A stretch of DNA of 64,000 nucleotides from Chromatiales bacterium (lineage in GTDB: Bacteria; Pseudomonadota; Gammaproteobacteria; Steroidobacterales; GCA-2729495), in contig JAFIFS010000027.1 of the NCBI GenBank assembly GCA_020831895.1, positions 1-64,000 of the forward strand, read 5' to 3'. A program made the translations under genes and the position numbers. Of the stretch, positions 1 to 64,000 are shown piece by piece. The stretch's first letter is position 1, and each line of letters starts with the position of its first letter. The notes beneath the pieces were generated by a model that had not been told where the DNA came from, did no database searches, and saw only the letters and a list, made by a program, of their open reading frames with translations.

Positions 1-84
<84 letters not shown>

Positions 85-111
85 GCCGGGGCGGCGCGCC
101 GGCCGCCGCGG

Positions 112-774
112 CATGGCGGGTACTACCTGCCGCCCAGCGAGGAGGGGACCGTGATGTTTCCCGGTGCCGGGGTGAACAACTGGGGCGGCGGTGCGCTGGA
201 CCAGGCCCGGCAGCTGCTCGTCGTACCCGTCAACCGTGCACCCACGCTGATACAGCTGCTGCCGCTGGACAGCCTGGACGAGGATACGCTGTCGCAGCCC
301 ATGGCCGGCCTCATGGGCATTCCCGGCCGGATAGCCGGGACGCCCTGGGCGCAGGTGTTCAGGCCGCTGCTCTCGCCGCTGTTCTCGCCCTGCAATGCGC
401 CCCCCTGGGGCGAGCTGGTCGCGGTTGACCTGGCAGTCGGCGAGATCCGCTGGCGCACGACGCTGGGCGTGCTCGACAAGCTGCTTCCGGTACCGCTGCC
501 GCTGCCCTGGGGAACGCCGACTTCGGGTGGGCCGATCGCGACAGCCGGGGGTCTCGTTTTCATCGGCGCCACCATGGACGAGCGCTTTCGTGCTTTCGAT
601 ACGGATACCGGCGCGCAGCTCTGGGAGGCGATGCTGCCCACCGCCGGCATGTCGACGCCCATGACCTACGAGGTGGGTGGCCGGCAGTTCGTCGTGATTG
701 CCGCCGGGGGGCACATATGGCAGTACAGCTTCGGGATCAGCGACTGGCTGGTTGCGTTCGCGCTGGACGAGTGA
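112..774 (+). CDS. PQQ-dependent (quinoprotein) dehydrogenase, C-terminal fragment
   Basis: This is the 3' part of a gene whose beginning is lost in the poly-G run. From about base 112 the frame reads as the last ~220 residues of a quinoprotein beta-propeller. It has the motifs PSEEGTVMFPGAGVNNWGG, SGGPIATAGGLVFIGAT and FRAFDTDTGAQLWEAMLP, followed by STPMTYEVGGRQFVVIAAGG, all typical of the closing propeller blades of membrane-type PQQ glucose/alcohol dehydrogenases. Such enzymes oxidise sugars or alcohols in the periplasm and pass electrons to ubiquinone. The substrate cannot be told from this fragment. The next gene starts 9 bases after the stop, so co-transcription is possible. Confidence 0.8.
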   Translation, partial: HGGYYLPPSEEGTVMFPGAGVNNWGGGALDQARQLLVVPVNRAPTLIQLLPLDSLDEDTLSQPMAGLMGIPGRIAGTPWAQVFRPLLSPLFSPCNAPPWGELVAVDLAVGEIRWRTTLGVLDKLLPVPLPLPWGTPTSGGPIATAGGLVFIGATMDERFRAFDTDTGAQLWEAMLPTAGMSTPMTYEVGGRQFVVIAAGGHIWQYSFGISDWLVAFALDE

Positions 775-783
775 GGCAGGTTG

Positions 784-1845
784 ATGACTGACACGATGCA
801 GCGACTTGCCGCCGGCGCGGTGCTGGCGCTGGCCATTGGCTACGTGCTGTACGTCGGGCGCGCGATCCTGGTGCCGCTGGTGCTGGCGCTGTTCATCGCC
901 TGGGTCTTCTGGACGCTGGTCGAGTGGCTGCGCGCAGCGCCCGTCGTGGGCCGCCTGCTGCCTGGCTGGGCCGTGCACCTCGCTGCACTGCTGCTGCTCT
1001 CGGTCCTCATCTGGGCCATGGTCCTGCTGGTGGCCGGCAATATCGCGCAGGTCGCGGATCAGCTCCCCGGTTACCGTGGCAATCTCGAGGCCCTGCTCGG
1101 ACGCATCGCTGCGCTGATCGGACTGGAGAACGCGCCGACAGTCGAGCAGCTGTTCGACGAGCTCCTTGCCCGGCTCGACATGGGGCAGCTGGTCGGCAGC
1201 GCCGTAGGCGTGCTATCGGTGCTCGCCGGAAACCTCGTGGTCGTGCTGATCTACACCGCGTTCCTGATCATCGAGCGCAATGCGCTGGCCGCCAAGCTGG
1301 CGCGTCTTGCCGGCACCGAGGCAGGCGGGCGCCGGATGAGCCAGGCGCTGGCGGAGATCAGCGCCCGCATCGGCCAATACCTCGTGCTGAAGACCTTCGT
1401 TTCCGCCATCGTGGGCGTCCTCAGCTGGATCATCATGTGGCTGATCGGTATCGATTTCGCCGCATTCTGGGCCGTAATGATCTTCGTGCTGAATTTCATT
1501 CCCTATGTGGGCAGCTTCATCGCCGTCCTGCTGCCGGTCACGCTCAGCCTCGTGCAGTTCGAGTCGCTGGGTCCGTTCCTGGTCGCGCTGGTCACGCTCA
1601 CCGGTATCCAGGTGGCCGTGGGCAACGCGATCGAACCGAGGATGATGGGCAACTCGCTCAATCTCAGCCCGGTCGTGATCCTGCTCTCGCTGGCAGCCTG
1701 GTCGGCGCTGTGGGGTGTTGCCGGCGCGTTTCTCTGCGTTCCGATCACCGTGATCATGCTGATCGTGTTCGCCGAGTTCGAGACGACCCGCCCGCTGGCG
1801 ATCCTGCTGAGCCAGGACGGGCGTATCGATGCGGTCAGCAGTTAG
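784..1845 (+). CDS. AI-2E family transporter (PerM/YdiK-like membrane protein)
   Basis: A polytopic inner-membrane protein of about 353 residues, with hydrophobic segments near the N-terminus (VLALAIGYVLYVGRAILVPL), around residues 60-80, and a block of long helices in the last 150 residues. The order of helices and the segment FVLNFIPYVGSFIAVLLPV followed by NAIEPRMMGNSLNLSPVVI is characteristic of the AI-2E/UPF0118 family. Members have been linked to autoinducer-2 export or to Na+/H+ antiport, and the substrate here is unknown. TTG at 781 is in frame just before the ATG at 784. I chose the ATG. Confidence 0.85.
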   Translation: MTDTMQRLAAGAVLALAIGYVLYVGRAILVPLVLALFIAWVFWTLVEWLRAAPVVGRLLPGWAVHLAALLLLSVLIWAMVLLVAGNIAQVADQLPGYRGNLEALLGRIAALIGLENAPTVEQLFDELLARLDMGQLVGSAVGVLSVLAGNLVVVLIYTAFLIIERNALAAKLARLAGTEAGGRRMSQALAEISARIGQYLVLKTFVSAIVGVLSWIIMWLIGIDFAAFWAVMIFVLNFIPYVGSFIAVLLPVTLSLVQFESLGPFLVALVTLTGIQVAVGNAIEPRMMGNSLNLSPVVILLSLAAWSALWGVAGAFLCVPITVIMLIVFAEFETTRPLAILLSQDGRIDAVSS

Positions 1846-1872
1846 AATGCGGGCCCGCCCCGCTTGAGCAGC

Positions 1873-2601
1873 ATGCCCATGAGCGCCATCCGCAGCATCG
1901 ACCCGTCAGACCGGCTGATCTTTGCCCTCGACGTGCCTGATAACGATCAGGCTCGCGCGCTGGTGACGCGCCTGGGCACGGCGGTGACGTTCTACAAGAT
2001 CGGCCTCGAGCTGATGATGTCCGGAGGCTATTTCGAGCTGCTGGACTGGCTGCTTGGCCAGGACAAGAAAGTGTTTGCCGACCTGAAGTTCTTCGACGTG
2101 CCGGCGACGGTCGGCGCCGCTGTGCGCCAGCTCGCGCGCCGCGGCGTCACCTGCGCCACCGTGCACGGCAACCAGGGCATCATGGAGGCGGCTGCGGCGA
2201 ACAAGGGCGCTAGCATGAACATCCTGGCCGTGACCGTGCTGACCAGCCTGGACCGGGGCGACCTCGACGACCTGGGATTCGCCTGCGACGTGCGTGAACT
2301 GGTGCTTTCGCGCGCGCGGCGGGCCGTCGAGGCGGGCTGCGATGGCGTGATCGCCTCGGGCCTGGAGCTGCCAGCTCTGAGGGCCGCCCTGGATGACCGG
2401 CTGATGGTGATAACGCCTGGAATCCGCCCGGTTGAGAACCGACCGGCCGACGACCAGAAGCGGGTCGTTACTGTGGAGCAGGCGTTCGGCGACGGCGCAG
2501 ATCACATCGTCGTCGGCAGGCCGATCCGCGATGCCGCCGACCCGAGGGCTGCCGCCGAGGCAGTCCAGGCCACGATCCGGCGGGTCTGCGGAGCTGGCTG
2601 A
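1873..2601 (+). CDS. pyrF: orotidine 5'-phosphate decarboxylase
   Basis: Catalyses the last step of de novo UMP synthesis, decarboxylation of OMP. The protein is about 242 residues, normal for the bacterial short PyrF type. The active-site signature FADLKFFDVPATV is present with the catalytic Lys near residue 72. The substrate-binding segment VITPGIRPV and the phosphate-binding end DHIVVGRPI are also present. Three in-frame starts lie close together (TTG 1864, ATG 1873, ATG 1879). None has a strong ribosome-binding site, so the first residues are uncertain. The 27-base gap after the transporter leaves room only for a weak promoter. Confidence 0.95.
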   Translation: MPMSAIRSIDPSDRLIFALDVPDNDQARALVTRLGTAVTFYKIGLELMMSGGYFELLDWLLGQDKKVFADLKFFDVPATVGAAVRQLARRGVTCATVHGNQGIMEAAAANKGASMNILAVTVLTSLDRGDLDDLGFACDVRELVLSRARRAVEAGCDGVIASGLELPALRAALDDRLMVITPGIRPVENRPADDQKRVVTVEQAFGDGADHIVVGRPIRDAADPRAAAEAVQATIRRVCGAG

Positions 2602-2689
2602 GCCCCGTGTCCCGCACAGGCCCGGCGGCTTGGGCGCAAGTGTCAAGGCTGATAAGGTACGCCGCCCAGGCCCTGAAGGAGACCTCCAG

Positions 2690-3178
2690 ATGCTGCTGCG
2701 TAGTATCCCGCTGCTTGTCGTGCTGTCAGTCCTCGCCGCACCACCCGCCCAGTCCGGAGGTCACGGTGCACAGGCCGGCGATGCGCGCGAGGCCCGACTG
2801 CGTGAGCGACTGGCGGAGTTTTCGCGCGCCTTCGCCGAGGCGGACGTCGCTGCCCTGGACGACATGCTGGCGCCAAACTACCTGCACACGAACGACCGTG
2901 CCGCCCCGCTGGACCGGGCTGAATGGCTGGCCTCCATGGAACGGCGCCGCGCCGACATTGAATCCGGCGCACTGGTCACCACCGAATTCACGACCAGCGA
3001 GTTCAGGCTGGAGGTGGCCGGCAGCACCGCAGTCGCCACGGGACTCTCGGTGATGCGTGGCAGACGAGGTGATCACGAGTTCGGCCTGCGGATCCGCTTT
3101 ACCAATGTCTGGGCGTACGAGGGGGGTGACTGGTATCGGGTGGCATTCCACGACACCTACGAACAGCTCGCCGACTGA
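2690..3178 (+). CDS. secreted SnoaL-like (DUF4440-type) protein
   Basis: About 162 residues. The N-terminus MLLRSIPLLVVLSVLAAPPAQS is a signal peptide with an Ala-rich cleavage region, so the protein should be periplasmic. The rest reads as an NTF2-like fold: RLAEFSRAFAEADVAALDDMLAPNYLHTN, then TSEFRLEVAGSTAVATGLSVMRG and a final strand-rich part ending VWAYEGGDWYRVAFHDTYE. This pattern is typical of DUF4440/SnoaL-like proteins. The function is unknown. I took the ATG at 2690 because an open frame further upstream overlaps pyrF, whereas this start has an AAGGAG sequence ~10 bases before it and begins the signal peptide. Confidence 0.75.
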   Translation: MLLRSIPLLVVLSVLAAPPAQSGGHGAQAGDAREARLRERLAEFSRAFAEADVAALDDMLAPNYLHTNDRAAPLDRAEWLASMERRRADIESGALVTTEFTTSEFRLEVAGSTAVATGLSVMRGRRGDHEFGLRIRFTNVWAYEGGDWYRVAFHDTYEQLAD

Positions 3179-3182
3179 AGCT

Positions 3183-3839
3183 TCAGCGCGCAGACATTTC
3201 CGCCGCCCGGTGCCTGAGTTTCGGTTGAAGCACAGGCCATACGTTGGCCAGCAGCCGCGGCTGAGCCTCGGCGCTGGGGTGAATGCCGTCGGCGAGGAAG
3301 AGGGACATGTCGAGTGCCACGCCCTCGAGGAAAAAGCTGACCAGGCCGATGCCAAACTCCTGCGCCAGCTCCGGATAGATCGCGGCGAACCGGTCGGCAT
3401 ACGGGCCGTAATTCGGCGGCATCATCATGCCTGCCAGCACCACCCGGGCCCCGGCGGCCTGGCTCAGCTCGATCATGCTGGCGAGGTTCGAGCGGATGAT
3501 GCCCAGCGAAGTGCCCCGCAGCCCGTCGTTGCCGCCGAGCTCGAGGATCACGACCGCCGGCTGGTGCTGTTCCAGCGCCCCCGCGATGCGGCGCAGGCCG
3601 CCCGTCGTGGTCTCGCCGCTGATGCTGGCGTTGATCACGCGGTAGCCGTAACCTTCAGCCTGCAGTTGTTCCCCCAGCAGTGCCACCCAGCTTTCCTCCT
3701 CTGCGATGCCGAAGGCGGCGCTGAGGCTGTCACCCAGGACCAGGATCGACGGGCTGCCGGCGAGATCATGATCGCCCGCAGCCCCCGTCTGTGCGCCGAG
3801 CAGCAGTATGACCAGGAACGTGTTGATGAGTGATCGCAT
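3183..3839 (-). CDS. tesA: arylesterase / thioesterase I, SGNH hydrolase (TesA-like)
   Basis: A periplasmic GDSL esterase of about 218 residues, matching TesA (acyl-CoA thioesterase I, protease I, lysophospholipase L1). It has a signal peptide (residues 1-22) and the nucleophile motif LVLGDSLSAAFGI with Ser near 38. The oxyanion motif GGND and the catalytic Asp-His motif DGIHP near residues 184-187 are also present. It is divergent from the ybbA-ybbP pair, exactly as in many gammaproteobacteria. The first ~13 bases of tesA and of the ybbA frame overlap on opposite strands if ybbA starts at 3826. Confidence 0.93.
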   Translation of the reverse strand: MRSLINTFLVILLLGAQTGAAGDHDLAGSPSILVLGDSLSAAFGIAEEESWVALLGEQLQAEGYGYRVINASISGETTTGGLRRIAGALEQHQPAVVILELGGNDGLRGTSLGIIRSNLASMIELSQAAGARVVLAGMMMPPNYGPYADRFAAIYPELAQEFGIGLVSFFLEGVALDMSLFLADGIHPSAEAQPRLLANVWPVLQPKLRHRAAEMSAR

Positions 3840-4530
3840 CGTGTCCAAGCCGGAAGCTGGAGAAGTAGTCCTGCGTGCCGCCGGTATCGGGAAACAGGTT
3901 AGCAGCCCCGAGGGTCCGCTGACCATTCTCGATGCGGTTGATCTCGAGGTGCGTCGCGGCGAGACCGTGGCGCTGGTCGGGCCTTCGGGCGCCGGGAAAA
4001 CCACGCTGCTGGCGATACTGGCCGGGCTGGACCGGCCGAGCCAGGGCCAGGTCTGGCTTTCCGGCCAGGAGCTCACTGCCCTCAGCGAGGATGGCCGTGC
4101 CAGGCTGCGCGCACGCCGCGTCGGTTTCGTGTTCCAGTCCTTCCACCTGCTGCCGTCGCTGACTGCACTCGAGAACGTGATGTTGCCGCTGGAGCTGCTG
4201 AACGAGCGTGATGCTGCGGCCCAGGCCCGCGAGACGCTCAGGATGATGGGCCTGGAGCGCAGGATGAGCCATTACCCGAAGCAGCTCTCGGGCGGGGAAC
4301 AGCAGCGGGTCGCGATCGGCAGGGCCTTCGTCACGCGCCCCGAGATGCTGTTTGCCGACGAGCCTACTGGCAACCTGGACGCGGCGACCGGGGAGCGCAT
4401 CGGAGCCCTGCTGTTCTCGCTCAACCGTGAATTCGGCACGACCCTTGTCCTGGTGACGCATGAGCAGGGACTGGCCGGCCACTGTGACCGTGTGCTGCAC
4501 ATCGACGGTGGGAGGATGCAGCCAGCATGA
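3826..4530 (+). CDS. ybbA: ABC transporter ATP-binding protein, YbbA family
   Basis: ATPase of a MacB/LolD-like ABC exporter, about 234 residues. Walker A GPSGAGKT lies near residues 52-59, the signature LSGGEQQRVAIGRA and the Walker B FADEPTGNLD follow in order, and the H-loop LVTHE is at the end. The start is ambiguous: ATG 3808, ATG 3826 and GTG 3841 are all in frame. The first two overlap the beginning of tesA on the other strand, and GTG 3841 would avoid that. Its stop overlaps the start of the permease by 4 bases (ATGA), so the two subunits are translationally coupled. The substrate of the YbbAP system is not established. In E. coli it is linked to tesA by neighbourhood. Confidence 0.92.
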   Translation: MSDRIVSKPEAGEVVLRAAGIGKQVSSPEGPLTILDAVDLEVRRGETVALVGPSGAGKTTLLAILAGLDRPSQGQVWLSGQELTALSEDGRARLRARRVGFVFQSFHLLPSLTALENVMLPLELLNERDAAAQARETLRMMGLERRMSHYPKQLSGGEQQRVAIGRAFVTRPEMLFADEPTGNLDAATGERIGALLFSLNREFGTTLVLVTHEQGLAGHCDRVLHIDGGRMQPA

Positions 4531-7016
4531 ACACACTGCGACATGCGCTGCGCACCTTCCTGCGCGATCTGCGGGCCGGCGAGCTGAGCGTGCTGCTCGT
4601 CGCGATCGTCGTTGCGGTGACCGCTATCACCGCGGTTGGTTTCTTCACTGACCGCGTGGGGCGCGGCATGCTTGACCAGGCAAGCGCGATCCTCGCGGCA
4701 GACCTTGTCATCCGCTCGCCCACCCCCATCGACGCCCGCTACCTCCGGGAGGCCCGGGAGCTCGGTCTCGAGACTGCCGAGAGTGTCTCATTCCCGACGG
4801 TCGTCCTCGCAGGCGACGAGAGCACGCTGGCCGTGATCGATGCGGTCAGCGACACCTACCCGTTGCGCGGGGAACTGCGCACGGCGCGGACGGCCTTTGG
4901 CGCCAGCCGCGTGGCTGACGGGATACCGGCGCCTGGCGAGATCTGGGCCGAACCGGGTCTGCTGGGACGGCTTGGTCTCGACGTTGGCGACACCTTGCGG
5001 GTCGGGGACAGGGAGCTGCTGATCAGCCTGGTGCTGCAGTACAAGCCTGACCAGAACATCGGCTTCATCAACCTCGCTCCGGGCGCCCTGATGAACCTCG
5101 CCGATGTGCCGGCACTCAACGTCATTCGCGAGGGCAGCCGGGTGACCTGGCTGCAGATGTTTGCCGGCGACCCGGCCGTGATCGAGCGCTTCCGGGCCCG
5201 GATCGCCCCGGAGCTGAGCCGCGATGCCAGCCTGCGTGGGCGCGAGAACGCGGGGGAGCAGATCAATGCCGCCATTGACCGCGCGCAGCGCTTCCTTACG
5301 CTCGCCTCACTGGTGACCGTGATCCTCGCGGCGATTGCTGCGGCGATGGCGGCGCGCCGGTACGCACTGCGCCATCTCGACACCGTGGCGCTGCTGAAGA
5401 CGCTGGGCGCGACGCAGCGCCAAGTTGCCGTCGCCACGTCGCTGCAGCTGGCGCTGATCATAGTGCTGACGGCAGGCGCAGGCCTGGCGCTGGGCTGGTT
5501 CGCACAATACGGCCTGGCCTGGATCCTGGCCGAATTCGTCGGTTTCCCGCTTCCAGCGGGCTCCAATCGCCCCATCCTGCTGGGACTGGCTACCTCTGCC
5601 ACCGTGGTGCTGGGCTTTGCGATGCCGCAGCTCTTCGCCCTGCGCACGACGCCGCCGCTGCGCGTCCTGCGCCGTGACCTGCCGCCCCCTCAGCTCAGTG
5701 CGCGCGTGATTTATGGCGCCGCGATGGCCGCGCTGCTGCTGCTGGTGCTGCTGATTGTCCAGGACCTCCTGCTGGTGCTGCTGATCGGTGGCGGGCTGGT
5801 CCTGGTGGGTGCCAGCGCGGCCCTGTCCGGCTGGCTGCTGGTCCGCATGCTGACACGTTTTCGGGGTGCTGCCGGCATTGCCTGGCGCTATGGGCTGGCC
5901 AATATCGCGCGCCGTGGCCCTGAAAGTGTCGTTCAGATCGTGGCCTTCGGGCTCAGCCTGATGGTGCTGCTGCTGCTCGGCGTCGTGCGCGGAGACCTGC
6001 TGCAGGCCTGGCAGCAGACAGTGCCTGACGAGGCCCCGAACCAGTTCATGATCAACATCGGCCCGGAGCAGCACGAGCCGCTGCGGGAGTTCCTGTACGA
6101 GGAGCTGGGCCGCTATCCTTTCTCGCTCCCGCTGATCCGCGGGCGCATGACGCATATCAACGATGTGCCGGTGGACAATCTTCGCTTTCCCGATCCACAG
6201 GGGAGCAGCTTCGTGCAGCGGGAAACCAACCTGACATGGTCCGGAGAACTCCCGGCGAGCAACCGGGTGACCGCCGGCCGCTGGTGGGGCGAGGGCCACG
6301 ACGGGCCGCCCGAGGTCTCGATCGACCAGCGCCTGGCGGAGAATCTCGGTATCGGGCTCGGAGACCGGCTGCGTTTCAGCGTTGGGGGTGAGGCCTTCGA
6401 GGGCCCGGTCACCAGCGTGCGCGGGATCGAATGGGACTCGCTGCAGCCGAACTTCTTCGTCATGCTCTCTCCCGGCCTGGCCAGCGAGCTGCCGCATACC
6501 TGGCTGTCCAGTATCTATGTGCCGCCTGAGCGCCTCGAGATCCTGAACAGGCTGGTTCGGGAGTTTCCGGGGGTCACCGTCCTCGATCTCGAGGTGATCT
6601 TGGCGCAGGTGCGCACCGTGATCGAGCGCGGCTCGCAGGCGATCCAGTACGTGTTCCTGTTCACTGTGCTTGCCGGCGTTCTGGTCCTGCTTGCCGCCGT
6701 CCAGATGACGGGTGACGAGAGGCGCTTCGAGAGCGCGATCCTGCACGCGCTGGGCGCGCGCCGCGGCATCATCCTGCGCGGAGTTGCGGTAGAGTTCGTT
6801 GCGCTGGGCGCGCTTGCTGGCCTGCTCGCCGCCCTGGGCGCCACGCTGGTGGGCTGGCTGCTCGCGACCTATGCCTTCAACCTCAGCTACGAACTGAACC
6901 TGATGACCTGGGCCATCGGACTAGCGGCCGGCGCCATCATCGTCGGCCTGACCGGTACCCTGGCAACGCGACATGCGGTGCAGGCGCCCCCGGTCACCGT
7001 GCTGCGCGAGGGCTGA
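4527..7016 (+). CDS. ybbP: ABC transporter permease, FtsX-like, YbbP family
   Basis: 829-residue inner-membrane permease, full length for YbbP. One N-terminal helix anchors a large periplasmic domain. It is followed by a FtsX-type membrane block (LASLVTVILAAIAAAMAARR and the next two helices, with the conserved ALLKTLGATQRQV turn), a middle helix pair, a second periplasmic domain, and a final FtsX block (VFLFTVLAGVLVLLAAVQM, ALGARRGIILR). The two FtsX repeats place it with permeases that extract lipids or hydrophobic cargo rather than import nutrients. It is coupled to the ATPase gene by a 4-base overlap. Confidence 0.92.
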   Translation: MNTLRHALRTFLRDLRAGELSVLLVAIVVAVTAITAVGFFTDRVGRGMLDQASAILAADLVIRSPTPIDARYLREARELGLETAESVSFPTVVLAGDESTLAVIDAVSDTYPLRGELRTARTAFGASRVADGIPAPGEIWAEPGLLGRLGLDVGDTLRVGDRELLISLVLQYKPDQNIGFINLAPGALMNLADVPALNVIREGSRVTWLQMFAGDPAVIERFRARIAPELSRDASLRGRENAGEQINAAIDRAQRFLTLASLVTVILAAIAAAMAARRYALRHLDTVALLKTLGATQRQVAVATSLQLALIIVLTAGAGLALGWFAQYGLAWILAEFVGFPLPAGSNRPILLGLATSATVVLGFAMPQLFALRTTPPLRVLRRDLPPPQLSARVIYGAAMAALLLLVLLIVQDLLLVLLIGGGLVLVGASAALSGWLLVRMLTRFRGAAGIAWRYGLANIARRGPESVVQIVAFGLSLMVLLLLGVVRGDLLQAWQQTVPDEAPNQFMINIGPEQHEPLREFLYEELGRYPFSLPLIRGRMTHINDVPVDNLRFPDPQGSSFVQRETNLTWSGELPASNRVTAGRWWGEGHDGPPEVSIDQRLAENLGIGLGDRLRFSVGGEAFEGPVTSVRGIEWDSLQPNFFVMLSPGLASELPHTWLSSIYVPPERLEILNRLVREFPGVTVLDLEVILAQVRTVIERGSQAIQYVFLFTVLAGVLVLLAAVQMTGDERRFESAILHALGARRGIILRGVAVEFVALGALAGLLAALGATLVGWLLATYAFNLSYELNLMTWAIGLAAGAIIVGLTGTLATRHAVQAPPVTVLREG

Positions 7017-7102
7017 ACGCGGCGCGGAACCACGCGACAGGGAGAAGGGGAATCAACGAGTCCAACAACAGGCAGGCGGCCAGCGCGCGCTGGCTGGAGC
7101 GG

Positions 7103-8602
<1,500 letters not shown>

Positions 8603-8624
8603 CGTCTGGCCCTTTTTCAGTGAG

Positions 8625-8691
8625 GCTGTCAGTTTGCCGCGTCCCCGGACCGTGCGCCGCAGGGAGTGGCCCGAGGCGGCAGACTGACAGC
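8625..8691. terminator. inverted repeat between convergent genes, possible bidirectional terminator
   Basis: Arms GCTGTCAGTTTGCC (8625-8638) and GGCAGACTGACAGC (8678-8691) pair over 14 positions with one G-T, around a 39-base GC-rich loop. It lies between the stop of abgT and the stop of the convergent membrane-protein gene, where a shared terminator would be expected. There is no clear T-run, so this is a position-based inference. Confidence 0.4.
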
Positions 8692-8717
8692 GCCTGACGC
8701 CCCGGGCCTGGCAGCGG

Positions 8718-9527
8718 TCAGCCGCGCGAGTAGCCCTTCATCAGGCGGCCGATCGTGCCCAGGTCGACCTCGCGGCCCCGTGCCTCCTCGCGCTTGCGGG
8801 CGAAGTGTATGCAGCTGGAAACCACACCCAGCGTGAACAGGACCTCGCCGAAGTTCGCTACCGCCAGGTTGTAGACGCCGTAAAGCGGCAGGGCCGCGAC
8901 GATCATCAGGCCGGGGCCAATGACCAGCCACTTGTAGCCGCGCTGGATCCAGAGCGCGATGCCCACGCCGATCATGATCAGGTTCATCGTGATCGCGACC
9001 TTCGGGCCAGGCCCGTAGGAGAATGGCACCGCATCCGGCGTGCAGAACTGGGCCGGGCTCAGGCTGGTGGCGTAACGCACGGTGTCGTCGATGCAGGCGA
9101 TGCCCAGATTCACCGTGGGCAGTGCGTCCCATCCGGGAATCAGCAGCGCGAGGGAGTAAGGCCAGTCGAGGTACATCAGGAAGACGGCCACGACGCAGAA
9201 GGCGCCCATGGCCAGCTTGCCCCTCAGGTGCTCGCTGCTGGCCCAGCCAAGCCCCGCAAGCCGGGCAATCGAGCCGGCGGCGATCACCAGCAGGGGCAGG
9301 AACGTCCAGTGCCATACGAAGGAGGGCACACTCAGCACATACAGCAGGTCGCCCTCGCCGATGAAGCGCCCGATTCCGATCCGGAAGTTGTCGTACCAGA
9401 GCAGCGTGTTGACGAACAGCACCATGGTGAGTGCGCCGGGACGACCGACCCTGTTCCAGGCCCACCAGCACCAGAACCAGATGGCAAGGTGGATGATTGC
9501 GTAGGCCAGAAAGGTCAGCGAGAGCAT
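8718..9527 (-). CDS. uncharacterised polytopic membrane protein
   Basis: 269 residues with about seven hydrophobic segments, beginning directly with a helix (MLSLTFLAYAIIHLAIWFW). Aromatic-rich loops such as RIGIGRFIGEGDLLYVLSVPSFVWHW follow, and the C-terminal tail is short and charged (ARKREEARGREVDLGTIGRLMKG). I do not recognise a named family. It has no close operon partner: abgT is convergent, and the next gene on the same strand (the hydroxyacid dehydrogenase) ends ~57 bases upstream. The coding frame is supported by clean codon use and strong hydrophobic periodicity. Confidence 0.7.
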   Translation of the reverse strand: MLSLTFLAYAIIHLAIWFWCWWAWNRVGRPGALTMVLFVNTLLWYDNFRIGIGRFIGEGDLLYVLSVPSFVWHWTFLPLLVIAAGSIARLAGLGWASSEHLRGKLAMGAFCVVAVFLMYLDWPYSLALLIPGWDALPTVNLGIACIDDTVRYATSLSPAQFCTPDAVPFSYGPGPKVAITMNLIMIGVGIALWIQRGYKWLVIGPGLMIVAALPLYGVYNLAVANFGEVLFTLGVVSSCIHFARKREEARGREVDLGTIGRLMKGYSRG

Positions 9528-9583
9528 CGGTCGTCCCCATCCGTTGGCAAGCGCCAGACTCTATCACAGCCTCCAGCCGGCAC

Positions 9584-10552
9584 TCAGTCCACTCGGCGGA
9601 CTCGTTTGCCGTTTTGCCATGCGCGCAGGTTCTCGACCATCTGGTCGACGGCTCGCTGTCGGGCCTCGCGCGCGGCCCAGGCGATGTGTGGCGTGACTAG
9701 CAGGTTCGGCAGGTCTGCCGCGAGCAGGGGCTCGTCCGCCGGCGGCGGCTCCTCGGTCAGGACGTCGATGCCTGCGCCTGCGATGCGCCCCCTCTGCAGT
9801 GCCACAAGCAGCGCCTGGCTGTCGACGAGGCCGCCGCGGGCCGTGTTCACCAGCAGTGCCTCCGGTTTCATCATCGCCAGCGTGCGTGAGTTGATCAGCC
9901 CGGAGGTCTCAGGTGTCAGCGGACAGTGGAGGCTGAGCACGTCGGCGCAGTCGAGCAACCCGGCCAGCGGCAGTCGGCGCACGCCAGCCTCCACGTCCGG
10001 GCTGATCCGGGAGTGGGCCGCGATAACCTCCATGCCCAGTGCCTGCCCCAGCGCGCCCACCGCCTGCCCCAGGCGACCCCAGCCCACGATGCCCAGCGTG
10101 CGCCCGGCCAGCTCGCCGAAGCGGTGGTCCAGCAGGCAGAAGTCCTCCCCGGCAGACCACTCGCCGCGCTGCACCAGCGACCGGTAGCCCGCCAGCTGCT
10201 GGTTCAGGTAGAGCACCATCGCGAACACGTGCTGGACGACCGACTGTGTGCAGTAGTCCCGGATATTGCAGACGGCGATGCCGAGCCTGCGCGCCGCCGC
10301 CAGGTCCACGTTGTCGGTGCCGGTTGCTGCCACGCACACCAACCGGAGCCCCCTGGCGTTCTCCAGGGTCCGGGCATCGAGCCTGACCTTGTTCACCAGC
10401 ACAACCTCATGGCCTGCAATCCGCGCTGCCAGTTCTTCCGGGGCCGTGCGCGCGTGGAAGCTGATGCCCGGGAGCTCAGCCTCGAGGCCCGAGAGGTCGA
10501 TGTCGTCAGGCCCGAGGGAGGCGATATCCAGGAACGTGGCGCGCAGCTTCAT
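9584..10552 (-). CDS. D-2-hydroxyacid dehydrogenase (glycerate dehydrogenase / hydroxypyruvate reductase-like)
   Basis: NAD(P)-dependent oxidoreductase of 322 residues. The Rossmann motif GIVGWGRLGQAVG lies near the middle. The catalytic trio is present in order: Arg in VNTARGGLVDSQ, Glu in AGAGIDVLTEEPP, His in LVTPHIAWAAREARQ. The EEPPP segment and overall similarity suggest a glycerate dehydrogenase (HprA) type that interconverts hydroxypyruvate and D-glycerate, but specificity cannot be read reliably. Its ATG overlaps the stop of the PEP-carboxylase-like gene by 4 bases, so the two are probably one transcript with coupled translation. Confidence 0.88.
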   Translation of the reverse strand: MKLRATFLDIASLGPDDIDLSGLEAELPGISFHARTAPEELAARIAGHEVVLVNKVRLDARTLENARGLRLVCVAATGTDNVDLAAARRLGIAVCNIRDYCTQSVVQHVFAMVLYLNQQLAGYRSLVQRGEWSAGEDFCLLDHRFGELAGRTLGIVGWGRLGQAVGALGQALGMEVIAAHSRISPDVEAGVRRLPLAGLLDCADVLSLHCPLTPETSGLINSRTLAMMKPEALLVNTARGGLVDSQALLVALQRGRIAGAGIDVLTEEPPPADEPLLAADLPNLLVTPHIAWAAREARQRAVDQMVENLRAWQNGKRVRRVD

Positions 10553-13296
10553 CCCGCATCCTGCAGGCCACGCGATATCCCGTTGACGCTGCCGAACAGC
10601 GCCCTCAGCAGCGCATCCTCGCTGCTGCCGGCAACGCGCCAGCGTCGCAGCAGGTCGATCTGCAGCAGGCTGATGGGGTCGACGTAGGGGTTGCGCAGGC
10701 GGATCGACCGCCGCAGCGTGGTGTTGTTCTCCAGCAGGTTCCGCTGCCCACGCAGCTGCAGCACGAGCTGTGTGGTGCGCTCGAACTCATCGCGGATCAG
10801 CGGGAAGAATCGGTCGTGCAACTCGCCGGCCAGCCGCGAGTAGCGTTCGGCGATCGCGATATCGCTCTTGGCCAGCGCCAGCTCCACATCACCGACCAGC
10901 GTGCGGAAGAAAGGCCAGTCCCGCAGCAGCGACTGCAGGTCTGCCGGACCGTGTCGTTCCAGGGCCCGGGCCAGGCCCGTGCCGAAGCCGTACCAGGCCG
11001 GCAGCATGTTGCGCGACTGGGTCCAGGCCAGTGCCCAGGCCAGCGGGATGCCGCCTTCCGGGTCCGCGTCCCGGGGTTCCGCACCCTGCATGCGGCGGAT
11101 CACGTCCACCGGCGTTGCCAGGCGGAAGTAAGCATCGAAGTCACCCTGCCCTTTGACCAGCGCCGAGTAGTGTCCCGCAGCCGACACCACCAGGGTCTCC
11201 ATCACTTCGCTGCGCAGCGCCCGCGCGCGCGGCGAAGGGGCGGGCTGGCGGCTCGCCCGCGCCGTCGCCGTCAGCGCTTGCTCGAGCGTGCGCAGCGCGA
11301 TCGCGCGCACGCCGAACTTGTTTGCCACCAGCTCCCCGGGTTCCACGGCGCGGCAGCGGTAGCGCACGCTGCCTTCAGCAGCTGACAGGATCGTCGCGTG
11401 TGTCCTGCCGCCCCCCGGGGGCAGCGCCGTGCAGCGGCCATGGAACAGGCGCAGTTCGACGCCGGCCTCGTCCGCGCAGGCCTGCAGGCCTGCCTGCGCG
11501 CGATGGAGCATCCAGCGCGCCGAAGCGAGATCGACTTCCGTGTTCTGCTCGCTGAAGCCGACCAGCACCTTCTGTTTCAGTCCACGTGCCTGCAGGTGGT
11601 CGCGGTAGGCTGGCTCGGCCACCAGCGCCCCGAAGAGGTCCTCGGCTCCGGCCAGTGCCCCCGGGGTCTCGAGGGCCGGTGCAATATCCAGCGGAACCAT
11701 ACCGCCCCGCCGGCGCAGCTCCCCCCAGCGAGCGAGCAGGATCACGCCCAGCAGGTCGTCGACACCCTCGGTCCTGCTGACGATGAAAGGCCCGACCGCG
11801 CGCTCGCCGAAGCGCCGCCGGCAGAAGGAGATCGCCTGGAACATGCTGATGGCGCGGCGCGCCTCGTTGTCGACCTCACCGGACGGGGATTCGTTGTCTT
11901 CCAGCGCCTGGCGCAGCCGGAGCTTTCGCCGGTCGGCTGGCCAGGCGCACCAGTCCTGCTCGCCCAGGCAGCGGCCCAGGATCGCGCGCAGGTCCCGGGC
12001 ATCCTGGCGCAGGTCCAGTGTCATCAGGTGGAAACCGAAGGTCTCGATCCGGCGCATCAGCCGACGGACTGCAAAAAGGCCGGCGTGCTCGCCGTGGTTC
12101 TCCGCGAGGCTTTCCGCGACCAGACGGATATCGGCGAGCAGCTCCTCGGCAGACTCGTAAGGGTACTGCCCCTCGTCGTAGGTGGACTGCAGGCGGGCCA
12201 TGACCAGGCGGAGGAAGATCCGATAGGGCATCTCGCGGTGCCGCTGCGGAATCCTGCCGCGTGTATTCGGGAAGTAGCCGGAGTAGGCCTCGATGCGGGC
12301 GATGACCGCGCCGCTGACCCTGGTGCGAGTAGTAGTCTGGCTGAGCTTCTCTGCCAGCTGCGCGCACTCGCGGAAGTACTTGTCGAGTATCAGCGAGCGG
12401 TGCCTCGCCAGCGTCTCGCGGATGGTCCGGGCAGTGATGCCGGGCCGCGCCACCATGTCGCCGCCGATCCAGGAGGAAAAGCGCAGCATCACCGGGAGGT
12501 CCATGTTTGCCGTCGCGCCGTCCCAGGCGATCGCCAAGGCCTGCTGAAAGCTTTCGTAGAACACGGGGACGACGCGGTATATCACGTCAGTCAGGAAGAA
12601 CAGGGCATGTTCCAGCTCGTCCGGGATGGTCCGCTCATCGCCAGGATTCTCCTCGGTCTGCCAGATGGCCGTGATGTCATCACGGATGCTGGCAAAGTAT
12701 GCGGCCTTCTCTCCTGGCGTCAGCTCCGGGTTCTGGATGTCGATCAGTCGCCGCACGATGTCCTGGTTACGGCGCAGGATGGTGCGTCGCACGGGTGCCG
12801 TGGGGTGGCCTGTCAGCACCGGCTCGATCTCGATCCGGCCAATCATCTGCTGCAGTTCCTCTGCCGTGACGCCATCGCTGCGAAACCCGCACAGCAGGTC
12901 TTCCAGCCCGCCGGGCTGACGGATGAGCCCATCCTTCAGGTAATCGCGCCGCCGCCGGATCCGGTGAACCTGTTCCGCCGTATTGACGACCTGGAAATAG
13001 GTGGCGAACCCACGGATGAAGTCGCGGGCCTCGCCGGGTGTGAGTTCCTCGAGCAGCCGCGACAGGCGCGCGCCTGCACTGGCGTCGCCTTCGCGGGCCT
13101 GGATGGCCATGCGCCGTGCGATCTCCACCCGGCGCAGCAGGCCTGGGCCACATTGCTCGGAAAGCAGCTGGCCGATGACCACGCCCAGGTCATGCACGTC
13201 CTGGCGCAGCGCTTCATCCTTGCTGGCAAAGCGGATATCGGCGCGTTTTTCGGCGCCGTTCGGGAGGGACGGGGTTGCGGGCGGCTGGGAGGGCAT
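10549..13296 (-). CDS. phosphoenolpyruvate carboxylase homologue with altered catalytic motifs
   Basis: About 915 residues, normal PEPC length, and alignable by eye from end to end: LTGHPTAPVRRT near residue 150, FGFHLMTLDLRQDARDL, LAWTQSRNMLPAWYGFGTGL, and the C-terminal RNPYVDPISLLQIDLLRRWR. The catalytic hallmarks of true PEPC are changed. The GYSDSxKDxG signature reads VGFSEQNTEVD, so the lysine and serine/aspartate are missing. The glycine loop FHGRGGxxGRGG reads FHGRCTALPPGGG. HPTE reads HPTA, and the LRAIPW stretch reads GGIPLAW. The His of GHPT and the Arg of FHGR and TQSR remain. It may be an inactive paralogue with another role or an enzyme with different chemistry. I took ATG 13296; upstream in-frame codons look non-coding. 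Confidence 0.8.
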   Translation of the reverse strand: MPSQPPATPSLPNGAEKRADIRFASKDEALRQDVHDLGVVIGQLLSEQCGPGLLRRVEIARRMAIQAREGDASAGARLSRLLEELTPGEARDFIRGFATYFQVVNTAEQVHRIRRRRDYLKDGLIRQPGGLEDLLCGFRSDGVTAEELQQMIGRIEIEPVLTGHPTAPVRRTILRRNQDIVRRLIDIQNPELTPGEKAAYFASIRDDITAIWQTEENPGDERTIPDELEHALFFLTDVIYRVVPVFYESFQQALAIAWDGATANMDLPVMLRFSSWIGGDMVARPGITARTIRETLARHRSLILDKYFRECAQLAEKLSQTTTRTRVSGAVIARIEAYSGYFPNTRGRIPQRHREMPYRIFLRLVMARLQSTYDEGQYPYESAEELLADIRLVAESLAENHGEHAGLFAVRRLMRRIETFGFHLMTLDLRQDARDLRAILGRCLGEQDWCAWPADRRKLRLRQALEDNESPSGEVDNEARRAISMFQAISFCRRRFGERAVGPFIVSRTEGVDDLLGVILLARWGELRRRGGMVPLDIAPALETPGALAGAEDLFGALVAEPAYRDHLQARGLKQKVLVGFSEQNTEVDLASARWMLHRAQAGLQACADEAGVELRLFHGRCTALPPGGGRTHATILSAAEGSVRYRCRAVEPGELVANKFGVRAIALRTLEQALTATARASRQPAPSPRARALRSEVMETLVVSAAGHYSALVKGQGDFDAYFRLATPVDVIRRMQGAEPRDADPEGGIPLAWALAWTQSRNMLPAWYGFGTGLARALERHGPADLQSLLRDWPFFRTLVGDVELALAKSDIAIAERYSRLAGELHDRFFPLIRDEFERTTQLVLQLRGQRNLLENNTTLRRSIRLRNPYVDPISLLQIDLLRRWRVAGSSEDALLRALFGSVNGISRGLQDAG

Positions 13297-13464
13297 GGCT
13301 ATACTGCTGGACGGCGCGGACAGCACGAGCCCGCATGGTATGCCGGCCAGCCCGGGCTTGGAAGCTGGTTCAATCCGGTGAAACTGCCGCGAATCCCGGC
13401 TGGGACCTGATGGTGCCGCATGCCAGAGTGCGCTGTCACGCACGCGGGGCAGCACTTCAGTCTG

Positions 13465-14751
13465 ATGACCACCTCCATACTCACTCCCCCTCCGCTACTT
13501 GCAGCAGGCCCTGGCAAGCAGCAGGTCTCGCGCTGGGAGGTCCGGCTGTGCTGGGCGAGATCCTCACCGGCGGTGCAGTTCATGCCCGAAGGCAACCCTT
13601 GCGGCCTGCAGGGCGCTGGACAGTTCGCCTTTTCGCTCGCCCCCGGAGCCCAGGCAGCGCCTCGTCTGCAGCCGTTGCTGCGCCGGCTGCAGCCCCTCAT
13701 CGGTCGCCCGGCCGCGGTGGCCATAGATCTGTCTCCTGACTTCCGTCAGCCGCCGGCACGGCTGGTCGGCCTGTTCGAGCGAAGCCTGTCCGGGCCCATC
13801 GCGCCTAATGCTGCCGGGCCGTTGAACCTGTGTTTCTCGCTGCCGGCAGTGCGCGGCAGCCCGGCACTGCTGAGCGCGCTGGCGGCAAGCCGCCGCCTCG
13901 GCTATCCGTCGGTCATTGCCCGCGTGCCCGATGAGTTGCCGGCGATGGTTGCCCGGGTGAGGGCCTGGACTTCCAGCTCCGGGCCCGAGCACGACGCCCT
14001 GGCCTTGTGGAACGAGCTGACCTTGCTCAGCTGGACTGCGCCGTCCGTACAGCTTGCCTTGTGCGGAACCAGCCGCTCCTGCTGCGCGTTCAGTCCGGCA
14101 GAGCTGCCCGGAGGGGTGCTGCCCGAAAGCCTTTTCGAGGTGCCTCACGCGAGCGCCTGGCTGAGCCTGCGGGTCCATCTGGGGCTCCTCGCCTCTGCTT
14201 CGTCCGCGCGGCGTCGCCTGCGGCACCTGTCTCGTGCGCTGCGGATCTGTCTGCGCCTGGCCGATGAGCTGCTGGACCAGTCTGACTGGCCTGATCCGGA
14301 AATCGCGGCGGATGCGAGAACCAGCCGGCGCGTCGCAATCCACCTGACCGGCATCGGTGACCTGATCGACCGCGACCGGCTCGACCCACGAGCCGTCAGC
14401 ACGCTGCGCATCGTCGAGGGCTGGCTGGCCGTGATTCGTTCCAGCCTGCTGAGGGAGTCCCGGTCTCTGGCCGCCGAGCGCGGGAGCTGCCCGATCCTTG
14501 CAGGCGGCCTGGCCGGTACCTTCGGCGCGGGAATGCTGCGCCATCGTCACCTGCTTGCCTGCTCGCCCTTCGCGCTGCTTCCGGTGGCCTGTTCGCGCTG
14601 GCCGGCAGCCGATTATTTCCACCTGCTGCCGGCGCTGCGCCAGGCGGACTCGATCGGCCTCTACGAGGGCGCCCTGCGCCACCGGCTCTCGCTGGCAGAT
14701 TACCGGCGGCTGCTGCGCATGACCTGGGCCCTCGCGCGCAACCGTGCCTGA
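13465..14751 (+). CDS. uncharacterised protein resembling the C-terminal half of class II ribonucleotide reductase
   Basis: About 428 residues from ATG 13465 (ATG 13420 is also in frame). The last ~180 residues carry a series that looks like the end of the class II (adenosylcobalamin) reductase barrel. There is an amphipathic helix LSRALRICLRLADELLDQ, then PDPEIAADARTSRRVAIHLTG (compare the usual ATRRIGLGxxGLADAL), then SSLLRESRSLAAERGSCPIL and MLRHRHLLACSPFALLP (compare RNSHLLxIAPTGTIS). The final PTGTIS-type loop and substrate-site residues are not conserved, so it is unlikely to be an active reductase. Two Cys pairs (CGTSRSCC) sit mid-protein. This is motif-level recognition only. It is divergent from the PEPC-like gene and ends 7 bases before the trp promoter. 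Confidence 0.55.
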   Translation: MTTSILTPPPLLAAGPGKQQVSRWEVRLCWARSSPAVQFMPEGNPCGLQGAGQFAFSLAPGAQAAPRLQPLLRRLQPLIGRPAAVAIDLSPDFRQPPARLVGLFERSLSGPIAPNAAGPLNLCFSLPAVRGSPALLSALAASRRLGYPSVIARVPDELPAMVARVRAWTSSSGPEHDALALWNELTLLSWTAPSVQLALCGTSRSCCAFSPAELPGGVLPESLFEVPHASAWLSLRVHLGLLASASSARRRLRHLSRALRICLRLADELLDQSDWPDPEIAADARTSRRVAIHLTGIGDLIDRDRLDPRAVSTLRIVEGWLAVIRSSLLRESRSLAAERGSCPILAGGLAGTFGAGMLRHRHLLACSPFALLPVACSRWPAADYFHLLPALRQADSIGLYEGALRHRLSLADYRRLLRMTWALARNRA

Positions 14752-14757
14752 GTCCAC

Positions 14758-14786
14758 TTGACGCTCCGCGGAGCGATCGGGATACT
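14758..14786 (+). promoter_or_regulatory. sigma-70 type promoter of the trp operon
   Basis: TTGACG (14758-14763) and GATACT (14781-14786) are separated by exactly 17 bases. The spacer contains a perfect palindrome CTCCGCGGAG (14764-14773) that could be an operator. The predicted start of transcription, 6-8 bases after the -10 box, falls at about 14793-14794, on or next to the ATG of the leader peptide. Confidence 0.75.
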
Positions 14787-14793
14787 CGCGCTG

Positions 14794-14856
14794 ATGAACG
14801 CTGTGACGGCACACGACTGGTGGTGGATCCTCTCCGCGGAGAGGGGTACTGGCTAG
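14794..14856 (+). CDS. trpL: trp leader peptide
   Basis: A 20-codon open frame, MNAVTAHDWWWILSAERGTG, with three consecutive Trp codons at 14818-14826 immediately before the attenuator hairpins. This is the classical arrangement in which ribosome stalling reports tryptophan supply. It has no visible ribosome-binding site, and the promoter predicts transcription starting at or just before its ATG, so it may be translated from a leaderless message. Confidence 0.88.
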   Translation: MNAVTAHDWWWILSAERGTG

Positions 14857-14912
14857 CGGGTCGTTTCCGGGCAGCCCAGAACCCATCTCCGCGACGCGGG
14901 GATGGGTTTTTT
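14829..14912 (+). promoter_or_regulatory. trp operon transcription attenuator
   Basis: Three mutually exclusive structures can be drawn. The 1:2 hairpin is the perfect palindrome CCTCTCC-GC-GGAGAGG (14829-14844), directly after the Trp codons. The terminator pairs ACCCATCTCCGC (from 14881) with the following GCGGGGATGGGT. The antiterminator pairs GCGGAGAGGGGT (14836-14847) with ACCCATCTCCGC (14881-14892) at 11 of 12 positions. Stalling at the Trp codons masks the 5' arm of 1:2, frees 14836-14847 for the antiterminator and lets transcription enter trpE. With ample Trp-tRNA, the 1:2 hairpin and terminator form. Confidence 0.88.
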
Positions 14913-14914
14913 CG
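14881..14914 (+). terminator. trp attenuator terminator hairpin
   Basis: A stem of about 11-13 pairs, ACCCATCTCCGCG / CGCGGGGATGGGT with one G-T pair, is followed by TTTTTT. This is a textbook intrinsic terminator, placed 24 bases before the likely trpE start. Confidence 0.92.
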
Positions 14915-14937
14915 TTTCAGCAGCCGATTTTTCCGTG

Positions 14938-16326
14938 ATGCAACCGCCCTTTGATATCAGCGCAGACCTTGATACCCCGGTATCCACCTGGCTGAAGCTC
15001 GCTCCGCTTCGGCCGCGCTACCTTCTGGAAAGCGTCGAGGGTGGCACCCATCTTGCGCGCTACTCGTTTCTCGGCTTTGGCGAGGCGCTCGAGTTCCGGC
15101 TGGACGCCGAAGGGCTGCGCTGTGGCGAGGAGCGCCAGCCCCGTCCGGGGGATCAGGCGGAGCTGCTCGCTGCCTTCCGCAACGCGCTCGGGCGCACGCC
15201 CCGGATGCTGCCCGAGCTGCCGGATCTGCCGTTCGCTGGCGGCCTGGTCGGCGTGGCGGGCTACGACCTGGTGCGCTACTTCGAGCGGCTTCCCGGTGCG
15301 CCTGCCGGAGGCGGCTTGCCCGTTCCGGAGGCAGCCTACCTGGCAACCGACTCGCTGCTGGTCTTCGACCACCTGACCCGTCGCATCGCGCTGCTTCATG
15401 CCGGCCAAGAGTCGGCGCGTTCCGGCTTGCGCGACCAGGTGATCCAGCTGCTCCGCGGTCCGCTGCCTGAACCACCGCCCAGGCGCCCGGTCGAGCCTGC
15501 CGTGGCCAGCTTCACCGCGGATGACTTCATGGCCGCCGTGGCCGCCGGCAAGCGGTATATCGCCAGCGGCGACGTCTACCAGCTGGTGCTCTCGGTGCGC
15601 TTCTCGGGCCGCCATGCGCTGAGCCCGTTCGAGACCTACCGGGCGCTGCGCCTGCTGAACCCCTCGCCGTACATGTTTTTCTGCGACCTTGGCGATCTTC
15701 AGGTTGCCGGCTCGTCACCCGAGGCGCTGGTGCGGCTGCGCCGGGGCCAGGCCGCACTGCGGCCCATCGCCGGGACTCGCCCGCGCGGCACGGCCGCGGC
15801 CGAGGACCTGCTGAACGAGCAGTCGCTGCTGGCTGACGAGAAGGAAAACGCCGAGCACGTGATGCTGGTTGACCTTGCGCGCAATGACCTCGGCCGGGTT
15901 GCCGAGGCCGGCAGCGTGCATGTGGACCCTTACCGCAGCATCGAGCGCTACAGCCACGTGATGCACATTGTCAGCGGAGTCCAGGGCAGGCTCGCACGCG
16001 GGCGGGATGCCTTCGACCTGTTCGCCGCGGCCTTTCCGGCCGGCACGCTGGTCGGGGCGCCGAAGGTACGTGCGATGGAACTCATCGACGAGCTCGAATC
16101 CGTGCGCCGGGGGCTGTATGCCGGAACCGTCGGCTATTTCGGCAACAACGGGGACATGGACCAGGCCATCGCGATCCGGACCCTGGTGTTCAATGGCGAC
16201 GAGTACAGCTACCAGGCGGGCGCCGGCATCGTGGCCGACAGCGTGCCGCTGGCTGAATACCAGGAGGTTCTGGCCAAGAGCGAGGTGCTGCGCCGGGCGC
16301 TCGCGATGGCGGAGGAGGGCCTGTGA
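14938..16326 (+). CDS. trpE: anthranilate synthase component I
   Basis: The large subunit converts chorismate to anthranilate using ammonia from TrpG. The protein is about 462 residues. The N-terminal LLES motif (YLLESVEGG) is the conserved tryptophan feedback-binding element. The catalytic C-terminal half has [38 protein letters not shown] and the final [20 protein letters not shown]. The ATG at 14902 is in frame but lies inside the terminator, so I take ATG 14938, although no good ribosome-binding site precedes it. It is the first structural gene of a tightly overlapping trpEGDCFBA operon. Confidence 0.96.
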
Positions 16327-16919
16327 AACCGCGCCTGCTGCTGATCGACAACTACGATTCCTTCACCTACAACCTGGTGCAGGCGTTTCTCGTGCTCGGC
16401 GCCGAGGTGGAGGTTCATCGCAACGACCAGGTCACGGTCGAGCAGGCGCTGGCGTTTTCGCCCACGCACCTGTGCATCTCTCCGGGGCCTGGACGGCCAG
16501 GGGATGCCGGCGTATCCCTGGCGATGATCGATGCCTTTGCCGGCCGCGTGCCGGTGCTCGGCGTCTGTCTTGGCCACCAGGTACTCGTTACCTGGGCCGG
16601 TGGCCGGGTCGTTGCCGCCGAACGCCTGATGCACGGCAAGACCTCTCCGGTCACCCACGACGGTCGCACGATCTACCGGGGGCTGTCCAACCCGTTTCAG
16701 GCTGGCCGTTATCACTCCCTTGCAGCCGAGGCGGGCAGCCTGCCCTCAGTGCTCGAGGTCAGCGCGCGGACCGACCGCGGGGAGATCATGGGCGTGCGCC
16801 ACCGGAAGCTGCCGCTGGAGGGTGTCCAGTTTCACCCCGAGAGTGTGCTGACACCCGAGGGTAACCTGCTGCTGGGTAATTTCCTGGCCGAAGCCCGGGG
16901 AGAGCGGGCTGATGACTGA
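16323..16919 (+). CDS. trpG: anthranilate synthase component II (glutamine amidotransferase)
   Basis: 198 residues, class I glutamine amidotransferase. It starts with [16 protein letters not shown], has the nucleophile Cys near residue 82 in GVCLGHQ, and the His-Glu pair in [13 protein letters not shown]. It supplies ammonia to TrpE. As in many bacteria it may also serve PabB for p-aminobenzoate, since no separate pabA is seen here. It overlaps trpE by 4 bases and trpD by 8. Confidence 0.96.
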
Positions 16920-17931
16920 TCCTCGGGATGTGCTGGAGCAGCTGCTGCGTGGTGAGGACATGGAGGCAGCGGCAGCCGCGGGGTTGATGCGCGTGCTTGC
17001 GGACGAGCAGCAGCCCCCGGCGCTGGCCGGCGCCCTGCTGGCTGCGCTGCGTGCAAAGGGCGAAACCGCGGCGGAGGTCCGCGGGTTCGCCACTGCGATG
17101 CGTGAGCTGGCCCGTGGATTCAGTCTGCCGGAGGGCCTGCCTGCCGTCGATGTGGTCGGCACTGGTGGAGACGGGTCCGGCAGCTTCAATATCTCCACCG
17201 GCACCGCCCTGCTGGTCTCCGCCTGCGGCCTGCCAGTAGTCAAGCATGGCAATCGTTCCGTCTCCTCCCGCTCCGGCAGTGCGGATGTGCTCGAGGCCCT
17301 CGGAGTCCGGTTGCCCGAGGACCCAGAGGGCGCGCGGCGCATGCTCGACGCGCAGCGTTTCTGCTTCCTGTTCGCTCCGTTCTTCCATCCGGCAATGAAG
17401 GCCATCGCACCCGTCAGGCGTGCGCTGGGCGTGCGCACGGTATTCAACATCCTCGGTCCGCTGACGAATCCCGCGCAGCCCCCTTACGCGCTGGTCGGGG
17501 CATTCGACCTGCCGACCGCAAGACTGATGGCCGAGGCCCTGTCCGGCCTGCCGATCCGGCGAGCCTTCGTCGTGCATGGTGAGCCAGGCTGGGACGAGGC
17601 TACGCCGGTCGGCCCTTTCGTACTGTTTGATGTCCGCCCCGGTGAAGTGCGCCGCCAGCGACGCGACCCGCAGCACTACGGGATCGCGCGCTGCCGCCCC
17701 GGGGATCTAGCCGGTGGTGACGCCTCTGCCAACGCCGCGGCACTCGAGGCGGTGTTTTCCGGCAAGGACCGCGGACCTCACCGCGATGCCCTGCTGCTTG
17801 GGGCCGGGCTGGTGCTAGAGCTGACCGCGCAGGCGCGTGGTCTGGCCCGGGGCATCCGCGCAGCGGCGCAAGTGCTTGACGATGGCAAGGCCTATGCGCT
17901 GCTTGCACGGCTGCGCGGAAACGGTGGATGA
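16912..17931 (+). CDS. trpD: anthranilate phosphoribosyltransferase
   Basis: 339 residues, full length. It joins anthranilate to PRPP. The PRPP-binding glycine motif [16 protein letters not shown] is followed by [22 protein letters not shown]. Anthranilate-site residues lie in [11 protein letters not shown]. The gene overlaps both neighbours (8 bases with trpG, 4 with trpC), indicating coupled translation. Confidence 0.96.
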
Positions 17932-18791
17932 GCCCCGAGGCCGGTGATTTTCTCACCCGCATGGCGCGCCTTTCCCGCGCCCGGGTCGAGGCAGGACAGG
18001 CACGGGCTTCGATGCCGGCGCTCAGGGCCCGGGTTGCGGACCTGAGCCCGCCCCCGGCCCTCGTGGTCAAGCCGGGCGGGTTTGACCTGATCGCCGAGGT
18101 GAAGCTGCGCTCACCGGCCCTTGGCACACTCGCCGGCAGCGCACTGAAGACCGCTGCGCAGGCGCGAGCCTATGCACGGGGCGGCGCGCTGGCCCTCTCG
18201 GTGCTGACGGAGCCGGAAGAGTTCGGGGGCGCACTGGATCACCTCGTGGAGGTAGCCGCCGCCGCCGCGCCGGTCCCGGTGATGCGCAAGGATTTCCTCG
18301 TCGACCCCTGGCAGGTGCTGGAGGCCAGGGCCAGCGGTGCCGCGGGTGTACTGCTGATCGGCGCGATGCTGGACGATGCGGTGCTCGAGCAGATGCTGCA
18401 GGCCGCCCTGGAGCAGCAGATGTTCGTGCTGCTTGAAGTTTTCGACGAGGCCGAGTTGCAGCGCAGCCTCCGGCTGCTGCGCCGCGCCGGGCCCTCCTGC
18501 AGCCCGGATGGGCGCTGCCGTTACCTGATCGGGGTAAACTGCCGGGACCTGCGCACACTCGCAGTCGATTTCGGGCGCTTCGAGCGGCTGGCGGTGGCAC
18601 TGCCGGAGGACATGCCGGCCGTGGCCGAGAGCGGCGTCAAGGATGCGGCCGACGCCGCGACCGTCGCCGGGCTGGGCTACCGGCTGGCGCTGGTCGGTAC
18701 AGCGCTCATGCGTGCAACAGATCCGGCGTCGCTGCTCGCGCAGCTGCGTGAGGCAGGAGCGGACGAGGCGGACAGATGCACGTCTTCGTGA
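17928..18791 (+). CDS. trpC: indole-3-glycerol phosphate synthase
   Basis: A separate (not TrpC-TrpF fused) TIM-barrel enzyme of 287 residues. The catalytic lysines are visible in EVKLRSPALGTL and VMRKDFLVDPWQV. LIGVNCRDLRTLAVDF and AVAESGVKDAADA mark the phosphate-binding end. A short insertion (AGPSCSPDGRCR) precedes IGVNCRDL. The canonical ENNRDLxTF sequence is GVNCRDLRTL here, with Cys replacing the second Asn. Confidence 0.95.
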   Translation: MSPEAGDFLTRMARLSRARVEAGQARASMPALRARVADLSPPPALVVKPGGFDLIAEVKLRSPALGTLAGSALKTAAQARAYARGGALALSVLTEPEEFGGALDHLVEVAAAAAPVPVMRKDFLVDPWQVLEARASGAAGVLLIGAMLDDAVLEQMLQAALEQQMFVLLEVFDEAELQRSLRLLRRAGPSCSPDGRCRYLIGVNCRDLRTLAVDFGRFERLAVALPEDMPAVAESGVKDAADAATVAGLGYRLALVGTALMRATDPASLLAQLREAGADEADRCTSS

Positions 18792-19384
18792 AGATCTGCG
18801 GGTTGAAGACCCGCGAGGCGGTTGCTGCAGCGGTCGAGGCCGGGGCCGATGCGCTGGGCTTCGTCTTCGCCGAGTCGCCGCGCCGCGTCACGCCGGCCGA
18901 GGCTGCCCGGCTGTGCCGGGAGGTCCCGGATGACATCGTGAGGGTGGCCGTGATGCGTCACCCGAAGCTCCAGGAATGGGAGAGTGTCGCAGCACTGTTC
19001 CCGCCCGACTGGCTGCAGGCCGAGGCGGGAGACTTCGCGTTGCTGAATCCGTCGCCGAATATCCGCCGTATCCCCGTCTACCGGGACGGCGGTGAGCTGC
19101 CAACGGTGATCGGCACCGATGAGCTAGTGATGTATGAGGCTGCCGAGAGCGGGGTCGGCCAGCTGCCGGACCTCGAACGTGCAGCGGAGCTTGCGACTCG
19201 CGTGCGCCTGCTTCTGGCCGGTGGCCTGAACCCGGAGAACGTAGGCGAGGTGATATCGCGCGTTAAGCCCTGGGGCGTCGACGTGAGCAGCGGTGTCGAG
19301 GCCAGTCGCGGGCACAAGGACCCGGAACGGATCCGGGCATTCGTCGCTGCGGTCAGGGAGGCCGAGAAACTGCATGCTATCTGA
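18776..19384 (+). CDS. trpF: phosphoribosylanthranilate isomerase
   Basis: 202 residues. The start VKICGLKTREAVAAAVEAGADALGFVF carries the catalytic Cys in KICG, and the second catalytic acid is expected in the PVYRDG / IGTDELV region. LLAGGLNPENVGEVI and WGVDVSSGVEASRGHKDPE form the phosphate-binding end. It overlaps trpC by 16 bases and trpB by 11. Confidence 0.94.
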   Translation: MHVFVKICGLKTREAVAAAVEAGADALGFVFAESPRRVTPAEAARLCREVPDDIVRVAVMRHPKLQEWESVAALFPPDWLQAEAGDFALLNPSPNIRRIPVYRDGGELPTVIGTDELVMYEAAESGVGQLPDLERAAELATRVRLLLAGGLNPENVGEVISRVKPWGVDVSSGVEASRGHKDPERIRAFVAAVREAEKLHAI

Positions 19385-20618
19385 ATTCAGCGAAGCCGAG
19401 CGTAGCCGGCTGCTGTCCGAGCTGCTGGCCGGACGCTTCCCCGACGAGCACGGACGCTTCGGGCCTTTTGGCGGCCGTTACGCGCCGGAAACCCTGATTA
19501 CGGCGCTCGAGCGCATCACCGAGGGCATGCATGCCGCTCTGGCGGACAGCGGGTTCAAGGCGACGCTCGACGGCGAGCTCGCCGAGTGGGTGGGCCGCCC
19601 TACCCCGCTGACCGCAGCGCGTGGTCTCTCGAGGCGCTGGGGTGCCGAGGTCTGGCTGAAGCGCGAGGACCTCGCGCACACCGGTGCCCACAAGATCAAC
19701 AATGCCCTGGGCCAGGCCCTGCTGGCACAGCGCCTCGGCGCACGCCGCGTGATTGCCGAGACCGGAGCAGGGCAGCATGGTGTGGCCACGGCGGCTGCCT
19801 GCGCGCGGGTCGGCATACCCTGCGTCGTCTACATGGGGGCCGTCGACGTCAAGCGCCAGTCGCCGAACGTCGACCGGATGTACCAGCTTGGCGCCAGGGT
19901 GGAGGCGGTCGAGAGTGGCGATCGCACCCTTCGCGCCGCGATCGACGAGGCCTTCCGAGCCTGGGTGGCTGACCCGGAGGAGAGCTACTATCTGCTGGGT
20001 TCCGCGGTCGGCCCGCATCCCTATCCCTACCTTGTGCGGCAACTGCAGTCCGTGATCGGCCGCGAGGCGCGCGAGCAGTGTGTCGCCCGTACGGGTGGCC
20101 TGCCTGATGCGGCCTTTGCCTGCGTCGGTGGCGGTTCGAATGCGATTGGTCTGTTTCACCCCTTCCTGGCAGACACCAGCGTACGGCTCGTCGGGGTCGA
20201 GGCGGGGGGGCGCGGTGCCGGACTCGGCGACAACGCCGCGACGCTGGCCACCGGCCGGCCGGGCGTGCTCCACGGCAGCTACTCGATGCTGTTGCAGGAT
20301 CCGGATGGCCAGGTGCAGGAGACCCACTCGGTCTCGGCCGGCCTGGACTACCCGGGCGTGGGTCCCGAGCATGCGCTGCTGAAGGCCATCGGCCGCGTCG
20401 AATACACGAGCTGCACCGACGACGAGGCGCTGGATGCGCTGTGGGAGTGTTGCCGGGCGGAGGGCATCCTGCCAGCCATCGAGAGCTCGCACGCGCTAGC
20501 CGGGGCGCGGGCCTTCGCCCGCGAGCATACGGGCACGCGGCTGCTGATCGGCCTGTCGGGTCGGGGCGACAAGGACATGCCGACACTCAGCCAGTTCATC
20601 GACCGGATACGTTCATGA
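19374..20618 (+). CDS. trpB: tryptophan synthase beta subunit
   Basis: 414 residues. It condenses indole with serine using PLP. FGPFGGRYAPETL opens the protein. The PLP lysine is in HTGAHKINNALGQ, the glutamate and phosphate-binding loop in AETGAGQHGVATA and GGGSNAIGLFHPF, and the C-terminus is GRGDKDMPTLSQFID. I chose ATG 19374, inside the end of trpF, because an upstream in-frame extension is trpF coding sequence in another frame. Confidence 0.97.
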   Translation: MLSEFSEAERSRLLSELLAGRFPDEHGRFGPFGGRYAPETLITALERITEGMHAALADSGFKATLDGELAEWVGRPTPLTAARGLSRRWGAEVWLKREDLAHTGAHKINNALGQALLAQRLGARRVIAETGAGQHGVATAAACARVGIPCVVYMGAVDVKRQSPNVDRMYQLGARVEAVESGDRTLRAAIDEAFRAWVADPEESYYLLGSAVGPHPYPYLVRQLQSVIGREAREQCVARTGGLPDAAFACVGGGSNAIGLFHPFLADTSVRLVGVEAGGRGAGLGDNAATLATGRPGVLHGSYSMLLQDPDGQVQETHSVSAGLDYPGVGPEHALLKAIGRVEYTSCTDDEALDALWECCRAEGILPAIESSHALAGARAFAREHTGTRLLIGLSGRGDKDMPTLSQFIDRIRS

Positions 20619-21385
20619 GCCAGCCGCACGAGAGGATTGCCGCGGCCCTGCGCCGCGCGCCGGGCGAGCCGCTCGCCCTCGTTCCCTACATTACCGCGGG
20701 TTACCCGTCGCGGGAGCGCTTCATCGAGACGCTGCGCGAGGTGGCCGGGGCCGGCGACGTGGTCGAAGTCGGTGTCCCGTTCAGCGACCCGATGGCCGAC
20801 GGTGTGACGATCCAGCGCGCGAGCCAGGCAGCAATTGCGGCCGGCGTGAGCCTGCGCTGGATCCTTGCCGCGCTGGCTGAGGCCGGTCCGATGCCGGCAC
20901 CAGTGGTGCTGATGAGCTACCTGAACCCGCTGCTCAATCATGGTTTTGAACGCCTGGCGGATGATGCCGCGCGCTCGGGCGTGGCCGGCTTCATCGTTCC
21001 CGACCTGCCGCTGGAGGAGAGTCAGGCCCTGCGCACGGCACTCGAGGCGAGGGGGCTGGCCCTGGTGCAGCTGGTGACGCCCGCCACCCCGCCGGCGCGG
21101 CTGGCGCGCCTGTGCGAGGCGAGCCGCGGCTTTGTCTATGCCGTCACCGTCACCGGCATCACCGGCGGTGACAGCGGACTCCCGTCGACAGTCAGCGAGT
21201 ATCTCGACCGGGTGCGCAGCGTGTCTTCGCTGCCCGTCTGCGCGGGCTTCGGAGTGCGCCGGCCAGAGCACCTGCGCCAGCTCTCCGGGCATGCGGACGG
21301 TGTCGTCGTGGGCTCTGCCCTGGTCGAGGAACTTGAGGCTGGCCGCGATCCCGCGGCCTTCCTGCGCGGCCTGCGCGATGGCTGA
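20615..21385 (+). CDS. trpA: tryptophan synthase alpha subunit
   Basis: 256 residues, TIM barrel that releases indole from indole-glycerol phosphate. The catalytic Glu is in EVGVPFSDPMADG and the second acid in FIVPDLPLEES. The conserved loop VTVTGITGGDSGLPS and the phosphate site VCAGFGVRRPEH are present. It overlaps trpB by 4 bases and is the last trp gene. The following ABC transporter begins only ~19 bases later, so read-through is likely. Confidence 0.96.
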   Translation: MSQPHERIAAALRRAPGEPLALVPYITAGYPSRERFIETLREVAGAGDVVEVGVPFSDPMADGVTIQRASQAAIAAGVSLRWILAALAEAGPMPAPVVLMSYLNPLLNHGFERLADDAARSGVAGFIVPDLPLEESQALRTALEARGLALVQLVTPATPPARLARLCEASRGFVYAVTVTGITGGDSGLPSTVSEYLDRVRSVSSLPVCAGFGVRRPEHLRQLSGHADGVVVGSALVEELEAGRDPAAFLRGLRDG

Positions 21386-21403
21386 GCAGTGGGGGCAGCA
21401 CTG

Positions 21404-23263
21404 ATGGGCGGACGCTTGCTGCCATGGCTGGGTTTCGTCCTGCTGACACTGCTGATGCTGCTGATGATGGTGCAGGTCGACCGCCAATGGCAGCGCCTCA
21501 CCGAGATGAACCGCATCCTGCAGGAGCAGGCCGAGGACATCCGGCGGACACGCGGACTGCTGCGCGACATAGAGCGCAGGCTGCGCGACGGCGTCATCGC
21601 GGTGGGCGCGCCTGCTGCCGGTGCGGACGACGACGGGGCGTTTCCCGACGCGTTCTCGCGCGCGCGACTGGCGGCGAGCCAGCCCGACTTTGCCCAAGGC
21701 GACTGGCTGATGCTGGCCTTCGGTGCCGGCCTGCGCACGCTCACGCCGCTGGTGTCCTCCGATGCCCAGGCAAGCGAGGTGCAGAACTTCGTCATCGAGC
21801 CCCTGATCACGCGCGACCCGGATACGCTCGAGTGGCGTGGCCTGCTGGCTGAAGCCTGGACCGTGTCGCCGGACGGGCTCACGATCAGCTTCGACCTGCG
21901 CCGCGACGTTACATTCTCCGACGGCCGGCCCATGACGGCCCGCGACGTCGAGTTCAGCTTCGAATTCATGATGAACGAGGCGATCGCCGCACCCCGCCAG
22001 AGGGCCTACCTGGCCCGGATCGAGCGGGTTGCCGCGGTCGGCCCGTACCGGGTCGAATTCGTGTTCGCCGAACCCTACTTCAACAGCCTGCAGCTGGCCG
22101 GAACGATGGACATCCTGGCCGAGCACTTCTACGGCCGCTTTCTGGATGATCCCAGGCGCTTCAACGAGAGCCGCGGACTGCTGCTTGGAACAGGCCCCTA
22201 CCGTCTTGCCGACCCGGAAGGCTGGACCCCGGACCAGGGACGGGTCGAGCTGGAGCGCAACCCGCGCTACTGGGGCCCCGTCGATCCACCTTTTGACCGC
22301 ATCGTCTGGCGAGTGATCGAGAACGACAGCGCGCGGCTCACCACTTTTCGCAACCGCGACATCGATGTCTACACCGCCCGGCCGCGCGAGTACCAGCGCC
22401 TTCTTGAGGACCAGGCGCTGCGCGGGCGGACCTGGCATTTCGAGTACATGAGTCCCACGGCCGGGTACAGCTACATCGCCTGGAACCAGCAGCGCGGGGG
22501 CACCCCGACCCGCTTTGCCGACCGACGCGTGCGACGTGCAATGACGCTGCTGACCGACGTTCAGCGGATCATCGATGAGATCATGCTCGGCTATGCGGAG
22601 CCTGCCGTAAGCCCGTTCAGTCCCCGCTCGCCCCAGCATGACCCCTCGCTGACGCCGCAGCCTGCCGATCTGCAGGCGGCGCTGGCCTTGCTCAAGGAGG
22701 CGGGCTATAGCCGGCGCGAGCGGGACGGCCTGCTGGTCGATGCGGATGGCGCCCCTTTCGAGTTCGACCTCGTGTTCTTCCAGGACAACGAGGACACGCG
22801 GCGGATGGTGCTGTTTCTGCGCGACCTCTACGCGCGCGCGGGAATACTGATGCGCCCCCAGCCGACCGAGTGGTCGGTGATGATCGACCTCCTGCAGCGC
22901 AAGGATTTCGATGCGATCACGCTGGCCTGGACCTCTGGCGTCGAGGTCGACATCTTCCAGATGTTCCACTCCAGCCAGTCCATGGAGGGGGGCGACAACT
23001 TCGTCAACTATTCCAATCCCGAGCTCGACCGGCTGATTGATGCGGCCCGGGGCGAGGTGGACGAGGCCAGGCGCATGGAGCTCTGGCAGGCTGCCGAGCG
23101 GATCCTAGTCGAGGACCAGCCATATACGTTCCTGTTCCGCCGCACCACGCTGGCATTCATTGACAGTCGTATCCACAACCTCCAGATCACCGCGCTTGGC
23201 CTGAACCTGATGGCAGTTCCGGTGGAGATCTACGTCCCGGCGGCGCTTCAGCGCCATCGCTGA
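21404..23263 (+). CDS. ABC transporter substrate-binding protein, family 5 (peptide type), membrane anchored
   Basis: About 619 residues. A single N-terminal helix (WLGFVLLTLLMLLMMVQV) is followed by a charged, probably coiled-coil segment (residues ~25-60, QRLTEMNRILQEQAEDIRRTR) before the binding domain. It therefore appears tethered to the membrane rather than secreted free or lipidated. The binding domain has typical family-5 motifs: WTVSPDGLTISFDLRRDVTFSDGRPMTARDVEFSF, LGTGPYRL and VRRAMTLLTDVQRI. ATG 21404 has a GGGGG sequence 8 bases upstream; GTG 21389 is an alternative. It heads a four-gene Yej/Opp-like operon. Confidence 0.88.
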   Translation: MGGRLLPWLGFVLLTLLMLLMMVQVDRQWQRLTEMNRILQEQAEDIRRTRGLLRDIERRLRDGVIAVGAPAAGADDDGAFPDAFSRARLAASQPDFAQGDWLMLAFGAGLRTLTPLVSSDAQASEVQNFVIEPLITRDPDTLEWRGLLAEAWTVSPDGLTISFDLRRDVTFSDGRPMTARDVEFSFEFMMNEAIAAPRQRAYLARIERVAAVGPYRVEFVFAEPYFNSLQLAGTMDILAEHFYGRFLDDPRRFNESRGLLLGTGPYRLADPEGWTPDQGRVELERNPRYWGPVDPPFDRIVWRVIENDSARLTTFRNRDIDVYTARPREYQRLLEDQALRGRTWHFEYMSPTAGYSYIAWNQQRGGTPTRFADRRVRRAMTLLTDVQRIIDEIMLGYAEPAVSPFSPRSPQHDPSLTPQPADLQAALALLKEAGYSRRERDGLLVDADGAPFEFDLVFFQDNEDTRRMVLFLRDLYARAGILMRPQPTEWSVMIDLLQRKDFDAITLAWTSGVEVDIFQMFHSSQSMEGGDNFVNYSNPELDRLIDAARGEVDEARRMELWQAAERILVEDQPYTFLFRRTTLAFIDSRIHNLQITALGLNLMAVPVEIYVPAALQRHR

Positions 23264-24645
23264 TGCTGAACTACCTGTTGCGGCGCACGCTGCTGATGGT
23301 GCCGACGCTGTTCGGCATCACGCTGGTCGTCTTCGTCGTCATGGCGGCCGCGCCGGGCGGGATCACGGCGCAGTCGCTCATCGACGGAGCTGACCTGGAG
23401 CCGGAGACGCGCCGGGCACTCGAGGAGTACTACAACCGGCTCTACGGCCTCGACCAGCCGCCGCCGATCCAGTACCTGCGCTGGCTCAACAGCATCTCCC
23501 CGGCCGGTTTCCCGCGCGAGGCGGACGGCAGCCTCGGCAGCTTCTCGTGGTGGAAGGGCTCCGACCTCGGCACCAGTTTTCGCTATGGCCGGCCGGTAGG
23601 CGACCTGATCGCCGAGCGTCTGCCCGTGACACTGCTGCTGAACCTGCTCTCGATACCGCTGATCTACGCGACAGCGATCGCCATCGGTGTGCAGGCTGCG
23701 CGCACCCGCGGGGGCCGATTCGACGTCGCGTCGAACTTCGTGCTGCTGGGCCTGTGGTCCGTGCCGACGATGCTGGCCGGCGTGCTGTTCATCGGCTTCT
23801 TCGCCTCCGAACAGTACTGGCGCTGGTTCCCCACCGGCGGGCTGGTTCGCCGCGAGGCTATTGACCAGACCTTCCTGCCGCTGCTCGGCTCCGGCACTGA
23901 CCTTTTGCTGCTGTTCCTGTGCACTGGCCTGGCCACCGCGCTGCTGGTCTGGGCGTCGCTAGGTGCGCCGCCGCCGGCGCGCCGCCTTGGCGGACTGTCT
24001 GCCGGTGCCCTGTCCGGCTACCTGATGGCTGCCGCGCTGCATGGGCCGGCGCCCGGGATCCTGCATCTGGTGCTCGCCGGAGCGCTGGCTGCCGTCTTCA
24101 TGGCGCTGTCCGGCCTGCGCAGCGCCCCGCTGCGCGTGATGTTCGCCGGCGCCCTCGGCCTGTCTGCCGGCCTCTGGCTTGCCGGGCGCGCAGGCGTCGA
24201 GCTGGTGCATGCGGGCTGGTTGCTCGACCGTGCATGGCACCTGGTGCTGCCCGTCATCGCGCTGTCCTACGGCGGGCTTGCGTTCCTCGCCAAGCTGACG
24301 CGGGCCTCGCTGCTGGAGAACCTTGCCGCAGACTACGCCCGGACCGCGCGGGCCAAGGGTGTGGACGAGGAGACTGTGCTCTGGCGGCACGTTTTCCGGA
24401 ACTCGCTGCTGCCCCTCATCACCGTGTCGGCCACGCTGCTTCCGAGCCTGCTTGCTGGCTCGGTCATCGTGGAGAGCATCTTCAGCATAGACGGCATGGG
24501 CAAGCTCGCGGTTGAGGCTGTCCAGACCCGGGACCGCGAGCTCGTGCTGTCGGTCACGCTGATCTCCGGCCTGCTGACGCTGGCCGGCTACCTGCTGGCC
24601 GACATCGCTTATGCGATCGCAGACCCGAGGGTCAGCTATGAGTGA
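23263..24645 (+). CDS. peptide ABC transporter permease (YejB/OppB type, enlarged)
   Basis: 460 residues. It starts with MLNYLLRRTLLMVPTLFGIT and ends with the permease signature FLAKLTRASLLENLAADYARTARAKG and the loop VIVESIFSIDGMGKL. A typical OppB is ~310-340 residues. Here about 100 extra, mostly hydrophobic residues (around residues 205-325, Ala/Leu/Gly rich) are inserted before the conserved EAA loop, giving extra membrane passes. Its ATG shares the last base of the binding-protein stop (TGATG). It should import oligopeptides or a peptide-like compound. Confidence 0.88.
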   Translation: MLNYLLRRTLLMVPTLFGITLVVFVVMAAAPGGITAQSLIDGADLEPETRRALEEYYNRLYGLDQPPPIQYLRWLNSISPAGFPREADGSLGSFSWWKGSDLGTSFRYGRPVGDLIAERLPVTLLLNLLSIPLIYATAIAIGVQAARTRGGRFDVASNFVLLGLWSVPTMLAGVLFIGFFASEQYWRWFPTGGLVRREAIDQTFLPLLGSGTDLLLLFLCTGLATALLVWASLGAPPPARRLGGLSAGALSGYLMAAALHGPAPGILHLVLAGALAAVFMALSGLRSAPLRVMFAGALGLSAGLWLAGRAGVELVHAGWLLDRAWHLVLPVIALSYGGLAFLAKLTRASLLENLAADYARTARAKGVDEETVLWRHVFRNSLLPLITVSATLLPSLLAGSVIVESIFSIDGMGKLAVEAVQTRDRELVLSVTLISGLLTLAGYLLADIAYAIADPRVSYE

Positions 24646-25812
24646 GCCGGCGGTGCGCTCGCAGCCCCTGTCGCGCCAGGTGCTCGCGGCCGTACTGGCG
24701 CGCACCAGTGCAAGGCTCGGCCTGGCCTGGATCCTGCTGCTGGTCGTGCTGGCCGCTTTCGCACCTTTCATCGCCAGCAGCCAGCCGCTGCTCATGGTGG
24801 CCTCGGGCGAGCTCAGCTTTCCGGTCCTGAACTACCTGACGCCCATCGATGTGCTGTGGCTTGCAGGGTTCATCCTGGCCGCGGTGGTGATGGCCGCAAG
24901 GCTGCGTGCGCCCCTTGCGCTGGGACTCTGGCTGGCCGGAACTGGCCTCGCCGGCCTGCTCGCGCTGGTACTGCTGGAGCCTCCCGTGCTGACGATCCAC
25001 GAGCAGTACCGGGAGCGCCTCGCGGCTGGGGAAATCGACCGACTGGTGTTCGCGCCGATCCCGTACTCGGCCCGCGACTACCTGCGTGACTATGGTGACA
25101 CGGGGGTCGAGCCACCGCTCGCGGCAGACGCCCGCCGCCACTGGCTGGGCACCGAGGAGAACGGTGCGGACGTTGCCTCGCGCATGATCCATGCCGCGCG
25201 TATCGCCCTGGGCATCGGCTTCATAGCGACCGGGATCGCGCTATTCATTGGTGCGATCATCGGCGGCCTGATGGGCTATTTCTCAGGGATCGTCGACATC
25301 ATCGGGATGCGGCTGGTCGAAATCTTCGAGGCGATCCCGACACTGTTCCTGCTGCTGACCTTCGTTGCCTTCTTCGGTCGCTCGATCTACATGATGATGG
25401 TGATCATAGGCATCACCTCCTGGTCCGGCTATGCGCGCTATGTCAGGGCGGAGTTCCTCAAGCTGCGTGAGCAGGATTTCGTGCAGGCGGCGATTGCCGC
25501 CGGCCTGCCGCTGCACTCGATCCTGTTCCGGCACATGCTCCCGAACGGCATGGCGCCACTGCTGGTGGCCGCGAGCTTCGGTGTCGCCTCGGCGATCCTG
25601 GCCGAGGCTACGCTGAGCTTCCTCGGACTCGGGCTGGTAGACGACCCCTCCTGGGGGCAGATGCTGAACCAGGCGGTGCAGTCCGCGACCTTCAACTGGT
25701 GGCTGGCCGTGTTCCCGGGCGGCGCGATCTTCCTGACCGTGTTCGCCTACAACCTCGTCGGCGAGGCTTTGCGCGATGCTGTGGATCCGCATACGCGCGC
25801 AGGCAAGGCGCG

Positions 25813-25816
<4 letters not shown>
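24638..25816 (+). CDS. peptide ABC transporter permease (YejE/OppC type)
   Basis: About 392 residues. An N-terminal helix and a long periplasmic segment are followed by HWLGTEENGADVASRMIHAARI, the hallmark of OppC/YejE permeases. The six-helix core then has SGYARYVRAEFLKLREQDFVQAAIAAG and ILAEATLSFLGLGLVDDPSWG. Extra hydrophobic helices near residues 65-115 resemble the enlargement in the partner permease. It overlaps its neighbours on both sides (8 and 4 bases). Confidence 0.88.
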
Positions 25817-27459
<1,643 letters not shown>

Positions 27460-27549
27460 CTTTCCGGGTCACTGCCGAAGGATCCCGTGGAGACAGGCGG
27501 CCGTCTCGCGCATAATCATGCTGCCGGCCATGCTTGGGGAGCCAAGTTG

Positions 27550-28257
27550 ATGTTCAGGATGCTGATTGTGCTGCTGGCGCTGGCCTGGCTGCCCGCCGCC
27601 GCCGAACGGGGCCCCGTACTGGTCTTCGGCGCCACTGGCCAGCTGGGCGCCGAGGTCGTGCGTGAGCTGGTCGCGGCTGGCTATCCGGTGACGGCATTCG
27701 TCCGGCCGGGTTCCGACCGCTCTCGGCTGGAGGGTCTCGATATCCAGTACGTGACCGGGGACATGCTCAGGGCCGACCAGGTCGCCCGCGCGCTTGCGGC
27801 ACGTCGCTACGAAGCGGTCATCGAGGCCTCCGCCCGCGGGGGTGCGCCCGACTCTTTCTATCCGGACGTGATGCGTCACGTCGTCGCCGCGGCGCAGGCG
27901 CATGGGTCACCGAGGATCATCCTGCACGGCTCGGTCGGTGCGGGCCAGAACATCGAGAAGTTTCCGCAGGCGCCATTCGGCCGCATGACGACGACCCTGG
28001 CTGCGAAGGGGGAGGCCGAGGCCCTGCTGATCGACAGCGGCCTGCCTTACGTGATCATCCGCAACGGCATACTGATGCGGGATGGCACGCCTGCGACGGG
28101 GCATGCCTACCTGAGTTCCAACCACGCGCTGATGCGCAGCGTCACGCGGGCGGATCTCGCCCGGCTGACCGTGATGTGCCTGCGCGACCGCGGCTGTGAC
28201 GGCCGCATCTGGCATGCGGTGGACGACAGGCTGCCGTTTCCGGATCGCTACCGCTGA
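27550..28257 (+). CDS. NAD(P)-binding Rossmann protein (NmrA/SDR-like) with apparent signal peptide
   Basis: About 235 residues. The first 20 (MFRMLIVLLALAWLPAAAER) look like a cleavable signal peptide. The next residues are a classical Rossmann start, VLVFGATGQLGAEVVRELVAAGYPVTAFVR, followed by VTGDMLRADQVARAL, as in NmrA/HSCARG-like atypical short-chain dehydrogenases. A nucleotide-binding enzyme outside the cytoplasm is unusual. Either the hydrophobic start is a membrane anchor or the real start is later, but no later Met precedes the glycine motif. GGGGAG ~10 bases upstream of ATG 27550 supports the chosen start. Confidence 0.75.
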   Translation: MFRMLIVLLALAWLPAAAERGPVLVFGATGQLGAEVVRELVAAGYPVTAFVRPGSDRSRLEGLDIQYVTGDMLRADQVARALAARRYEAVIEASARGGAPDSFYPDVMRHVVAAAQAHGSPRIILHGSVGAGQNIEKFPQAPFGRMTTTLAAKGEAEALLIDSGLPYVIIRNGILMRDGTPATGHAYLSSNHALMRSVTRADLARLTVMCLRDRGCDGRIWHAVDDRLPFPDRYR

Positions 28258-28278
28258 TTTCCAGGACTGGACCTGACC

Positions 28279-28857
28279 ATGAGCACCCTGATCGCCGGAC
28301 TCCTGATTTTCTTCGCGGCCCACGCGGTGCGCATCTATGCCGAGGGTTTTCGCAGCCGCATGCTGCTGCGTCTCGGCGAGCTGGGGTGGAAGATCGCCTA
28401 CTCGCTGGTCTCGCTGGCCGGCCTGGTGCTGATCGCCTGGGGCTATGGCGAGGCCCGTTCAGCCCCCGTGCCACTCTGGGCGCCACCCGTCTGGACACGG
28501 CACCTGGCCGTGCTGCTGATGGCACCCGCCTTCATCCTGCTGGTGGCCGCCTACCTGCCGGGTACGCGGATCCGCGCCGCGACAGGACACCCGATGCTGC
28601 TCTGCGTTAAGATCTGGGCGTTGGCGCACCTGCTCGCCAACGGCACGCTGGCCGACCTGCTGCTGTTCGGCAGTTTCCTCGTCTGGGCCGTACCGGCCTA
28701 CGCCATTGCGCGGCGCCGGGACCGGCGCCGCGGCACCCGGTATCCGGCCGGGCCCGCAAGCCGCGACATCGTGGCGGCACTGTCAGGCCTGGTTTTCTGG
28801 GCCTTGTTCACATTCTGGCTGCACGAGCTGCTGTTCGGCGTGGCCCCGCTTGCGTGA
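28279..28857 (+). CDS. NnrU family membrane protein
   Basis: 192 residues with about five helices. The opening LIAGLLIFFAAHAVRIYAE, the segment KIAYSLVSLAGLVLIAWGYGEAR and HPMLLCVKIWALAHLLANG are typical of NnrU. NnrU was first named from a nitrate/nitric oxide reduction cluster and is related to heme/isoprenoid membrane proteins. Its biochemical role is not established. It lies 21 bases after the Rossmann protein and upstream of a di-iron protein of the NO-damage-repair type, which fits a nitrosative-stress link. Confidence 0.85.
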   Translation: MSTLIAGLLIFFAAHAVRIYAEGFRSRMLLRLGELGWKIAYSLVSLAGLVLIAWGYGEARSAPVPLWAPPVWTRHLAVLLMAPAFILLVAAYLPGTRIRAATGHPMLLCVKIWALAHLLANGTLADLLLFGSFLVWAVPAYAIARRRDRRRGTRYPAGPASRDIVAALSGLVFWALFTFWLHELLFGVAPLA

Positions 28858-28926
28858 TTCCCGTATTGCCCGATGCTGCCCCGCGTCCGATCCTGCGCCG
28901 CAGGACGCTGGCAAGGGAGAAGCGGG

Positions 28927-29682
28927 TTGGGCAGTTTCAGTCGCGAGACCACGGTCGCCGAGATCGCCGCACGACATCCGTCGCTGCTGCGCGTACTGAC
29001 CGGCAGTGGCCTGCACCGTGCCGGCGAGCCTGAGGACCAGACACTGGACCAGCTCTGCGCGGCGTTCGGCCTGCATCCGGCCATCATCATCCGGATGCTG
29101 GAGACTGCCGAGGCCCGGATCCCGCCGCCGCCGCCGCCGGTCGACCTCGCGCAATGGGCCGATTGCCCGCTCGGCGAGCTGGTCGACCACATCGAGACCA
29201 CCCACCACGCCTGGCTGCGCCGCGAGCTGCCCCCGCTGGTCGAGCTTGCCGGCAACCTGTCGGCGGCCCATCCGGAGAGCGAGCGTCGCCGCGAGCTCTA
29301 CGAGACGCTGGCCGGGATGGCGGACGAACTGGTCGTTCACCTGCAGCACGAGGAGGAATCGGTGTTTCCGATCATCCGCGACCTGCACGCCGGCACCGAG
29401 GTCAGGCCCACGCGCTGTGGCAGCGCGATCGGCGGACCCATCGCCTGCATGGAGAACGAGCACGAGCGCACCGTGGTCGCGCTGAACCGGCTGCGTGAGC
29501 TTGCCGGAGGCTATGCCGCCGGATCTTCGTCCGCCGAGGCGGACCGCGAGCTGCTGCAGGGCCTCACCCGTGTCGAGCAGGACCTGCTGGCGCACATGTA
29601 CAAGGAGAACGAGCTGCTGTTCCCCCGTGCGCTGGCGACAGGGCAGAATGTGCGGGCAGGGAGACCGTCCACCGGCGACTGA
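28927..29682 (+). CDS. hemerythrin-domain di-iron protein, RIC/ScdA/YtfE-like
   Basis: About 251 residues. The N-terminal ~60 residues (TTVAEIAARHPSLLRVLTGSGL) resemble the ScdA N-terminal domain, but the usual Cys-Cys-Gly motif is replaced by a Cys-poor stretch. A proline run links to a hemerythrin domain with the expected ligands: HIETTHHAWL, HLQHEEESVFPII, ENEHERT and HMYKENELLFPR. RIC proteins repair iron-sulfur clusters after nitric-oxide or oxidative damage. I chose TTG 28927 because AGGGAGA lies 7 bases upstream and no ATG fits as well; in-frame ATG 28873 is an alternative. Confidence 0.85.
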   Translation: MGSFSRETTVAEIAARHPSLLRVLTGSGLHRAGEPEDQTLDQLCAAFGLHPAIIIRMLETAEARIPPPPPPVDLAQWADCPLGELVDHIETTHHAWLRRELPPLVELAGNLSAAHPESERRRELYETLAGMADELVVHLQHEEESVFPIIRDLHAGTEVRPTRCGSAIGGPIACMENEHERTVVALNRLRELAGGYAAGSSSAEADRELLQGLTRVEQDLLAHMYKENELLFPRALATGQNVRAGRPSTGD

Positions 29683-29710
29683 GTTCGCCCCCAGCCTGAG
29701 GCAGACCAGC

Positions 29711-30673
29711 ATGAGCACCACCGATGCCGGGGTCGAAACAGCCCTGCCACTCGAGTGCCCCGTGATCGACGGGCGCCGGCAGATCCAGCGGCTGCCGGCC
29801 CGAGCATCCTCGGTGGGCGGCATTCCCGTTGCCCGCCTGCTGCCACTGCGCGAGCGACGCCTGATCGGTGCCTGGTGCTTCCTCGACCACATCGGTCCGG
29901 CACGATTTGCACCCGGCACGGCCGGACTGCGCGTAGGGCCGCATCCGCACATCGGCCTGCAGACCTTCACCTGGATGATCGCCGGCGAGATCCTGCACCG
30001 GGACAGTCTAGGTTACGAGCAGCTGATCCGGCCCGGCCAGGTCAACCTGATGACCGCCGGCGATGGCGTCAGCCACACGGAAGAGACACCACCACATGCC
30101 GGCACCAGCCTGCATGCGGTCCAGCTCTGGATTGCGCTTCCGCGCGCCGAGCGCGCCGTGGAGCCGCGCTTCGACCACTATCCCGAGCTGCCGCGCTTCA
30201 GCCTCGGGGCCTTCAACATCACCCTGCTGACCGGTCGTTGCTGTGGCCACGAGGCCCCGGCGCTGCAGTACTCGCCGCTGCTCGGCCTGGAGCTCAGCTG
30301 GTCCGGGCCGGGCCGGGCCGAGCTGCCGCTACGCCAGGACTTCGAGTACGGCCTGCTGCCACTCGAGGGCATGCTGTCCATCGACGAGACATCGTTCGTG
30401 CCCGGCGAGCTGGCCTACCTCGGCATGCGCCGGGAGTCGCTGGTGTTGCAGTCGGATACGGGTGGCCGTGCGCTGCTGGTGGGCGGCACGCCGCTGGGTG
30501 AGGAGGTCGTGATCTGGTGGAACTTCGTCGCCGGGGAACGCACGACAATCGAGCATGCCCGTCGCGACTGGGATGCAGGCAGCACCCGTTTCGGGACCGT
30601 CAGTGGCTACGATGGCCCGCGGCTGGAAGCCCCGGAGATTCCATGGCTGAGCGCCCCGGTCCGGGGGCACTGA
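29711..30673 (+). CDS. pirin family protein
   Basis: About 320 residues with a double cupin. The metal-binding N-terminal cupin shows GPHPHIGLQTFTWMIAGEILHRDSLG and the second part of the site MTAGDGVSHTEE. The C-terminal cupin ends WWNFVAGERTTIEHARRDW. Pirins bind iron or other metals, and some act as quercetinases or as redox-sensing regulators. The stop codon abuts the stop of the convergent DUF2059 gene (TGATCA), so no terminator fits between them. Confidence 0.9.
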   Translation: MSTTDAGVETALPLECPVIDGRRQIQRLPARASSVGGIPVARLLPLRERRLIGAWCFLDHIGPARFAPGTAGLRVGPHPHIGLQTFTWMIAGEILHRDSLGYEQLIRPGQVNLMTAGDGVSHTEETPPHAGTSLHAVQLWIALPRAERAVEPRFDHYPELPRFSLGAFNITLLTGRCCGHEAPALQYSPLLGLELSWSGPGRAELPLRQDFEYGLLPLEGMLSIDETSFVPGELAYLGMRRESLVLQSDTGGRALLVGGTPLGEEVVIWWNFVAGERTTIEHARRDWDAGSTRFGTVSGYDGPRLEAPEIPWLSAPVRGH

Positions 30674-31180
30674 TCAGGGCAGCTGTTCCAGTTCCGCGAT
30701 GGCCTCGCGCTCGATCCGCTGCAGCCGCTCGACCATCGAGGGCAGCTGGCGTTCGACGTACTCCATCGTCGCCTGCGTGATCAGCGGCATCTTGTCCAGC
30801 ATCAGCTGGCCGGCCGGGCTCCTGTACATCTCGAGCAGGCTGTCGATCTCGGACTGGGTCAGGTTCTCGCGGTAGAGCTGCACGACACCGGCTTCGTAGG
30901 CTGCCCAGTCAGTCTCCTGGCGGACGACCTCGGTCATGCGCTCGTGCATGCCGAGAAGGATCTCCCGCTGCTCTGCGCTGAGCTGTGGGTCCCGCCTGAT
31001 CTGCGCGAGCTGATCCTCCAGCATCGCGCCGAACTGCATACCGACCTGGTCGACCAGCTCGCTGACCTCGGTCAGCGCGAGCAGCTCGCGGACCGAGTTT
31101 TCCGAAGCCGGATCGGCCTGAAGGACGGGGGATATGCCGGCCAGCAGGGCCAGGCAGGGCAAGAGCATTCGCAGTTTCAT
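30674..31180 (-). CDS. exported DUF2059 protein
   Basis: About 168 residues, with a signal peptide (MKLRMLLPCLALLAGISPVLQA) and an all-helical remainder. DUF2059 hallmarks are QLYRENLTQSEIDSLLEMYRSPAGQLMLDKMPLITQATMEYV. The family is periplasmic and of unknown function. The strong ribosome-binding site GGAGGTG 4-5 bases before ATG 31180 fixes the start. Confidence 0.85.
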   Translation of the reverse strand: MKLRMLLPCLALLAGISPVLQADPASENSVRELLALTEVSELVDQVGMQFGAMLEDQLAQIRRDPQLSAEQREILLGMHERMTEVVRQETDWAAYEAGVVQLYRENLTQSEIDSLLEMYRSPAGQLMLDKMPLITQATMEYVERQLPSMVERLQRIEREAIAELEQLP

Positions 31181-31261
31181 TCGCCACCTCCGGCGAGCAG
31201 GTCTGGTCACGAACCCCGGGGCGGCGGTTCCATCGATCCGCGATTATACCTGTATCCCGGG

Positions 31262-31933
31262 TCAGTCCCCCGCGGCCCCTGCGCCGAGGCCATGCATTTC
31301 GACAAAAGTGCCGAGCGCCTCGCCGAGACCGTTGAGGATGAACTGCACCGCAATAACCGCAAGGATCAGCCCGAAGATCTTGGTCAGGATCCTCCGCCCG
31401 GTGTCGCCGAGGAAGCGGATCACGTAGCGGCTGTTGACCATCGCGTAGTAGCAGCTGATCGTCGTAAGCATCACGGCGAAGAAGACGACGACCACGTGCC
31501 AGCGGTCGGGCGCCTCGCTGGTCAGGATCATCGTCGTCGCGATTGCCCCAGGCCCGCTGATGAAGGGGATCGCCAGCGGGACGATCGAGATGTCGTCCGC
31601 GATCCGCCCGCTGGGCTTGTCGCCCTCCTGTTCATGCTCGGGATCTTCGCTCCGCTGGAGCATGCCCATGGCAATGCCGAACAGTATCAAGCCACCGGCG
31701 ACGCGGAAGGCGGCCAGGGTGATGCCGAACAGCTGGAAGATCACGGAGCCCAGCAGCGCGAATGTGCACAGCATCGCGCTCGAGACGACCACGGCCCGGC
31801 GGGCGATCGCCTCCCGCTCGGCCTCGCTAGCGCGCGTCGTCAGCGAGGCAAACACGAAGGCCGTCGTCAGCGGGTTGATGATGACGAACACTGCTGCGAT
31901 CGCGACGAAAAAATACTCGACGAGTCCCGTCAT
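31262..31933 (-). CDS. MarC family integral membrane protein
   Basis: 223 residues, about six helices. It starts directly with a membrane helix (YFFVAIAAVFVIINPLTTAFVF), and the family segments LLGSVIFQLFGITLAAFRVAGGLILF and VPLAIPFISGPGAIATTMIL are present. MarC was once thought to confer multiple antibiotic resistance, but that link was withdrawn and the function is open. It follows ubiB by 1 base on the same strand and could be the end of the ubiquinone/hslVU transcript. Confidence 0.88.
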   Translation of the reverse strand: MTGLVEYFFVAIAAVFVIINPLTTAFVFASLTTRASEAEREAIARRAVVVSSAMLCTFALLGSVIFQLFGITLAAFRVAGGLILFGIAMGMLQRSEDPEHEQEGDKPSGRIADDISIVPLAIPFISGPGAIATTMILTSEAPDRWHVVVVFFAVMLTTISCYYAMVNSRYVIRFLGDTGRRILTKIFGLILAVIAVQFILNGLGEALGTFVEMHGLGAGAAGD

Positions 31934-31934
31934 C

Positions 31935-33578
31935 TCATCTGCGCTGGTTTACCGGCGGCCGTGCGGACCACAGCAGCAGCAGTCCTGCTGCGCCGAGGCC
32001 AAGTCCAACCCAGGCCGGCAAGGGTGCGAGCCCGATCAGCAGGCTCGCCGCGATCACCAGGCTGCCCCCGGTGAGCAGCCGGTAGTGACGCTGCTCCCTC
32101 TGCCGTTCCCCGGCGGGATCGGGCCGCACCACCGGGGGCTGCTCCACCACGCTGTCGACCAGGCGACGCGCCACCTCGGGCAGGCGCTCGACGGCATAGC
32201 GCAGTTCAGGCCAGTCGCGGCGCAGCCGGCGCAGCATGCCCCGCGGCCCGGTCTGCTCCTGCATCCATTTTCTCAGTACGGGCTTGCCCGTCTGCCAGAT
32301 GTCGAGCTCGGGGTAGAGGTCCCTGCCCAGGCCCTCGATCTGCACCAGCGTCTTCTGCAGCAGGATCAGCTGCGGCTGGATCTCCATGTCGAAGCGCCGC
32401 GCTGTCGCGAACAGCCTGAGCAGCACCTGGGCGAAGGAGATTTCCTTGAGCGGCTTGTTGAAGATCGGTTCGCACACGGTCCGGATGGCCGACTCGAGCT
32501 CGTCGACGCGCGTCGTGGCTGGCACCCAGCCGGAGTCGACATGCAGCCGGGCGACGCGATAGTAGTCGCGATTGAAGAAGGCGAGGAAATTCTCCGCGAG
32601 GTAACGACGGTCCCGGTCATCCAGCGTACCCACGATGCCGAAGTCCACCGCGGCGTAGCGCGGATTATCGGGGTCGGTCGCATCGACAAAGATGTTGCCC
32701 GGGTGCATGTCGGCGTGGAAAAAGTTGTCCCGGAATACCTGCGTGAAGAAGATCTCCACCCCGTTCGCGGCAAGTCTCGCGATATTCACCCCGGCGCGGC
32801 GCAGCGCCTCCATGTCGTCGATCGGAATGCCGCGGATGCGCTCGATCACCATCAACTGCGGACGGCAGTAGTCGAAGTAGGCCTCGGGGACGTAGATGAT
32901 CGGTGAACCTGCGAAGTTGCGCCTGAGCTGGGCAGCATTGGCTGCCTCGCGCATCAGGTCAAGCTCGTTGATGATGGTCTTCTCGTACTCCGCCACGACC
33001 TCGACCGGCCGCAGCCTGCGGGCCTCCGGCCAGTAGCGCTGCGCAAGCCGGGCGAGCGCGTACATCACCTCGATGTCCCGCGCGATCATCCCGTGCACGC
33101 CCGGGCGCAGGATCTTCACGACGACATCCTCACCCGTGTGCAGGCGTGCTGCGTGCACCTGCGCGATCGAGGCGGCGGCCAGCGCCTCCTTCTCGAATCT
33201 GGCGAACACCTCATGCGCAGGCCGGCCGTAGGCAGCCTCGACCTCGCGCAGCGCCTGCTCCCCGGGGAACGGCGGCACCTGGTCCTGCAGTCGTGCCAGC
33301 TCGGACCCTATGTCAGGCGGCAGCAGGTCCTGCCGCGTCGAGAGAGACTGGCCGAACTTGACGAAGATGGGCCCGAGCTCCTCCAGCGCCAGCCGCAGCC
33401 GCACCGCGCGCGGCAGCTCGCTCCTGCGCGTGCTCCATGTCGAGGGGAAGAGCAGGAACAGGAACCGGACCGGGCGCAGCAGGTGAGTGGAACGAACCAG
33501 GTCGTCCAGGCGATGGCGCACCAGCACGCGCTGGATCGCGAGCAGGCGCAACAGGAGGCGCAGGCGCAGCTTAGTCAT
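31935..33578 (-). CDS. ubiB: ubiquinone biosynthesis regulatory protein kinase/ATPase UbiB
   Basis: 547 residues. The ABC1/ADCK family signatures are in order: KFGQSLSTRQDLLPPDI (KxGQ motif), AAASIAQVHAARL (Ala-rich loop in place of a P-loop), HADMHPGNIFVDA and VDFGIVGTLDD (metal-binding). The last ~40 residues form hydrophobic helices (GGSLVIAASLLIGLAPLPAW). UbiB is an atypical membrane-linked kinase-like ATPase that helps extract or process ubiquinone precursors. It is neighboured by ubiJ and ubiE as in E. coli. Confidence 0.95.
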   Translation of the reverse strand: MTKLRLRLLLRLLAIQRVLVRHRLDDLVRSTHLLRPVRFLFLLFPSTWSTRRSELPRAVRLRLALEELGPIFVKFGQSLSTRQDLLPPDIGSELARLQDQVPPFPGEQALREVEAAYGRPAHEVFARFEKEALAAASIAQVHAARLHTGEDVVVKILRPGVHGMIARDIEVMYALARLAQRYWPEARRLRPVEVVAEYEKTIINELDLMREAANAAQLRRNFAGSPIIYVPEAYFDYCRPQLMVIERIRGIPIDDMEALRRAGVNIARLAANGVEIFFTQVFRDNFFHADMHPGNIFVDATDPDNPRYAAVDFGIVGTLDDRDRRYLAENFLAFFNRDYYRVARLHVDSGWVPATTRVDELESAIRTVCEPIFNKPLKEISFAQVLLRLFATARRFDMEIQPQLILLQKTLVQIEGLGRDLYPELDIWQTGKPVLRKWMQEQTGPRGMLRRLRRDWPELRYAVERLPEVARRLVDSVVEQPPVVRPDPAGERQREQRHYRLLTGGSLVIAASLLIGLAPLPAWVGLGLGAAGLLLLWSARPPVNQRR

Positions 33579-33584
33579 TGCGGC

Positions 33585-34217
33585 TCAGTCGTCCTGGCCA
33601 TCATGGCCGGATCGGCGAAGACGCTCCAGCCGCGCGCCGGCGCGCTCGACGTCGTCGCGCAGCCGGTCCACCTCCACGAGCCACTGGCCCACCTCGGGGC
33701 GTGTGGGCAGCCAGCGGCGCTCCTCGCGCAGGTACTCGCCAAGGCTGCGCTCGAACGAACCAAGCGCATTGCGCGCCCAGGCTGCGCCGCCACGGGCAAG
33801 ATTTCCGGCGCCGTGGGCCAGGGGATCTCCGGCCAGCCTGGCCAGCTGCTCCTCTAGGTCAGGACGGGCAGCCCGCAGCAGCGCGCGGAAACGGTCGGCC
33901 ACTGCCGTGTCGCCGGTGAGCCGTACGCGTCCGTCGCGCACGGGCTGCTGCGGGTCGGGGCCCAGCAGCGCCAGCAGCGCCAGCGGGGCGCCGGCCAGGC
34001 GGACATCGGCGTCGCCGCCGTCAGAGGGGAGCAGCTCCAGCTGCCCCGCGCCCACGCGGGCCATTATCCGCAGCGGGGTGCCGCTGATGGCCAGTTCAAG
34101 CGCCTGGCCCTCGAGATCACGGGCAAGCCCCTGGGCCGTGGCCGACCCGGCGATTCCGCGGTTCACCAGCGCCTGGGCGGGCGAGAGCAGCAGGCTGGCA
34201 AGGTCGTTCACGGCCAT
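33585..34217 (-). CDS. ubiJ: ubiquinone biosynthesis accessory factor UbiJ (SCP2 domain)
   Basis: About 210 residues. The N-terminal two thirds form an SCP2-like lipid-binding domain (LELAISGTPLRIMARVGAGQLEL, DADVRLAGAPLALLALLG, RVRLTGDTAVADRFRALL). The C-terminal part is a charged helix (EVDRLRDDVERAGARLERLRR) that can form a coiled coil. UbiJ and UbiK together scaffold the aerobic Ubi complex. Order and spacing between ubiE and ubiB support the name. ATG 34217 overlaps nothing and sits 1 base from the ubiE stop. Confidence 0.88.
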   Translation of the reverse strand: MAVNDLASLLLSPAQALVNRGIAGSATAQGLARDLEGQALELAISGTPLRIMARVGAGQLELLPSDGGDADVRLAGAPLALLALLGPDPQQPVRDGRVRLTGDTAVADRFRALLRAARPDLEEQLARLAGDPLAHGAGNLARGGAAWARNALGSFERSLGEYLREERRWLPTRPEVGQWLVEVDRLRDDVERAGARLERLRRSGHDGQDD

Positions 34218-34218
34218 C

Positions 34219-34974
34219 TCAGAAGCGGAATCCTGTATGCAGCGCGACGATACCGCCGCTGAGGTTATGGCAGCGGCAGTCCTCAAGGCCCGCTGCTTCC
34301 ATCATGCCAAGCAGCGTCTGCTGGTCCGGATGGCGTCGAATCGACTCCGCCAGGTAGCGGTAACTGTCGGCATCCCCTGCGACCAGCTGTCCCAGCCTTG
34401 GCAATACCTTGAACGAGAACGCATCGTACAGCGGCTCGAGCAGCTTCAGCACGGGTCTTGAGAACTCGAGGACGAGCAGGCGGCCACCGGGCCGCAGCAC
34501 CCGCGACATTGCGCGCAGGGCGGCCGGCTTGTCGGTCACGTTGCGCAGGCCGAAAGCGATCGTCACGCAGTCGAAGCTGGCGTCGGAAAACGGCAGTTGC
34601 TCCGCATCGGCCTGCACCAACGCGACGCGCGGCCACAGGCCGCGATCAACCAGGCGTGCGCGGCCGCGGGCCAGCATTGCCGTGTTGATATCGGCGAGGC
34701 AGACCAGCCCCGCCGGGCCCACCTGGCGGGCCAGCCCGATGCTGAGGTCGCCCGTGCCGCCGGCGAGGTCCAGTACCTGCTGGCCCGGCCGAAGTCCGGT
34801 GCGCGATAGTGCGAAGCGCTTCCAGATCCGGTGCAGTCCACCGGACATCAGGTCGTTCATAAGGTCATAGCGCGGGGCCACCGACTCGAACACCGCCCGC
34901 ACCCGCCGGGCCTTGTCCCCGCGAGCTACGTCCTCGAAGCCGAAGTCGACCCTGTCCTGGTCCTCAATGCTCAT
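34219..34974 (-). CDS. ubiE: bifunctional demethylmenaquinone/2-methoxy-6-polyprenyl-1,4-benzoquinol methylase
   Basis: 251 residues. It is a class I SAM methyltransferase that adds the C-methyl group in ubiquinone (and menaquinone) synthesis. [26 protein letters not shown] and [16 protein letters not shown] are the UbiE signatures, with [14 protein letters not shown] and [12 protein letters not shown] downstream. It ends one base before ubiJ. Confidence 0.96.
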
Positions 34975-34991
34975 CAGCCCGGATGCCTCTC

Positions 34992-36305
34992 CTAGAGGAT
35001 GTAGCGGCTCAGGTCCTCGTTGCCCGCCAGGGCGCCGAGGTGCTCTTCGACATAGTCGGCATCGATCGTAAGCCTGTCCCCGGACCGGTCCGCCGCCTCG
35101 AACGAGATCGCGTCGAGCAGTCGCTCGAGCACCGTGTGCAGCCGCCGCGCACCGATGTTCTCGTTCTGGCTGTTGACCTGGCAGGCGATCTCGGCAATTC
35201 GCCGGATCCCGGTCTCTGCGAACTCCAGTTCCACGCCCTCGGTCGCCATCAGCGCGCGGTACTGCTGCGTCAGCGAGGCATCCGGCTCCGTCAGGATGCG
35301 CTCGAACTCGCCAACACCCAGCGCCCCGAGCTCGACGCGGATCGGGAAGCGGCCCTGCAGCTCCGGGATCAGGTCAGCGGGCCTGGAGGTGTGGAAGGCC
35401 CCGGAGGCGATGAACAGGATGTGGTCGGTGCGGACCATCCCGTGCTTGGTGGTCACGGTGCAGCCCTCGACCAGCGGCAGCAGGTCGCGCTGGACGCCCT
35501 CGCGCGAGACATCGGTCCCGCTCACGTCACCGCGCCGGGCGATCTTGTCGATCTCGTCGATGAAGACAATGCCGTTCTGCTCGACGTTGCTGAGCGCTGC
35601 CGCCTTGACGTCATCCTCGTTGACCAGCCGGCCCGCTTCCTCGTCGGTCAGCAGCCTGAAGGCCTCGCGGACGCGCAGCTTGCGGCTGCGCCGGCGCTGG
35701 CCGGCGAAATTCTGGAACATGCTCTGCAGCTGGCTGGTCATCTCCTCCATGCCGGGCGGCGCCATGATTTCGACGCCCATCGGCGAGGCCTGGACCTCGA
35801 TCTCGATTTCCCGGTCATCGAGCCGGCCCTCGCGCAGCATCTTCCGGAATTTCTGCCGGGTCTCGCTGTCTCCTGCCGGCTGCCCGGCAGCCGGCGGCGG
35901 TAGCAGCGCATCGAGGATGCGGTCCTCCGCCACATCCTCGGCGCGATGCCGGACCTTATCCACGGCCTCCTCGCGCGTCATCTTCACCGAGGCATCCATC
36001 AGGTCGCGGATGATGCTGTCGACCTCGCGTCCCACGTAGCCGACCTCGGTGAACTTGGTCGCCTCCACCTTGATGAACGGCGCCTGGGCCAGGCGCGCCA
36101 GCCGCCTGGCGATCTCCGTCTTGCCGACGCCTGTCGGCCCCATCATCAGGATGTTCTTCGGCGTGATCTCGTTGCGCAGCGCCGGGTCGACCTGCATGCG
36201 CCGCCAGCGGTTGCGCAGCGCAATCGCCACGGCACGCTTGGCGTCCGCCTGGCCGATGATGTGCTTGTCCAGTTCTTGGACGATTTCCCTGGGTGTCATC
36301 GACAT
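34992..36305 (-). CDS. hslU: ATP-dependent protease ATPase subunit HslU
   Basis: 437 residues. AAA+ unfoldase of the HslUV protease. Walker [17 protein letters not shown] is near residue 57. Walker B is in [15 protein letters not shown]. The intermediate domain lies between about residues 110 and 240, and the C-terminal tail LSRYIL is the element that docks into HslV and activates it. It lies 17 bases after hslV, co-transcribed. Confidence 0.97.
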
Positions 36306-36322
36306 CTGTCCGGCATCCCTGC

Positions 36323-36868
36323 TCAGCCCGCCTCGGGCCCAAGTGTCTCGACCAGGACCTGGTCGTTCGTGTAGATGCAGATCCGCCCGGCGATCTCCAG
36401 CGCCTTGCGCACGATATCGCCGGCCGGCAGCTGCGTGTTCTCCAGCAGCGCGCGCGCGGCAGCCTGGGCAAACGGGCCGCCGGAACCGATCGCCATCAGG
36501 TCATCCTCGGGCTCTATCACGTCGCCATTGCCGGAGATGATCAGCGAGCGCTCCCGGTCGGCAACGCAGAGCAGTGCCTCCAGGCGACGCAGCCGGCGGT
36601 CGCTGCGCCAGTCCTTGGCCAGCTCGATCGCGGCGCGACCGAGGTTGCCATACTGCTGCAGCTTGCCCTCGAAAAGCTCGAAGAGCGTGAATGCATCGGC
36701 AGTGCCGCCGGCGAAGCCGGCCAGCACGCGCCCTTCGGCCAGCGTGCGCACCTTGCGGGCGTTGCCCTTGACCACGGTGTTGCCGAGCGTGACCTGGCCG
36801 TCACCGCCGACGGCGACGATGCCGTCACGCCGGACCGAGACAATCGTGGTGCCGTGAAACTGTTCCAT
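36323..36868 (-). CDS. hslV: ATP-dependent protease proteolytic subunit HslV
   Basis: 181 residues. Proteasome-like threonine peptidase. The start [16 protein letters not shown] shows a six-residue propeptide before the catalytic Thr7. Downstream are the Lys region NARKVRTL and the [19 protein letters not shown] segment. It pairs with HslU and degrades misfolded proteins in the cytoplasm. Confidence 0.97.
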
Positions 36869-36898
36869 CCCTGTTGTCTCCGTGGGTGCCCGTGGTTT

Positions 36899-37816
36899 TC
36901 AGCCACGGGTGCCGGATGTCTTGCGCCGGGCCCGCGGGTGTGACTCGTCGTAGACCTGCGCGAGATGCTGGAAGTCCAGGTGGGTATAGACCTGCGTGGT
37001 GCTGATGTCGGCATGCCCGAGCATCTCTTGCACTGCGCGCAGGTCCCGGCTGGACTCAAGAAGGTGGGTGGCGAAGCTGTGACGGAACAGGTGCGGGTGC
37101 ACGCGCTGCGGGCACCCGGCGCGCTGTGCCCATGCGCTGACGCGCTGCTGGACACTGCGCGGGCTGATCCGCCGCCCGCGTGCGCCGACGAAAAGCGCCG
37201 TCTCGCCGGGTGCCGCCAGACTTGGCCTTGCATCCAGCCAGTCACGCAGCGCCTCACGCGCCGCGCGGCCGACCGGTACGATCCGCATGCGGTTGCCCTT
37301 GCCGGTCACACGGACCGTGCCATCGGCCAGGTCGAGGTCCTGCGGGTCCAGGGCGACGAGTTCAGCCAGACGCAGCCCCGACGAGTACAGCAGCTCCAGC
37401 ATCGCCCGGTCCCGGCGCGCCGGCGGGGTGTCCTCCTCGATGGCCAGCAGGCTCGCCATCTGGTCGACGTCCAGAGTACGCGGCAGGCTCCGCGCCGCGC
37501 GCGGGGCGCTGATCCCAGTGGCCGGGTTGTTCTTCAGCCGGCCTTCACGGATGAGCCAGTTCATGAAGCTGCGCACCCCGGAAAGCCGGCGCTGGATGCT
37601 GCGCGGCTTGAGCCCGCTCGCATAGCTCAGCGCGGCGAAGCGTCGCAGGTGGTGGGGCTGGATCGCGCTGAAGGAGTCGAGTCCTTGGCTGCGGCAGAAG
37701 TCGCCCAGGCAGGTGAGGTCGCGCCGGTAGCTGGTGACCGTGTGCGGAGAAAGCCGCCGCTCGAGCGCAAGGTGCTCGAGAAAGCGCTCGGCGGTCCGCC
37801 ATTCCGCGGCCTGCAT
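36899..37816 (-). CDS. xerC: tyrosine recombinase XerC
   Basis: 305 residues. Chromosome-dimer resolution recombinase acting with XerD at dif. The catalytic residues are intact: Arg in LLYSSGLRLAELVAL, Lys in VTGKGNRMRIVP, HxxR in HLFRHSFATHLL, His in LGHADISTTQVY and the nucleophile Tyr in the same motif. Position between DUF484 and hslV, and the usual dapF-DUF484-xerC order, distinguish it from phage integrases. Confidence 0.94.
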   Translation of the reverse strand: MQAAEWRTAERFLEHLALERRLSPHTVTSYRRDLTCLGDFCRSQGLDSFSAIQPHHLRRFAALSYASGLKPRSIQRRLSGVRSFMNWLIREGRLKNNPATGISAPRAARSLPRTLDVDQMASLLAIEEDTPPARRDRAMLELLYSSGLRLAELVALDPQDLDLADGTVRVTGKGNRMRIVPVGRAAREALRDWLDARPSLAAPGETALFVGARGRRISPRSVQQRVSAWAQRAGCPQRVHPHLFRHSFATHLLESSRDLRAVQEMLGHADISTTQVYTHLDFQHLAQVYDESHPRARRKTSGTRG

Positions 37817-37830
37817 GGCTGGCGGCCCGC

Positions 37831-38538
37831 TCAGCTGCGGGCCAGCGCCACGGCCAGCAGCTCACCCAGGCGTGCGAGAAAGTCGACGCCCATGCCGGGG
37901 TGAAAGTGTCCGGCATCCCGACTGCCTATGGCCAGGAAGCCGGTCGCGGCCCCCGGACCCAGCGGCAGCAGCGCGACTGAGCCGATCTCGACGCTGTCCT
38001 CACCGAACAGGAAGTTGCGCTGGCTGTCCCGTACCTGGCCACAGCGGGGTGTCGCTGACTGCAGAAAGGTCCGGAAGGGCGCCAGGGCGGCGTCGTCCCG
38101 GGCACAGGCGCGGACGAAACGCTCGGGGGCGGGTGCCGGACCGGCCTCGTCCTCGATGAACAGGACCAGCTGCGCGCAGTCGGCGCGAAAGCCCAGGCGA
38201 AGTTCGCGCTCGATCACGGTGATCACCTGCTCGCGGCCGCTGGTCTCGAGCAGCGCGAGGGCCAGGCGGTGAATGCGGCCGGTCAGCTCATCGTTTTCGC
38301 GGGCGACCTCGACCAGTTCCCGCAGCTGGCGCTCCAGCTGGCTGTTGCGCTGGCGCAGAACGCTGACCTGGCGCTCCATCAGCGAGATTGCCGGTCCACC
38401 CGTCCGGTGCGGCAGGCTCAGGCTGCCGAGCAGGCCGAGGTGGCGCTCGAAGAAGTCCGGATTGGACTGCAGCCAGGCGGCAATCGAGGCTTCGGTCAGT
38501 TCGGCAATCGCGATGCTGGGCTGCTTGAGCGTGCTCAT
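37831..38538 (-). CDS. DUF484 family (GAF-like) protein
   Basis: 235 residues. The N-terminal helix ASIAAWLQSNPDFFERHLGLLGSLSLPHRTGGPAISLMERQVSVLRQR is the DUF484 signature, followed by a coiled coil and a GAF-like domain (FRADCAQLVLFIED, SVALLPLGPGAATGFLAIGS). Function unknown, but the gene is almost always found between dapF and xerC. It overlaps dapF by 4 bases. Confidence 0.9.
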   Translation of the reverse strand: MSTLKQPSIAIAELTEASIAAWLQSNPDFFERHLGLLGSLSLPHRTGGPAISLMERQVSVLRQRNSQLERQLRELVEVARENDELTGRIHRLALALLETSGREQVITVIERELRLGFRADCAQLVLFIEDEAGPAPAPERFVRACARDDAALAPFRTFLQSATPRCGQVRDSQRNFLFGEDSVEIGSVALLPLGPGAATGFLAIGSRDAGHFHPGMGVDFLARLGELLAVALARS

Positions 38539-39359
38539 GCGTCTATGGTTCCCTCGAAAACGCTGATGGCCTCGCCCCGCATCAGCAGCGTACTGCCTGG
38601 TCCGGGCCAGCTGATGTGCAGGTCCCCGCCTGGCAGGCTGACGCGAACGTTGGCATCCAGCAGCCCCAGTCGCCGGCCGACCGCGGCGGCAGCACAGGCG
38701 CCGCTGCCGCAGGCCCGGGTCTCGCCGACACCGCGTTCGAAGACCCGCAGCCGGATGTGCCCGCGCCCGGCCACTTCCATGAAGCCGATGTTAGCACGGT
38801 TCGGAAAGCACTCATGACGCTCCAGCAGCGGCCCGAGCGTCGCCACGGGGGCGCTGGCCACGTCGGGTACCTGCAGGACGGCATGCGGGTTGCCCAGCGC
38901 AACCACGCCGATGCGCAGCTGCCGCCCATCAACGGCTATCGGGTATTCAGGCCCTTCGCTGTCGGCCAGGAAGGGCACCCGTGCCGGGGCGAACTCGGGT
39001 TCGCCCATCGCGATGCTGACGGTGCCGTCGGCATGCAGCTCGGCCGGAAGCGGCCCGCCCGGCGCATCGAGCACCAGCCTGCCAGGCTTTCCCCCGGCCG
39101 CCTGCCGCGCGATACAGCGCGCGCCGTTGCCACACTGTTCCGCCTCGCTCCCGTCGGTATTGAACACGCGGTAGGACAGGGCGGCACCCGGCGTGCGCGG
39201 CGGCCCTAGCCAGAGCAGCTGGTCGAAGCCGATCCCGGTGCGCCGGTCCGCCAGCGCCCGGATGCGGTCTGGCTGCAGCGGCCCGGCGCTGTCGGGTTCG
39301 CGCATCAGCACGAAGTCGTTGCCGAGCGCTTGCATCTTGGTGAACGGGATGCGGGTCAT
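38535..39359 (-). CDS. dapF: diaminopimelate epimerase
   Basis: 274 residues. It converts LL- to meso-diaminopimelate for lysine and peptidoglycan synthesis, using two cysteines. The first is in TDGSEAEQCGNGARCIA and the second in VGETRACGSGACAAA. The opening FTKMQALGNDFVL is typical. It is the first gene of the minus-strand run dapF-DUF484-xerC-hslVU-ubi. The upstream region to the divergent parA-like gene is ~130 bases and should hold both promoters. Confidence 0.97.
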   Translation of the reverse strand: MTRIPFTKMQALGNDFVLMREPDSAGPLQPDRIRALADRRTGIGFDQLLWLGPPRTPGAALSYRVFNTDGSEAEQCGNGARCIARQAAGGKPGRLVLDAPGGPLPAELHADGTVSIAMGEPEFAPARVPFLADSEGPEYPIAVDGRQLRIGVVALGNPHAVLQVPDVASAPVATLGPLLERHECFPNRANIGFMEVAGRGHIRLRVFERGVGETRACGSGACAAAAVGRRLGLLDANVRVSLPGGDLHISWPGPGSTLLMRGEAISVFEGTIDA

Positions 39360-39489
39360 GGCCGTGTGCCTGCCGGTGGGGCGCGATTATAGCCCCCGCA
39401 GGCCGCTGCTGCCGCCGTGGACTTTTGTCAAATCGGTCGCTAAGGTGGCGGACGTTCCGCTCCGTCAGACCAGAATAAAGGAACGATGA

Positions 39490-40128
39490 ATGCGTCAGAT
39501 CATGGTGCTGAACTCCAAGGGTGGCTGCGGGAAGAGCACGCTCGCCACCAACCTGGCGAGCTGGTATGCCGGCCAGGACAAGAAAGTCGCGCTGGTCGAC
39601 TATGACCCGCAGGGGTCCAGCATGGAATGGCTGTCGCGTCGTACGGAGGATCGCCCGGCGATCGCCGGCGTACCGGCCTGGGAAGACGGGCTCAAGCACC
39701 TGCCACGCAGCGCCGATGTCGCCATCTTCGATGCGCCTGCGCGCACCCACGGCCGCGAGCTGACCGACCTGCTGCGCACCGTGGAGACGGTTATCGTGCC
39801 GGTGCTGCCCTCGACCATCGACATCGAGGCATCGGCCCGCTTCCTTGAGGAGCTCGGCGGGGTGCCGAGGGTCCAGCGCAAGGAGGTCAAGGTCGGGGTC
39901 GTCGCCAACCGCGTGCGCGAGTACACGCTGATTTTCGACGAGCTCAACGAGTACCTGGACACGCTCCGCCTGCCCTACCTCGCGAGCCTGCGCGAGGCCC
40001 AGAACTACATCCGGGCCTACAGCCGCGGGCTGGGCATCTTCGAGCTCCCCGAGTACCTCGCCTGGCCGGACTGGGAACAGTGGCAGCCGCTGCTCGACTG
40101 GCTGAACAGCCGTCGCAGCCGGTCCTGA
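39490..40128 (+). CDS. ParA/MinD-family ATPase
   Basis: 212 residues. It has the deviant Walker A KGGCGKSTLATNLA at the N-terminus, with the signature Lys, and DYDPQGSSMEW. AIFDAPARTHGREL is the Walker B region. No parB or partner gene follows, so this is an orphan ParA-like protein that may position another cargo. AAAGGAA 6-7 bases before ATG 39490 supports the start; an ATG at 39486 is in another frame. Confidence 0.85.
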   Translation: MRQIMVLNSKGGCGKSTLATNLASWYAGQDKKVALVDYDPQGSSMEWLSRRTEDRPAIAGVPAWEDGLKHLPRSADVAIFDAPARTHGRELTDLLRTVETVIVPVLPSTIDIEASARFLEELGGVPRVQRKEVKVGVVANRVREYTLIFDELNEYLDTLRLPYLASLREAQNYIRAYSRGLGIFELPEYLAWPDWEQWQPLLDWLNSRRSRS

Positions 40129-40134
40129 TCCGGT

Positions 40135-41109
40135 TCAGTTCGCGGCCAGGCAGTCGCTGAAAGCCTGCTCGAGCCAGTCCGGGTCGAGGCCGCCGGCCGC
40201 GCCGATGACAACCAGGCGGCTGTTGCCGCCCGGGTTGTCCGCGGGCAGCGGCTCCAGCCTGATGCGCCGGCCGACACCCTGCAGCAAGGCCGTGCCCGTG
40301 CCGGAACCGGCCAGGTTGACGACACCCTTGACCCGGTAGACGGCCGGCGGCAGCCGTGCCCCCAGTGCCTCGAGACGCCCGGCGTCGAACTGCGCCGGGT
40401 TGCGGAAGTACCAGGTGTCGAAAGCCGGATGCGCCTGGTGCCCGGGATGGTCGCAGGCCTCGCCGGCACAGTCTTCAGGCTGCGCCACGGGCAGCGCTCG
40501 CTCGCCGGGGGGCGCCAGCGACGACAGCAGCACGGGCAGCGGGACATCACCGTGGCGGGCCGGCACTATCCGCGCACCCGCAAGCCGTGTCCGGATCCAT
40601 TCGCTGGCCGCGGCCATCCTGGCGGGCCCAGCGAGATCGGCCTTGTTGAGCAGCACCAGGTCGCTCACCATCAGCTGGCGCAGCACGAGATCCGGCTCCG
40701 GCGGGTCTGGCAGCAGGCACGCATCGGTCACGCAGATCACGCCGTCCAGCCGGACCCGCCCGGCGAAGACCGGGGCGAGCAGGGTGGTGGCGATGCCCGT
40801 CGGGTCGGCGACGCCGCTGGCCTCCAGCAGCAGGTGGTCGGGCGCCTGGGCCAGGGCACCAAGTACCGTGCTGGCCAGGTCTTCCTTGAGGCTGCAGCAG
40901 ACGCAGCCGTTGGTGAGATTGATGGTATCGCCGCTGCGGCCGGCGACCAGTTCCTCGGCGATGTCGAGATCGCCGAAATCGTTGACCAGCACGGTGACGC
41001 GCAGCCCGTGATCCCCGGAGAGGATGCGGTTCAGGACCGTGGTCTTACCGGCGCCGAGGAAGCCGGTCAGCAGGGTCAGGGGAACTTCGAGGCCCGGATC
41101 AGCCGGCAT
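40135..41109 (-). CDS. CobW/G3E-family GTPase (metallochaperone type)
   Basis: About 324 residues. The N-terminal GTPase domain has Walker A GFLGAGKTT, the family metal-binding motif GCVCCSL and LLEASGVADPT. The GTP-specificity motif reads LLNKADL. The C-terminal CobW domain ends in DWLEQAFSDCLAAN. A His-rich linker (CDHPGHQAHP) lies between the domains. Such proteins deliver Zn or other metals. I chose ATG 41109, which overlaps the hemY stop; the in-frame codons upstream lie inside hemY. Confidence 0.88.
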   Translation of the reverse strand: MPADPGLEVPLTLLTGFLGAGKTTVLNRILSGDHGLRVTVLVNDFGDLDIAEELVAGRSGDTINLTNGCVCCSLKEDLASTVLGALAQAPDHLLLEASGVADPTGIATTLLAPVFAGRVRLDGVICVTDACLLPDPPEPDLVLRQLMVSDLVLLNKADLAGPARMAAASEWIRTRLAGARIVPARHGDVPLPVLLSSLAPPGERALPVAQPEDCAGEACDHPGHQAHPAFDTWYFRNPAQFDAGRLEALGARLPPAVYRVKGVVNLAGSGTGTALLQGVGRRIRLEPLPADNPGGNSRLVVIGAAGGLDPDWLEQAFSDCLAAN

Positions 41110-42301
41110 CACCCGATGGCGCGGCGAGCCGCGCGGGGCCCGCACAGGAGAGCTCGAGTCCGTTCCTGAACAGGCTGGTGGCCTCGTCCTCCTCCCCGAT
41201 GCGCAGCATCAGCTGCCCGAGCTCGTGGTAGGCCTCCGGGGTCGGGCGGCGAACAATGCTGGACTCGAGGTAGGCCCGCGCCTTGCCCCAGAGCTCATGG
41301 TGGATCGATGCGCGCCCGGCCGCGAGCAGCAGGTCCGGGTCTTCCCGCCGTTCCGCCAGCCAGGCCTCGATGCGCTTAAGATGTGCAGCGGGGTCGGCCA
41401 TGCTTAGCGTCCCGTAGAGCCTGACCAGTTCCGGCGTCCAGTCTTCCTTCAGGGCGCGGCGCAGTTCGGTCTCGGCGATCTCGGACGCATCCAGACGGAT
41501 CAGCGCGGCAGCCCGGGCTGCCACCAGCGCCGGCAGCCGGCGCTGGGCGCGCGGCAGCTCATCCCAGAGCTGGTCCAGCGCCTTGCGGTCCAGACCCGCT
41601 TCGTCCATGCGGGCTGTGTAGGCCCGCACGGTCCACTCGTCGATGATGGCCGGCGCCACGTTGCCGCGACGGCGCAGCAGCGGCAGCAGCGGCAGCAGCG
41701 CGGCCCAGTCCTCGCGGCGGAAGTGCAGCTCACCCAGCAACTTGAGCGCCTGCGCATGGTTCGGATGCTGCTCCCGAACCCGGTTCAGGCTGTCCAGCGC
41801 GGCATCGTGCTCGCCGTCCTCGATCTGCAGCTCCGCCTGCGTGAGCAGCACGGCATCGGTTGCCGCGGGCTCGTGCTCGCAGGCCAGCCGCAGCCAGGTG
41901 TTCCGGCGCTCGCGGTCGCCCTGCATCTGTGCTGCGCGTGCCGCGGCCAGGTAGTTCAGCAGGGGGGTATTGCTGCGCCGGGCTCCGCGCGTCAGCAGTT
42001 TCTCGCCCTTGGCCAGCCGGCCCTCCGCCAGCGCGATGTAGCCACGCGTCGCCTGGCGGCCGGCGTGCCGGTCCCGCAGGTCAGCCAGCGCCTCGCCCAG
42101 GCGGCGCGGTGCGCGCCAGATACCCAGCAGCAGCCTGACGGCAAGGTAGGCCAGCAGCAGCACAAGCAGCAGGACCGGCACCGACATCTCGATCAGCCAG
42201 CCCTGGAAGCTGAACAGTACATAGCCGTTGTCGGCCAGCAGGAAGTGGGCAGCGACCGAGCCTGTCAGCAGCGCGAGCACGACCACCAGGCCGAACTTCA
42301 T
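41099..42301 (-). CDS. hemY: HemY-type TPR membrane protein
   Basis: 400 residues. Two N-terminal helices (VVVLALLTGSVAAHFLLADNGYVLFSFQ and VPVLLLVLLLAYLAVRLLLG) precede several tetratricopeptide-like repeats. It matches the proteobacterial HemY found behind hemX, unrelated to protoporphyrinogen oxidase despite the name. Its role in heme synthesis is unclear. It overlaps hemX by 4 bases and the CobW gene by 11 bases. Confidence 0.9.
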   Translation of the reverse strand: MKFGLVVVLALLTGSVAAHFLLADNGYVLFSFQGWLIEMSVPVLLLVLLLAYLAVRLLLGIWRAPRRLGEALADLRDRHAGRQATRGYIALAEGRLAKGEKLLTRGARRSNTPLLNYLAAARAAQMQGDRERRNTWLRLACEHEPAATDAVLLTQAELQIEDGEHDAALDSLNRVREQHPNHAQALKLLGELHFRREDWAALLPLLPLLRRRGNVAPAIIDEWTVRAYTARMDEAGLDRKALDQLWDELPRAQRRLPALVAARAAALIRLDASEIAETELRRALKEDWTPELVRLYGTLSMADPAAHLKRIEAWLAERREDPDLLLAAGRASIHHELWGKARAYLESSIVRRPTPEAYHELGQLMLRIGEEDEATSLFRNGLELSCAGPARLAAPSGDAG

Positions 42302-43392
42302 CGGGCCTCGTCCTCGCTCCCGGCGATGATTTCGCTGAGCAGGGCCAGCGAGCCGGAAATATCCGGCAGCGTCTCGGGCAGCCGCACCGACCGCAGCTCC
42401 CGCAGGGTGGCCCGCATCGCGCCGACCTCCCCGGAAGCCGGGTCGAAATCCCGCTCCAGGCGTGCGATGGCCGAGTCCAGCGACCGGCGGTACATGCCGG
42501 CATCACCTCGCAGCGCGGCCATCCTTGCAATCTGCAGTTCGAGCTCAAGGCTCTGCACCACCATCGCCTGCTCGGCCGGTCCCAGCAGCGGCGTGACGGC
42601 CTCGTCCGTCCGCCGGACCTGGATCAGGCCGGAGAAGGCCTCGCGCACCACGGTCAGCGCCCGTTCGGTGCCGGTGACGGGTTCCTGCGCTGTTCTTTTC
42701 TGGCGGAACTGCCCCGGCGCGGCACCCTGCACGGCCAGAGACGGCAGGTTCTCGGCCAGGCTGCCCAGCGTCAGCACGATGCCCTCGATGTCCGGCCGCG
42801 GCACCCGCTCGAGTGCCGCCATCTCGCTGCTCAGCAGCCGCCGGACCGGCATCAGGCGTGGATCGCCCAGCTCGCGGAGCGCGTCATCGGCCAGGCCCAG
42901 CGCCGTCTGGGAAACCGGTACGTCGCTGGCCAGGCCCAGCTGCACGTTGGCGATGCGCAGGTAGTGCTCCGCTTCTGCCAGCAGCCAGGCCGAGCGGCTG
43001 CGCTCGCCGCCCGCGAGCCGCCGGACCTGCGCCTCGAGTTGCTCCACGCGCTCGGGAATTTCCCGCAGCTCCCGCAGCGCGCGCAATTCGCGCTCGGTCC
43101 GGTTGTCGAGCCGGCTCAGCTGCTCCTCGAGGCGCCGGCGCGCGTTACCGGCGTCGTCGAGCCGGGCCCGCAGCGCATCGAGCTCCGCCGGGCTCGCTGC
43201 CGGCCGTTCGACGGGAGTGTCCTGCGCCACGGGCACGGCCGGCAGGGTGGCCTGCCAGGCCGCAAGCCCTGCTGCGGCCAGTGCGACCAGCAGTGCCAGC
43301 AGAGCGAGCAGCAGCGCGCCGCGTCCCGCCTTGGGTGCCGGTCCCGTCTCCTGGCCAGGAGTGACGGGCTCTTCTGCTGAGGTATCGCTCAT
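42298..43392 (-). CDS. hemX: HemX (uroporphyrinogen-III C-methyltransferase-like membrane protein)
   Basis: About 364 residues from ATG 43392 (ATG 43422 also in frame). A cytoplasmic Pro-rich tail is followed by one helix (GALLLALLALLVALAAAGLAAW), a coiled coil (ELDALRARLDDAGNARRRLEEQLSRLDNR) and the HemX domain with LLAEAEHYLRIANVQLGLASDV. Despite historical names it has no methyltransferase motif. In other proteobacteria hemC and hemD lie directly upstream; here they are missing and a DUF4124 gene takes that place. Confidence 0.9.
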   Translation of the reverse strand: MSDTSAEEPVTPGQETGPAPKAGRGALLLALLALLVALAAAGLAAWQATLPAVPVAQDTPVERPAASPAELDALRARLDDAGNARRRLEEQLSRLDNRTERELRALRELREIPERVEQLEAQVRRLAGGERSRSAWLLAEAEHYLRIANVQLGLASDVPVSQTALGLADDALRELGDPRLMPVRRLLSSEMAALERVPRPDIEGIVLTLGSLAENLPSLAVQGAAPGQFRQKRTAQEPVTGTERALTVVREAFSGLIQVRRTDEAVTPLLGPAEQAMVVQSLELELQIARMAALRGDAGMYRRSLDSAIARLERDFDPASGEVGAMRATLRELRSVRLPETLPDISGSLALLSEIIAGSEDEAR

Positions 43393-43493
43393 CGGGTCGC
43401 ATGGATCGGGGACACGCTTCATTCTGCCAGCGATTGCCGATGGCATCCATGCATGGCCCGGTCGGGCCGATCAGGGCGGGAGCGGGTCTCCGG

Positions 43494-43961
43494 TCAGCCG
43501 GCACACCACTCCTGCACGGCGAGCATCGCTGCCGCACGCTCCGCGTCCAGCTCGGCATCCGTCAGGTACTCGCGCTCACCGTCAGGCAGGAGCCGGAACA
43601 GCCTCTGCGCGGTGGTGTAGCGCTCCAGCCGCTCGCGCGCGCTGGCGCAGTTCGCCTCGACCATCCTCACGATGTCCTGGCGCTCCGCGCGTTCGGCGGC
43701 CGCCTGGTTGGCTGTCTGGCGCTCACGGAGCGCAATCGCCTGCTGCAGCTCGTCCGGGCGCTGAGGCGCGCTCTGCGCTGCCCCCCGGTCACCGCGTCGC
43801 TGACGGATCTGCACCGGCCGGGCGTCGGCCCCCGGCGGCGGCGTGTCGCCGTAGGCGGGATTGCCGTCCAGGTCAGTCCATTCGTAGACCTCCTGGGCAC
43901 CAGCCAGTGCGCAGGTCAGCAGCAGGGGTGCCAGGAGTAAGCGGACCGCGTTCGAAGCCAT
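43494..43961 (-). CDS. exported DUF4124 protein
   Basis: About 155 residues, with a signal peptide (MASNAVRLLLAPLLLTCALAGA) followed by the DUF4124 signature EVYEWTDLDGNPAYGDTPPPGA. The rest is a charged, helical segment and a C-terminal region with Cys in MVEANCASARE and VQEWCAG. These two cysteines could form a disulfide in the periplasm. Function unknown. Confidence 0.8.
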   Translation of the reverse strand: MASNAVRLLLAPLLLTCALAGAQEVYEWTDLDGNPAYGDTPPPGADARPVQIRQRRGDRGAAQSAPQRPDELQQAIALRERQTANQAAAERAERQDIVRMVEANCASARERLERYTTAQRLFRLLPDGEREYLTDAELDAERAAAMLAVQEWCAG

Positions 43962-44077
43962 GGGCTTGTCCTCGACAGGGGCGGTGGATGTTCGGGAGAC
44001 GTGTCGGCGGGAGTATGCCCTTGCTCCCCACCACAAAACCTGACCGGGTTCACGCTCCCGCGACCCGGAAAGCAGGA

Positions 44078-44108
44078 GGCCCCGGGCGGCAGACAGCCGC
44101 CCGGGGCC
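44078..44108 (-). terminator. hairpin terminator after amt
   Basis: A perfect 13-base inverted repeat (GGCCCCGGGCGGC / GCCGCCCGGGGCC) with a 5-base AGACA loop lies ~20 bases after the amt stop. On the minus strand it is followed by a short T-containing tract (TCCTGCTTTCC). Confidence 0.75.
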
Positions 44109-44127
44109 TCGCGGAAGTTCTGCGCCG

Positions 44128-45378
44128 TCACTCGCGGGTGCGCGTGAACTCGGGGTAGGCCTCAAGGCCGCATTCGCCGAGGTCCACGCCCGCATACTCC
44201 TCTTCGGGGCTGACCCGGATGCCGACGAGTGTCTTGAGCACGAACCAGACCAGCAGGCTGGCCAGGAACACCCAGGCGAAGATCACGGCGATGCCAGCCA
44301 GCTGGCCGGCCAGTGTCGCCTCGTCGTTCGACAGCAGCACCGCGAGGATGCCCCAGATGCCGGCCGTGCCGTGAACCGAGATCGCGCCCACTGGATCGTC
44401 GATGCGCAGCTTGCGGTCGAGGATCACGATGGACACCACGACCAGCAGGCCGCCGATCGCGCCGATGACGGTCGCCAGCAGTGGCGTCGGGGTCAGTGGC
44501 TCGGCCGTGATCGAGACCAGCCCCGCCAGCGCTCCGTTGAGCGCCATCGTCAGGTCTGCCTTGCCGAACCACGCCTTGGCCAGCAGCAGTGCCGCGACCA
44601 GGCCACCGGCAGCTGCCAGGTTGGTGTTGGTGAACACCCGGGCGACATTGTTGGCCGATTCGACGTCCGAGATCTTCAGCTCCGAGCCGCCGTTGAAGCC
44701 GAACCAGCCGAGCCAAAGGATCAGCGTGCCCAGCGTGGCCAGCGGCAGGTTGCAGCCCGGTATCGCATTGACCTCGCCGCGCGGACCGTACTTGCCCTTG
44801 CGCGCGCCAAGCAGCAGCACGCCGGCGAGCGCCGCCGAAGCGCCGGCCATGTGCACGATGCCCGAGCCCGCGTAGTCGGAGTAGCCCAGCTCGTCGAGGA
44901 AGCCTTCGCCCCAGGTCCAGTAGCCCTGCACCGGGTAGATGAAGCCGGTCAGCACGACAGCAAAAGCCAGGAAGGCCCACAGCTTCATCCGCTCGGCCAC
45001 GGCACCCGAGACGATCGACATCGCGGTGGCCACGAACACCACCTGGAAGAAGAAGTCGGCCAGGCTGGAGTAGTAGGGCGCATCTTCCTCGCCCGAGAGC
45101 ACTTCGGCCACGGTGTTGTCGTCGGCGCCCAGCAGGCTGATGCCGGGGATGAAGCCGTTGCCGTCTCCGTACATGATGCCGTAGCCGCACACCATGTACA
45201 TGATGCAGGCGATTGAGTAGAGGCCTATGTTCTTGGTCAGGATCTCGGCGGTGTTCTTCGCCCTGACGAGGCCCGACTCCAGCATCGTGAAGCCGGCAGC
45301 CATCCACATCACGAGGGCCCCGCACAGGAGGAAGTAGAAGGTATCGAGCGCGTAGCTCAGCTCGGTGACCTGTTCCAT
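44128..45378 (-). CDS. amt: ammonium transporter
   Basis: 416 residues with 11-12 helices. The ammonium-channel family signatures include MWMAAGFTMLESGLVRAKN near the N-terminus. The twin pore histidines are in GSGIVHMAGASAALAG and AISVHGTAGIWG. It lacks a cleavable signal, as some Amt proteins do. It lies 41 bases downstream of glnK, the usual PII-Amt pair in which GlnK plugs the channel when nitrogen is ample. Confidence 0.95.
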   Translation of the reverse strand: MEQVTELSYALDTFYFLLCGALVMWMAAGFTMLESGLVRAKNTAEILTKNIGLYSIACIMYMVCGYGIMYGDGNGFIPGISLLGADDNTVAEVLSGEEDAPYYSSLADFFFQVVFVATAMSIVSGAVAERMKLWAFLAFAVVLTGFIYPVQGYWTWGEGFLDELGYSDYAGSGIVHMAGASAALAGVLLLGARKGKYGPRGEVNAIPGCNLPLATLGTLILWLGWFGFNGGSELKISDVESANNVARVFTNTNLAAAGGLVAALLLAKAWFGKADLTMALNGALAGLVSITAEPLTPTPLLATVIGAIGGLLVVVSIVILDRKLRIDDPVGAISVHGTAGIWGILAVLLSNDEATLAGQLAGIAVIFAWVFLASLLVWFVLKTLVGIRVSPEEEYAGVDLGECGLEAYPEFTRTRE

Positions 45379-45419
45379 GAGAGTGACTCCTTGAGATTGA
45401 GCGACAGCGGGCCGCTGCC

Positions 45420-45941
<522 letters not shown>

Positions 45942-45984
45942 TCAACCACTTGCCTGCTGCAACGAGACAGGCGACGGTCGCAGC

Positions 45985-46001
45985 TGCACCGTTGCGGGGC
46001 A
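45985..46001. promoter_or_regulatory. possible NtrC-binding site (enhancer)
   Basis: TGCACC-N5-GGGGCA is a near-dyad of the NtrC half-sites (TGCACC / GGTGCA, one mismatch). Its centre is ~97 bases upstream of the predicted sigma-54 start, a usual enhancer distance. Only one clear site is seen. Confidence 0.5.
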
Positions 46002-46013
46002 GTCCGGTCAGGG

Positions 46014-46034
46014 GCTGCCCGGTGAACGGGCAGC
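46014..46034. repeat. perfect inverted repeat upstream of ubiK
   Basis: GCTGCCCG-GTGAA-CGGGCAGC lies between the nitrogen-control region and ubiK, ~19 bases before the ubiK ATG. It could be an operator or a hairpin in the ubiK 5' leader. A related GGGCAG / CTGCCC pair overlaps it on the left. Confidence 0.55.
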
Positions 46035-46052
46035 AGCGCTTTCGGAGGTGAA

Positions 46053-46313
46053 ATGAACAACGAATTCATCAGTGAGCTGGCCCGGCGCCTGGTCGGCGAC
46101 CTGCCGGGGAACCTGCGCGTGCTCGGTGAGGACCTGCAGCAGAACTTCGAGGCCGTGCTTCAGTCCTCCTTCTCCCGGCTCGACCTGGTGACCCGGGAGG
46201 AGTTCGAGATCCAGCGGCGGGTCCTTGCGGCGACCCGCGCGAGGCTGGAGCAGCTGGAGCGGGAGCTCGAGCGGCTGGAGTCGGAAAGAGCGCCCGGAGA
46301 ACAGCCTCACTGA
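46053..46313 (+). CDS. ubiK: ubiquinone biosynthesis accessory factor UbiK
   Basis: 86 residues, full length. A short amphipathic start (ISELARRLVGDLPGNLRVLGEDLQQNFEAVLQ) is followed by VTREEFEIQRRVLAATRARLEQLERELERL, a coiled coil typical of UbiK/YqiC. It partners UbiJ in the cytoplasmic Ubi complex. GGAGGTGA directly before ATG 46053 is a strong ribosome-binding site. Confidence 0.92.
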   Translation: MNNEFISELARRLVGDLPGNLRVLGEDLQQNFEAVLQSSFSRLDLVTREEFEIQRRVLAATRARLEQLERELERLESERAPGEQPH

Positions 46314-46332
46314 GCAGCAGGCGGACCGGCCC

Positions 46333-47844
46333 GTGCAGCTGGCCAGTGTATTGACCCGGGGGCAGGCCGGTCTCGAGGCGCCGGAGGTACTGGTCGAGGT
46401 GCACGTGGCCCAGCGCGGCTTGCCGGGCCTGTCCATCGTCGGCCTGCCGGAGACCGTGGTGCGCGAGAGCCGCGAGCGGATCCGTGCCGCGCTGGTCCAG
46501 AGTGGTTTCCAGGTTCCGCAGCGGAGAATCACCGTCAACCTCGCCCCGGCCGAGCTGCCTAAAGCCGGCAGCCGCTTTGATCTTCCGATAGCGATCGGCA
46601 TCCTGGCGGCCTCCCGGCAGATCGCCGTCTCGGGCCTGGACTGCACCGAGCTGCTGGGCGAGCTCGCGCTCTCGGGCGCGTTACGCCCGATACCGGGCCT
46701 GCTGCCGGCCTTGCTGGGCGGGCTCGGCGCGGGACGGGCGACGATACTGCCTGCCGGGCTGGAGGCCGAGGCCGGGCTGCTCCAGCATCCGGGCCTCTAT
46801 CCGGCCGCACACCTGCTCGAGGTGGTCCACCATCTGACCGGCGAGCGGGCGCTCAAGCCACTGCAGGCTGCGGTGCTGGCACCGCCATCAGCGGCGCTAC
46901 CGGACCTGGCTGACGTGCGTGGGCAGCACCTCGGGAAGCGGGCGCTGGAGATCGCCGCCGCCGGCGGACATCACCTGCTGCTGGTCGGCCCCCCGGGCAC
47001 CGGCAAGACGATGCTGGCCCGGCGGCTGCCCGGCTTGCTGCCGCCGCTGGGCAGCCAGGAGGCGCGCGAGGTTGCCGTCCTGCGCTCGATCGCCGGACTG
47101 ACCCCCGAGACCTCCGGCCGGCGGCCGTTCCGCTCGCCCCACCACAGTGCCTCTGCGCCGGCGCTGGTCGGTGGCGGCTCCAGCCCGCGGCCGGGCGAGA
47201 TCACCCTGGCGCACCACGGCGTGCTCTTCCTGGACGAGCTGCCGGAGTTTCCGCGGCACGTGCTGGAGGCCCTGCGCGAACCCCTGACCAACGCGAGCAT
47301 CACGATCGCGCGGGCCAGCGCAACGGTGGAGTTCCCGGCCAGCCTGCAGCTGATTGCGGCGATGAATCCCTGCCCCTGTGGCTACTGCGGCGATGCGCAG
47401 CGCCTCTGTGAGTGCACCCCGGAGCAGGTGCGCCGCTATCAGCAGCGGGTTTCGGGCCCGTTCCTCGACCGCGTTGACCTGCTGGTCAACGTGGTCCGGC
47501 CCGGGCGCGGTGATGCGCCCGGGCAGCCCGCGGAGTCATCGGCGAGCGTGCGGAAGCGGGTGGAGGCTGCACTGGAGCGTCAGCTGGCGAGGTCCGGCTG
47601 CCGCAATGCCGGGCTGAAGGCCGCGGCGGTCAGGGCTTTCTGCGAGATGGACGAACAGGGCGGCAGGCTGCTGGAGGAGGCAGCTGCCCGAATGGGACTA
47701 TCGGAGCGATCCTGCAACAGCGTGCTGAAGGTGGCGCGAACCATCGCCGACCTGGCCGGCAAGGGCGCGCTCGAGGCTGAGCATGTGGCGGAAGCTCTCA
47801 GCTACAGCCCGTCCAGGGGGCTGCAGCCAGCCGGTCGCGGCTAG
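46333..47844 (+). CDS. comM: YifB family Mg-chelatase-like AAA+ ATPase, competence-related ComM
   Basis: About 503 residues. The N-terminal domain (VEVHVAQRGLPGLSIVGLPETVVRESRERIRAAL) is a Lon-like fold. The AAA+ domain has Walker A GPPGTGKTMLARRLPGLLPPL and Walker B GVLFLDELPEF. The zinc-type motif CPCGYCGDAQRLCEC is intact. ComM is a bidirectional helicase that extends branch migration during integration of transforming DNA. No ATG fits; GTG 46333 with AGGCGGA 7 bases upstream is the likely start, just after ubiK. Confidence 0.93.
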   Translation: MQLASVLTRGQAGLEAPEVLVEVHVAQRGLPGLSIVGLPETVVRESRERIRAALVQSGFQVPQRRITVNLAPAELPKAGSRFDLPIAIGILAASRQIAVSGLDCTELLGELALSGALRPIPGLLPALLGGLGAGRATILPAGLEAEAGLLQHPGLYPAAHLLEVVHHLTGERALKPLQAAVLAPPSAALPDLADVRGQHLGKRALEIAAAGGHHLLLVGPPGTGKTMLARRLPGLLPPLGSQEAREVAVLRSIAGLTPETSGRRPFRSPHHSASAPALVGGGSSPRPGEITLAHHGVLFLDELPEFPRHVLEALREPLTNASITIARASATVEFPASLQLIAAMNPCPCGYCGDAQRLCECTPEQVRRYQQRVSGPFLDRVDLLVNVVRPGRGDAPGQPAESSASVRKRVEAALERQLARSGCRNAGLKAAAVRAFCEMDEQGGRLLEEAAARMGLSERSCNSVLKVARTIADLAGKGALEAEHVAEALSYSPSRGLQPAGRG

Positions 47845-48356
47845 TCGAGCGCCTTCTCCAGCATGTAGTCGACCGCTGCCTTCACTTCCTCGTCGGACAG
47901 GTCGGCGCGTCCGCCCTTGGGTGGCATGTAGCCGGCAGGCCCCATGTAACCCAGGATCGCGTGCTGGTAGACCACCTCAATCCCCTGATCGAGCCGCAGC
48001 TGCCAGTCACCCGGCGCATCGATCGTCGGCGCGCCGCCGATGCCGGGGCCATGGCAGACGAGGCAGGCCTGGTTGTAGACCTGCGGCCCGGTCATCTCGA
48101 CCTCGGCCGGGGCCACCTGGGCAACCACCGGCACGACCGGTGGCAGGTCGGCGAGGTCTCCAGGCAGCGTCACACGGCCCACCGGGGCTATGCGTGCGGC
48201 GACCTGTTCCTGGGTTTCCGGTTGCTCGCGCACCCACTGCAGCTGAGTCTGTCCGGCGATGAAGCGGGCGAGGAAGATCAGCGCAATCGTCACCACGATC
48301 AGGGCGCCGATCACCACCATGAATACATCGAAGAAACGCTGGTCCTGGTTGCTCAA
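47841..48356 (-). CDS. membrane-anchored c-type cytochrome (cytochrome c5 family)
   Basis: 171 residues. An N-terminal helix (VFMVVIGALIVVTIALIFLARFIAG) anchors a periplasmic domain with a single heme motif CLVCH, an Ala/Pro-rich linker before it, and a likely axial Met in GYMPPKGGRADLSDEEV. It would carry electrons between respiratory complexes. The start is TTG 48356 because no ATG lies before the helix. It overlaps the comM stop by 4 bases on the opposite strand. Confidence 0.88.
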   Translation of the reverse strand: MSNQDQRFFDVFMVVIGALIVVTIALIFLARFIAGQTQLQWVREQPETQEQVAARIAPVGRVTLPGDLADLPPVVPVVAQVAPAEVEMTGPQVYNQACLVCHGPGIGGAPTIDAPGDWQLRLDQGIEVVYQHAILGYMGPAGYMPPKGGRADLSDEEVKAAVDYMLEKALD

Positions 48357-48500
48357 GGCTCGATCTACTCTCTAAACGGATGAAGGCTTGCTGCCCGGAA
48401 GTGCACAACGGCAGAGCGCTGCTTGAAGCCGCTGCGGGTCTGGCGCGAGCGCGAGTATACGGGCAAAGAGCGGTGCAGACCAAGCTGCAGCAGGGCATCC

Positions 48501-49208
48501 TCAGCTCCCGGCCACCAGTCGCCGCGGCGAAGCGAAGTCGTGCACCCCGGCCAGCCCGCGCAGCGCCTGCAGGTCCACGATCTGGACGCGCTGCGGGTCC
48601 GTACGCCTCAGCAGACCGCGCCGCTCCAGTTCCCCGAAGGCCCGGCTGACCGTCTCCTTCTTCAGCCCGAGGAAATCGCCGATGTCCTCGCGGCTCATCG
48701 GCGTCGCGATCGCGTCGAGCTGCGGATCCTGGTCGGGCAGGCGCTCAGTCAGCCGGCGCCAGTGACGCAGGTAAAGCAGGAACACGGCCAGCCGCTCGAC
48801 AGCGGACCGCTGTCCGAGGCTGTAGACCTGGTCCAGCATGTCGTCGATAACCCGGAACATCATGTCGAGGAAGGCGCGCTCGGCGCGGGGATCATCCCGC
48901 AGGCGCTGGTCCAGCAGCCGGCGCGGGCAGCAGACCACCTCGGCTGGCGTGACCGCCTCGACGCTGAAGAAATAGCGGTCGGTGGCCGTCAGCCCGACGA
49001 AATTGTCGCGGAACAGGAACGAGAGCACCTGTCGGCGCCCGTCCCCGCCCGTGCGGCTGACCATCAGCATGCCGGAGACGATGTTGAACACCTGGTCCGC
49101 AGCTGCGCCTGCGCTGATCAGCACCTCGCCCGGCTCCAGCCGCAGCAGCGCGGCGTCGCGGAACACGTCCAGGAACAGGTCCTGGCGATCTTCGGCCGTC
49201 TGTTTCAT
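48501..49208 (-). CDS. Crp/Fnr family transcription regulator
   Basis: About 235 residues: a cyclic-nucleotide-binding-like N-terminal domain (ALLRLEPGEVLISAGAAADQVFNIVSGMLMVSR) and a C-terminal winged helix with the FNR-type recognition helix MSREDIGDFLGLKKETVSRAFGELERRGLL. The E-x-x-S-R pattern suggests binding to an FNR-type TTGAT-N4-ATCAA site. The N-terminal iron-sulfur cysteines of true FNR are absent, so it is more like FixK or Dnr. ATG 49208 is chosen over 49235, which is also in frame. Confidence 0.88.
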   Translation of the reverse strand: MKQTAEDRQDLFLDVFRDAALLRLEPGEVLISAGAAADQVFNIVSGMLMVSRTGGDGRRQVLSFLFRDNFVGLTATDRYFFSVEAVTPAEVVCCPRRLLDQRLRDDPRAERAFLDMMFRVIDDMLDQVYSLGQRSAVERLAVFLLYLRHWRRLTERLPDQDPQLDAIATPMSREDIGDFLGLKKETVSRAFGELERRGLLRRTDPQRVQIVDLQALRGLAGVHDFASPRRLVAGS

Positions 49209-49297
49209 CGGGCAAGGATGGCCAGCTACCGCCATGGTGGCAAGCCGCCGGATGGACGCTGGCCAATGCCCGGCGGTATCATCCCCCTCCCGCCAGT

Positions 49298-49374
49298 GCG
49301 CCCGTAGCTCAGCTGGATAGAGTACTGCCCTCCGAAGGCAGGGGTCGCAAGTTCGAATCTTGCCGGGCGCGCCA
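49298..49374 (+). tRNA. tRNA-Arg (anticodon CCG)
   Basis: A 77-base cloverleaf: acceptor arms GCGCCCG / CGGGCGC, D-arm AGCTCAGCTGGAT, anticodon stem CTGCC / GGCAG with loop CTCCGAA (anticodon CCG reads CGG), T-arm with GTTCGAAT, and an encoded CCA end. It borders the IS and integron remnants, a common landing point for mobile DNA. Confidence 0.96.
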
Positions 49375-49387
49375 TACTATCAAGTGC

Positions 49388-49783
49388 TTATCCCGGTTGG
49401 GGTGGCGAAGCCTGCCCTGCAACGGCGCAATTTTTGTCAAGCGACCAGACCTGGTTCAGGCCCTCAGGCACGGTCAGTGGCTGCGGCTTGTCCCTCACCA
49501 TGCGCTTCTTCGGCTTGATCCGCAGGTTCAGCTCCAGCTCCCGGTAAATCCGGTAGACCCGCTTGTGGTTCCAGCCATAGCCCTTGACGTTGCGCAGGAA
49601 CAGGAAGCACAGCCCAAAGCCCCAGTTACGCTGGTTGTCGGTCAGCCGCACCAGCCAGTCGGCGATCCGGGTGTTCTCGGCATCAAGCTTGGGTTCATAC
49701 CGGTAGCCGCTCTGGCTGAGCCCGAAGGCTTCACAGGCCAGCCGGATGCTCAGGCCACGTTCTTCCACCGCCCATCTGGCCAC
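49388..49783 (-). pseudogene. IS3-family transposase orfB, truncated
   Basis: 131 residues from GTG 49783, whereas an intact orfB is about 270-290. It begins VARWAVEERGLSIRLACEAFGLSQSGYRY and reaches KPQPLTVPEGLNQVWSLD, where the DDE integrase core should begin. Thus the catalytic Asp-Asp-Glu region is mostly deleted and the element cannot move by itself. In IS3 elements this frame is translated as a fusion with orfA. Confidence 0.88.
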
Positions 49784-49803
49784 CTCGCGTCGGCGAGATG
49801 GCC

Positions 49804-50070
49804 TCAGAGTTTTTTTGCGAGGGACTCCGCGACGATGTCAGCCTTGATCTGGGCCTCGACGTACAGCTTCTTCAGCCGCCGGTTCTCTTCCTCCAGCTCC
49901 TTCATCCGGCCCATCAGCGAGGCGTCCATGCCGCCGTACTTGGCTCGCCACTTGTAGAGCGTCGCCGAGCTGAGGCCGTGCTCCCGGCACAGGCCGGGCA
50001 CCGCCTTGCCCGCCTCAGCCTGCTTCAGGACCGCCAGGATCTGCCTATCCGTGAATCTTGATCGCTTCAT
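49804..50070 (-). CDS. IS3-family transposase orfA (helix-turn-helix)
   Basis: 88 residues, intact. The N-terminal helix-turn-helix MKRSRFTDRQILAVLKQAEAG with GLSSATLYKWRAKYGG and a leucine-zipper helix (LEEENRRLKKLYVEAQIKADIV) are typical of IS3 orfA. It would bind the element ends. The frame ends LAKKL just at the A7 slippery site. Confidence 0.9.
   Translation of the reverse strand: MKRSRFTDRQILAVLKQAEAGKAVPGLCREHGLSSATLYKWRAKYGGMDASLMGRMKELEEENRRLKKLYVEAQIKADIVAESLAKKL
49810..49818 (-). other. programmed -1 frameshift slippery site of the IS3 element
   Basis: On the minus strand the sequence GCAAAAAAACTC contains A-AAA-AAC. A -1 slip there leads directly into the orfB frame (LRPSRRREVARWAVEERG...), as in other IS3 elements. 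Confidence 0.8.
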
Positions 50071-50153
50071 GTAGAACTCCTCCCATCGAGAAATTCTACT
50101 TCTCAGACCGCCAGTTGTATGGGGGGATTACCGGGCGGCTGTAAGCATAGTGG

Positions 50154-50254
50154 ACTCTAACGACCAAGCTCAGCCTCGAGCCGGCCTGGCGCGCGGGTTA
50201 CACAGGCAGGTCGCGTGACAGGCCGGCGAGTCGGCTGCAGCGTCGAGTTAGAGT
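50154..50254 (-). repeat. attC-like site (integron cassette recombination site)
   Basis: An imperfect palindrome of 101 bases bounded by perfectly complementary 8-base boxes, ACTCTAAC at 50154-50161 and GTTAGAGT at 50247-50254. These match the attC R''/R' cores (YYYAAC / GTTRRR). A second perfect inverted repeat GCCGGCCTG / CAGGCCGGC lies inside, as the L boxes and stem should. It directly follows (and overlaps the stop codon of) the toxin gene, the normal end of a gene cassette. Confidence 0.72.
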
Positions 50255-50517
50255 GCACGATATACATCTCGTCGATGTCCCAGTTTGACTACGAGGACAA
50301 CCAGTTCCGTATCTCGTATCTCGTAAACGATTCGGTACTGGCCCTGGCGTACACGATATCGGTCGCCGCTCCCTCCGAGTTTCTGGCATCCGGCCGGCCT
50401 GGGATCTTCTGCAAGCAGCTCGATCCTGCGAACCAGACGCTGTCGATCCTTCTTCCTGGGAATGGCCAACAGCTCCTTGCTGGCCGAGGGCTTGATCAGG
50501 ACCCTATATCTTCCCAC
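50248..50517 (-). CDS. RelE/ParE-family toxin
   Basis: 89 residues, an entire RelE/ParE fold: YRVLIKPSASKELLAIPRKKDRQRLVRRIELLAEDPRP, then GDRYRVRQGQYRIVYEIRDTELVVLVVKLGHRRDVYR. Such toxins cleave ribosome-bound mRNA (RelE) or poison gyrase (ParE); the Lys/Arg-rich second half favours RelE. It overlaps its antitoxin by 14 bases and ends in the attC-like box. Confidence 0.9.
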   Translation of the reverse strand: MGRYRVLIKPSASKELLAIPRKKDRQRLVRRIELLAEDPRPAGCQKLGGSGDRYRVRQGQYRIVYEIRDTELVVLVVKLGHRRDVYRAL

Positions 50518-50737
50518 TACGCTTCAGTTTCTTAACCACCGTTTCAAATGACAGATCCGGCTCGCCGCTTCGCTCATCAAAGGCGAGAAGGTCTTCTGCA
50601 TCTTCCGCGAGACTCAGACGGACAGCCTCATTGATCAAGTCCGACATTGACCGGTCGGTCTCCGCGGCCTTGAGTCGAAGTGCTCTATGAAGAGTCGGGT
50701 CGAAGTAAACAGTGGCGCGCTTTCGGGAGTTTTCCAT
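50504..50737 (-). CDS. RelB/CopG-type antitoxin
   Basis: 77 residues. A ribbon-helix-helix start (KRATVYFDPTLHRALRLKAAETDRSMSDLINEAVRLSL) is followed by an acidic tail (EDAEDLLAFDERSGEPDLSFETVVKKL) that would wrap the toxin. It should bind its own promoter. It lies upstream of the toxin in one cassette, so addiction may explain persistence of the cassette after the integrase was damaged. Confidence 0.85.
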   Translation of the reverse strand: MENSRKRATVYFDPTLHRALRLKAAETDRSMSDLINEAVRLSLAEDAEDLLAFDERSGEPDLSFETVVKKLKRSGKI

Positions 50738-50782
50738 GACGCCATGGTAACGCTAAGACGTCATGACGCAGCTCGCCATTCG

Positions 50783-50789
50783 GTCTAAC
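50783..50789 (-). promoter_or_regulatory. possible attI recombination core of the integron
   Basis: On the minus strand GTTAGAC matches the GTTRRRY insertion consensus exactly. It lies 46 bases upstream of the antitoxin start and ~117 bases before the start of the divergent integrase, where attI should be. It is only 7 bases, so the assignment rests on position. Confidence 0.5.
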
Positions 50790-50905
50790 TATAAATAGAA
50801 GGCCTAATCAGGCCGCCAAAAGACGTCATTCTCGCCGGATACTGTTCTCGCGCGCGGTGTAGGCGTCTGATTCGATTGGGGGCCCCTGGAGATTAGGTGG
50901 TCTAA

Positions 50906-51496
50906 ATGAACGGGGAGATGGGCGGCGCCAGGCCCGGCGTGCTGACGGTAGCCCGGGAGCGCATGCGTACGCTGCATATGGCCTACAGGACGGAGCAGGC
51001 GTACCTGCAGTGGATGCGGCGCTACATCGTTTTTCATCATCGTCGCCATCCGGGTGAACTCGGGGCGGCCGAGGTAGAGGCATTTTTGACTCATCTGGCA
51101 GTGCTGCGCAAGGTCAGTGCCTCAACGCAGAACCAGGCGTTGCAGGCAATTCTGTTCCTTTACCGGCAGGTGCTGCGGCAGGAGCTGCCCTGGCTTGAGA
51201 ACGTCACGCGCGCCAACCGCCCGCGCCGGCTGCCGGTCGTACTGAGCCGGGGCGAGGTGCAGCGGCTGCTCGGCGAGCTCCGGGGTACGCCCTGGCTGGT
51301 AGCAAGCCTGCTTTACGGCAGCGGCTTGCGTCTGACGGAGGCGCTGCGCCTGCGCGTAAAGGACCTGCTGGCGTCCGGCTATGACATCCGGACCGTGCAA
51401 GAGCTGCTGGGGCATTCGGACATCAAGACCACGATGATCTACACGCACGTGCTGCAGAAGGGCGCGCGAGGTGTGCGCAGCCCGCTGGATATCTGA
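50906..51496 (+). pseudogene. intI: integron integrase (IntI) with internal in-frame deletion
   Basis: 196 codons, whereas IntI is normally ~320-340. The N-terminal half is normal ([69 protein letters not shown]). The sequence then jumps straight to [29 protein letters not shown], the C-terminal catalytic end. About 110-130 residues are absent, including the HxxR box and the beta-hairpin lysine. The first Arg, GH and the Tyr remain. It is in frame but should be catalytically dead. Orientation, divergent from the cassette, is that of a true integron. Confidence 0.9.
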
Positions 51497-51550
51497 CAGC
51501 CCCCAGAAGGCCCGGCATAATTGTGCCATCCCAACCGCCGCCGGGCGTTC

Positions 51551-51946
51551 ATGTACGCACTGCTTGCCGACATCGTCCTCCTGCTGCATGCGCTGATCGT
51601 CGCCTTCGTCGTCTTCGGCCTGGTGCTGACGCTGGCCGGCGGCCTGCTGGGCTGGGCGTGGCCGCGCAACTTCTGGTTCCGCGTGACGCACCTGGCGCTG
51701 GTCGTGGTGGTGGCGGTCCAGGCCTGGCTGGGCGTGCTCTGCCCGCTGACGATCTGGGAGCAGCAGCTGCGCTCGCTCGCGGGGCAGCCAGTCTACGAGG
51801 GCTCGTTCATCGAGTTCTGGCTGCACCGGATCATCTTCTACGAGGCCGAGCCCTGGGTGTTCACGCTGGTGTATACACTGTTCGGCCTGCTGGTCGCGGT
51901 GACCTGGTGGCGCCTGCCGCCACGCAGGTCGGGGATTCTGAAGTGA
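51551..51946 (+). CDS. DUF2784 family membrane protein
   Basis: 131 residues, four helices. The start YALLADIVLLLHALIVAFVVFGLVL with LGWAWPRNFWFRVTHLALVVVVAVQAWLGVLCPLTIWE is the DUF2784 signature. Function unknown. It heads a short run of tightly spaced genes (51551-54691). Confidence 0.85.
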   Translation: MYALLADIVLLLHALIVAFVVFGLVLTLAGGLLGWAWPRNFWFRVTHLALVVVVAVQAWLGVLCPLTIWEQQLRSLAGQPVYEGSFIEFWLHRIIFYEAEPWVFTLVYTLFGLLVAVTWWRLPPRRSGILK

Positions 51947-51956
51947 CGGAGCTGCA

Positions 51957-52334
51957 ATGAGCATTGTTCGCAGTAGTGATGGACGCCAGCCGCTGAGCGC
52001 GCTCGAGCAGCGCGTGATCGGGATGCTGGCCGATACCCTGGCGCCCGAGGCGGCGGAGACGCTGCGGGCGCAGCTGGCCGCGGCCATCGCCATTCACCGG
52101 ACGCACAGCGGCGTCGGCTTCATGACGCGTATCCTCGTGGAGCCGGAGGCGCCCGCGCTGGAGGCAGGCCTGCTGAAGGAGCTGCACCCGCTGCGCGCGG
52201 CGCATCCGCAGCTGCGCGAGCCCGCCGAGTTCGTGCTGCAGTTCAGGGAAGGGAGGATGACCACGCTGGAGGCCTACTGCTTCGAGGGCATGTGGCCGGC
52301 CGACGAATCCGGATTCAGGCCGGGCGGGCACTGA
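51957..52334 (+). CDS. hypothetical protein
   Basis: 125 residues, no signal or membrane segment. It is Ala/Leu/Glu rich with a helical N-terminal half (LSALEQRVIGMLADTLAPEAAETLRAQLAAAIAIHRTHSG) and ends with LQFREGRMTTLEAYCFEGMWPADE. I do not recognise the family. It starts 10 bases after DUF2784, so is probably co-transcribed. Confidence 0.65.
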   Translation: MSIVRSSDGRQPLSALEQRVIGMLADTLAPEAAETLRAQLAAAIAIHRTHSGVGFMTRILVEPEAPALEAGLLKELHPLRAAHPQLREPAEFVLQFREGRMTTLEAYCFEGMWPADESGFRPGGH

Positions 52335-52365
52335 GCAGTACGGTGCTCCCGGGGAGAAGGTGACT

Positions 52366-52770
52366 ATGACAGTACAGGGAAAACTGAACCTGCTGGGCCT
52401 GCTGCTACTGCCGCTGGCGGCCACAGTGGCTGCGCTGCTGGTCTTCGGTCTGCGGACCGACACCCTGCTCGCCGTGTTTGCGATGAACCTGCTGCCGGTG
52501 CTGCTCGCCGCGCCCCTGGCGGGGCTGCTGCTGCTCGCCATGCGCCACTCCACCGAGGCGCTGCGCTGGCTCGCGGTGCTGCCGACGCTGCTGCCGGCCG
52601 CCTGGGGCTCGGCCTGGTACCTGCTCAGGGCCGCGGCGCCCAACCGGGTTGCGCCGGGTGTCGAGTACATTGCCGGGCCCACCTACCTGCTGGTGGCGGT
52701 ACTGCTGCTGCTGCTGGTCATCGCTCCCGCCTGCCTGCTTCTCCGTCGCCGCGCCACGTACGCAGCCTGA
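52366..52770 (+). CDS. uncharacterised four-helix membrane protein
   Basis: 134 residues, with four Leu-rich membrane segments separated by short turns. No family recognised. ATG 52366 has GGGGAGAAGG 6 bases upstream; GTG 52360 is in frame within that site. It is followed 10 bases later by the next gene. Confidence 0.65.
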   Translation: MTVQGKLNLLGLLLLPLAATVAALLVFGLRTDTLLAVFAMNLLPVLLAAPLAGLLLLAMRHSTEALRWLAVLPTLLPAAWGSAWYLLRAAAPNRVAPGVEYIAGPTYLLVAVLLLLLVIAPACLLLRRRATYAA

Positions 52771-52780
52771 CCCGGTCCGC

Positions 52781-53821
52781 ATGACGAGGACAGCCGCTTC
52801 GCTGCCAAGGCCCGCACGTTACGCGCCGCATGCGCTGCTGGCCGGACGACCGCACATCATCGTCGATGGCGCGCCGCTGCCGGGGACGGCGCTCACGCTC
52901 TCGCACTGGCCCGTCAACCACACGCCAGCGCCGCTCAGGCGCGACACGTCCACGGCAACGGCCTTCGCCTGGCTGGACGCCCCGGAGTTCCACATCGACC
53001 TGCCCTGGGTCTCCAACAGCCATTTCGACCAGGATGGCCTGTGCAGCATGTTCGTCACCTGCGACCCGGCGGAAGCGTTGCGCCATCGCGAGCTGCTCGA
53101 GTCCGCGGCGCTGGCGGGCGACTTCGGTGTCGTCACCAGCCGCGAGGGTGCCCGGCTCGCGCTGGCCATCGAGACGCTGTCCGATCCGGACCTGTCGCCC
53201 CTGCCGGCCGAGGTTTTCGCCGACGCCGACCGTGAGGCGGCGCTGTACGGCGCGCTGCTGCCGCGCATGCCTGCGCTGCTGGGCGCCCTCGGCCGACGCC
53301 CGCGGCTGTGGTCCAGCGAGGAGGCGTTTCTCGACGACAGCTTCCGCCTGATCGATGCCGGCCGCGTCAGGATCCGCGAGCGCGCCGAACTCGACCTGGC
53401 CATTGTCGACATCGATGCCGACCTGCCGCTGAGGCCGCTGCACCGATACATCCGCCGGGAGCAGGCGCCGGTGCATCCCTGGGCCGTCAACAGCCGGACT
53501 CTCTGCTCGCGGATACTGGCGATCCAGGGGCGGATCGTCGAGTTCCATTACCGCTACGAGAGCTGGGTCCAGCTTGCTTCCCGCCGCCCCATGCTGCGGC
53601 GGGACCTATCCGAACTGCGCGATCGTCTCAACCGGCTGGAGGCCGGAGCGGTGCGCTGGCTGCTCGACCCGGTGGGTGAAGTCGTGCCCCGCCTGCGCAC
53701 GGCACGCCGCCAGCCCGGTAGTGTGCCCGTCGAGCAGCTGGTCGAGGAGATCTGCGCCGCGTTGCGCATCTCTCCGGTCGCCTGGGACCCGTGGAACTGG
53801 CAGGATGCGGGCCATGGATGA
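52781..53821 (+). CDS. uncharacterised cytoplasmic protein
   Basis: 346 residues, soluble. Distinctive pieces are LTLSHWPVNHTPAPLRRDTSTATAF, FHIDLPWVSNSHFDQDGLCSMFVTCDPAEAL (a conserved His-Phe-Asp and a Cys) and IVEFHYRYESWVQLASRRPMLRRDL. The HFDQDGLCS region could hold a metal or nucleophile, but I cannot assign a family. It overlaps the first glyoxalase-fold gene by 8 bases, so is likely co-translated with it. Confidence 0.6.
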   Translation: MTRTAASLPRPARYAPHALLAGRPHIIVDGAPLPGTALTLSHWPVNHTPAPLRRDTSTATAFAWLDAPEFHIDLPWVSNSHFDQDGLCSMFVTCDPAEALRHRELLESAALAGDFGVVTSREGARLALAIETLSDPDLSPLPAEVFADADREAALYGALLPRMPALLGALGRRPRLWSSEEAFLDDSFRLIDAGRVRIRERAELDLAIVDIDADLPLRPLHRYIRREQAPVHPWAVNSRTLCSRILAIQGRIVEFHYRYESWVQLASRRPMLRRDLSELRDRLNRLEAGAVRWLLDPVGEVVPRLRTARRQPGSVPVEQLVEEICAALRISPVAWDPWNWQDAGHG

Positions 53822-54254
53822 GCGCCGGCTCACGCCCTTTCACCTCGCCGTGCTGGTCGACGACCTGGACGCGGCGCGGACGTTCTATGGAGACCTGCTG
53901 GGCTGCCCGGCCGGACGCAGCAGCGGGAGCTGGGCAGACTTCGACTTCTTCGGTCACCAGCTGGTGTGTCACCAGCTGCCGGGTGAGCGTCCGCCTGCGT
54001 CCAGCCAGCTGGTCGACGGCCACGGCGTGCCGGTGCCGCATTTCGGCGTCGTGCTGCCGCTGGCCGAGTGGGAGGCGCTGCGCAGCCGCCTCGAGGCGGC
54101 CGGCGTCGGTTTTCGCGTCGACCCCCATGTGCGTTTCGCGGGCCAGCCCGGCGAGCAACACACCTTTTTCATCACCGACCCGGCCGGCAATGCCCTGGAG
54201 TTCAAGGGCTTCCGGGGCCTTGACGCGCTGTTCGCGGTCGGGAGCCCTCGATGA
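53814..54254 (+). CDS. VOC family (glyoxalase/bleomycin-resistance fold) protein
   Basis: 146 residues. Two beta-alpha-beta-beta-beta units with metal-ligand positions His in FHLAVLVDDLDAARTFYGDLLG, His in VPHFGVVLP and Glu in DPAGNALEFKGF. It is a single VOC unit (usually a dimer). Enzyme specificity unknown. The pairing with another VOC gene downstream, with a 4-base overlap, suggests both act together. Confidence 0.85.
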   Translation: MDERRLTPFHLAVLVDDLDAARTFYGDLLGCPAGRSSGSWADFDFFGHQLVCHQLPGERPPASSQLVDGHGVPVPHFGVVLPLAEWEALRSRLEAAGVGFRVDPHVRFAGQPGEQHTFFITDPAGNALEFKGFRGLDALFAVGSPR

Positions 54255-54691
54255 TTCGGCTGCGGGGCCTGGACCACCTCGTGCTGCGGGCGCGTGACGC
54301 TGAAAGGCTGGTGCGCTTCTATTGCGAGGTGCTCGGCTGCATCGAGGAGCGTCGTGTCGCCGACCTGGGCCTGGTGCAGCTGCGCGCCGGCAGCGCGCTG
54401 ATCGACATCGTGCCGGTGGAAATCGAGCTCGGGCGTCGCGGCGGCGCCCCGCCCAGGGACGTTGGCCGGAACATGGACCACTTCTGCCTGCTGGTGGACC
54501 CGTTCGACGAGCAGGCGCTGCGGGAAACGCTGGTCCGGCACGGTATCGAGGCCGGGGAAACGGCGGTCCGCTACGGCGCGACCGGCTTCGGGCCCTCGAT
54601 CTACCTGACGGACCCGGAGGGCAATACGGTGGAGCTCAAGGGCTTCACGCCCGCGAGCCCGCAGTCCCCTCGATCATCAGGGACATCCTGA
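54251..54691 (+). CDS. VOC family protein
   Basis: 146 residues. Glyoxalase-like, with His in GLDHLVLRARDAERLVRFYCEVLG, His in NMDHFCLLVDPFDEQAL and Glu in DPEGNTVELKGF, so a metal site is likely. It overlaps the preceding VOC gene by 4 bases and its 3' end overlaps the convergent FixJ-like gene by 47 bases, a rather long overlap. Confidence 0.85.
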   Translation: MIRLRGLDHLVLRARDAERLVRFYCEVLGCIEERRVADLGLVQLRAGSALIDIVPVEIELGRRGGAPPRDVGRNMDHFCLLVDPFDEQALRETLVRHGIEAGETAVRYGATGFGPSIYLTDPEGNTVELKGFTPASPQSPRSSGTS

Positions 54692-55271
54692 CCAGCTCGG
54701 CCAGCGAGCGTGCGTGCATCTTCTCCATCACGCGAGCGCGGTGGATTTCCACCGTCCGCTGGCTGAGCTCCAGGTCCATTGCGATCACCTTGTTGGCCAG
54801 GCCTCGCACCACGCACTCCATCACCTCGCGTTCACGCGGCGTGAGTGTCTCGTAGCGCTCGCCCACGGCACGCTGCTGCTCTTCTTCCGAGCGCTGGGCG
54901 GCATCGAGATTGATCGCCTGGTTGATCCGGTCGAGCAGCTCCTGGTCGCGGAAGGGCTTCTGGATGAAGTCGAAGGCGCCTTTCTGCATGGCGTCCACCG
55001 CCATGGGCACGTCGCCGTGACCGGTGATGAAGATCACCGGAAGGGCGCAGTGAAGCTCGATCAGCTGTTGCTGCAGCTCCATGCCGCTCATGCCCGGCAT
55101 CCTTATGTCGAGCACGACGCACCCGCGCCAGTCTGGATCGTAGGCATCGATCAGGGCCTGCGCGGAGTCGAACAGCCTGCTGTTGATGCCCACTGACTTC
55201 AGCAGCAGTCCCAGCGAGTCGCGTACGGCCTGGTCGTCGTCGACGACGAATACGGTGCTCAGCTCATTCAT
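54645..55271 (-). CDS. FixJ-family response regulator
   Basis: 208 residues. A receiver domain with phospho-acceptor Asp near residue 54 (CVVLDIRMPGMSGMELQQQL) and Lys in FIQKPF is followed by a LuxR-type helix-turn-helix (LTPREREVMECVVRGLANKVIAMDLELSQRTVEIHRARVMEKM). It is adjacent to the FixL-like kinase (6-base gap), so it should be its partner. Targets are unknown; a Crp/Fnr regulator of FixK type lies 6 kb away. Confidence 0.92.
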   Translation of the reverse strand: MNELSTVFVVDDDQAVRDSLGLLLKSVGINSRLFDSAQALIDAYDPDWRGCVVLDIRMPGMSGMELQQQLIELHCALPVIFITGHGDVPMAVDAMQKGAFDFIQKPFRDQELLDRINQAINLDAAQRSEEEQQRAVGERYETLTPREREVMECVVRGLANKVIAMDLELSQRTVEIHRARVMEKMHARSLAELVRMSLMIEGTAGSRA

Positions 55272-55277
55272 CGGTTC

Positions 55278-56489
55278 CTACTCTTCCGGGTGGATGGGCA
55301 GCGTGAACCAGAAGGTGGCGCCCCCATCGACATTGTTCCTGAAGTCCAGCGTGCCGCCGTGGGCCGTGATGATCGACCGGCTGATCGCGAGCCCCATGCC
55401 CATGCCTGTGCTCTTCGTGGTGAAGAAAGGCGTGAACAGCCGGTCGCGCAGCGACTCGTCTATGCCCGGACCCTGGTCGGTGATCGCGATGCGCAGCTGC
55501 GAGTCGGTGCCCACAGTCGCCTCCAGCAGCAGCTTTCGGCGCTCGGCCGGGGATTCGCGGATAGCGTCGACGCCGTTGCGTATCAGGTTCAGCACGACCT
55601 GCTGTATCTGCACGACGTCGGCAACGATCTCCGGGAGCGACGGATCTAGGGAGAAATCCAGCCGGATACTGCTCGCCTTGGCGTCCAGTTCCGCCAGCGG
55701 GCGTATCTCCTCGATCAGGCTGGTGATCGTCACCGGGCGACGGGACAGTTCACGGCTGCGCGTGAAGCTCCGGATCCGGCGGATCACCTCCCCGGCACGG
55801 TGTGCCTGGGCGTTGATCGACTCCAGCGCGCTGACCACCTCGGTGATGTTGCTCTCGTCCCGTGCGATCAGCCGCAGGCATGCGGCGGTGTAGGTTGCGA
55901 TCGCGCTCAGCGGCTGGTTGATCTCGTGGGCCATCGCCGCAGCCATTTCGCCCATGGTCGTCAGCCTGCTGACGTGCATCATCTCCTCGCGGTGGTGCAG
56001 CGCTTCTTCCTCCGCCTGTTTCTCTGCCGTCAGGTCACGCATGAGGCCGACGAAGCGGATCTCGCCCTTGAGCCGCACCTCGCCAACCGAGAGCGATACC
56101 GGAAACACGCTGCCGTCCTTGCGCCTGGCCAGCACCTCCCGGCCGATGCCGATGATGCGCCTGCGACCGGTGCGCAGGTATTGCCCCACATAGTTGTCGT
56201 GACGGCCGGCATCCTCGTCCGACATGATCATGTTCAGGGAGCGCCCGAGCAGCTGTTCGGCGCTGTAGCCGAGCATGCTTTCTGCGGACCTGTTCACCCG
56301 GACGATGAGCCCCTGCTCGTCGATTACCATGATCCCGTCGATGGCTGCGTTCAGCAGTGCATCGAACTCGGCCGCTCCAAGCTCGCTGTCGAGGCCGGCG
56401 TTGCTGGCCCCGGCCGGTACGGTCGCTGGATGTTCCCCCAATGCCGGACTCCGGGTGTCTGTCCCGCTCTTGCGCGTGGCCCACACCAT
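55278..56489 (-). CDS. FixL-like heme-PAS oxygen-sensing histidine kinase
   Basis: About 403 residues. One PAS domain (IDGIMVIDEQGLIVRVNRSAESMLGY) contains the FixL-type heme signature: the His in AGRHDNYVGQYLRTG and the Arg in RIIGIGREV, followed by RRKDGSVFPVSLSVGE. The kinase core has the H box MAHEINQPLSAIATYT, N box NLIRNGVDAI and G boxes DQGPGID and GMGMGLAISRSI. There are no membrane helices, so it is soluble. I took ATG 56489. The neighbouring molybdopterin gene is divergent. Confidence 0.88.
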   Translation of the reverse strand: MVWATRKSGTDTRSPALGEHPATVPAGASNAGLDSELGAAEFDALLNAAIDGIMVIDEQGLIVRVNRSAESMLGYSAEQLLGRSLNMIMSDEDAGRHDNYVGQYLRTGRRRIIGIGREVLARRKDGSVFPVSLSVGEVRLKGEIRFVGLMRDLTAEKQAEEEALHHREEMMHVSRLTTMGEMAAAMAHEINQPLSAIATYTAACLRLIARDESNITEVVSALESINAQAHRAGEVIRRIRSFTRSRELSRRPVTITSLIEEIRPLAELDAKASSIRLDFSLDPSLPEIVADVVQIQQVVLNLIRNGVDAIRESPAERRKLLLEATVGTDSQLRIAITDQGPGIDESLRDRLFTPFFTTKSTGMGMGLAISRSIITAHGGTLDFRNNVDGGATFWFTLPIHPEE

Positions 56490-56555
56490 ACACGCTGGCC
56501 CGGCAGCCTGCACGGGCCGCTTGCCGAACGCATGGGCCGCAGCCAGTATCGCCTG

Positions 56556-57188
56556 ATGGGCAGGCGGGACAGGGTCCGTTACGCGAGCAGGCCACTGGCA
56601 GTGCTGGTACTGGCCGCCGGTGCGGGGCGGCGCTTCGGGGGGCGAAAGCCGCTTGCCCGGCTCATGGGCCGGCCAATGGTGCTGCATGTCGTGGACCGGG
56701 CGCTTATCGTTGCCGATGCTGGAGTAACGGTCGTCAGCGGGCCGGGTGCCCATAGCCTGCGCCGCGAGCTGGCCAGCTCACCCGTTCGCGTGGTCCACAA
56801 CCCGGGCTGGCGACAGGGCCAGCGCAGCTCGCTGGTGGCCGGTTTGCGGGCGCTGCCGCGGGAGGCGGCCGGCGTGCTGGTGCTGCTGGCCGACCAGCCG
56901 GGCATAGAACTGGCGGACCTCGGCCGGCTGCGCGCGGCCTGGCGCCGGGAACCGGATCACGTCATTGCGGTGCGCCATAGCGATGGCGCCGGGGCCCCTG
57001 CAATCTTCTCCCGCGCGCACTGGCCCGCGCTCACTGCCCGGGCAGCCAGCGGTGCACGCGGAGTGCCGGCCGGTCTGCCGGTCCGTGCGCTGCGGCTGTC
57101 GCGCCCGACGCCCGACATCGACAACCCGCTGGCGCTCGCGAGGCTGGCCTGCGCAGGCGGGCGCGCGCATGGTAGATTTAAGGCCTGA
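56556..57188 (+). CDS. MobA/MocA-like molybdopterin nucleotidyltransferase
   Basis: About 210 residues. The NTP-transferase signature LAVLVLAAGAGRRFGGRKPLARLMGRPM begins the core, with the metal site in VLVLLADQPGIELADL and HVIAVRHSDGAGAPAIFSRAHW. It fits the MocA (CTP:molybdopterin cytidylyltransferase) or MobA group, feeding Mo cofactor to enzymes. ATG 56532 is also in frame. It overlaps moaD by 20 bases. Confidence 0.8.
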   Translation: MGRRDRVRYASRPLAVLVLAAGAGRRFGGRKPLARLMGRPMVLHVVDRALIVADAGVTVVSGPGAHSLRRELASSPVRVVHNPGWRQGQRSSLVAGLRALPREAAGVLVLLADQPGIELADLGRLRAAWRREPDHVIAVRHSDGAGAPAIFSRAHWPALTARAASGARGVPAGLPVRALRLSRPTPDIDNPLALARLACAGGRAHGRFKA

Positions 57189-57453
57189 GCCCGCCCTCGA
57201 TACGCAATCCGACGTGACCCGCATAGAGCTTGAATATTTCGCGATCCTCCGCGAACACACTGGCCGCGATGGCGAGACCTGGCACACGCAGGCGGGCAGC
57301 GTCGGCGACCTCTATGCGGAGATCGCGGCGCACTACGGGATCCCCGAGGTCGGCCGGCTGAAGGCCGCGATCAACGACGAGTTCGCTGACTGGCATGCGC
57401 CGCTCAGCGACGGTGACCGGGTCGTGTTCATACCCCCGGTTGCGGGAGGCTGA
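57169..57453 (+). CDS. moaD: molybdopterin synthase sulfur carrier subunit MoaD
   Basis: About 94 residues. Beta-grasp protein ending in the required Gly-Gly (DRVVFIPPVAGG), which is adenylated then thiolated. The core reads IELEYFAILREHTGRDGETWH. GTG 57214 could be a shorter start that gives a more usual length (~79). Confidence 0.9.
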   Translation: MVDLRPEPALDTQSDVTRIELEYFAILREHTGRDGETWHTQAGSVGDLYAEIAAHYGIPEVGRLKAAINDEFADWHAPLSDGDRVVFIPPVAGG

Positions 57454-57454
57454 G

Positions 57455-57919
57455 GTGCGCAGCTTTTCTTTTTCGCACGTCCCTCTGGAGCTCGACGAAC
57501 TGCGAAGCCTGCTGGCCGATCCGGTCTCGGGCGCCTACGCGCAGTTCGAGGGCTGGGTGCGCAACCATAACGAGGGCCAGCCGGTGCTGCGGCTGGACTA
57601 CCAGGCTTACGAGGCACTGGGGGTCAAGGAAGGCGAGCGGATCATCGCCGAGGCCTGCGAGCGCTGGCCGGTCCGCCAGGTGTACTGCGTGCACCGGCTA
57701 GGCGAACTGTCGATCGGGGACATTGCCGTATGGGTCGGGGCCAGCGCGGCCCACCGGGATGCAGCCTTCGCCGCCTGCCGCTACGTGATTGACGAGGTCA
57801 AGGACCGCGTCCCGATCTGGAAGAAGGAGCACTACGCGGATGGCGCCTCGGGCTGGATCAACTGCCAGAAGGCACCCGGAGACGCGACGCTTCAGCCGCC
57901 CTCCTCAAGCCGGGCCTGA
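57455..57919 (+). CDS. moaE: molybdopterin synthase catalytic subunit MoaE
   Basis: 154 residues. It converts precursor Z to molybdopterin with MoaD. FEGWVRNHNEGQPVLRLDYQAYEALG is the substrate-binding start. The catalytic Lys pair lies in DEVKDRVPIWKKEHYADG. GTG 57455 is preceded by GGGAGG; it follows the moaD stop directly. Its end overlaps the dsbA stop by 28 bases on the opposite strand. Confidence 0.94.
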   Translation: MRSFSFSHVPLELDELRSLLADPVSGAYAQFEGWVRNHNEGQPVLRLDYQAYEALGVKEGERIIAEACERWPVRQVYCVHRLGELSIGDIAVWVGASAAHRDAAFAACRYVIDEVKDRVPIWKKEHYADGASGWINCQKAPGDATLQPPSSSRA

Positions 57920-58689
57920 CGCTCCCGGTCGATCAGCTCCTCGGTCACCGCCAGCACGTCCTCGAAGCTGCGGACCTCATCGCCGGTGATCTTGTATCGT
58001 CCGTTGACGACGACCATCGGTGTCGAGTTGATGCCGAAGCCGGCCGGCGAGGTGAGCCTGCGCGCGTTGTTCAGGTTGGTGGTGACGGGAAAGGACCGCC
58101 AGGCATCGCGGAACTCCTCTGCGCTGACGCCGTGCCGCGTGAAGAAAGCCTCAACGTCGCTGTCGTTGCGCAGCCTGCGGTCCTCGAGGTGAAACTCGCG
58201 ATAGACCATCGGATGGAGGTCGTCGACACGGCTGAGCGCCTTGGCCGTGTAGAAAAGCCGCCCGTAGCGCTCATGATCAGCGCCCCAGATCACGGGCACG
58301 CGGACGACCGCGACGTCGTCCGGAAGCGTTTCCTTCCAGCGCGTGATCACCGGGTCAAAGCTGAAGCAGAACGGGCAGCCATACCAGAAGAACTCGATCA
58401 CCTCTATCGGCTCGGCCGTGCTCCGCGGCCTTGCGCTGGTGATCACCTCGAAGTGGCGGCCACGCTCGAAACGCCAGGATGCCGGATCAGGCACAGGTGC
58501 CGGGCGCGCGGCGCGCGGCGCGGCGCCAGTCGCATCTGACCGGTTCGGCGCATCGGGCTGGGCCGCTGCCTGGGTGGGCGAGCTGTTGCCTGCCGGCAGC
58601 GGCGGTTCGGTCGCGGGCGGCGGCCCGGAGTCACAGCCGTAGGAAATAACCAGGAGGACCGGGAGAAGCAGGCTGGCAATCAGTCGCAT
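57892..58689 (-). CDS. dsbA: thiol:disulfide interchange protein DsbA-like
   Basis: About 265 residues. A signal-type start ([21 protein letters not shown]) contains a Cys that could be a lipidation site, although the lipobox is weak. A Pro/Ala-rich linker of ~45 residues precedes the thioredoxin fold. The active site is CPFC ([19 protein letters not shown]) rather than the CPHC of E. coli DsbA. The cis-Pro is in [19 protein letters not shown]. It should oxidise secreted thiols. It lies 22 bases from the cytochrome c4 gene. Confidence 0.88.
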
Positions 58690-58710
58690 CGGGTGTCCTC
58701 GCATCGGATA

Positions 58711-59361
58711 TCAGCGCAGTCCTTGCATGAAGGAGGAAACGGCCAGTATTTCCTCGTCGGTCATCAGTGCGGCGATATTGCGCATCATCTGCTGCGGATC
58801 CGAGGTCCGCTGCCCGGAGCGATAGAGTCTCAGCTGTTCGGCTGCGTAGGCTGCATGCTGACCGGCGACAATCGGGTAAACCGCAGGCGCATTGCCGCGG
58901 CCTGTAGGACCGTGGCAGGCGATACATGCAGCGACCCCTGTTTCGAGGTTGCCCCCGCGATAGAGGCGCTCGCCACGGCTGGCCAGTTCCGGGTCGGCCG
59001 CCAGCGGAGCCGGCTGCTGGGCGGCGTAGAAGGCGGCCAGGTCCAGTATGTCCTGCTCACTGAGCGCCATCGCCTGGCTGGTCATCAGCACGTTGTCGCG
59101 GCGCCCGTCCTGGTAGGCCCGGAGCGTGTCTATCAGGTAGCTGGCATGCTGGCCGGCGAGGCTCGGCCAATCCGGGTTCACGCTGTTGCCATCCGGCCCG
59201 TGGCAGGCGGCACAGGGTGCGGACTTCGCCTGTCCAGCCTCGATCGAGCCCGCGGCCGTGGCCGTGAAGGGCAGGGCGGAGAGCAGCAGGGCTGCCAGCA
59301 GGTGTCGGCCGGCCGGTCGTGTGGCCGGAATCAGGAATTTGATCAGGCTCATGGTGTGCAT
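58711..59361 (-). CDS. cytochrome c4 (diheme)
   Basis: About 216 residues. Signal peptide (residues ~15-37, [16 protein letters not shown]), then two homologous cytochrome domains with heme motifs CAACH and CIACH and [22 protein letters not shown] / [22 protein letters not shown]. It is a soluble diheme electron carrier to terminal oxidases. Divergent to engB as in many gammaproteobacteria. The first two ATGs (59361, 59352) are both possible. Confidence 0.93.
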
Positions 59362-59457
59362 CTGCAGGAAGTTCGCGGGAAGTACCGTGATAGACTTGAA
59401 GCAGCGGCGGATTGTACACGAAATGATCCGGCCCGCTCCGCCCCTGCCGCTGCTGCC

Positions 59458-60102
59458 ATGAGTCATTTTCCCGCCGCCGCATTCCTGACCAGCGCCCATC
59501 GCCCGGAGCAGTTCCTGCCCGATATCGGCGCCGAGGTCGCGTTTGCCGGGCGATCGAATGCCGGCAAGTCGAGCGCGATCAACGCTGCCCTGAACCGCCG
59601 TGACCTGGCCCGGACCAGCAAGACGCCGGGCCGGACCCAGCTGGTGAACTTCTTCACGCTCGGCGGCGAGCAGCGGCTGGTCGACCTGCCCGGCTACGGG
59701 TATGCCCGCGTCTCGCGCACGCTGCAGGCCCACTGGCAGACACTGATCGAGGCTTACCTGCGGCGGTCTGCGCTGGCAGGTCTGGTACTGGTGGTCGACA
59801 GCCGTCGCGGTCTGGGTGACGGCGACCGGACGCTGCTCGACTGGTGCTCGGCGGCTGCCTGCCCGGTCCATGTGCTGCTGACCAAGGCAGACAAGCTGTC
59901 GCGCAACAGCGCGGCGAGCGCCCTGGCTGCGGCGCGGCGTGAACTCGGCGACCGGGCTACCGCCCAGCTCTTTTCGGCACCGAGCCGCCAGGGTGTCGAG
60001 CCGCTGCGTGACCAGATGCAGGCGCTGCTGTCCGCCCACCTGGGCCGTGAACCCGGAGACGTTCCGGGGGACTGTAATCGCACGGAGCCCTCGGTCCTTT
60101 GA
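59458..60102 (+). CDS. engB: ribosome biogenesis GTPase EngB (YsxC/YihA)
   Basis: 214 residues. Essential GTPase for ribosome large-subunit assembly. G1 is [12 protein letters not shown]2 region [13 protein letters not shown]3 [11 protein letters not shown]4 TKADKL and the G5 region SAPSRQG. ATG 59458 has no strong upstream Shine-Dalgarno. Convergent with polA across the sRNA region. Confidence 0.96.
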
Positions 60103-60105
60103 AGT

Positions 60106-60120
60106 TGTCATGCCATGACA
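60106..60120. repeat. palindrome after engB
   Basis: TGTCATG-C-CATGACA is a perfect 7-base inverted repeat immediately after the engB stop. A related dyad, ATGACA-AGTAC-TGTCAT, lies at 60217-60233, and the DNA between them is AT-rich compared with the rest of the window. They could be a weak terminator, a protein-binding site or both. Confidence 0.6.
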
Positions 60121-60216
60121 GCTCATTGCAGTTTGAGCGCAAGCTGCAGATTCTGAAAAATTACAGGTCTATGAATTTAAATGCCTTTTAAGGGTTATAT
60201 CTTCACTGTAATTCTA

Positions 60217-60233
60217 ATGACAAGTACTGTCAT
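60217..60233. repeat. second TGTCAT-type dyad
   Basis: ATGACA-AGTAC-TGTCAT, the same six-base arms as the palindrome at 60106, downstream of the sRNA units on the minus strand. Nothing else is seen between 60121 and 60216. Confidence 0.55.
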
Positions 60234-60257
60234 CAAGGGCGGCTTACGGGGCTGGAT

Positions 60258-60378
60258 ATAAAGTGGCCCCGGGCGCGGAGTACAGGGGGCGCCCGGGGCC
60301 AAGGGCAACCGGCTTGGGGTGACCGGTTGGAGTTCCCGCTCAGGGAGATCAGCGGGTGAGCGCCGGGGGAGGACGCTC
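60258..60378 (-). ncRNA. predicted sRNA 1 at the Spot 42/ErsA locus (engB-proximal copy)
   Basis: On the minus strand the RNA would start at about 60378 with GAGCG and fold into four stems. Hairpin 1 is GAGCG / CGCTC with loop TCCTCCCCCGG. Hairpin 2 is CCCGCT / AGCGGG with loop GATCTCCCTG. Hairpin 3 is AACCGG / CCGGTT with loop TCACCCCAAG. The last is the GC-rich stem GGCCCCGGGCGC / GCGCCCGGGGCC followed by ACTTTATA. Every loop is C-rich and could pair with ribosome-binding sites. Here the run after the stem has only three Ts, so termination may be weaker. The position (downstream of polA, same strand, convergent with engB) is that of Spot 42 and ErsA. Confidence 0.7.
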
Positions 60379-60384
60379 AAAAGT

Positions 60385-60412
60385 TTAGACTGGGTCTAAG
60401 CGGAAGAGTTCC
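60385..60412 (-). promoter_or_regulatory. sigma-E-like promoter of sRNA 1
   Basis: On the minus strand GGAACTC (60412-60406) and TCTAA (60389-60385) are separated by 16 bases. The RpoE/AlgU consensus is GAACTT-N16-TCTGA. It places the transcript start at the first base of the first sRNA hairpin. Confidence 0.65.
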
Positions 60413-60443
60413 CGACGTTCTCACCGGAAAGTTCGCGGTCCGG

Positions 60444-60561
60444 AAAAAGTGGCCCCGGGCGCGGAGTACAGGGGGCGCCCGGGGCCGATGCAACCGGTTG
60501 GGGTGACCGGCTGTAGTTCCCGCCAGGGAGATCAGCGGGTGAGCGCCGGGGGAGGACGCTC
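60444..60561 (-). ncRNA. predicted sRNA 2 at the Spot 42/ErsA locus (polA-proximal copy)
   Basis: The same architecture as sRNA 1, starting at about 60561. It has hairpin loops with TCCTCCCCCGG, TGATCTCCCTG and TCACCCCAA, and a final stem GGCCCCGGGCGC / GCGCCCGGGGCC followed by ACTTTTTCC, a good intrinsic terminator. Hairpin 3 is AGCCGG / CCGGTT, which still pairs by a wobble despite the base changes. Conservation of structure and loop motifs between copies argues for a functional RNA rather than neutral repeats. Confidence 0.75.
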
Positions 60562-60567
60562 GCCATC

Positions 60568-60595
60568 TTAGACTGGGTCTAAAGGAGAGAGTTCC
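60568..60595 (-). promoter_or_regulatory. sigma-E-like promoter of sRNA 2
   Basis: GGAACTC (60595-60589) and TCTAA (60572-60568) on the minus strand, again exactly 16 bases apart, and again 7 bases before the GAGCG start. The promoter geometry is identical in the two copies. Confidence 0.68.
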
Positions 60596-60666
60596 CGGCG
60601 CGGGTGTCGGCTGCTGATGCCGGCCGCCACGTCCCGTTTACCACCTCGCGGCTGCCCTGCGCGCCC

Positions 60667-63366
60667 CTAGTGCGCCTCGTCCCAGTTCCGGCCGACATCA
60701 GCGTGGACGCGCAGCGGCACGCTGAGCCCTCCAGCCGCCGACATCCGCTCGACCAGCCCGCTGCGGACCTCGTCCATCGCCTCGGCGCGGACCTCGACGA
60801 CGAGTTCGTCATGCACCTGCATGATCAGCCGGGCCGGCAGCCGCTCGTCAACCAGCCAGTGGTGCACATCCAGCATCGCCCGCTTGATGATGTCGGCGGC
60901 GCTGCCCTGCATGGGTGCGTTGATCGCGCTGCGCTCGGCGTACTGTCGCCGCTGCGCCTGGCGTGCATTGATCTCCGGGAGATACAGGCGTCGTCCAGAT
61001 ACCGTTTCCACCCAGCCCTGGGCTCGCGCCTGCTCGCGGGTGCGCTCCATGTAATCGCGGACCCCGGGGTAGCGCTCGAAGTAGCGATCAACATACTGCT
61101 GGGCCTCTCCGCGCCCGATGCCGAGCTGTCGCGACAGCCCGAACGCCGACATGCCGTAGATCAGCCCGAAGTTGATCGCCTTGGCCGAGCGTCGCTGCTC
61201 TGCGCTCACCTCGTCCAGGCTTACCCCGAACACCTCGGCTGCGGTGGCCTGGTGGATGTCCCGGTCATCGGCGAAGGCCGCCAGCAGCCCTTCGTCCCCG
61301 GACAGGTGCGCCATGATGCGCAATTCAATCTGCGAGTAGTCCGCCGCGATCAGCCTGAAGCCCTCTGGCGCGATGAAGGCCTGCCGGATACGCCGGCCGG
61401 CGGCGTTGCGGATCGGTATGTTCTGCAGGTTCGGGTCCGATGATGACAGCCGTCCCGTCGCGGCCACGGCCTGGTGGTACGAGGTGTGGATGCGCCCGCT
61501 GCGCGCGTTGACCAGCGTCGGCAGCTTGTCGGTATAGGTGGACTTGAGCTTGCTCAGGCCGCGATGCTCAAGGATCATGCGCGGAAGCTCGTACTCCGCG
61601 GCCAGCTCCTCGAGCACGTCCTCGGCAGTCGAGGGCTGCCCCTTCGGCGTCTTGCGCAGAACCGGCAGGCCCAGCTGTCCGAACAGGATCTCGGTCAGCT
61701 GGCGCGGTGACCCGAGGTTGAACGGCTGCCCCGCCAGGTCGTGCGCCTTGAGTTCCAGCGCAGCCATCTGCTTCGCGAACTCGCCGCTCATCTGCCTGAG
61801 CTGGCGCACGTCGACCAGCACGCCAGCAGCCTCCATTGCCTGCAGAACCCTGGACAGCGGCTGCTCGACCTCCCGGTAAAGCGTCGCCAGCCTGGCTTCT
61901 TCCTGCAGTGCAGGCCACAGTGTTTGATGGACACGCAGCGTGATGTCCGCGTCCTCCGCGGCGTAGGGCCCGGCCTGCTCCAGCGCCACCTGGTCGAAGC
62001 CGATCTGGCGCGCGCCCTTGCCCGCGATTTCCTCGTAGCTCGTCGTCGTCAGCCCGAGGTAGTGGCGGGCCACTGAATCCAGATCGTGCCGGGTGGCCGT
62101 GCTGTTCAGCACATAGGATTCCAGCATCGTGTCATGACGCATGCCCCTGAGCCGTATGCCGTGGTTCGAAAGAACGTGCGCGTCATACTTGAGATGGTGA
62201 CCGACCTTGGCCGAGCTGCCTTCGAGCCACGGCCGCATGCGCTCCAGCACCTCGTCCAGTGGCAGCTGTTCCGGACACCCCGGATAGGCGTGGCCCAGCG
62301 GGATATAGGCGGCCTCGCCGGGCTCTAGCGCAAGCGAGATGCCGACGATGCGTGCCTCCATGTAGTCCAGGCTCGTCGTCTCGGTGTCGAGCGCGACCAG
62401 CTCGGCCTGCGCGATGCGCGCGAGCCAGGCCTCGAGTGCGTCCCGGTCGAGCACGACCGAGTAGTTACGCTCATGCACCGCGGCCGGTGCCGGCTGGGTC
62501 GCACTGGACGTATTTTCCGCCAGGCTACGCAGCAGGGAGCGAAGCTCCAGCGTCTCGTAGAGCGAGCGCAGCACCTCGGCATCGGGCTCGCCGGCCAGCA
62601 GGTCGGCGGGGCCACAGTCCAGCGGGACATCGAGGCGGATGGTCGCAAGCTCGCGCGAGAGCCGCAGCTGGTCGAGGTGCGCGCGCAGGCTCTCGCCCAC
62701 CTTGCCGGGGATCTCCTGCGCGTGCTCGATGATGTGGTCCAGTGTCCCGTATTCGCCGAGCCACTTCGCTGCGGTCTTGGGCCCAACTTTCGGCACGCCC
62801 GGGATGTTGTCGGAACTGTCGCCGACCAGTGCGAGAAAGTCGATCATCTGGCCTGGCGTGACGCCGAATTTCCCGATGACACCCTGCACGTCGAGCCGCC
62901 GGTCGGTCATCGTATCGACCAGCGTGACGTGCTCGCCGACCAGCTGGGCCATGTCCTTGTCGCCCGTGGACACCAGCGTGCGAAGCCCCTGGTCGGTCGC
63001 CTGGCGCGCGAGCGTCCCGATCACGTCGTCGGCCTCGACCCCGGACACCCGGAGCAGCGGCAGCCCCTGGGCTCGGACGATTTCCGCCAGGGGCTCGATC
63101 TGGCTGCGCAGGGCGTCGGGCATGGGCGGCCGGTGGGCCTTGTACTGGTCGAAGAGCTCGTCCCGGAACGTCCGGCCCGGCGCGTCCATGACGACCGCAA
63201 CATGATCGGGCTGCTGCTCGCGCATCAGCTTCTGCAGCATGTTCAGCACCCCGAGCACTGCACCCGTGTGCTGACCCTGGCTGCTCGTCAGCTCAGGCAG
63301 CGCGTGAAAGGCGCGATAGAGGTACGAGGAGCCGTCTACGAGCAGAAGCAGCGGGCGCTCGCTCAT
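60667..63366 (-). CDS. polA: DNA polymerase I
   Basis: About 899 residues, full length. The 5' nuclease domain (LLLVDGSSYLYRAFHALP, VVSTGDKDMAQL) is followed by a 3'-5' exonuclease with the DxE motif intact (VALDTETTSLDYMEARIVG). The polymerase domain has motif A DYSQIELRIMAHLSGD, motif B RRSAKAINFGLIYGMSAFGL and motif C QVHDELVVEV. It works in Okazaki fragment processing and repair. ATG 63366 has GGAG just upstream; in-frame codons further upstream overlap lptM. Confidence 0.97.
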   Translation of the reverse strand: MSERPLLLLVDGSSYLYRAFHALPELTSSQGQHTGAVLGVLNMLQKLMREQQPDHVAVVMDAPGRTFRDELFDQYKAHRPPMPDALRSQIEPLAEIVRAQGLPLLRVSGVEADDVIGTLARQATDQGLRTLVSTGDKDMAQLVGEHVTLVDTMTDRRLDVQGVIGKFGVTPGQMIDFLALVGDSSDNIPGVPKVGPKTAAKWLGEYGTLDHIIEHAQEIPGKVGESLRAHLDQLRLSRELATIRLDVPLDCGPADLLAGEPDAEVLRSLYETLELRSLLRSLAENTSSATQPAPAAVHERNYSVVLDRDALEAWLARIAQAELVALDTETTSLDYMEARIVGISLALEPGEAAYIPLGHAYPGCPEQLPLDEVLERMRPWLEGSSAKVGHHLKYDAHVLSNHGIRLRGMRHDTMLESYVLNSTATRHDLDSVARHYLGLTTTSYEEIAGKGARQIGFDQVALEQAGPYAAEDADITLRVHQTLWPALQEEARLATLYREVEQPLSRVLQAMEAAGVLVDVRQLRQMSGEFAKQMAALELKAHDLAGQPFNLGSPRQLTEILFGQLGLPVLRKTPKGQPSTAEDVLEELAAEYELPRMILEHRGLSKLKSTYTDKLPTLVNARSGRIHTSYHQAVAATGRLSSSDPNLQNIPIRNAAGRRIRQAFIAPEGFRLIAADYSQIELRIMAHLSGDEGLLAAFADDRDIHQATAAEVFGVSLDEVSAEQRRSAKAINFGLIYGMSAFGLSRQLGIGRGEAQQYVDRYFERYPGVRDYMERTREQARAQGWVETVSGRRLYLPEINARQAQRRQYAERSAINAPMQGSAADIIKRAMLDVHHWLVDERLPARLIMQVHDELVVEVRAEAMDEVRSGLVERMSAAGGLSVPLRVHADVGRNWDEAH

Positions 63367-63385
63367 CTCCGGGAAGCGCTGCCGT

Positions 63386-63577
63386 TCATCCGCGTGGCCT
63401 CTCTTCATCCTGATCCGGCTCGTCTTCAGGTGCAGCGTCTTCGCCCGCCGGCCATGCCGTAATGTCCGGTTCCGGCTCCTCGCCGGGCAGGAACAGGTCA
63501 CCCTTCATGCCGCAGCCGGTGAGCACCAGCATCGCCGCGCACAGGGCCAGCGCAGCCCCCTGGCGCTCAGGCCGCAC
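63386..63577 (-). CDS. lptM: LPS translocon maturation chaperone LptM-like lipoprotein (YifL)
   Basis: About 63 residues. A lipoprotein signal (ALALCAAMLVLTGCG) ends at the lipidated Cys, followed by the conserved G(M/L)KGxLxxPG pattern (CGMKGDLFLPG) of LptM. The acidic tail is disordered. GTG 63577 is proposed (AGGGGG upstream; GTG 63586 also possible). It overlaps the argH end by 11 bases and precedes polA by ~20 bases. Confidence 0.85.
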   Translation of the reverse strand: MRPERQGAALALCAAMLVLTGCGMKGDLFLPGEEPEPDITAWPAGEDAAPEDEPDQDEERPRG

Positions 63578-64000
63578 CGCCGTCACCCCCTGCAAGCTCG
63601 CGCCCGACGCGCTGGTAGGCCTCGCGGAAGCTGATGCCCTCCTCGAGCACCAGCCGGTTCGCGCGTCCTGCTGCATGCACGCCCGGATCCATGCGGATGT
63701 TCTCCGGCAGAAAGCGGAGGCCGCCGACGAGGTATTCAATGATCGCCAGCGAGTCGGCACTCAGGTCGATCGCCCTGAACAGCGGTGCCTTGACCCGCTG
63801 CAGGTCACGCTGGTAGCCGGAGCCCAGCTTGGCCTGCAGGCCGAGGATCTCCGTCAGGCAGCCGTTGAGCGTGGCGCCGGCGCCGCGCACCAGCTCGAGT
63901 ACGTCGGGGTTGCGCTTCTGGGGCATGATGGAGGACCCGGTTGTCATCGACTCGGGGAGCGCGACGAAGCGGAACTCCTGCGTGTAGAACAGCAGCAGGT
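63567..64000 (-). CDS. argH: argininosuccinate lyase, C-terminal part (truncated by window end)
   Basis: The last ~144 residues. It releases arginine and fumarate from argininosuccinate. The fumarase/lyase family signature SSIMPQKRNPD (MTTGSSIMPQKRNPDVLEL) is present, preceded by LLFYTQEFRFVALPES and followed by RDLQRVKAPLFRAIDL. The gene starts beyond base 64000. It ends just before lptM, the common argH-lptM order. Confidence 0.95.
   Translation of the reverse strand, partial: LLLFYTQEFRFVALPESMTTGSSIMPQKRNPDVLELVRGAGATLNGCLTEILGLQAKLGSGYQRDLQRVKAPLFRAIDLSADSLAIIEYLVGGLRFLPENIRMDPGVHAAGRANRLVLEEGISFREAYQRVGRELAGGDGGAA

Follow-up and report, generated by a model that had tools for sequence, protein, structure and literature searches.

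What does the gap between engB and polA encode in this Chromatiales bacterium? The authors of a study on the sRNA sX13 asked whether the polA locus elsewhere encodes sRNAs acting alike (PMC3771888). In the window, that is, the whole stretch of 64,000 nucleotides analysed here, the polA ORF lies on the minus strand (60667..63501, from the ORF list) and engB on the plus strand (59460..60102, a reading frame within a listed ORF). Both served as tblastn queries, and both adjoin the element in relatives too. It was found that two tandem copies of a predicted sRNA gene, with a unit of about 120 nt, are placed in this gap, both on the polA strand (minus), with polA as the upstream and engB as the convergent neighbour. 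The polA-proximal copy A runs from a predicted start at GAGCG (about 60561) to a T-tract (60444..60561), and copy B from GAGCG (about 60378) to a T-rich tail (60256..60378); these limits were drawn from sequence and fold. Thus, the duplicated unit reported on the polA strand by a first-pass annotation is present, with both copies in their place. The two predicted transcripts are 90.5% identical (89% for the DNA including the promoter), and the folds of both are far more stable than those of shuffled sequence (z -5.9 and -8.0).

Each copy has three hairpins with C-rich loops, followed by a strong GC-rich terminator. In copy A, hairpin 1 (60541..60561, minus strand like all the following features; sequence and fold) has the loop TCCTCCCCCG, hairpin 2 (60519..60539; fold and covariation) is the most conserved one and bears CTCCCT in its loop, and hairpin 3 (60491..60513; fold and covariation) has the loop CACCCCAA. 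The intrinsic terminator (60444..60486; sequence and fold) has the loop CCCCTGTACTC, which is kept in most genera of the family. In copy B, the same loops are found in hairpin 1 (60358..60378; fold), hairpin 2 (60335..60356; fold and covariation), and hairpin 3 (60306..60329; fold and covariation), ahead of the terminator (60256..60300; sequence and fold). The loops and GC terminators had been described in the first-pass annotation, and so had a T-tract, which is TTTTT in copy A but is interrupted in copy B (TTTATAT). It had also been stated that a stem of copy B is kept by compensating bases. The pairing is indeed kept, but in the third stem the copies differ by an indel and by G-U/A-U and U-A/U-G exchanges, and thus the pairing is maintained by wobble. 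True compensatory changes of the stems occur among relatives, and the hairpin 1 loop is not C-rich in many of them.

A sigma-E-type promoter, GGAACTC-N16-TCTAA, precedes copy A (60568..60595) and copy B (60385..60412), both on the minus strand and recognized by sequence; for copy A the same element is seen in relatives and class-wide. The shorter form GAACTC-N16-TCTAA, which had been noted ahead of each copy, begins at 60594 and 60411. The distance from the promoter to hairpin 1 is equal in both copies as claimed, although TCTAA and hairpin 1 are separated by six bases and not by seven. Is such a promoter likely to occur by chance? A strict pattern, GGAACTY-N16/17-TCTRA, was counted over the 2.82-Mb genome. 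It occurs three times: two occurrences are the promoters of the copies and the third lies inside the reading frame of an ABC transporter ATPase, while the reversed control pattern occurs twice. No further copy of the sRNA unit was found elsewhere in the 2.82 Mb searched. Since two of the only three strict matches in 2.8 Mb stand at the copies and the unit is unique to this place, the arrangement is not due to chance. A sigma-70 promoter scan upstream of copy A and copy B found no site. The genome encodes RpoE (299 bits), and GAACTT-N16-TCTCA was found upstream of its own rpoE gene. A 15-bp dyad, TTAGAC-CCA-GTCTAA, covers the -10 box at 60568-60582 (copy A) and 60385-60399 (copy B). Its form is kept in the sister genus g5 (L003, L005, L006, L007) and is absent from other genera; it is possibly a candidate operator for a second regulator.

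By DNA similarity, 22 of 60 genomes (the window's own counted), all of one taxonomic family, have the element just downstream of polA. Every family relative has one copy per locus and the window genome alone has two; the genome G005 has a weak second match elsewhere. Copy A and copy B are far more alike than either is to any relative, and the duplication therefore probably belongs to the branch of the window genome itself. In nearly all of the family relatives, the promoter has GAACT(T/C) separated by 16 bases from a TC-type -10, whereas the spacer sequence varies. The homologues in genus g9 (L009, L016, L018, L019, L020) are without a sigma-E promoter and have a sigma-70-like -10 instead, which suggests a switch of control.

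A location-blind pattern made from hairpin 2 and hairpin 3 was scanned over the genomes of 84,980 species. It hit 26 loci, each of them on the polA strand and next to polA, engB, or both: 23 have a polA match (in L033 it ends 1.8 kb from the pattern locus) and three were placed by engB only. Among these loci are those of Thioalkalivibrio sp. XN8 (L033), a culturable relative with a single copy, of a Natronospirales bacterium, and of a Nevskia MAG. The position and the strand are conserved among relatives, as are the C-rich loops, in agreement with the earlier proposal of an sRNA family with C-rich loops. A second C-rich-loop hairpin followed by a terminator was seen in the window genome, at about 1640-1790 of L087 (G000:C106, near 18200), upstream of a response-regulator/histidine-kinase gene pair. 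It scores 38.5 bits with the anti-hemB model and 28 bits with the model R1 described below, and is possibly a further candidate sRNA.

Is the structure itself under selection? Covariation was first scored among close homologues, using 22 sequences, an anchored alignment, and a stated structure. Both sides change with the pairing kept in 13 of 24 pairs, and the covariation score is 0.339, against 0.170 for shuffled and less than 0.09 for slid versions. A covariance model named R1 was built from 22 sequences; it takes in hairpin 2, hairpin 3, and the terminator and leaves out the promoter. Among 109 matches, all 24 pairs change on both sides with the pairing kept (score 0.585 versus 0.191 shuffled), figures that call for caution as this alignment was fitted to the structure of the model. 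The stems vary while the loops are constant, with CUCCC in 98 and CCCC in 107 of the 109 matches; these counts are partly a result of selection, since R1 favours such loops. The search of relatives with a covariance model that had been proposed earlier thus revealed strong covariation in the homologues.

R1 matches 34 of 40 genomes of the family, downstream of polA, and 100 of 229 sampled gammaproteobacterial genomes, mostly once per genome. An R1 match lies within 1.5 kb of polA or engB in 79 of 97 checked genomes, in 76 of them in the expected orientation. Some unlinked matches adjoin cytochrome c4 and ResB genes; they may represent a rearranged polA-engB neighbourhood, because these two genes are neighbours of engB in other loci. 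GAACT-N16-18-TCNNA stands ahead of 51 of the 84 matches linked to polA or engB (mean 0.21 in shuffled sequence) and ahead of 16 of the 23 unlinked ones (0.06 in shuffles), and the counts peak sharply at a single spacing. Since the promoter is not part of R1 and yet precedes its matches, this is the strongest evidence for true matches and for an ancestral sigma-E-type promoter. The window copies show all the features of the family, with R1 scores of 77.1 bits for copy A and 91.9 bits for copy B, a polA-proximal position, and a sigma-E-type promoter; their R1 match arises by construction, because both are among the 22 rows of the model, while position and promoter are independent of it. The sigma-E-type promoter proposed by the first-pass annotation is thus backed by conservation in relatives, by its class-wide occurrence, and by its rarity in the genome.

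Tandem arrays recur in the class, and the inspected copies mostly have one sigma-E-like promoter each. Closely spaced R1 pairs were found beside engB in two genomes (G164 and G206) and at loci without a polA or engB match in three (G079, G226, and G208). G228 has four tandem copies beside polA (L181, 2552-3284) with a spacing of about 210 bp, most of them with a clear sigma-E-type promoter. In G079 (L190) and G226 (L202), the pair is an extra one, apart from the engB-linked copy of each genome, and the L190 pair is near rlmL-like and pseudouridine-synthase-like genes. In two other genomes (G126 and G256; L101 and L173), a family member with its promoter sits between rimO and hslV, away from polA.

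Does the element belong to a known RNA family? At the gathering threshold, no Rfam match was found in the window element, nor in any of nine R1 loci taken from the family and class samples and not picked for a known Rfam family. Among the Rfam models, anti-hemB (Burkholderia RNA 7, RF02837) comes closest, and it had not been considered in the first-pass annotation. The window copies score 31.3 and 24.0 bits with it (E 2.6e-5 and 0.003), below the gathering score of 49.5. Anti-hemB has the same hairpin 2 as the window family (CCCGC..CCUCCCUGAGCGGG), a variable middle hairpin, and a terminator. Five loci above the anti-hemB cut-off are all R1 matches, three of them adjoining polA or engB. Anti-hemB was named from Burkholderia and is not known to have an assigned function. 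It has been detected as a 105-nt transcript, ncS04 (PMC5688073).

In architecture, the closest match is sX13 (RF02232), which was likewise missing from the first-pass annotation. This RNA of about 115 nt is encoded downstream of polA and has three stable stem-loops with C-rich loops (PMC3771888). The window copies share this position and plan, with a C-rich loop at the tip of each of three stem-loops, but score 16.3 and 15.8 bits with RF02232 (threshold 50). At the sX13 locus (L051), a sigma-E promoter is not clear, and R1 gives 21.6 bits at the right place. ErsA (Pseudomon-1, RF01719) is, like the window copies between polA and engB, encoded just downstream of polA on the polA strand. The ErsA gene at L230 (121 bits) has GAACTT and then TCATA at the spacing of the family, and the C-rich terminator loop is also shared. 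ErsA depends on AlgU, the RpoE orthologue (PMC7565897, PMC8395346). In contrast, ErsA has a long, less structured 5′ part, and R1 gives only 20 bits, as the single R1 match in the L230 locus. With RF01719, copy A scores 18.3 bits, below the threshold of 50, and copy B is unlisted; in the order of G092, the RF01719 search covered a single genome. The best R1 match within both the L230 and the L051 locus is the known RNA itself, weak and downstream of polA in each.

Spot 42 (RF00021) lies in the same polA-yihA/engB gap on the same strand, and the likeness is one of place only. The locus of ErsA and Spot 42, to which the first-pass annotation had assigned the element, is thus shared in place and strand, but homology to Spot 42 in sequence or structure is not detectable: it was rejected with no covariance match up to E 5 and with 11 bits for R1 on the E. 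coli locus. Spot 42 was reportedly found by Polayes et al. in 1988 (cited in PMC3771888) to be repressed by cAMP-CRP, as opposed to the sigma-E drive expected for the window family. Matches to mir-4523 were also rejected, as chance GC hairpins on the other strand.

In summary of these comparisons, the window element is outside every catalogued family by test, yet has a similar plan and promoter, and its locus and plan appear to be shared by ErsA, sX13, and the anti-hemB RNA of Burkholderia, outliers that have been catalogued separately. I lean slightly towards one ancient RpoE-dependent sRNA lineage that occupies the polA-engB gap in much of the class and of which ErsA, sX13, and anti-hemB would be diverged branches. 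For the Gammaproteobacteria, it would be the ancestral non-coding part of the response to envelope stress, and would have expanded in tandem several times, once in the window.

What would the two RNAs do? With an RpoE-type promoter and a terminator of its own, each copy would be a separate transcription unit just downstream of polA, and its RNA would be a chain of GC-rich hairpins that expose the C-rich loops UCCUCCCCC, UCUCCCUG, CACCCCAA, and CCCCUGUACUC. Upon envelope stress, RpoE would switch on copy A and copy B, the loops would pair with G-rich, Shine-Dalgarno-like sequence near start codons, and ribosome entry would be blocked; the duplication would raise the sRNA dose. I consider it quite probable that the copies are such tandem RpoE-driven, trans-acting repressors of mRNAs, with transcription, RpoE induction, and dose effect predicted, and target pairing predicted by analogy with sX13. 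Comparison among genomes shows the gene structure, the promoter type, selection on the structure, and the conservation of loops and position. The interpretation in the first-pass annotation is accordingly borne out in part, namely for the sRNA family, the sigma-E-type promoter, the position and strand, the C-rich loops, and the ErsA/Spot 42 locus.

The hairpins lie downstream of polA on the same strand and end in U-tracts, and they might be nothing but strong polA terminators duplicated by chance, with no regulatory RNA. This is very unlikely, since a separate conserved sigma-E-type promoter precedes each copy, three extra hairpins with conserved loops and covarying stems stand ahead of the terminator, and homologues away from polA also have the promoter (16/23). 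A mobile repeat of the REP or MITE type would explain a tandem duplication with inverted repeats. The first-pass annotation had itself raised a scattered simple repeat, but only two copies and no simple dispersed repeat were found in the genome, and relatives have the element at a single orthologous place; the chance of such an origin is negligible.

A 61-codon ORF with a TTG start overlaps copy B, and SpfP is annotated inside spf, so that the transcripts might encode a small protein or have a dual function, as in the annotation of Spot 42. The copies differ by one-base indels that shift the frame while the stems are kept, and the spacer lengths differ among relatives, which makes this highly improbable. 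Less remote, though still unlikely, is that the loops mainly titrate a protein or another RNA as a sponge rather than pair with mRNA starts. Several similar C-rich loops per RNA and tandem copies (up to four, in G228) fit a dose-dependent decoy. On the other hand, a C-loop-binding protein is suggested by no data in this analysis, and sX13, which has been studied best among the RNAs of similar plan, acts as a repressor of mRNAs that have G-rich motifs close to the start, both the loop and the target motifs being needed (PMC3771888).

Repression by loop pairing thus stays the preferred reading. The hfq start region of the window genome reads CTGGGAGTCGATG, complementary to the CUCCC loop; this match is weak, because any C-rich loop matches ordinary Shine-Dalgarno sequences, and the pairing comparison was limited to the hfq and rpoE leaders without a whole-genome background and is uninformative. 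Would Hfq be involved, as had been suggested? It is encoded in the window genome, and the predicted U-tails, being short or interrupted, do not argue for it. Among the comparators, sX13 acts without Hfq (PMC3771888), while ErsA uses Hfq on algC (PMC8395346) and acts without it on amrZ (PMC5819304).

The polA-locus family is widespread in the Gammaproteobacteria and mostly falls below every Rfam threshold. The first half of the question asked by the sX13 authors is thus answered for a large part of the class: the locus has a structured sRNA gene with C-rich loops and usually a sigma-E promoter. The well-studied organisms with ErsA or sX13 can serve as comparators for the family, what sigma-E does in uncultured lineages can be tested, and the tandem arrays, which recur and in which most copies have a promoter of their own, are natural dose variants.

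Finally, two dyads (TGTCATGCCATGACA at 60106-60120 and ATGACAAGTACTGTCAT at 60217-60233) flank an AT-rich stretch between engB and copy B in the window. Further AATTACAG/CTGTAATT arms are found near them, and these repeats are perhaps operators or a small inserted element.
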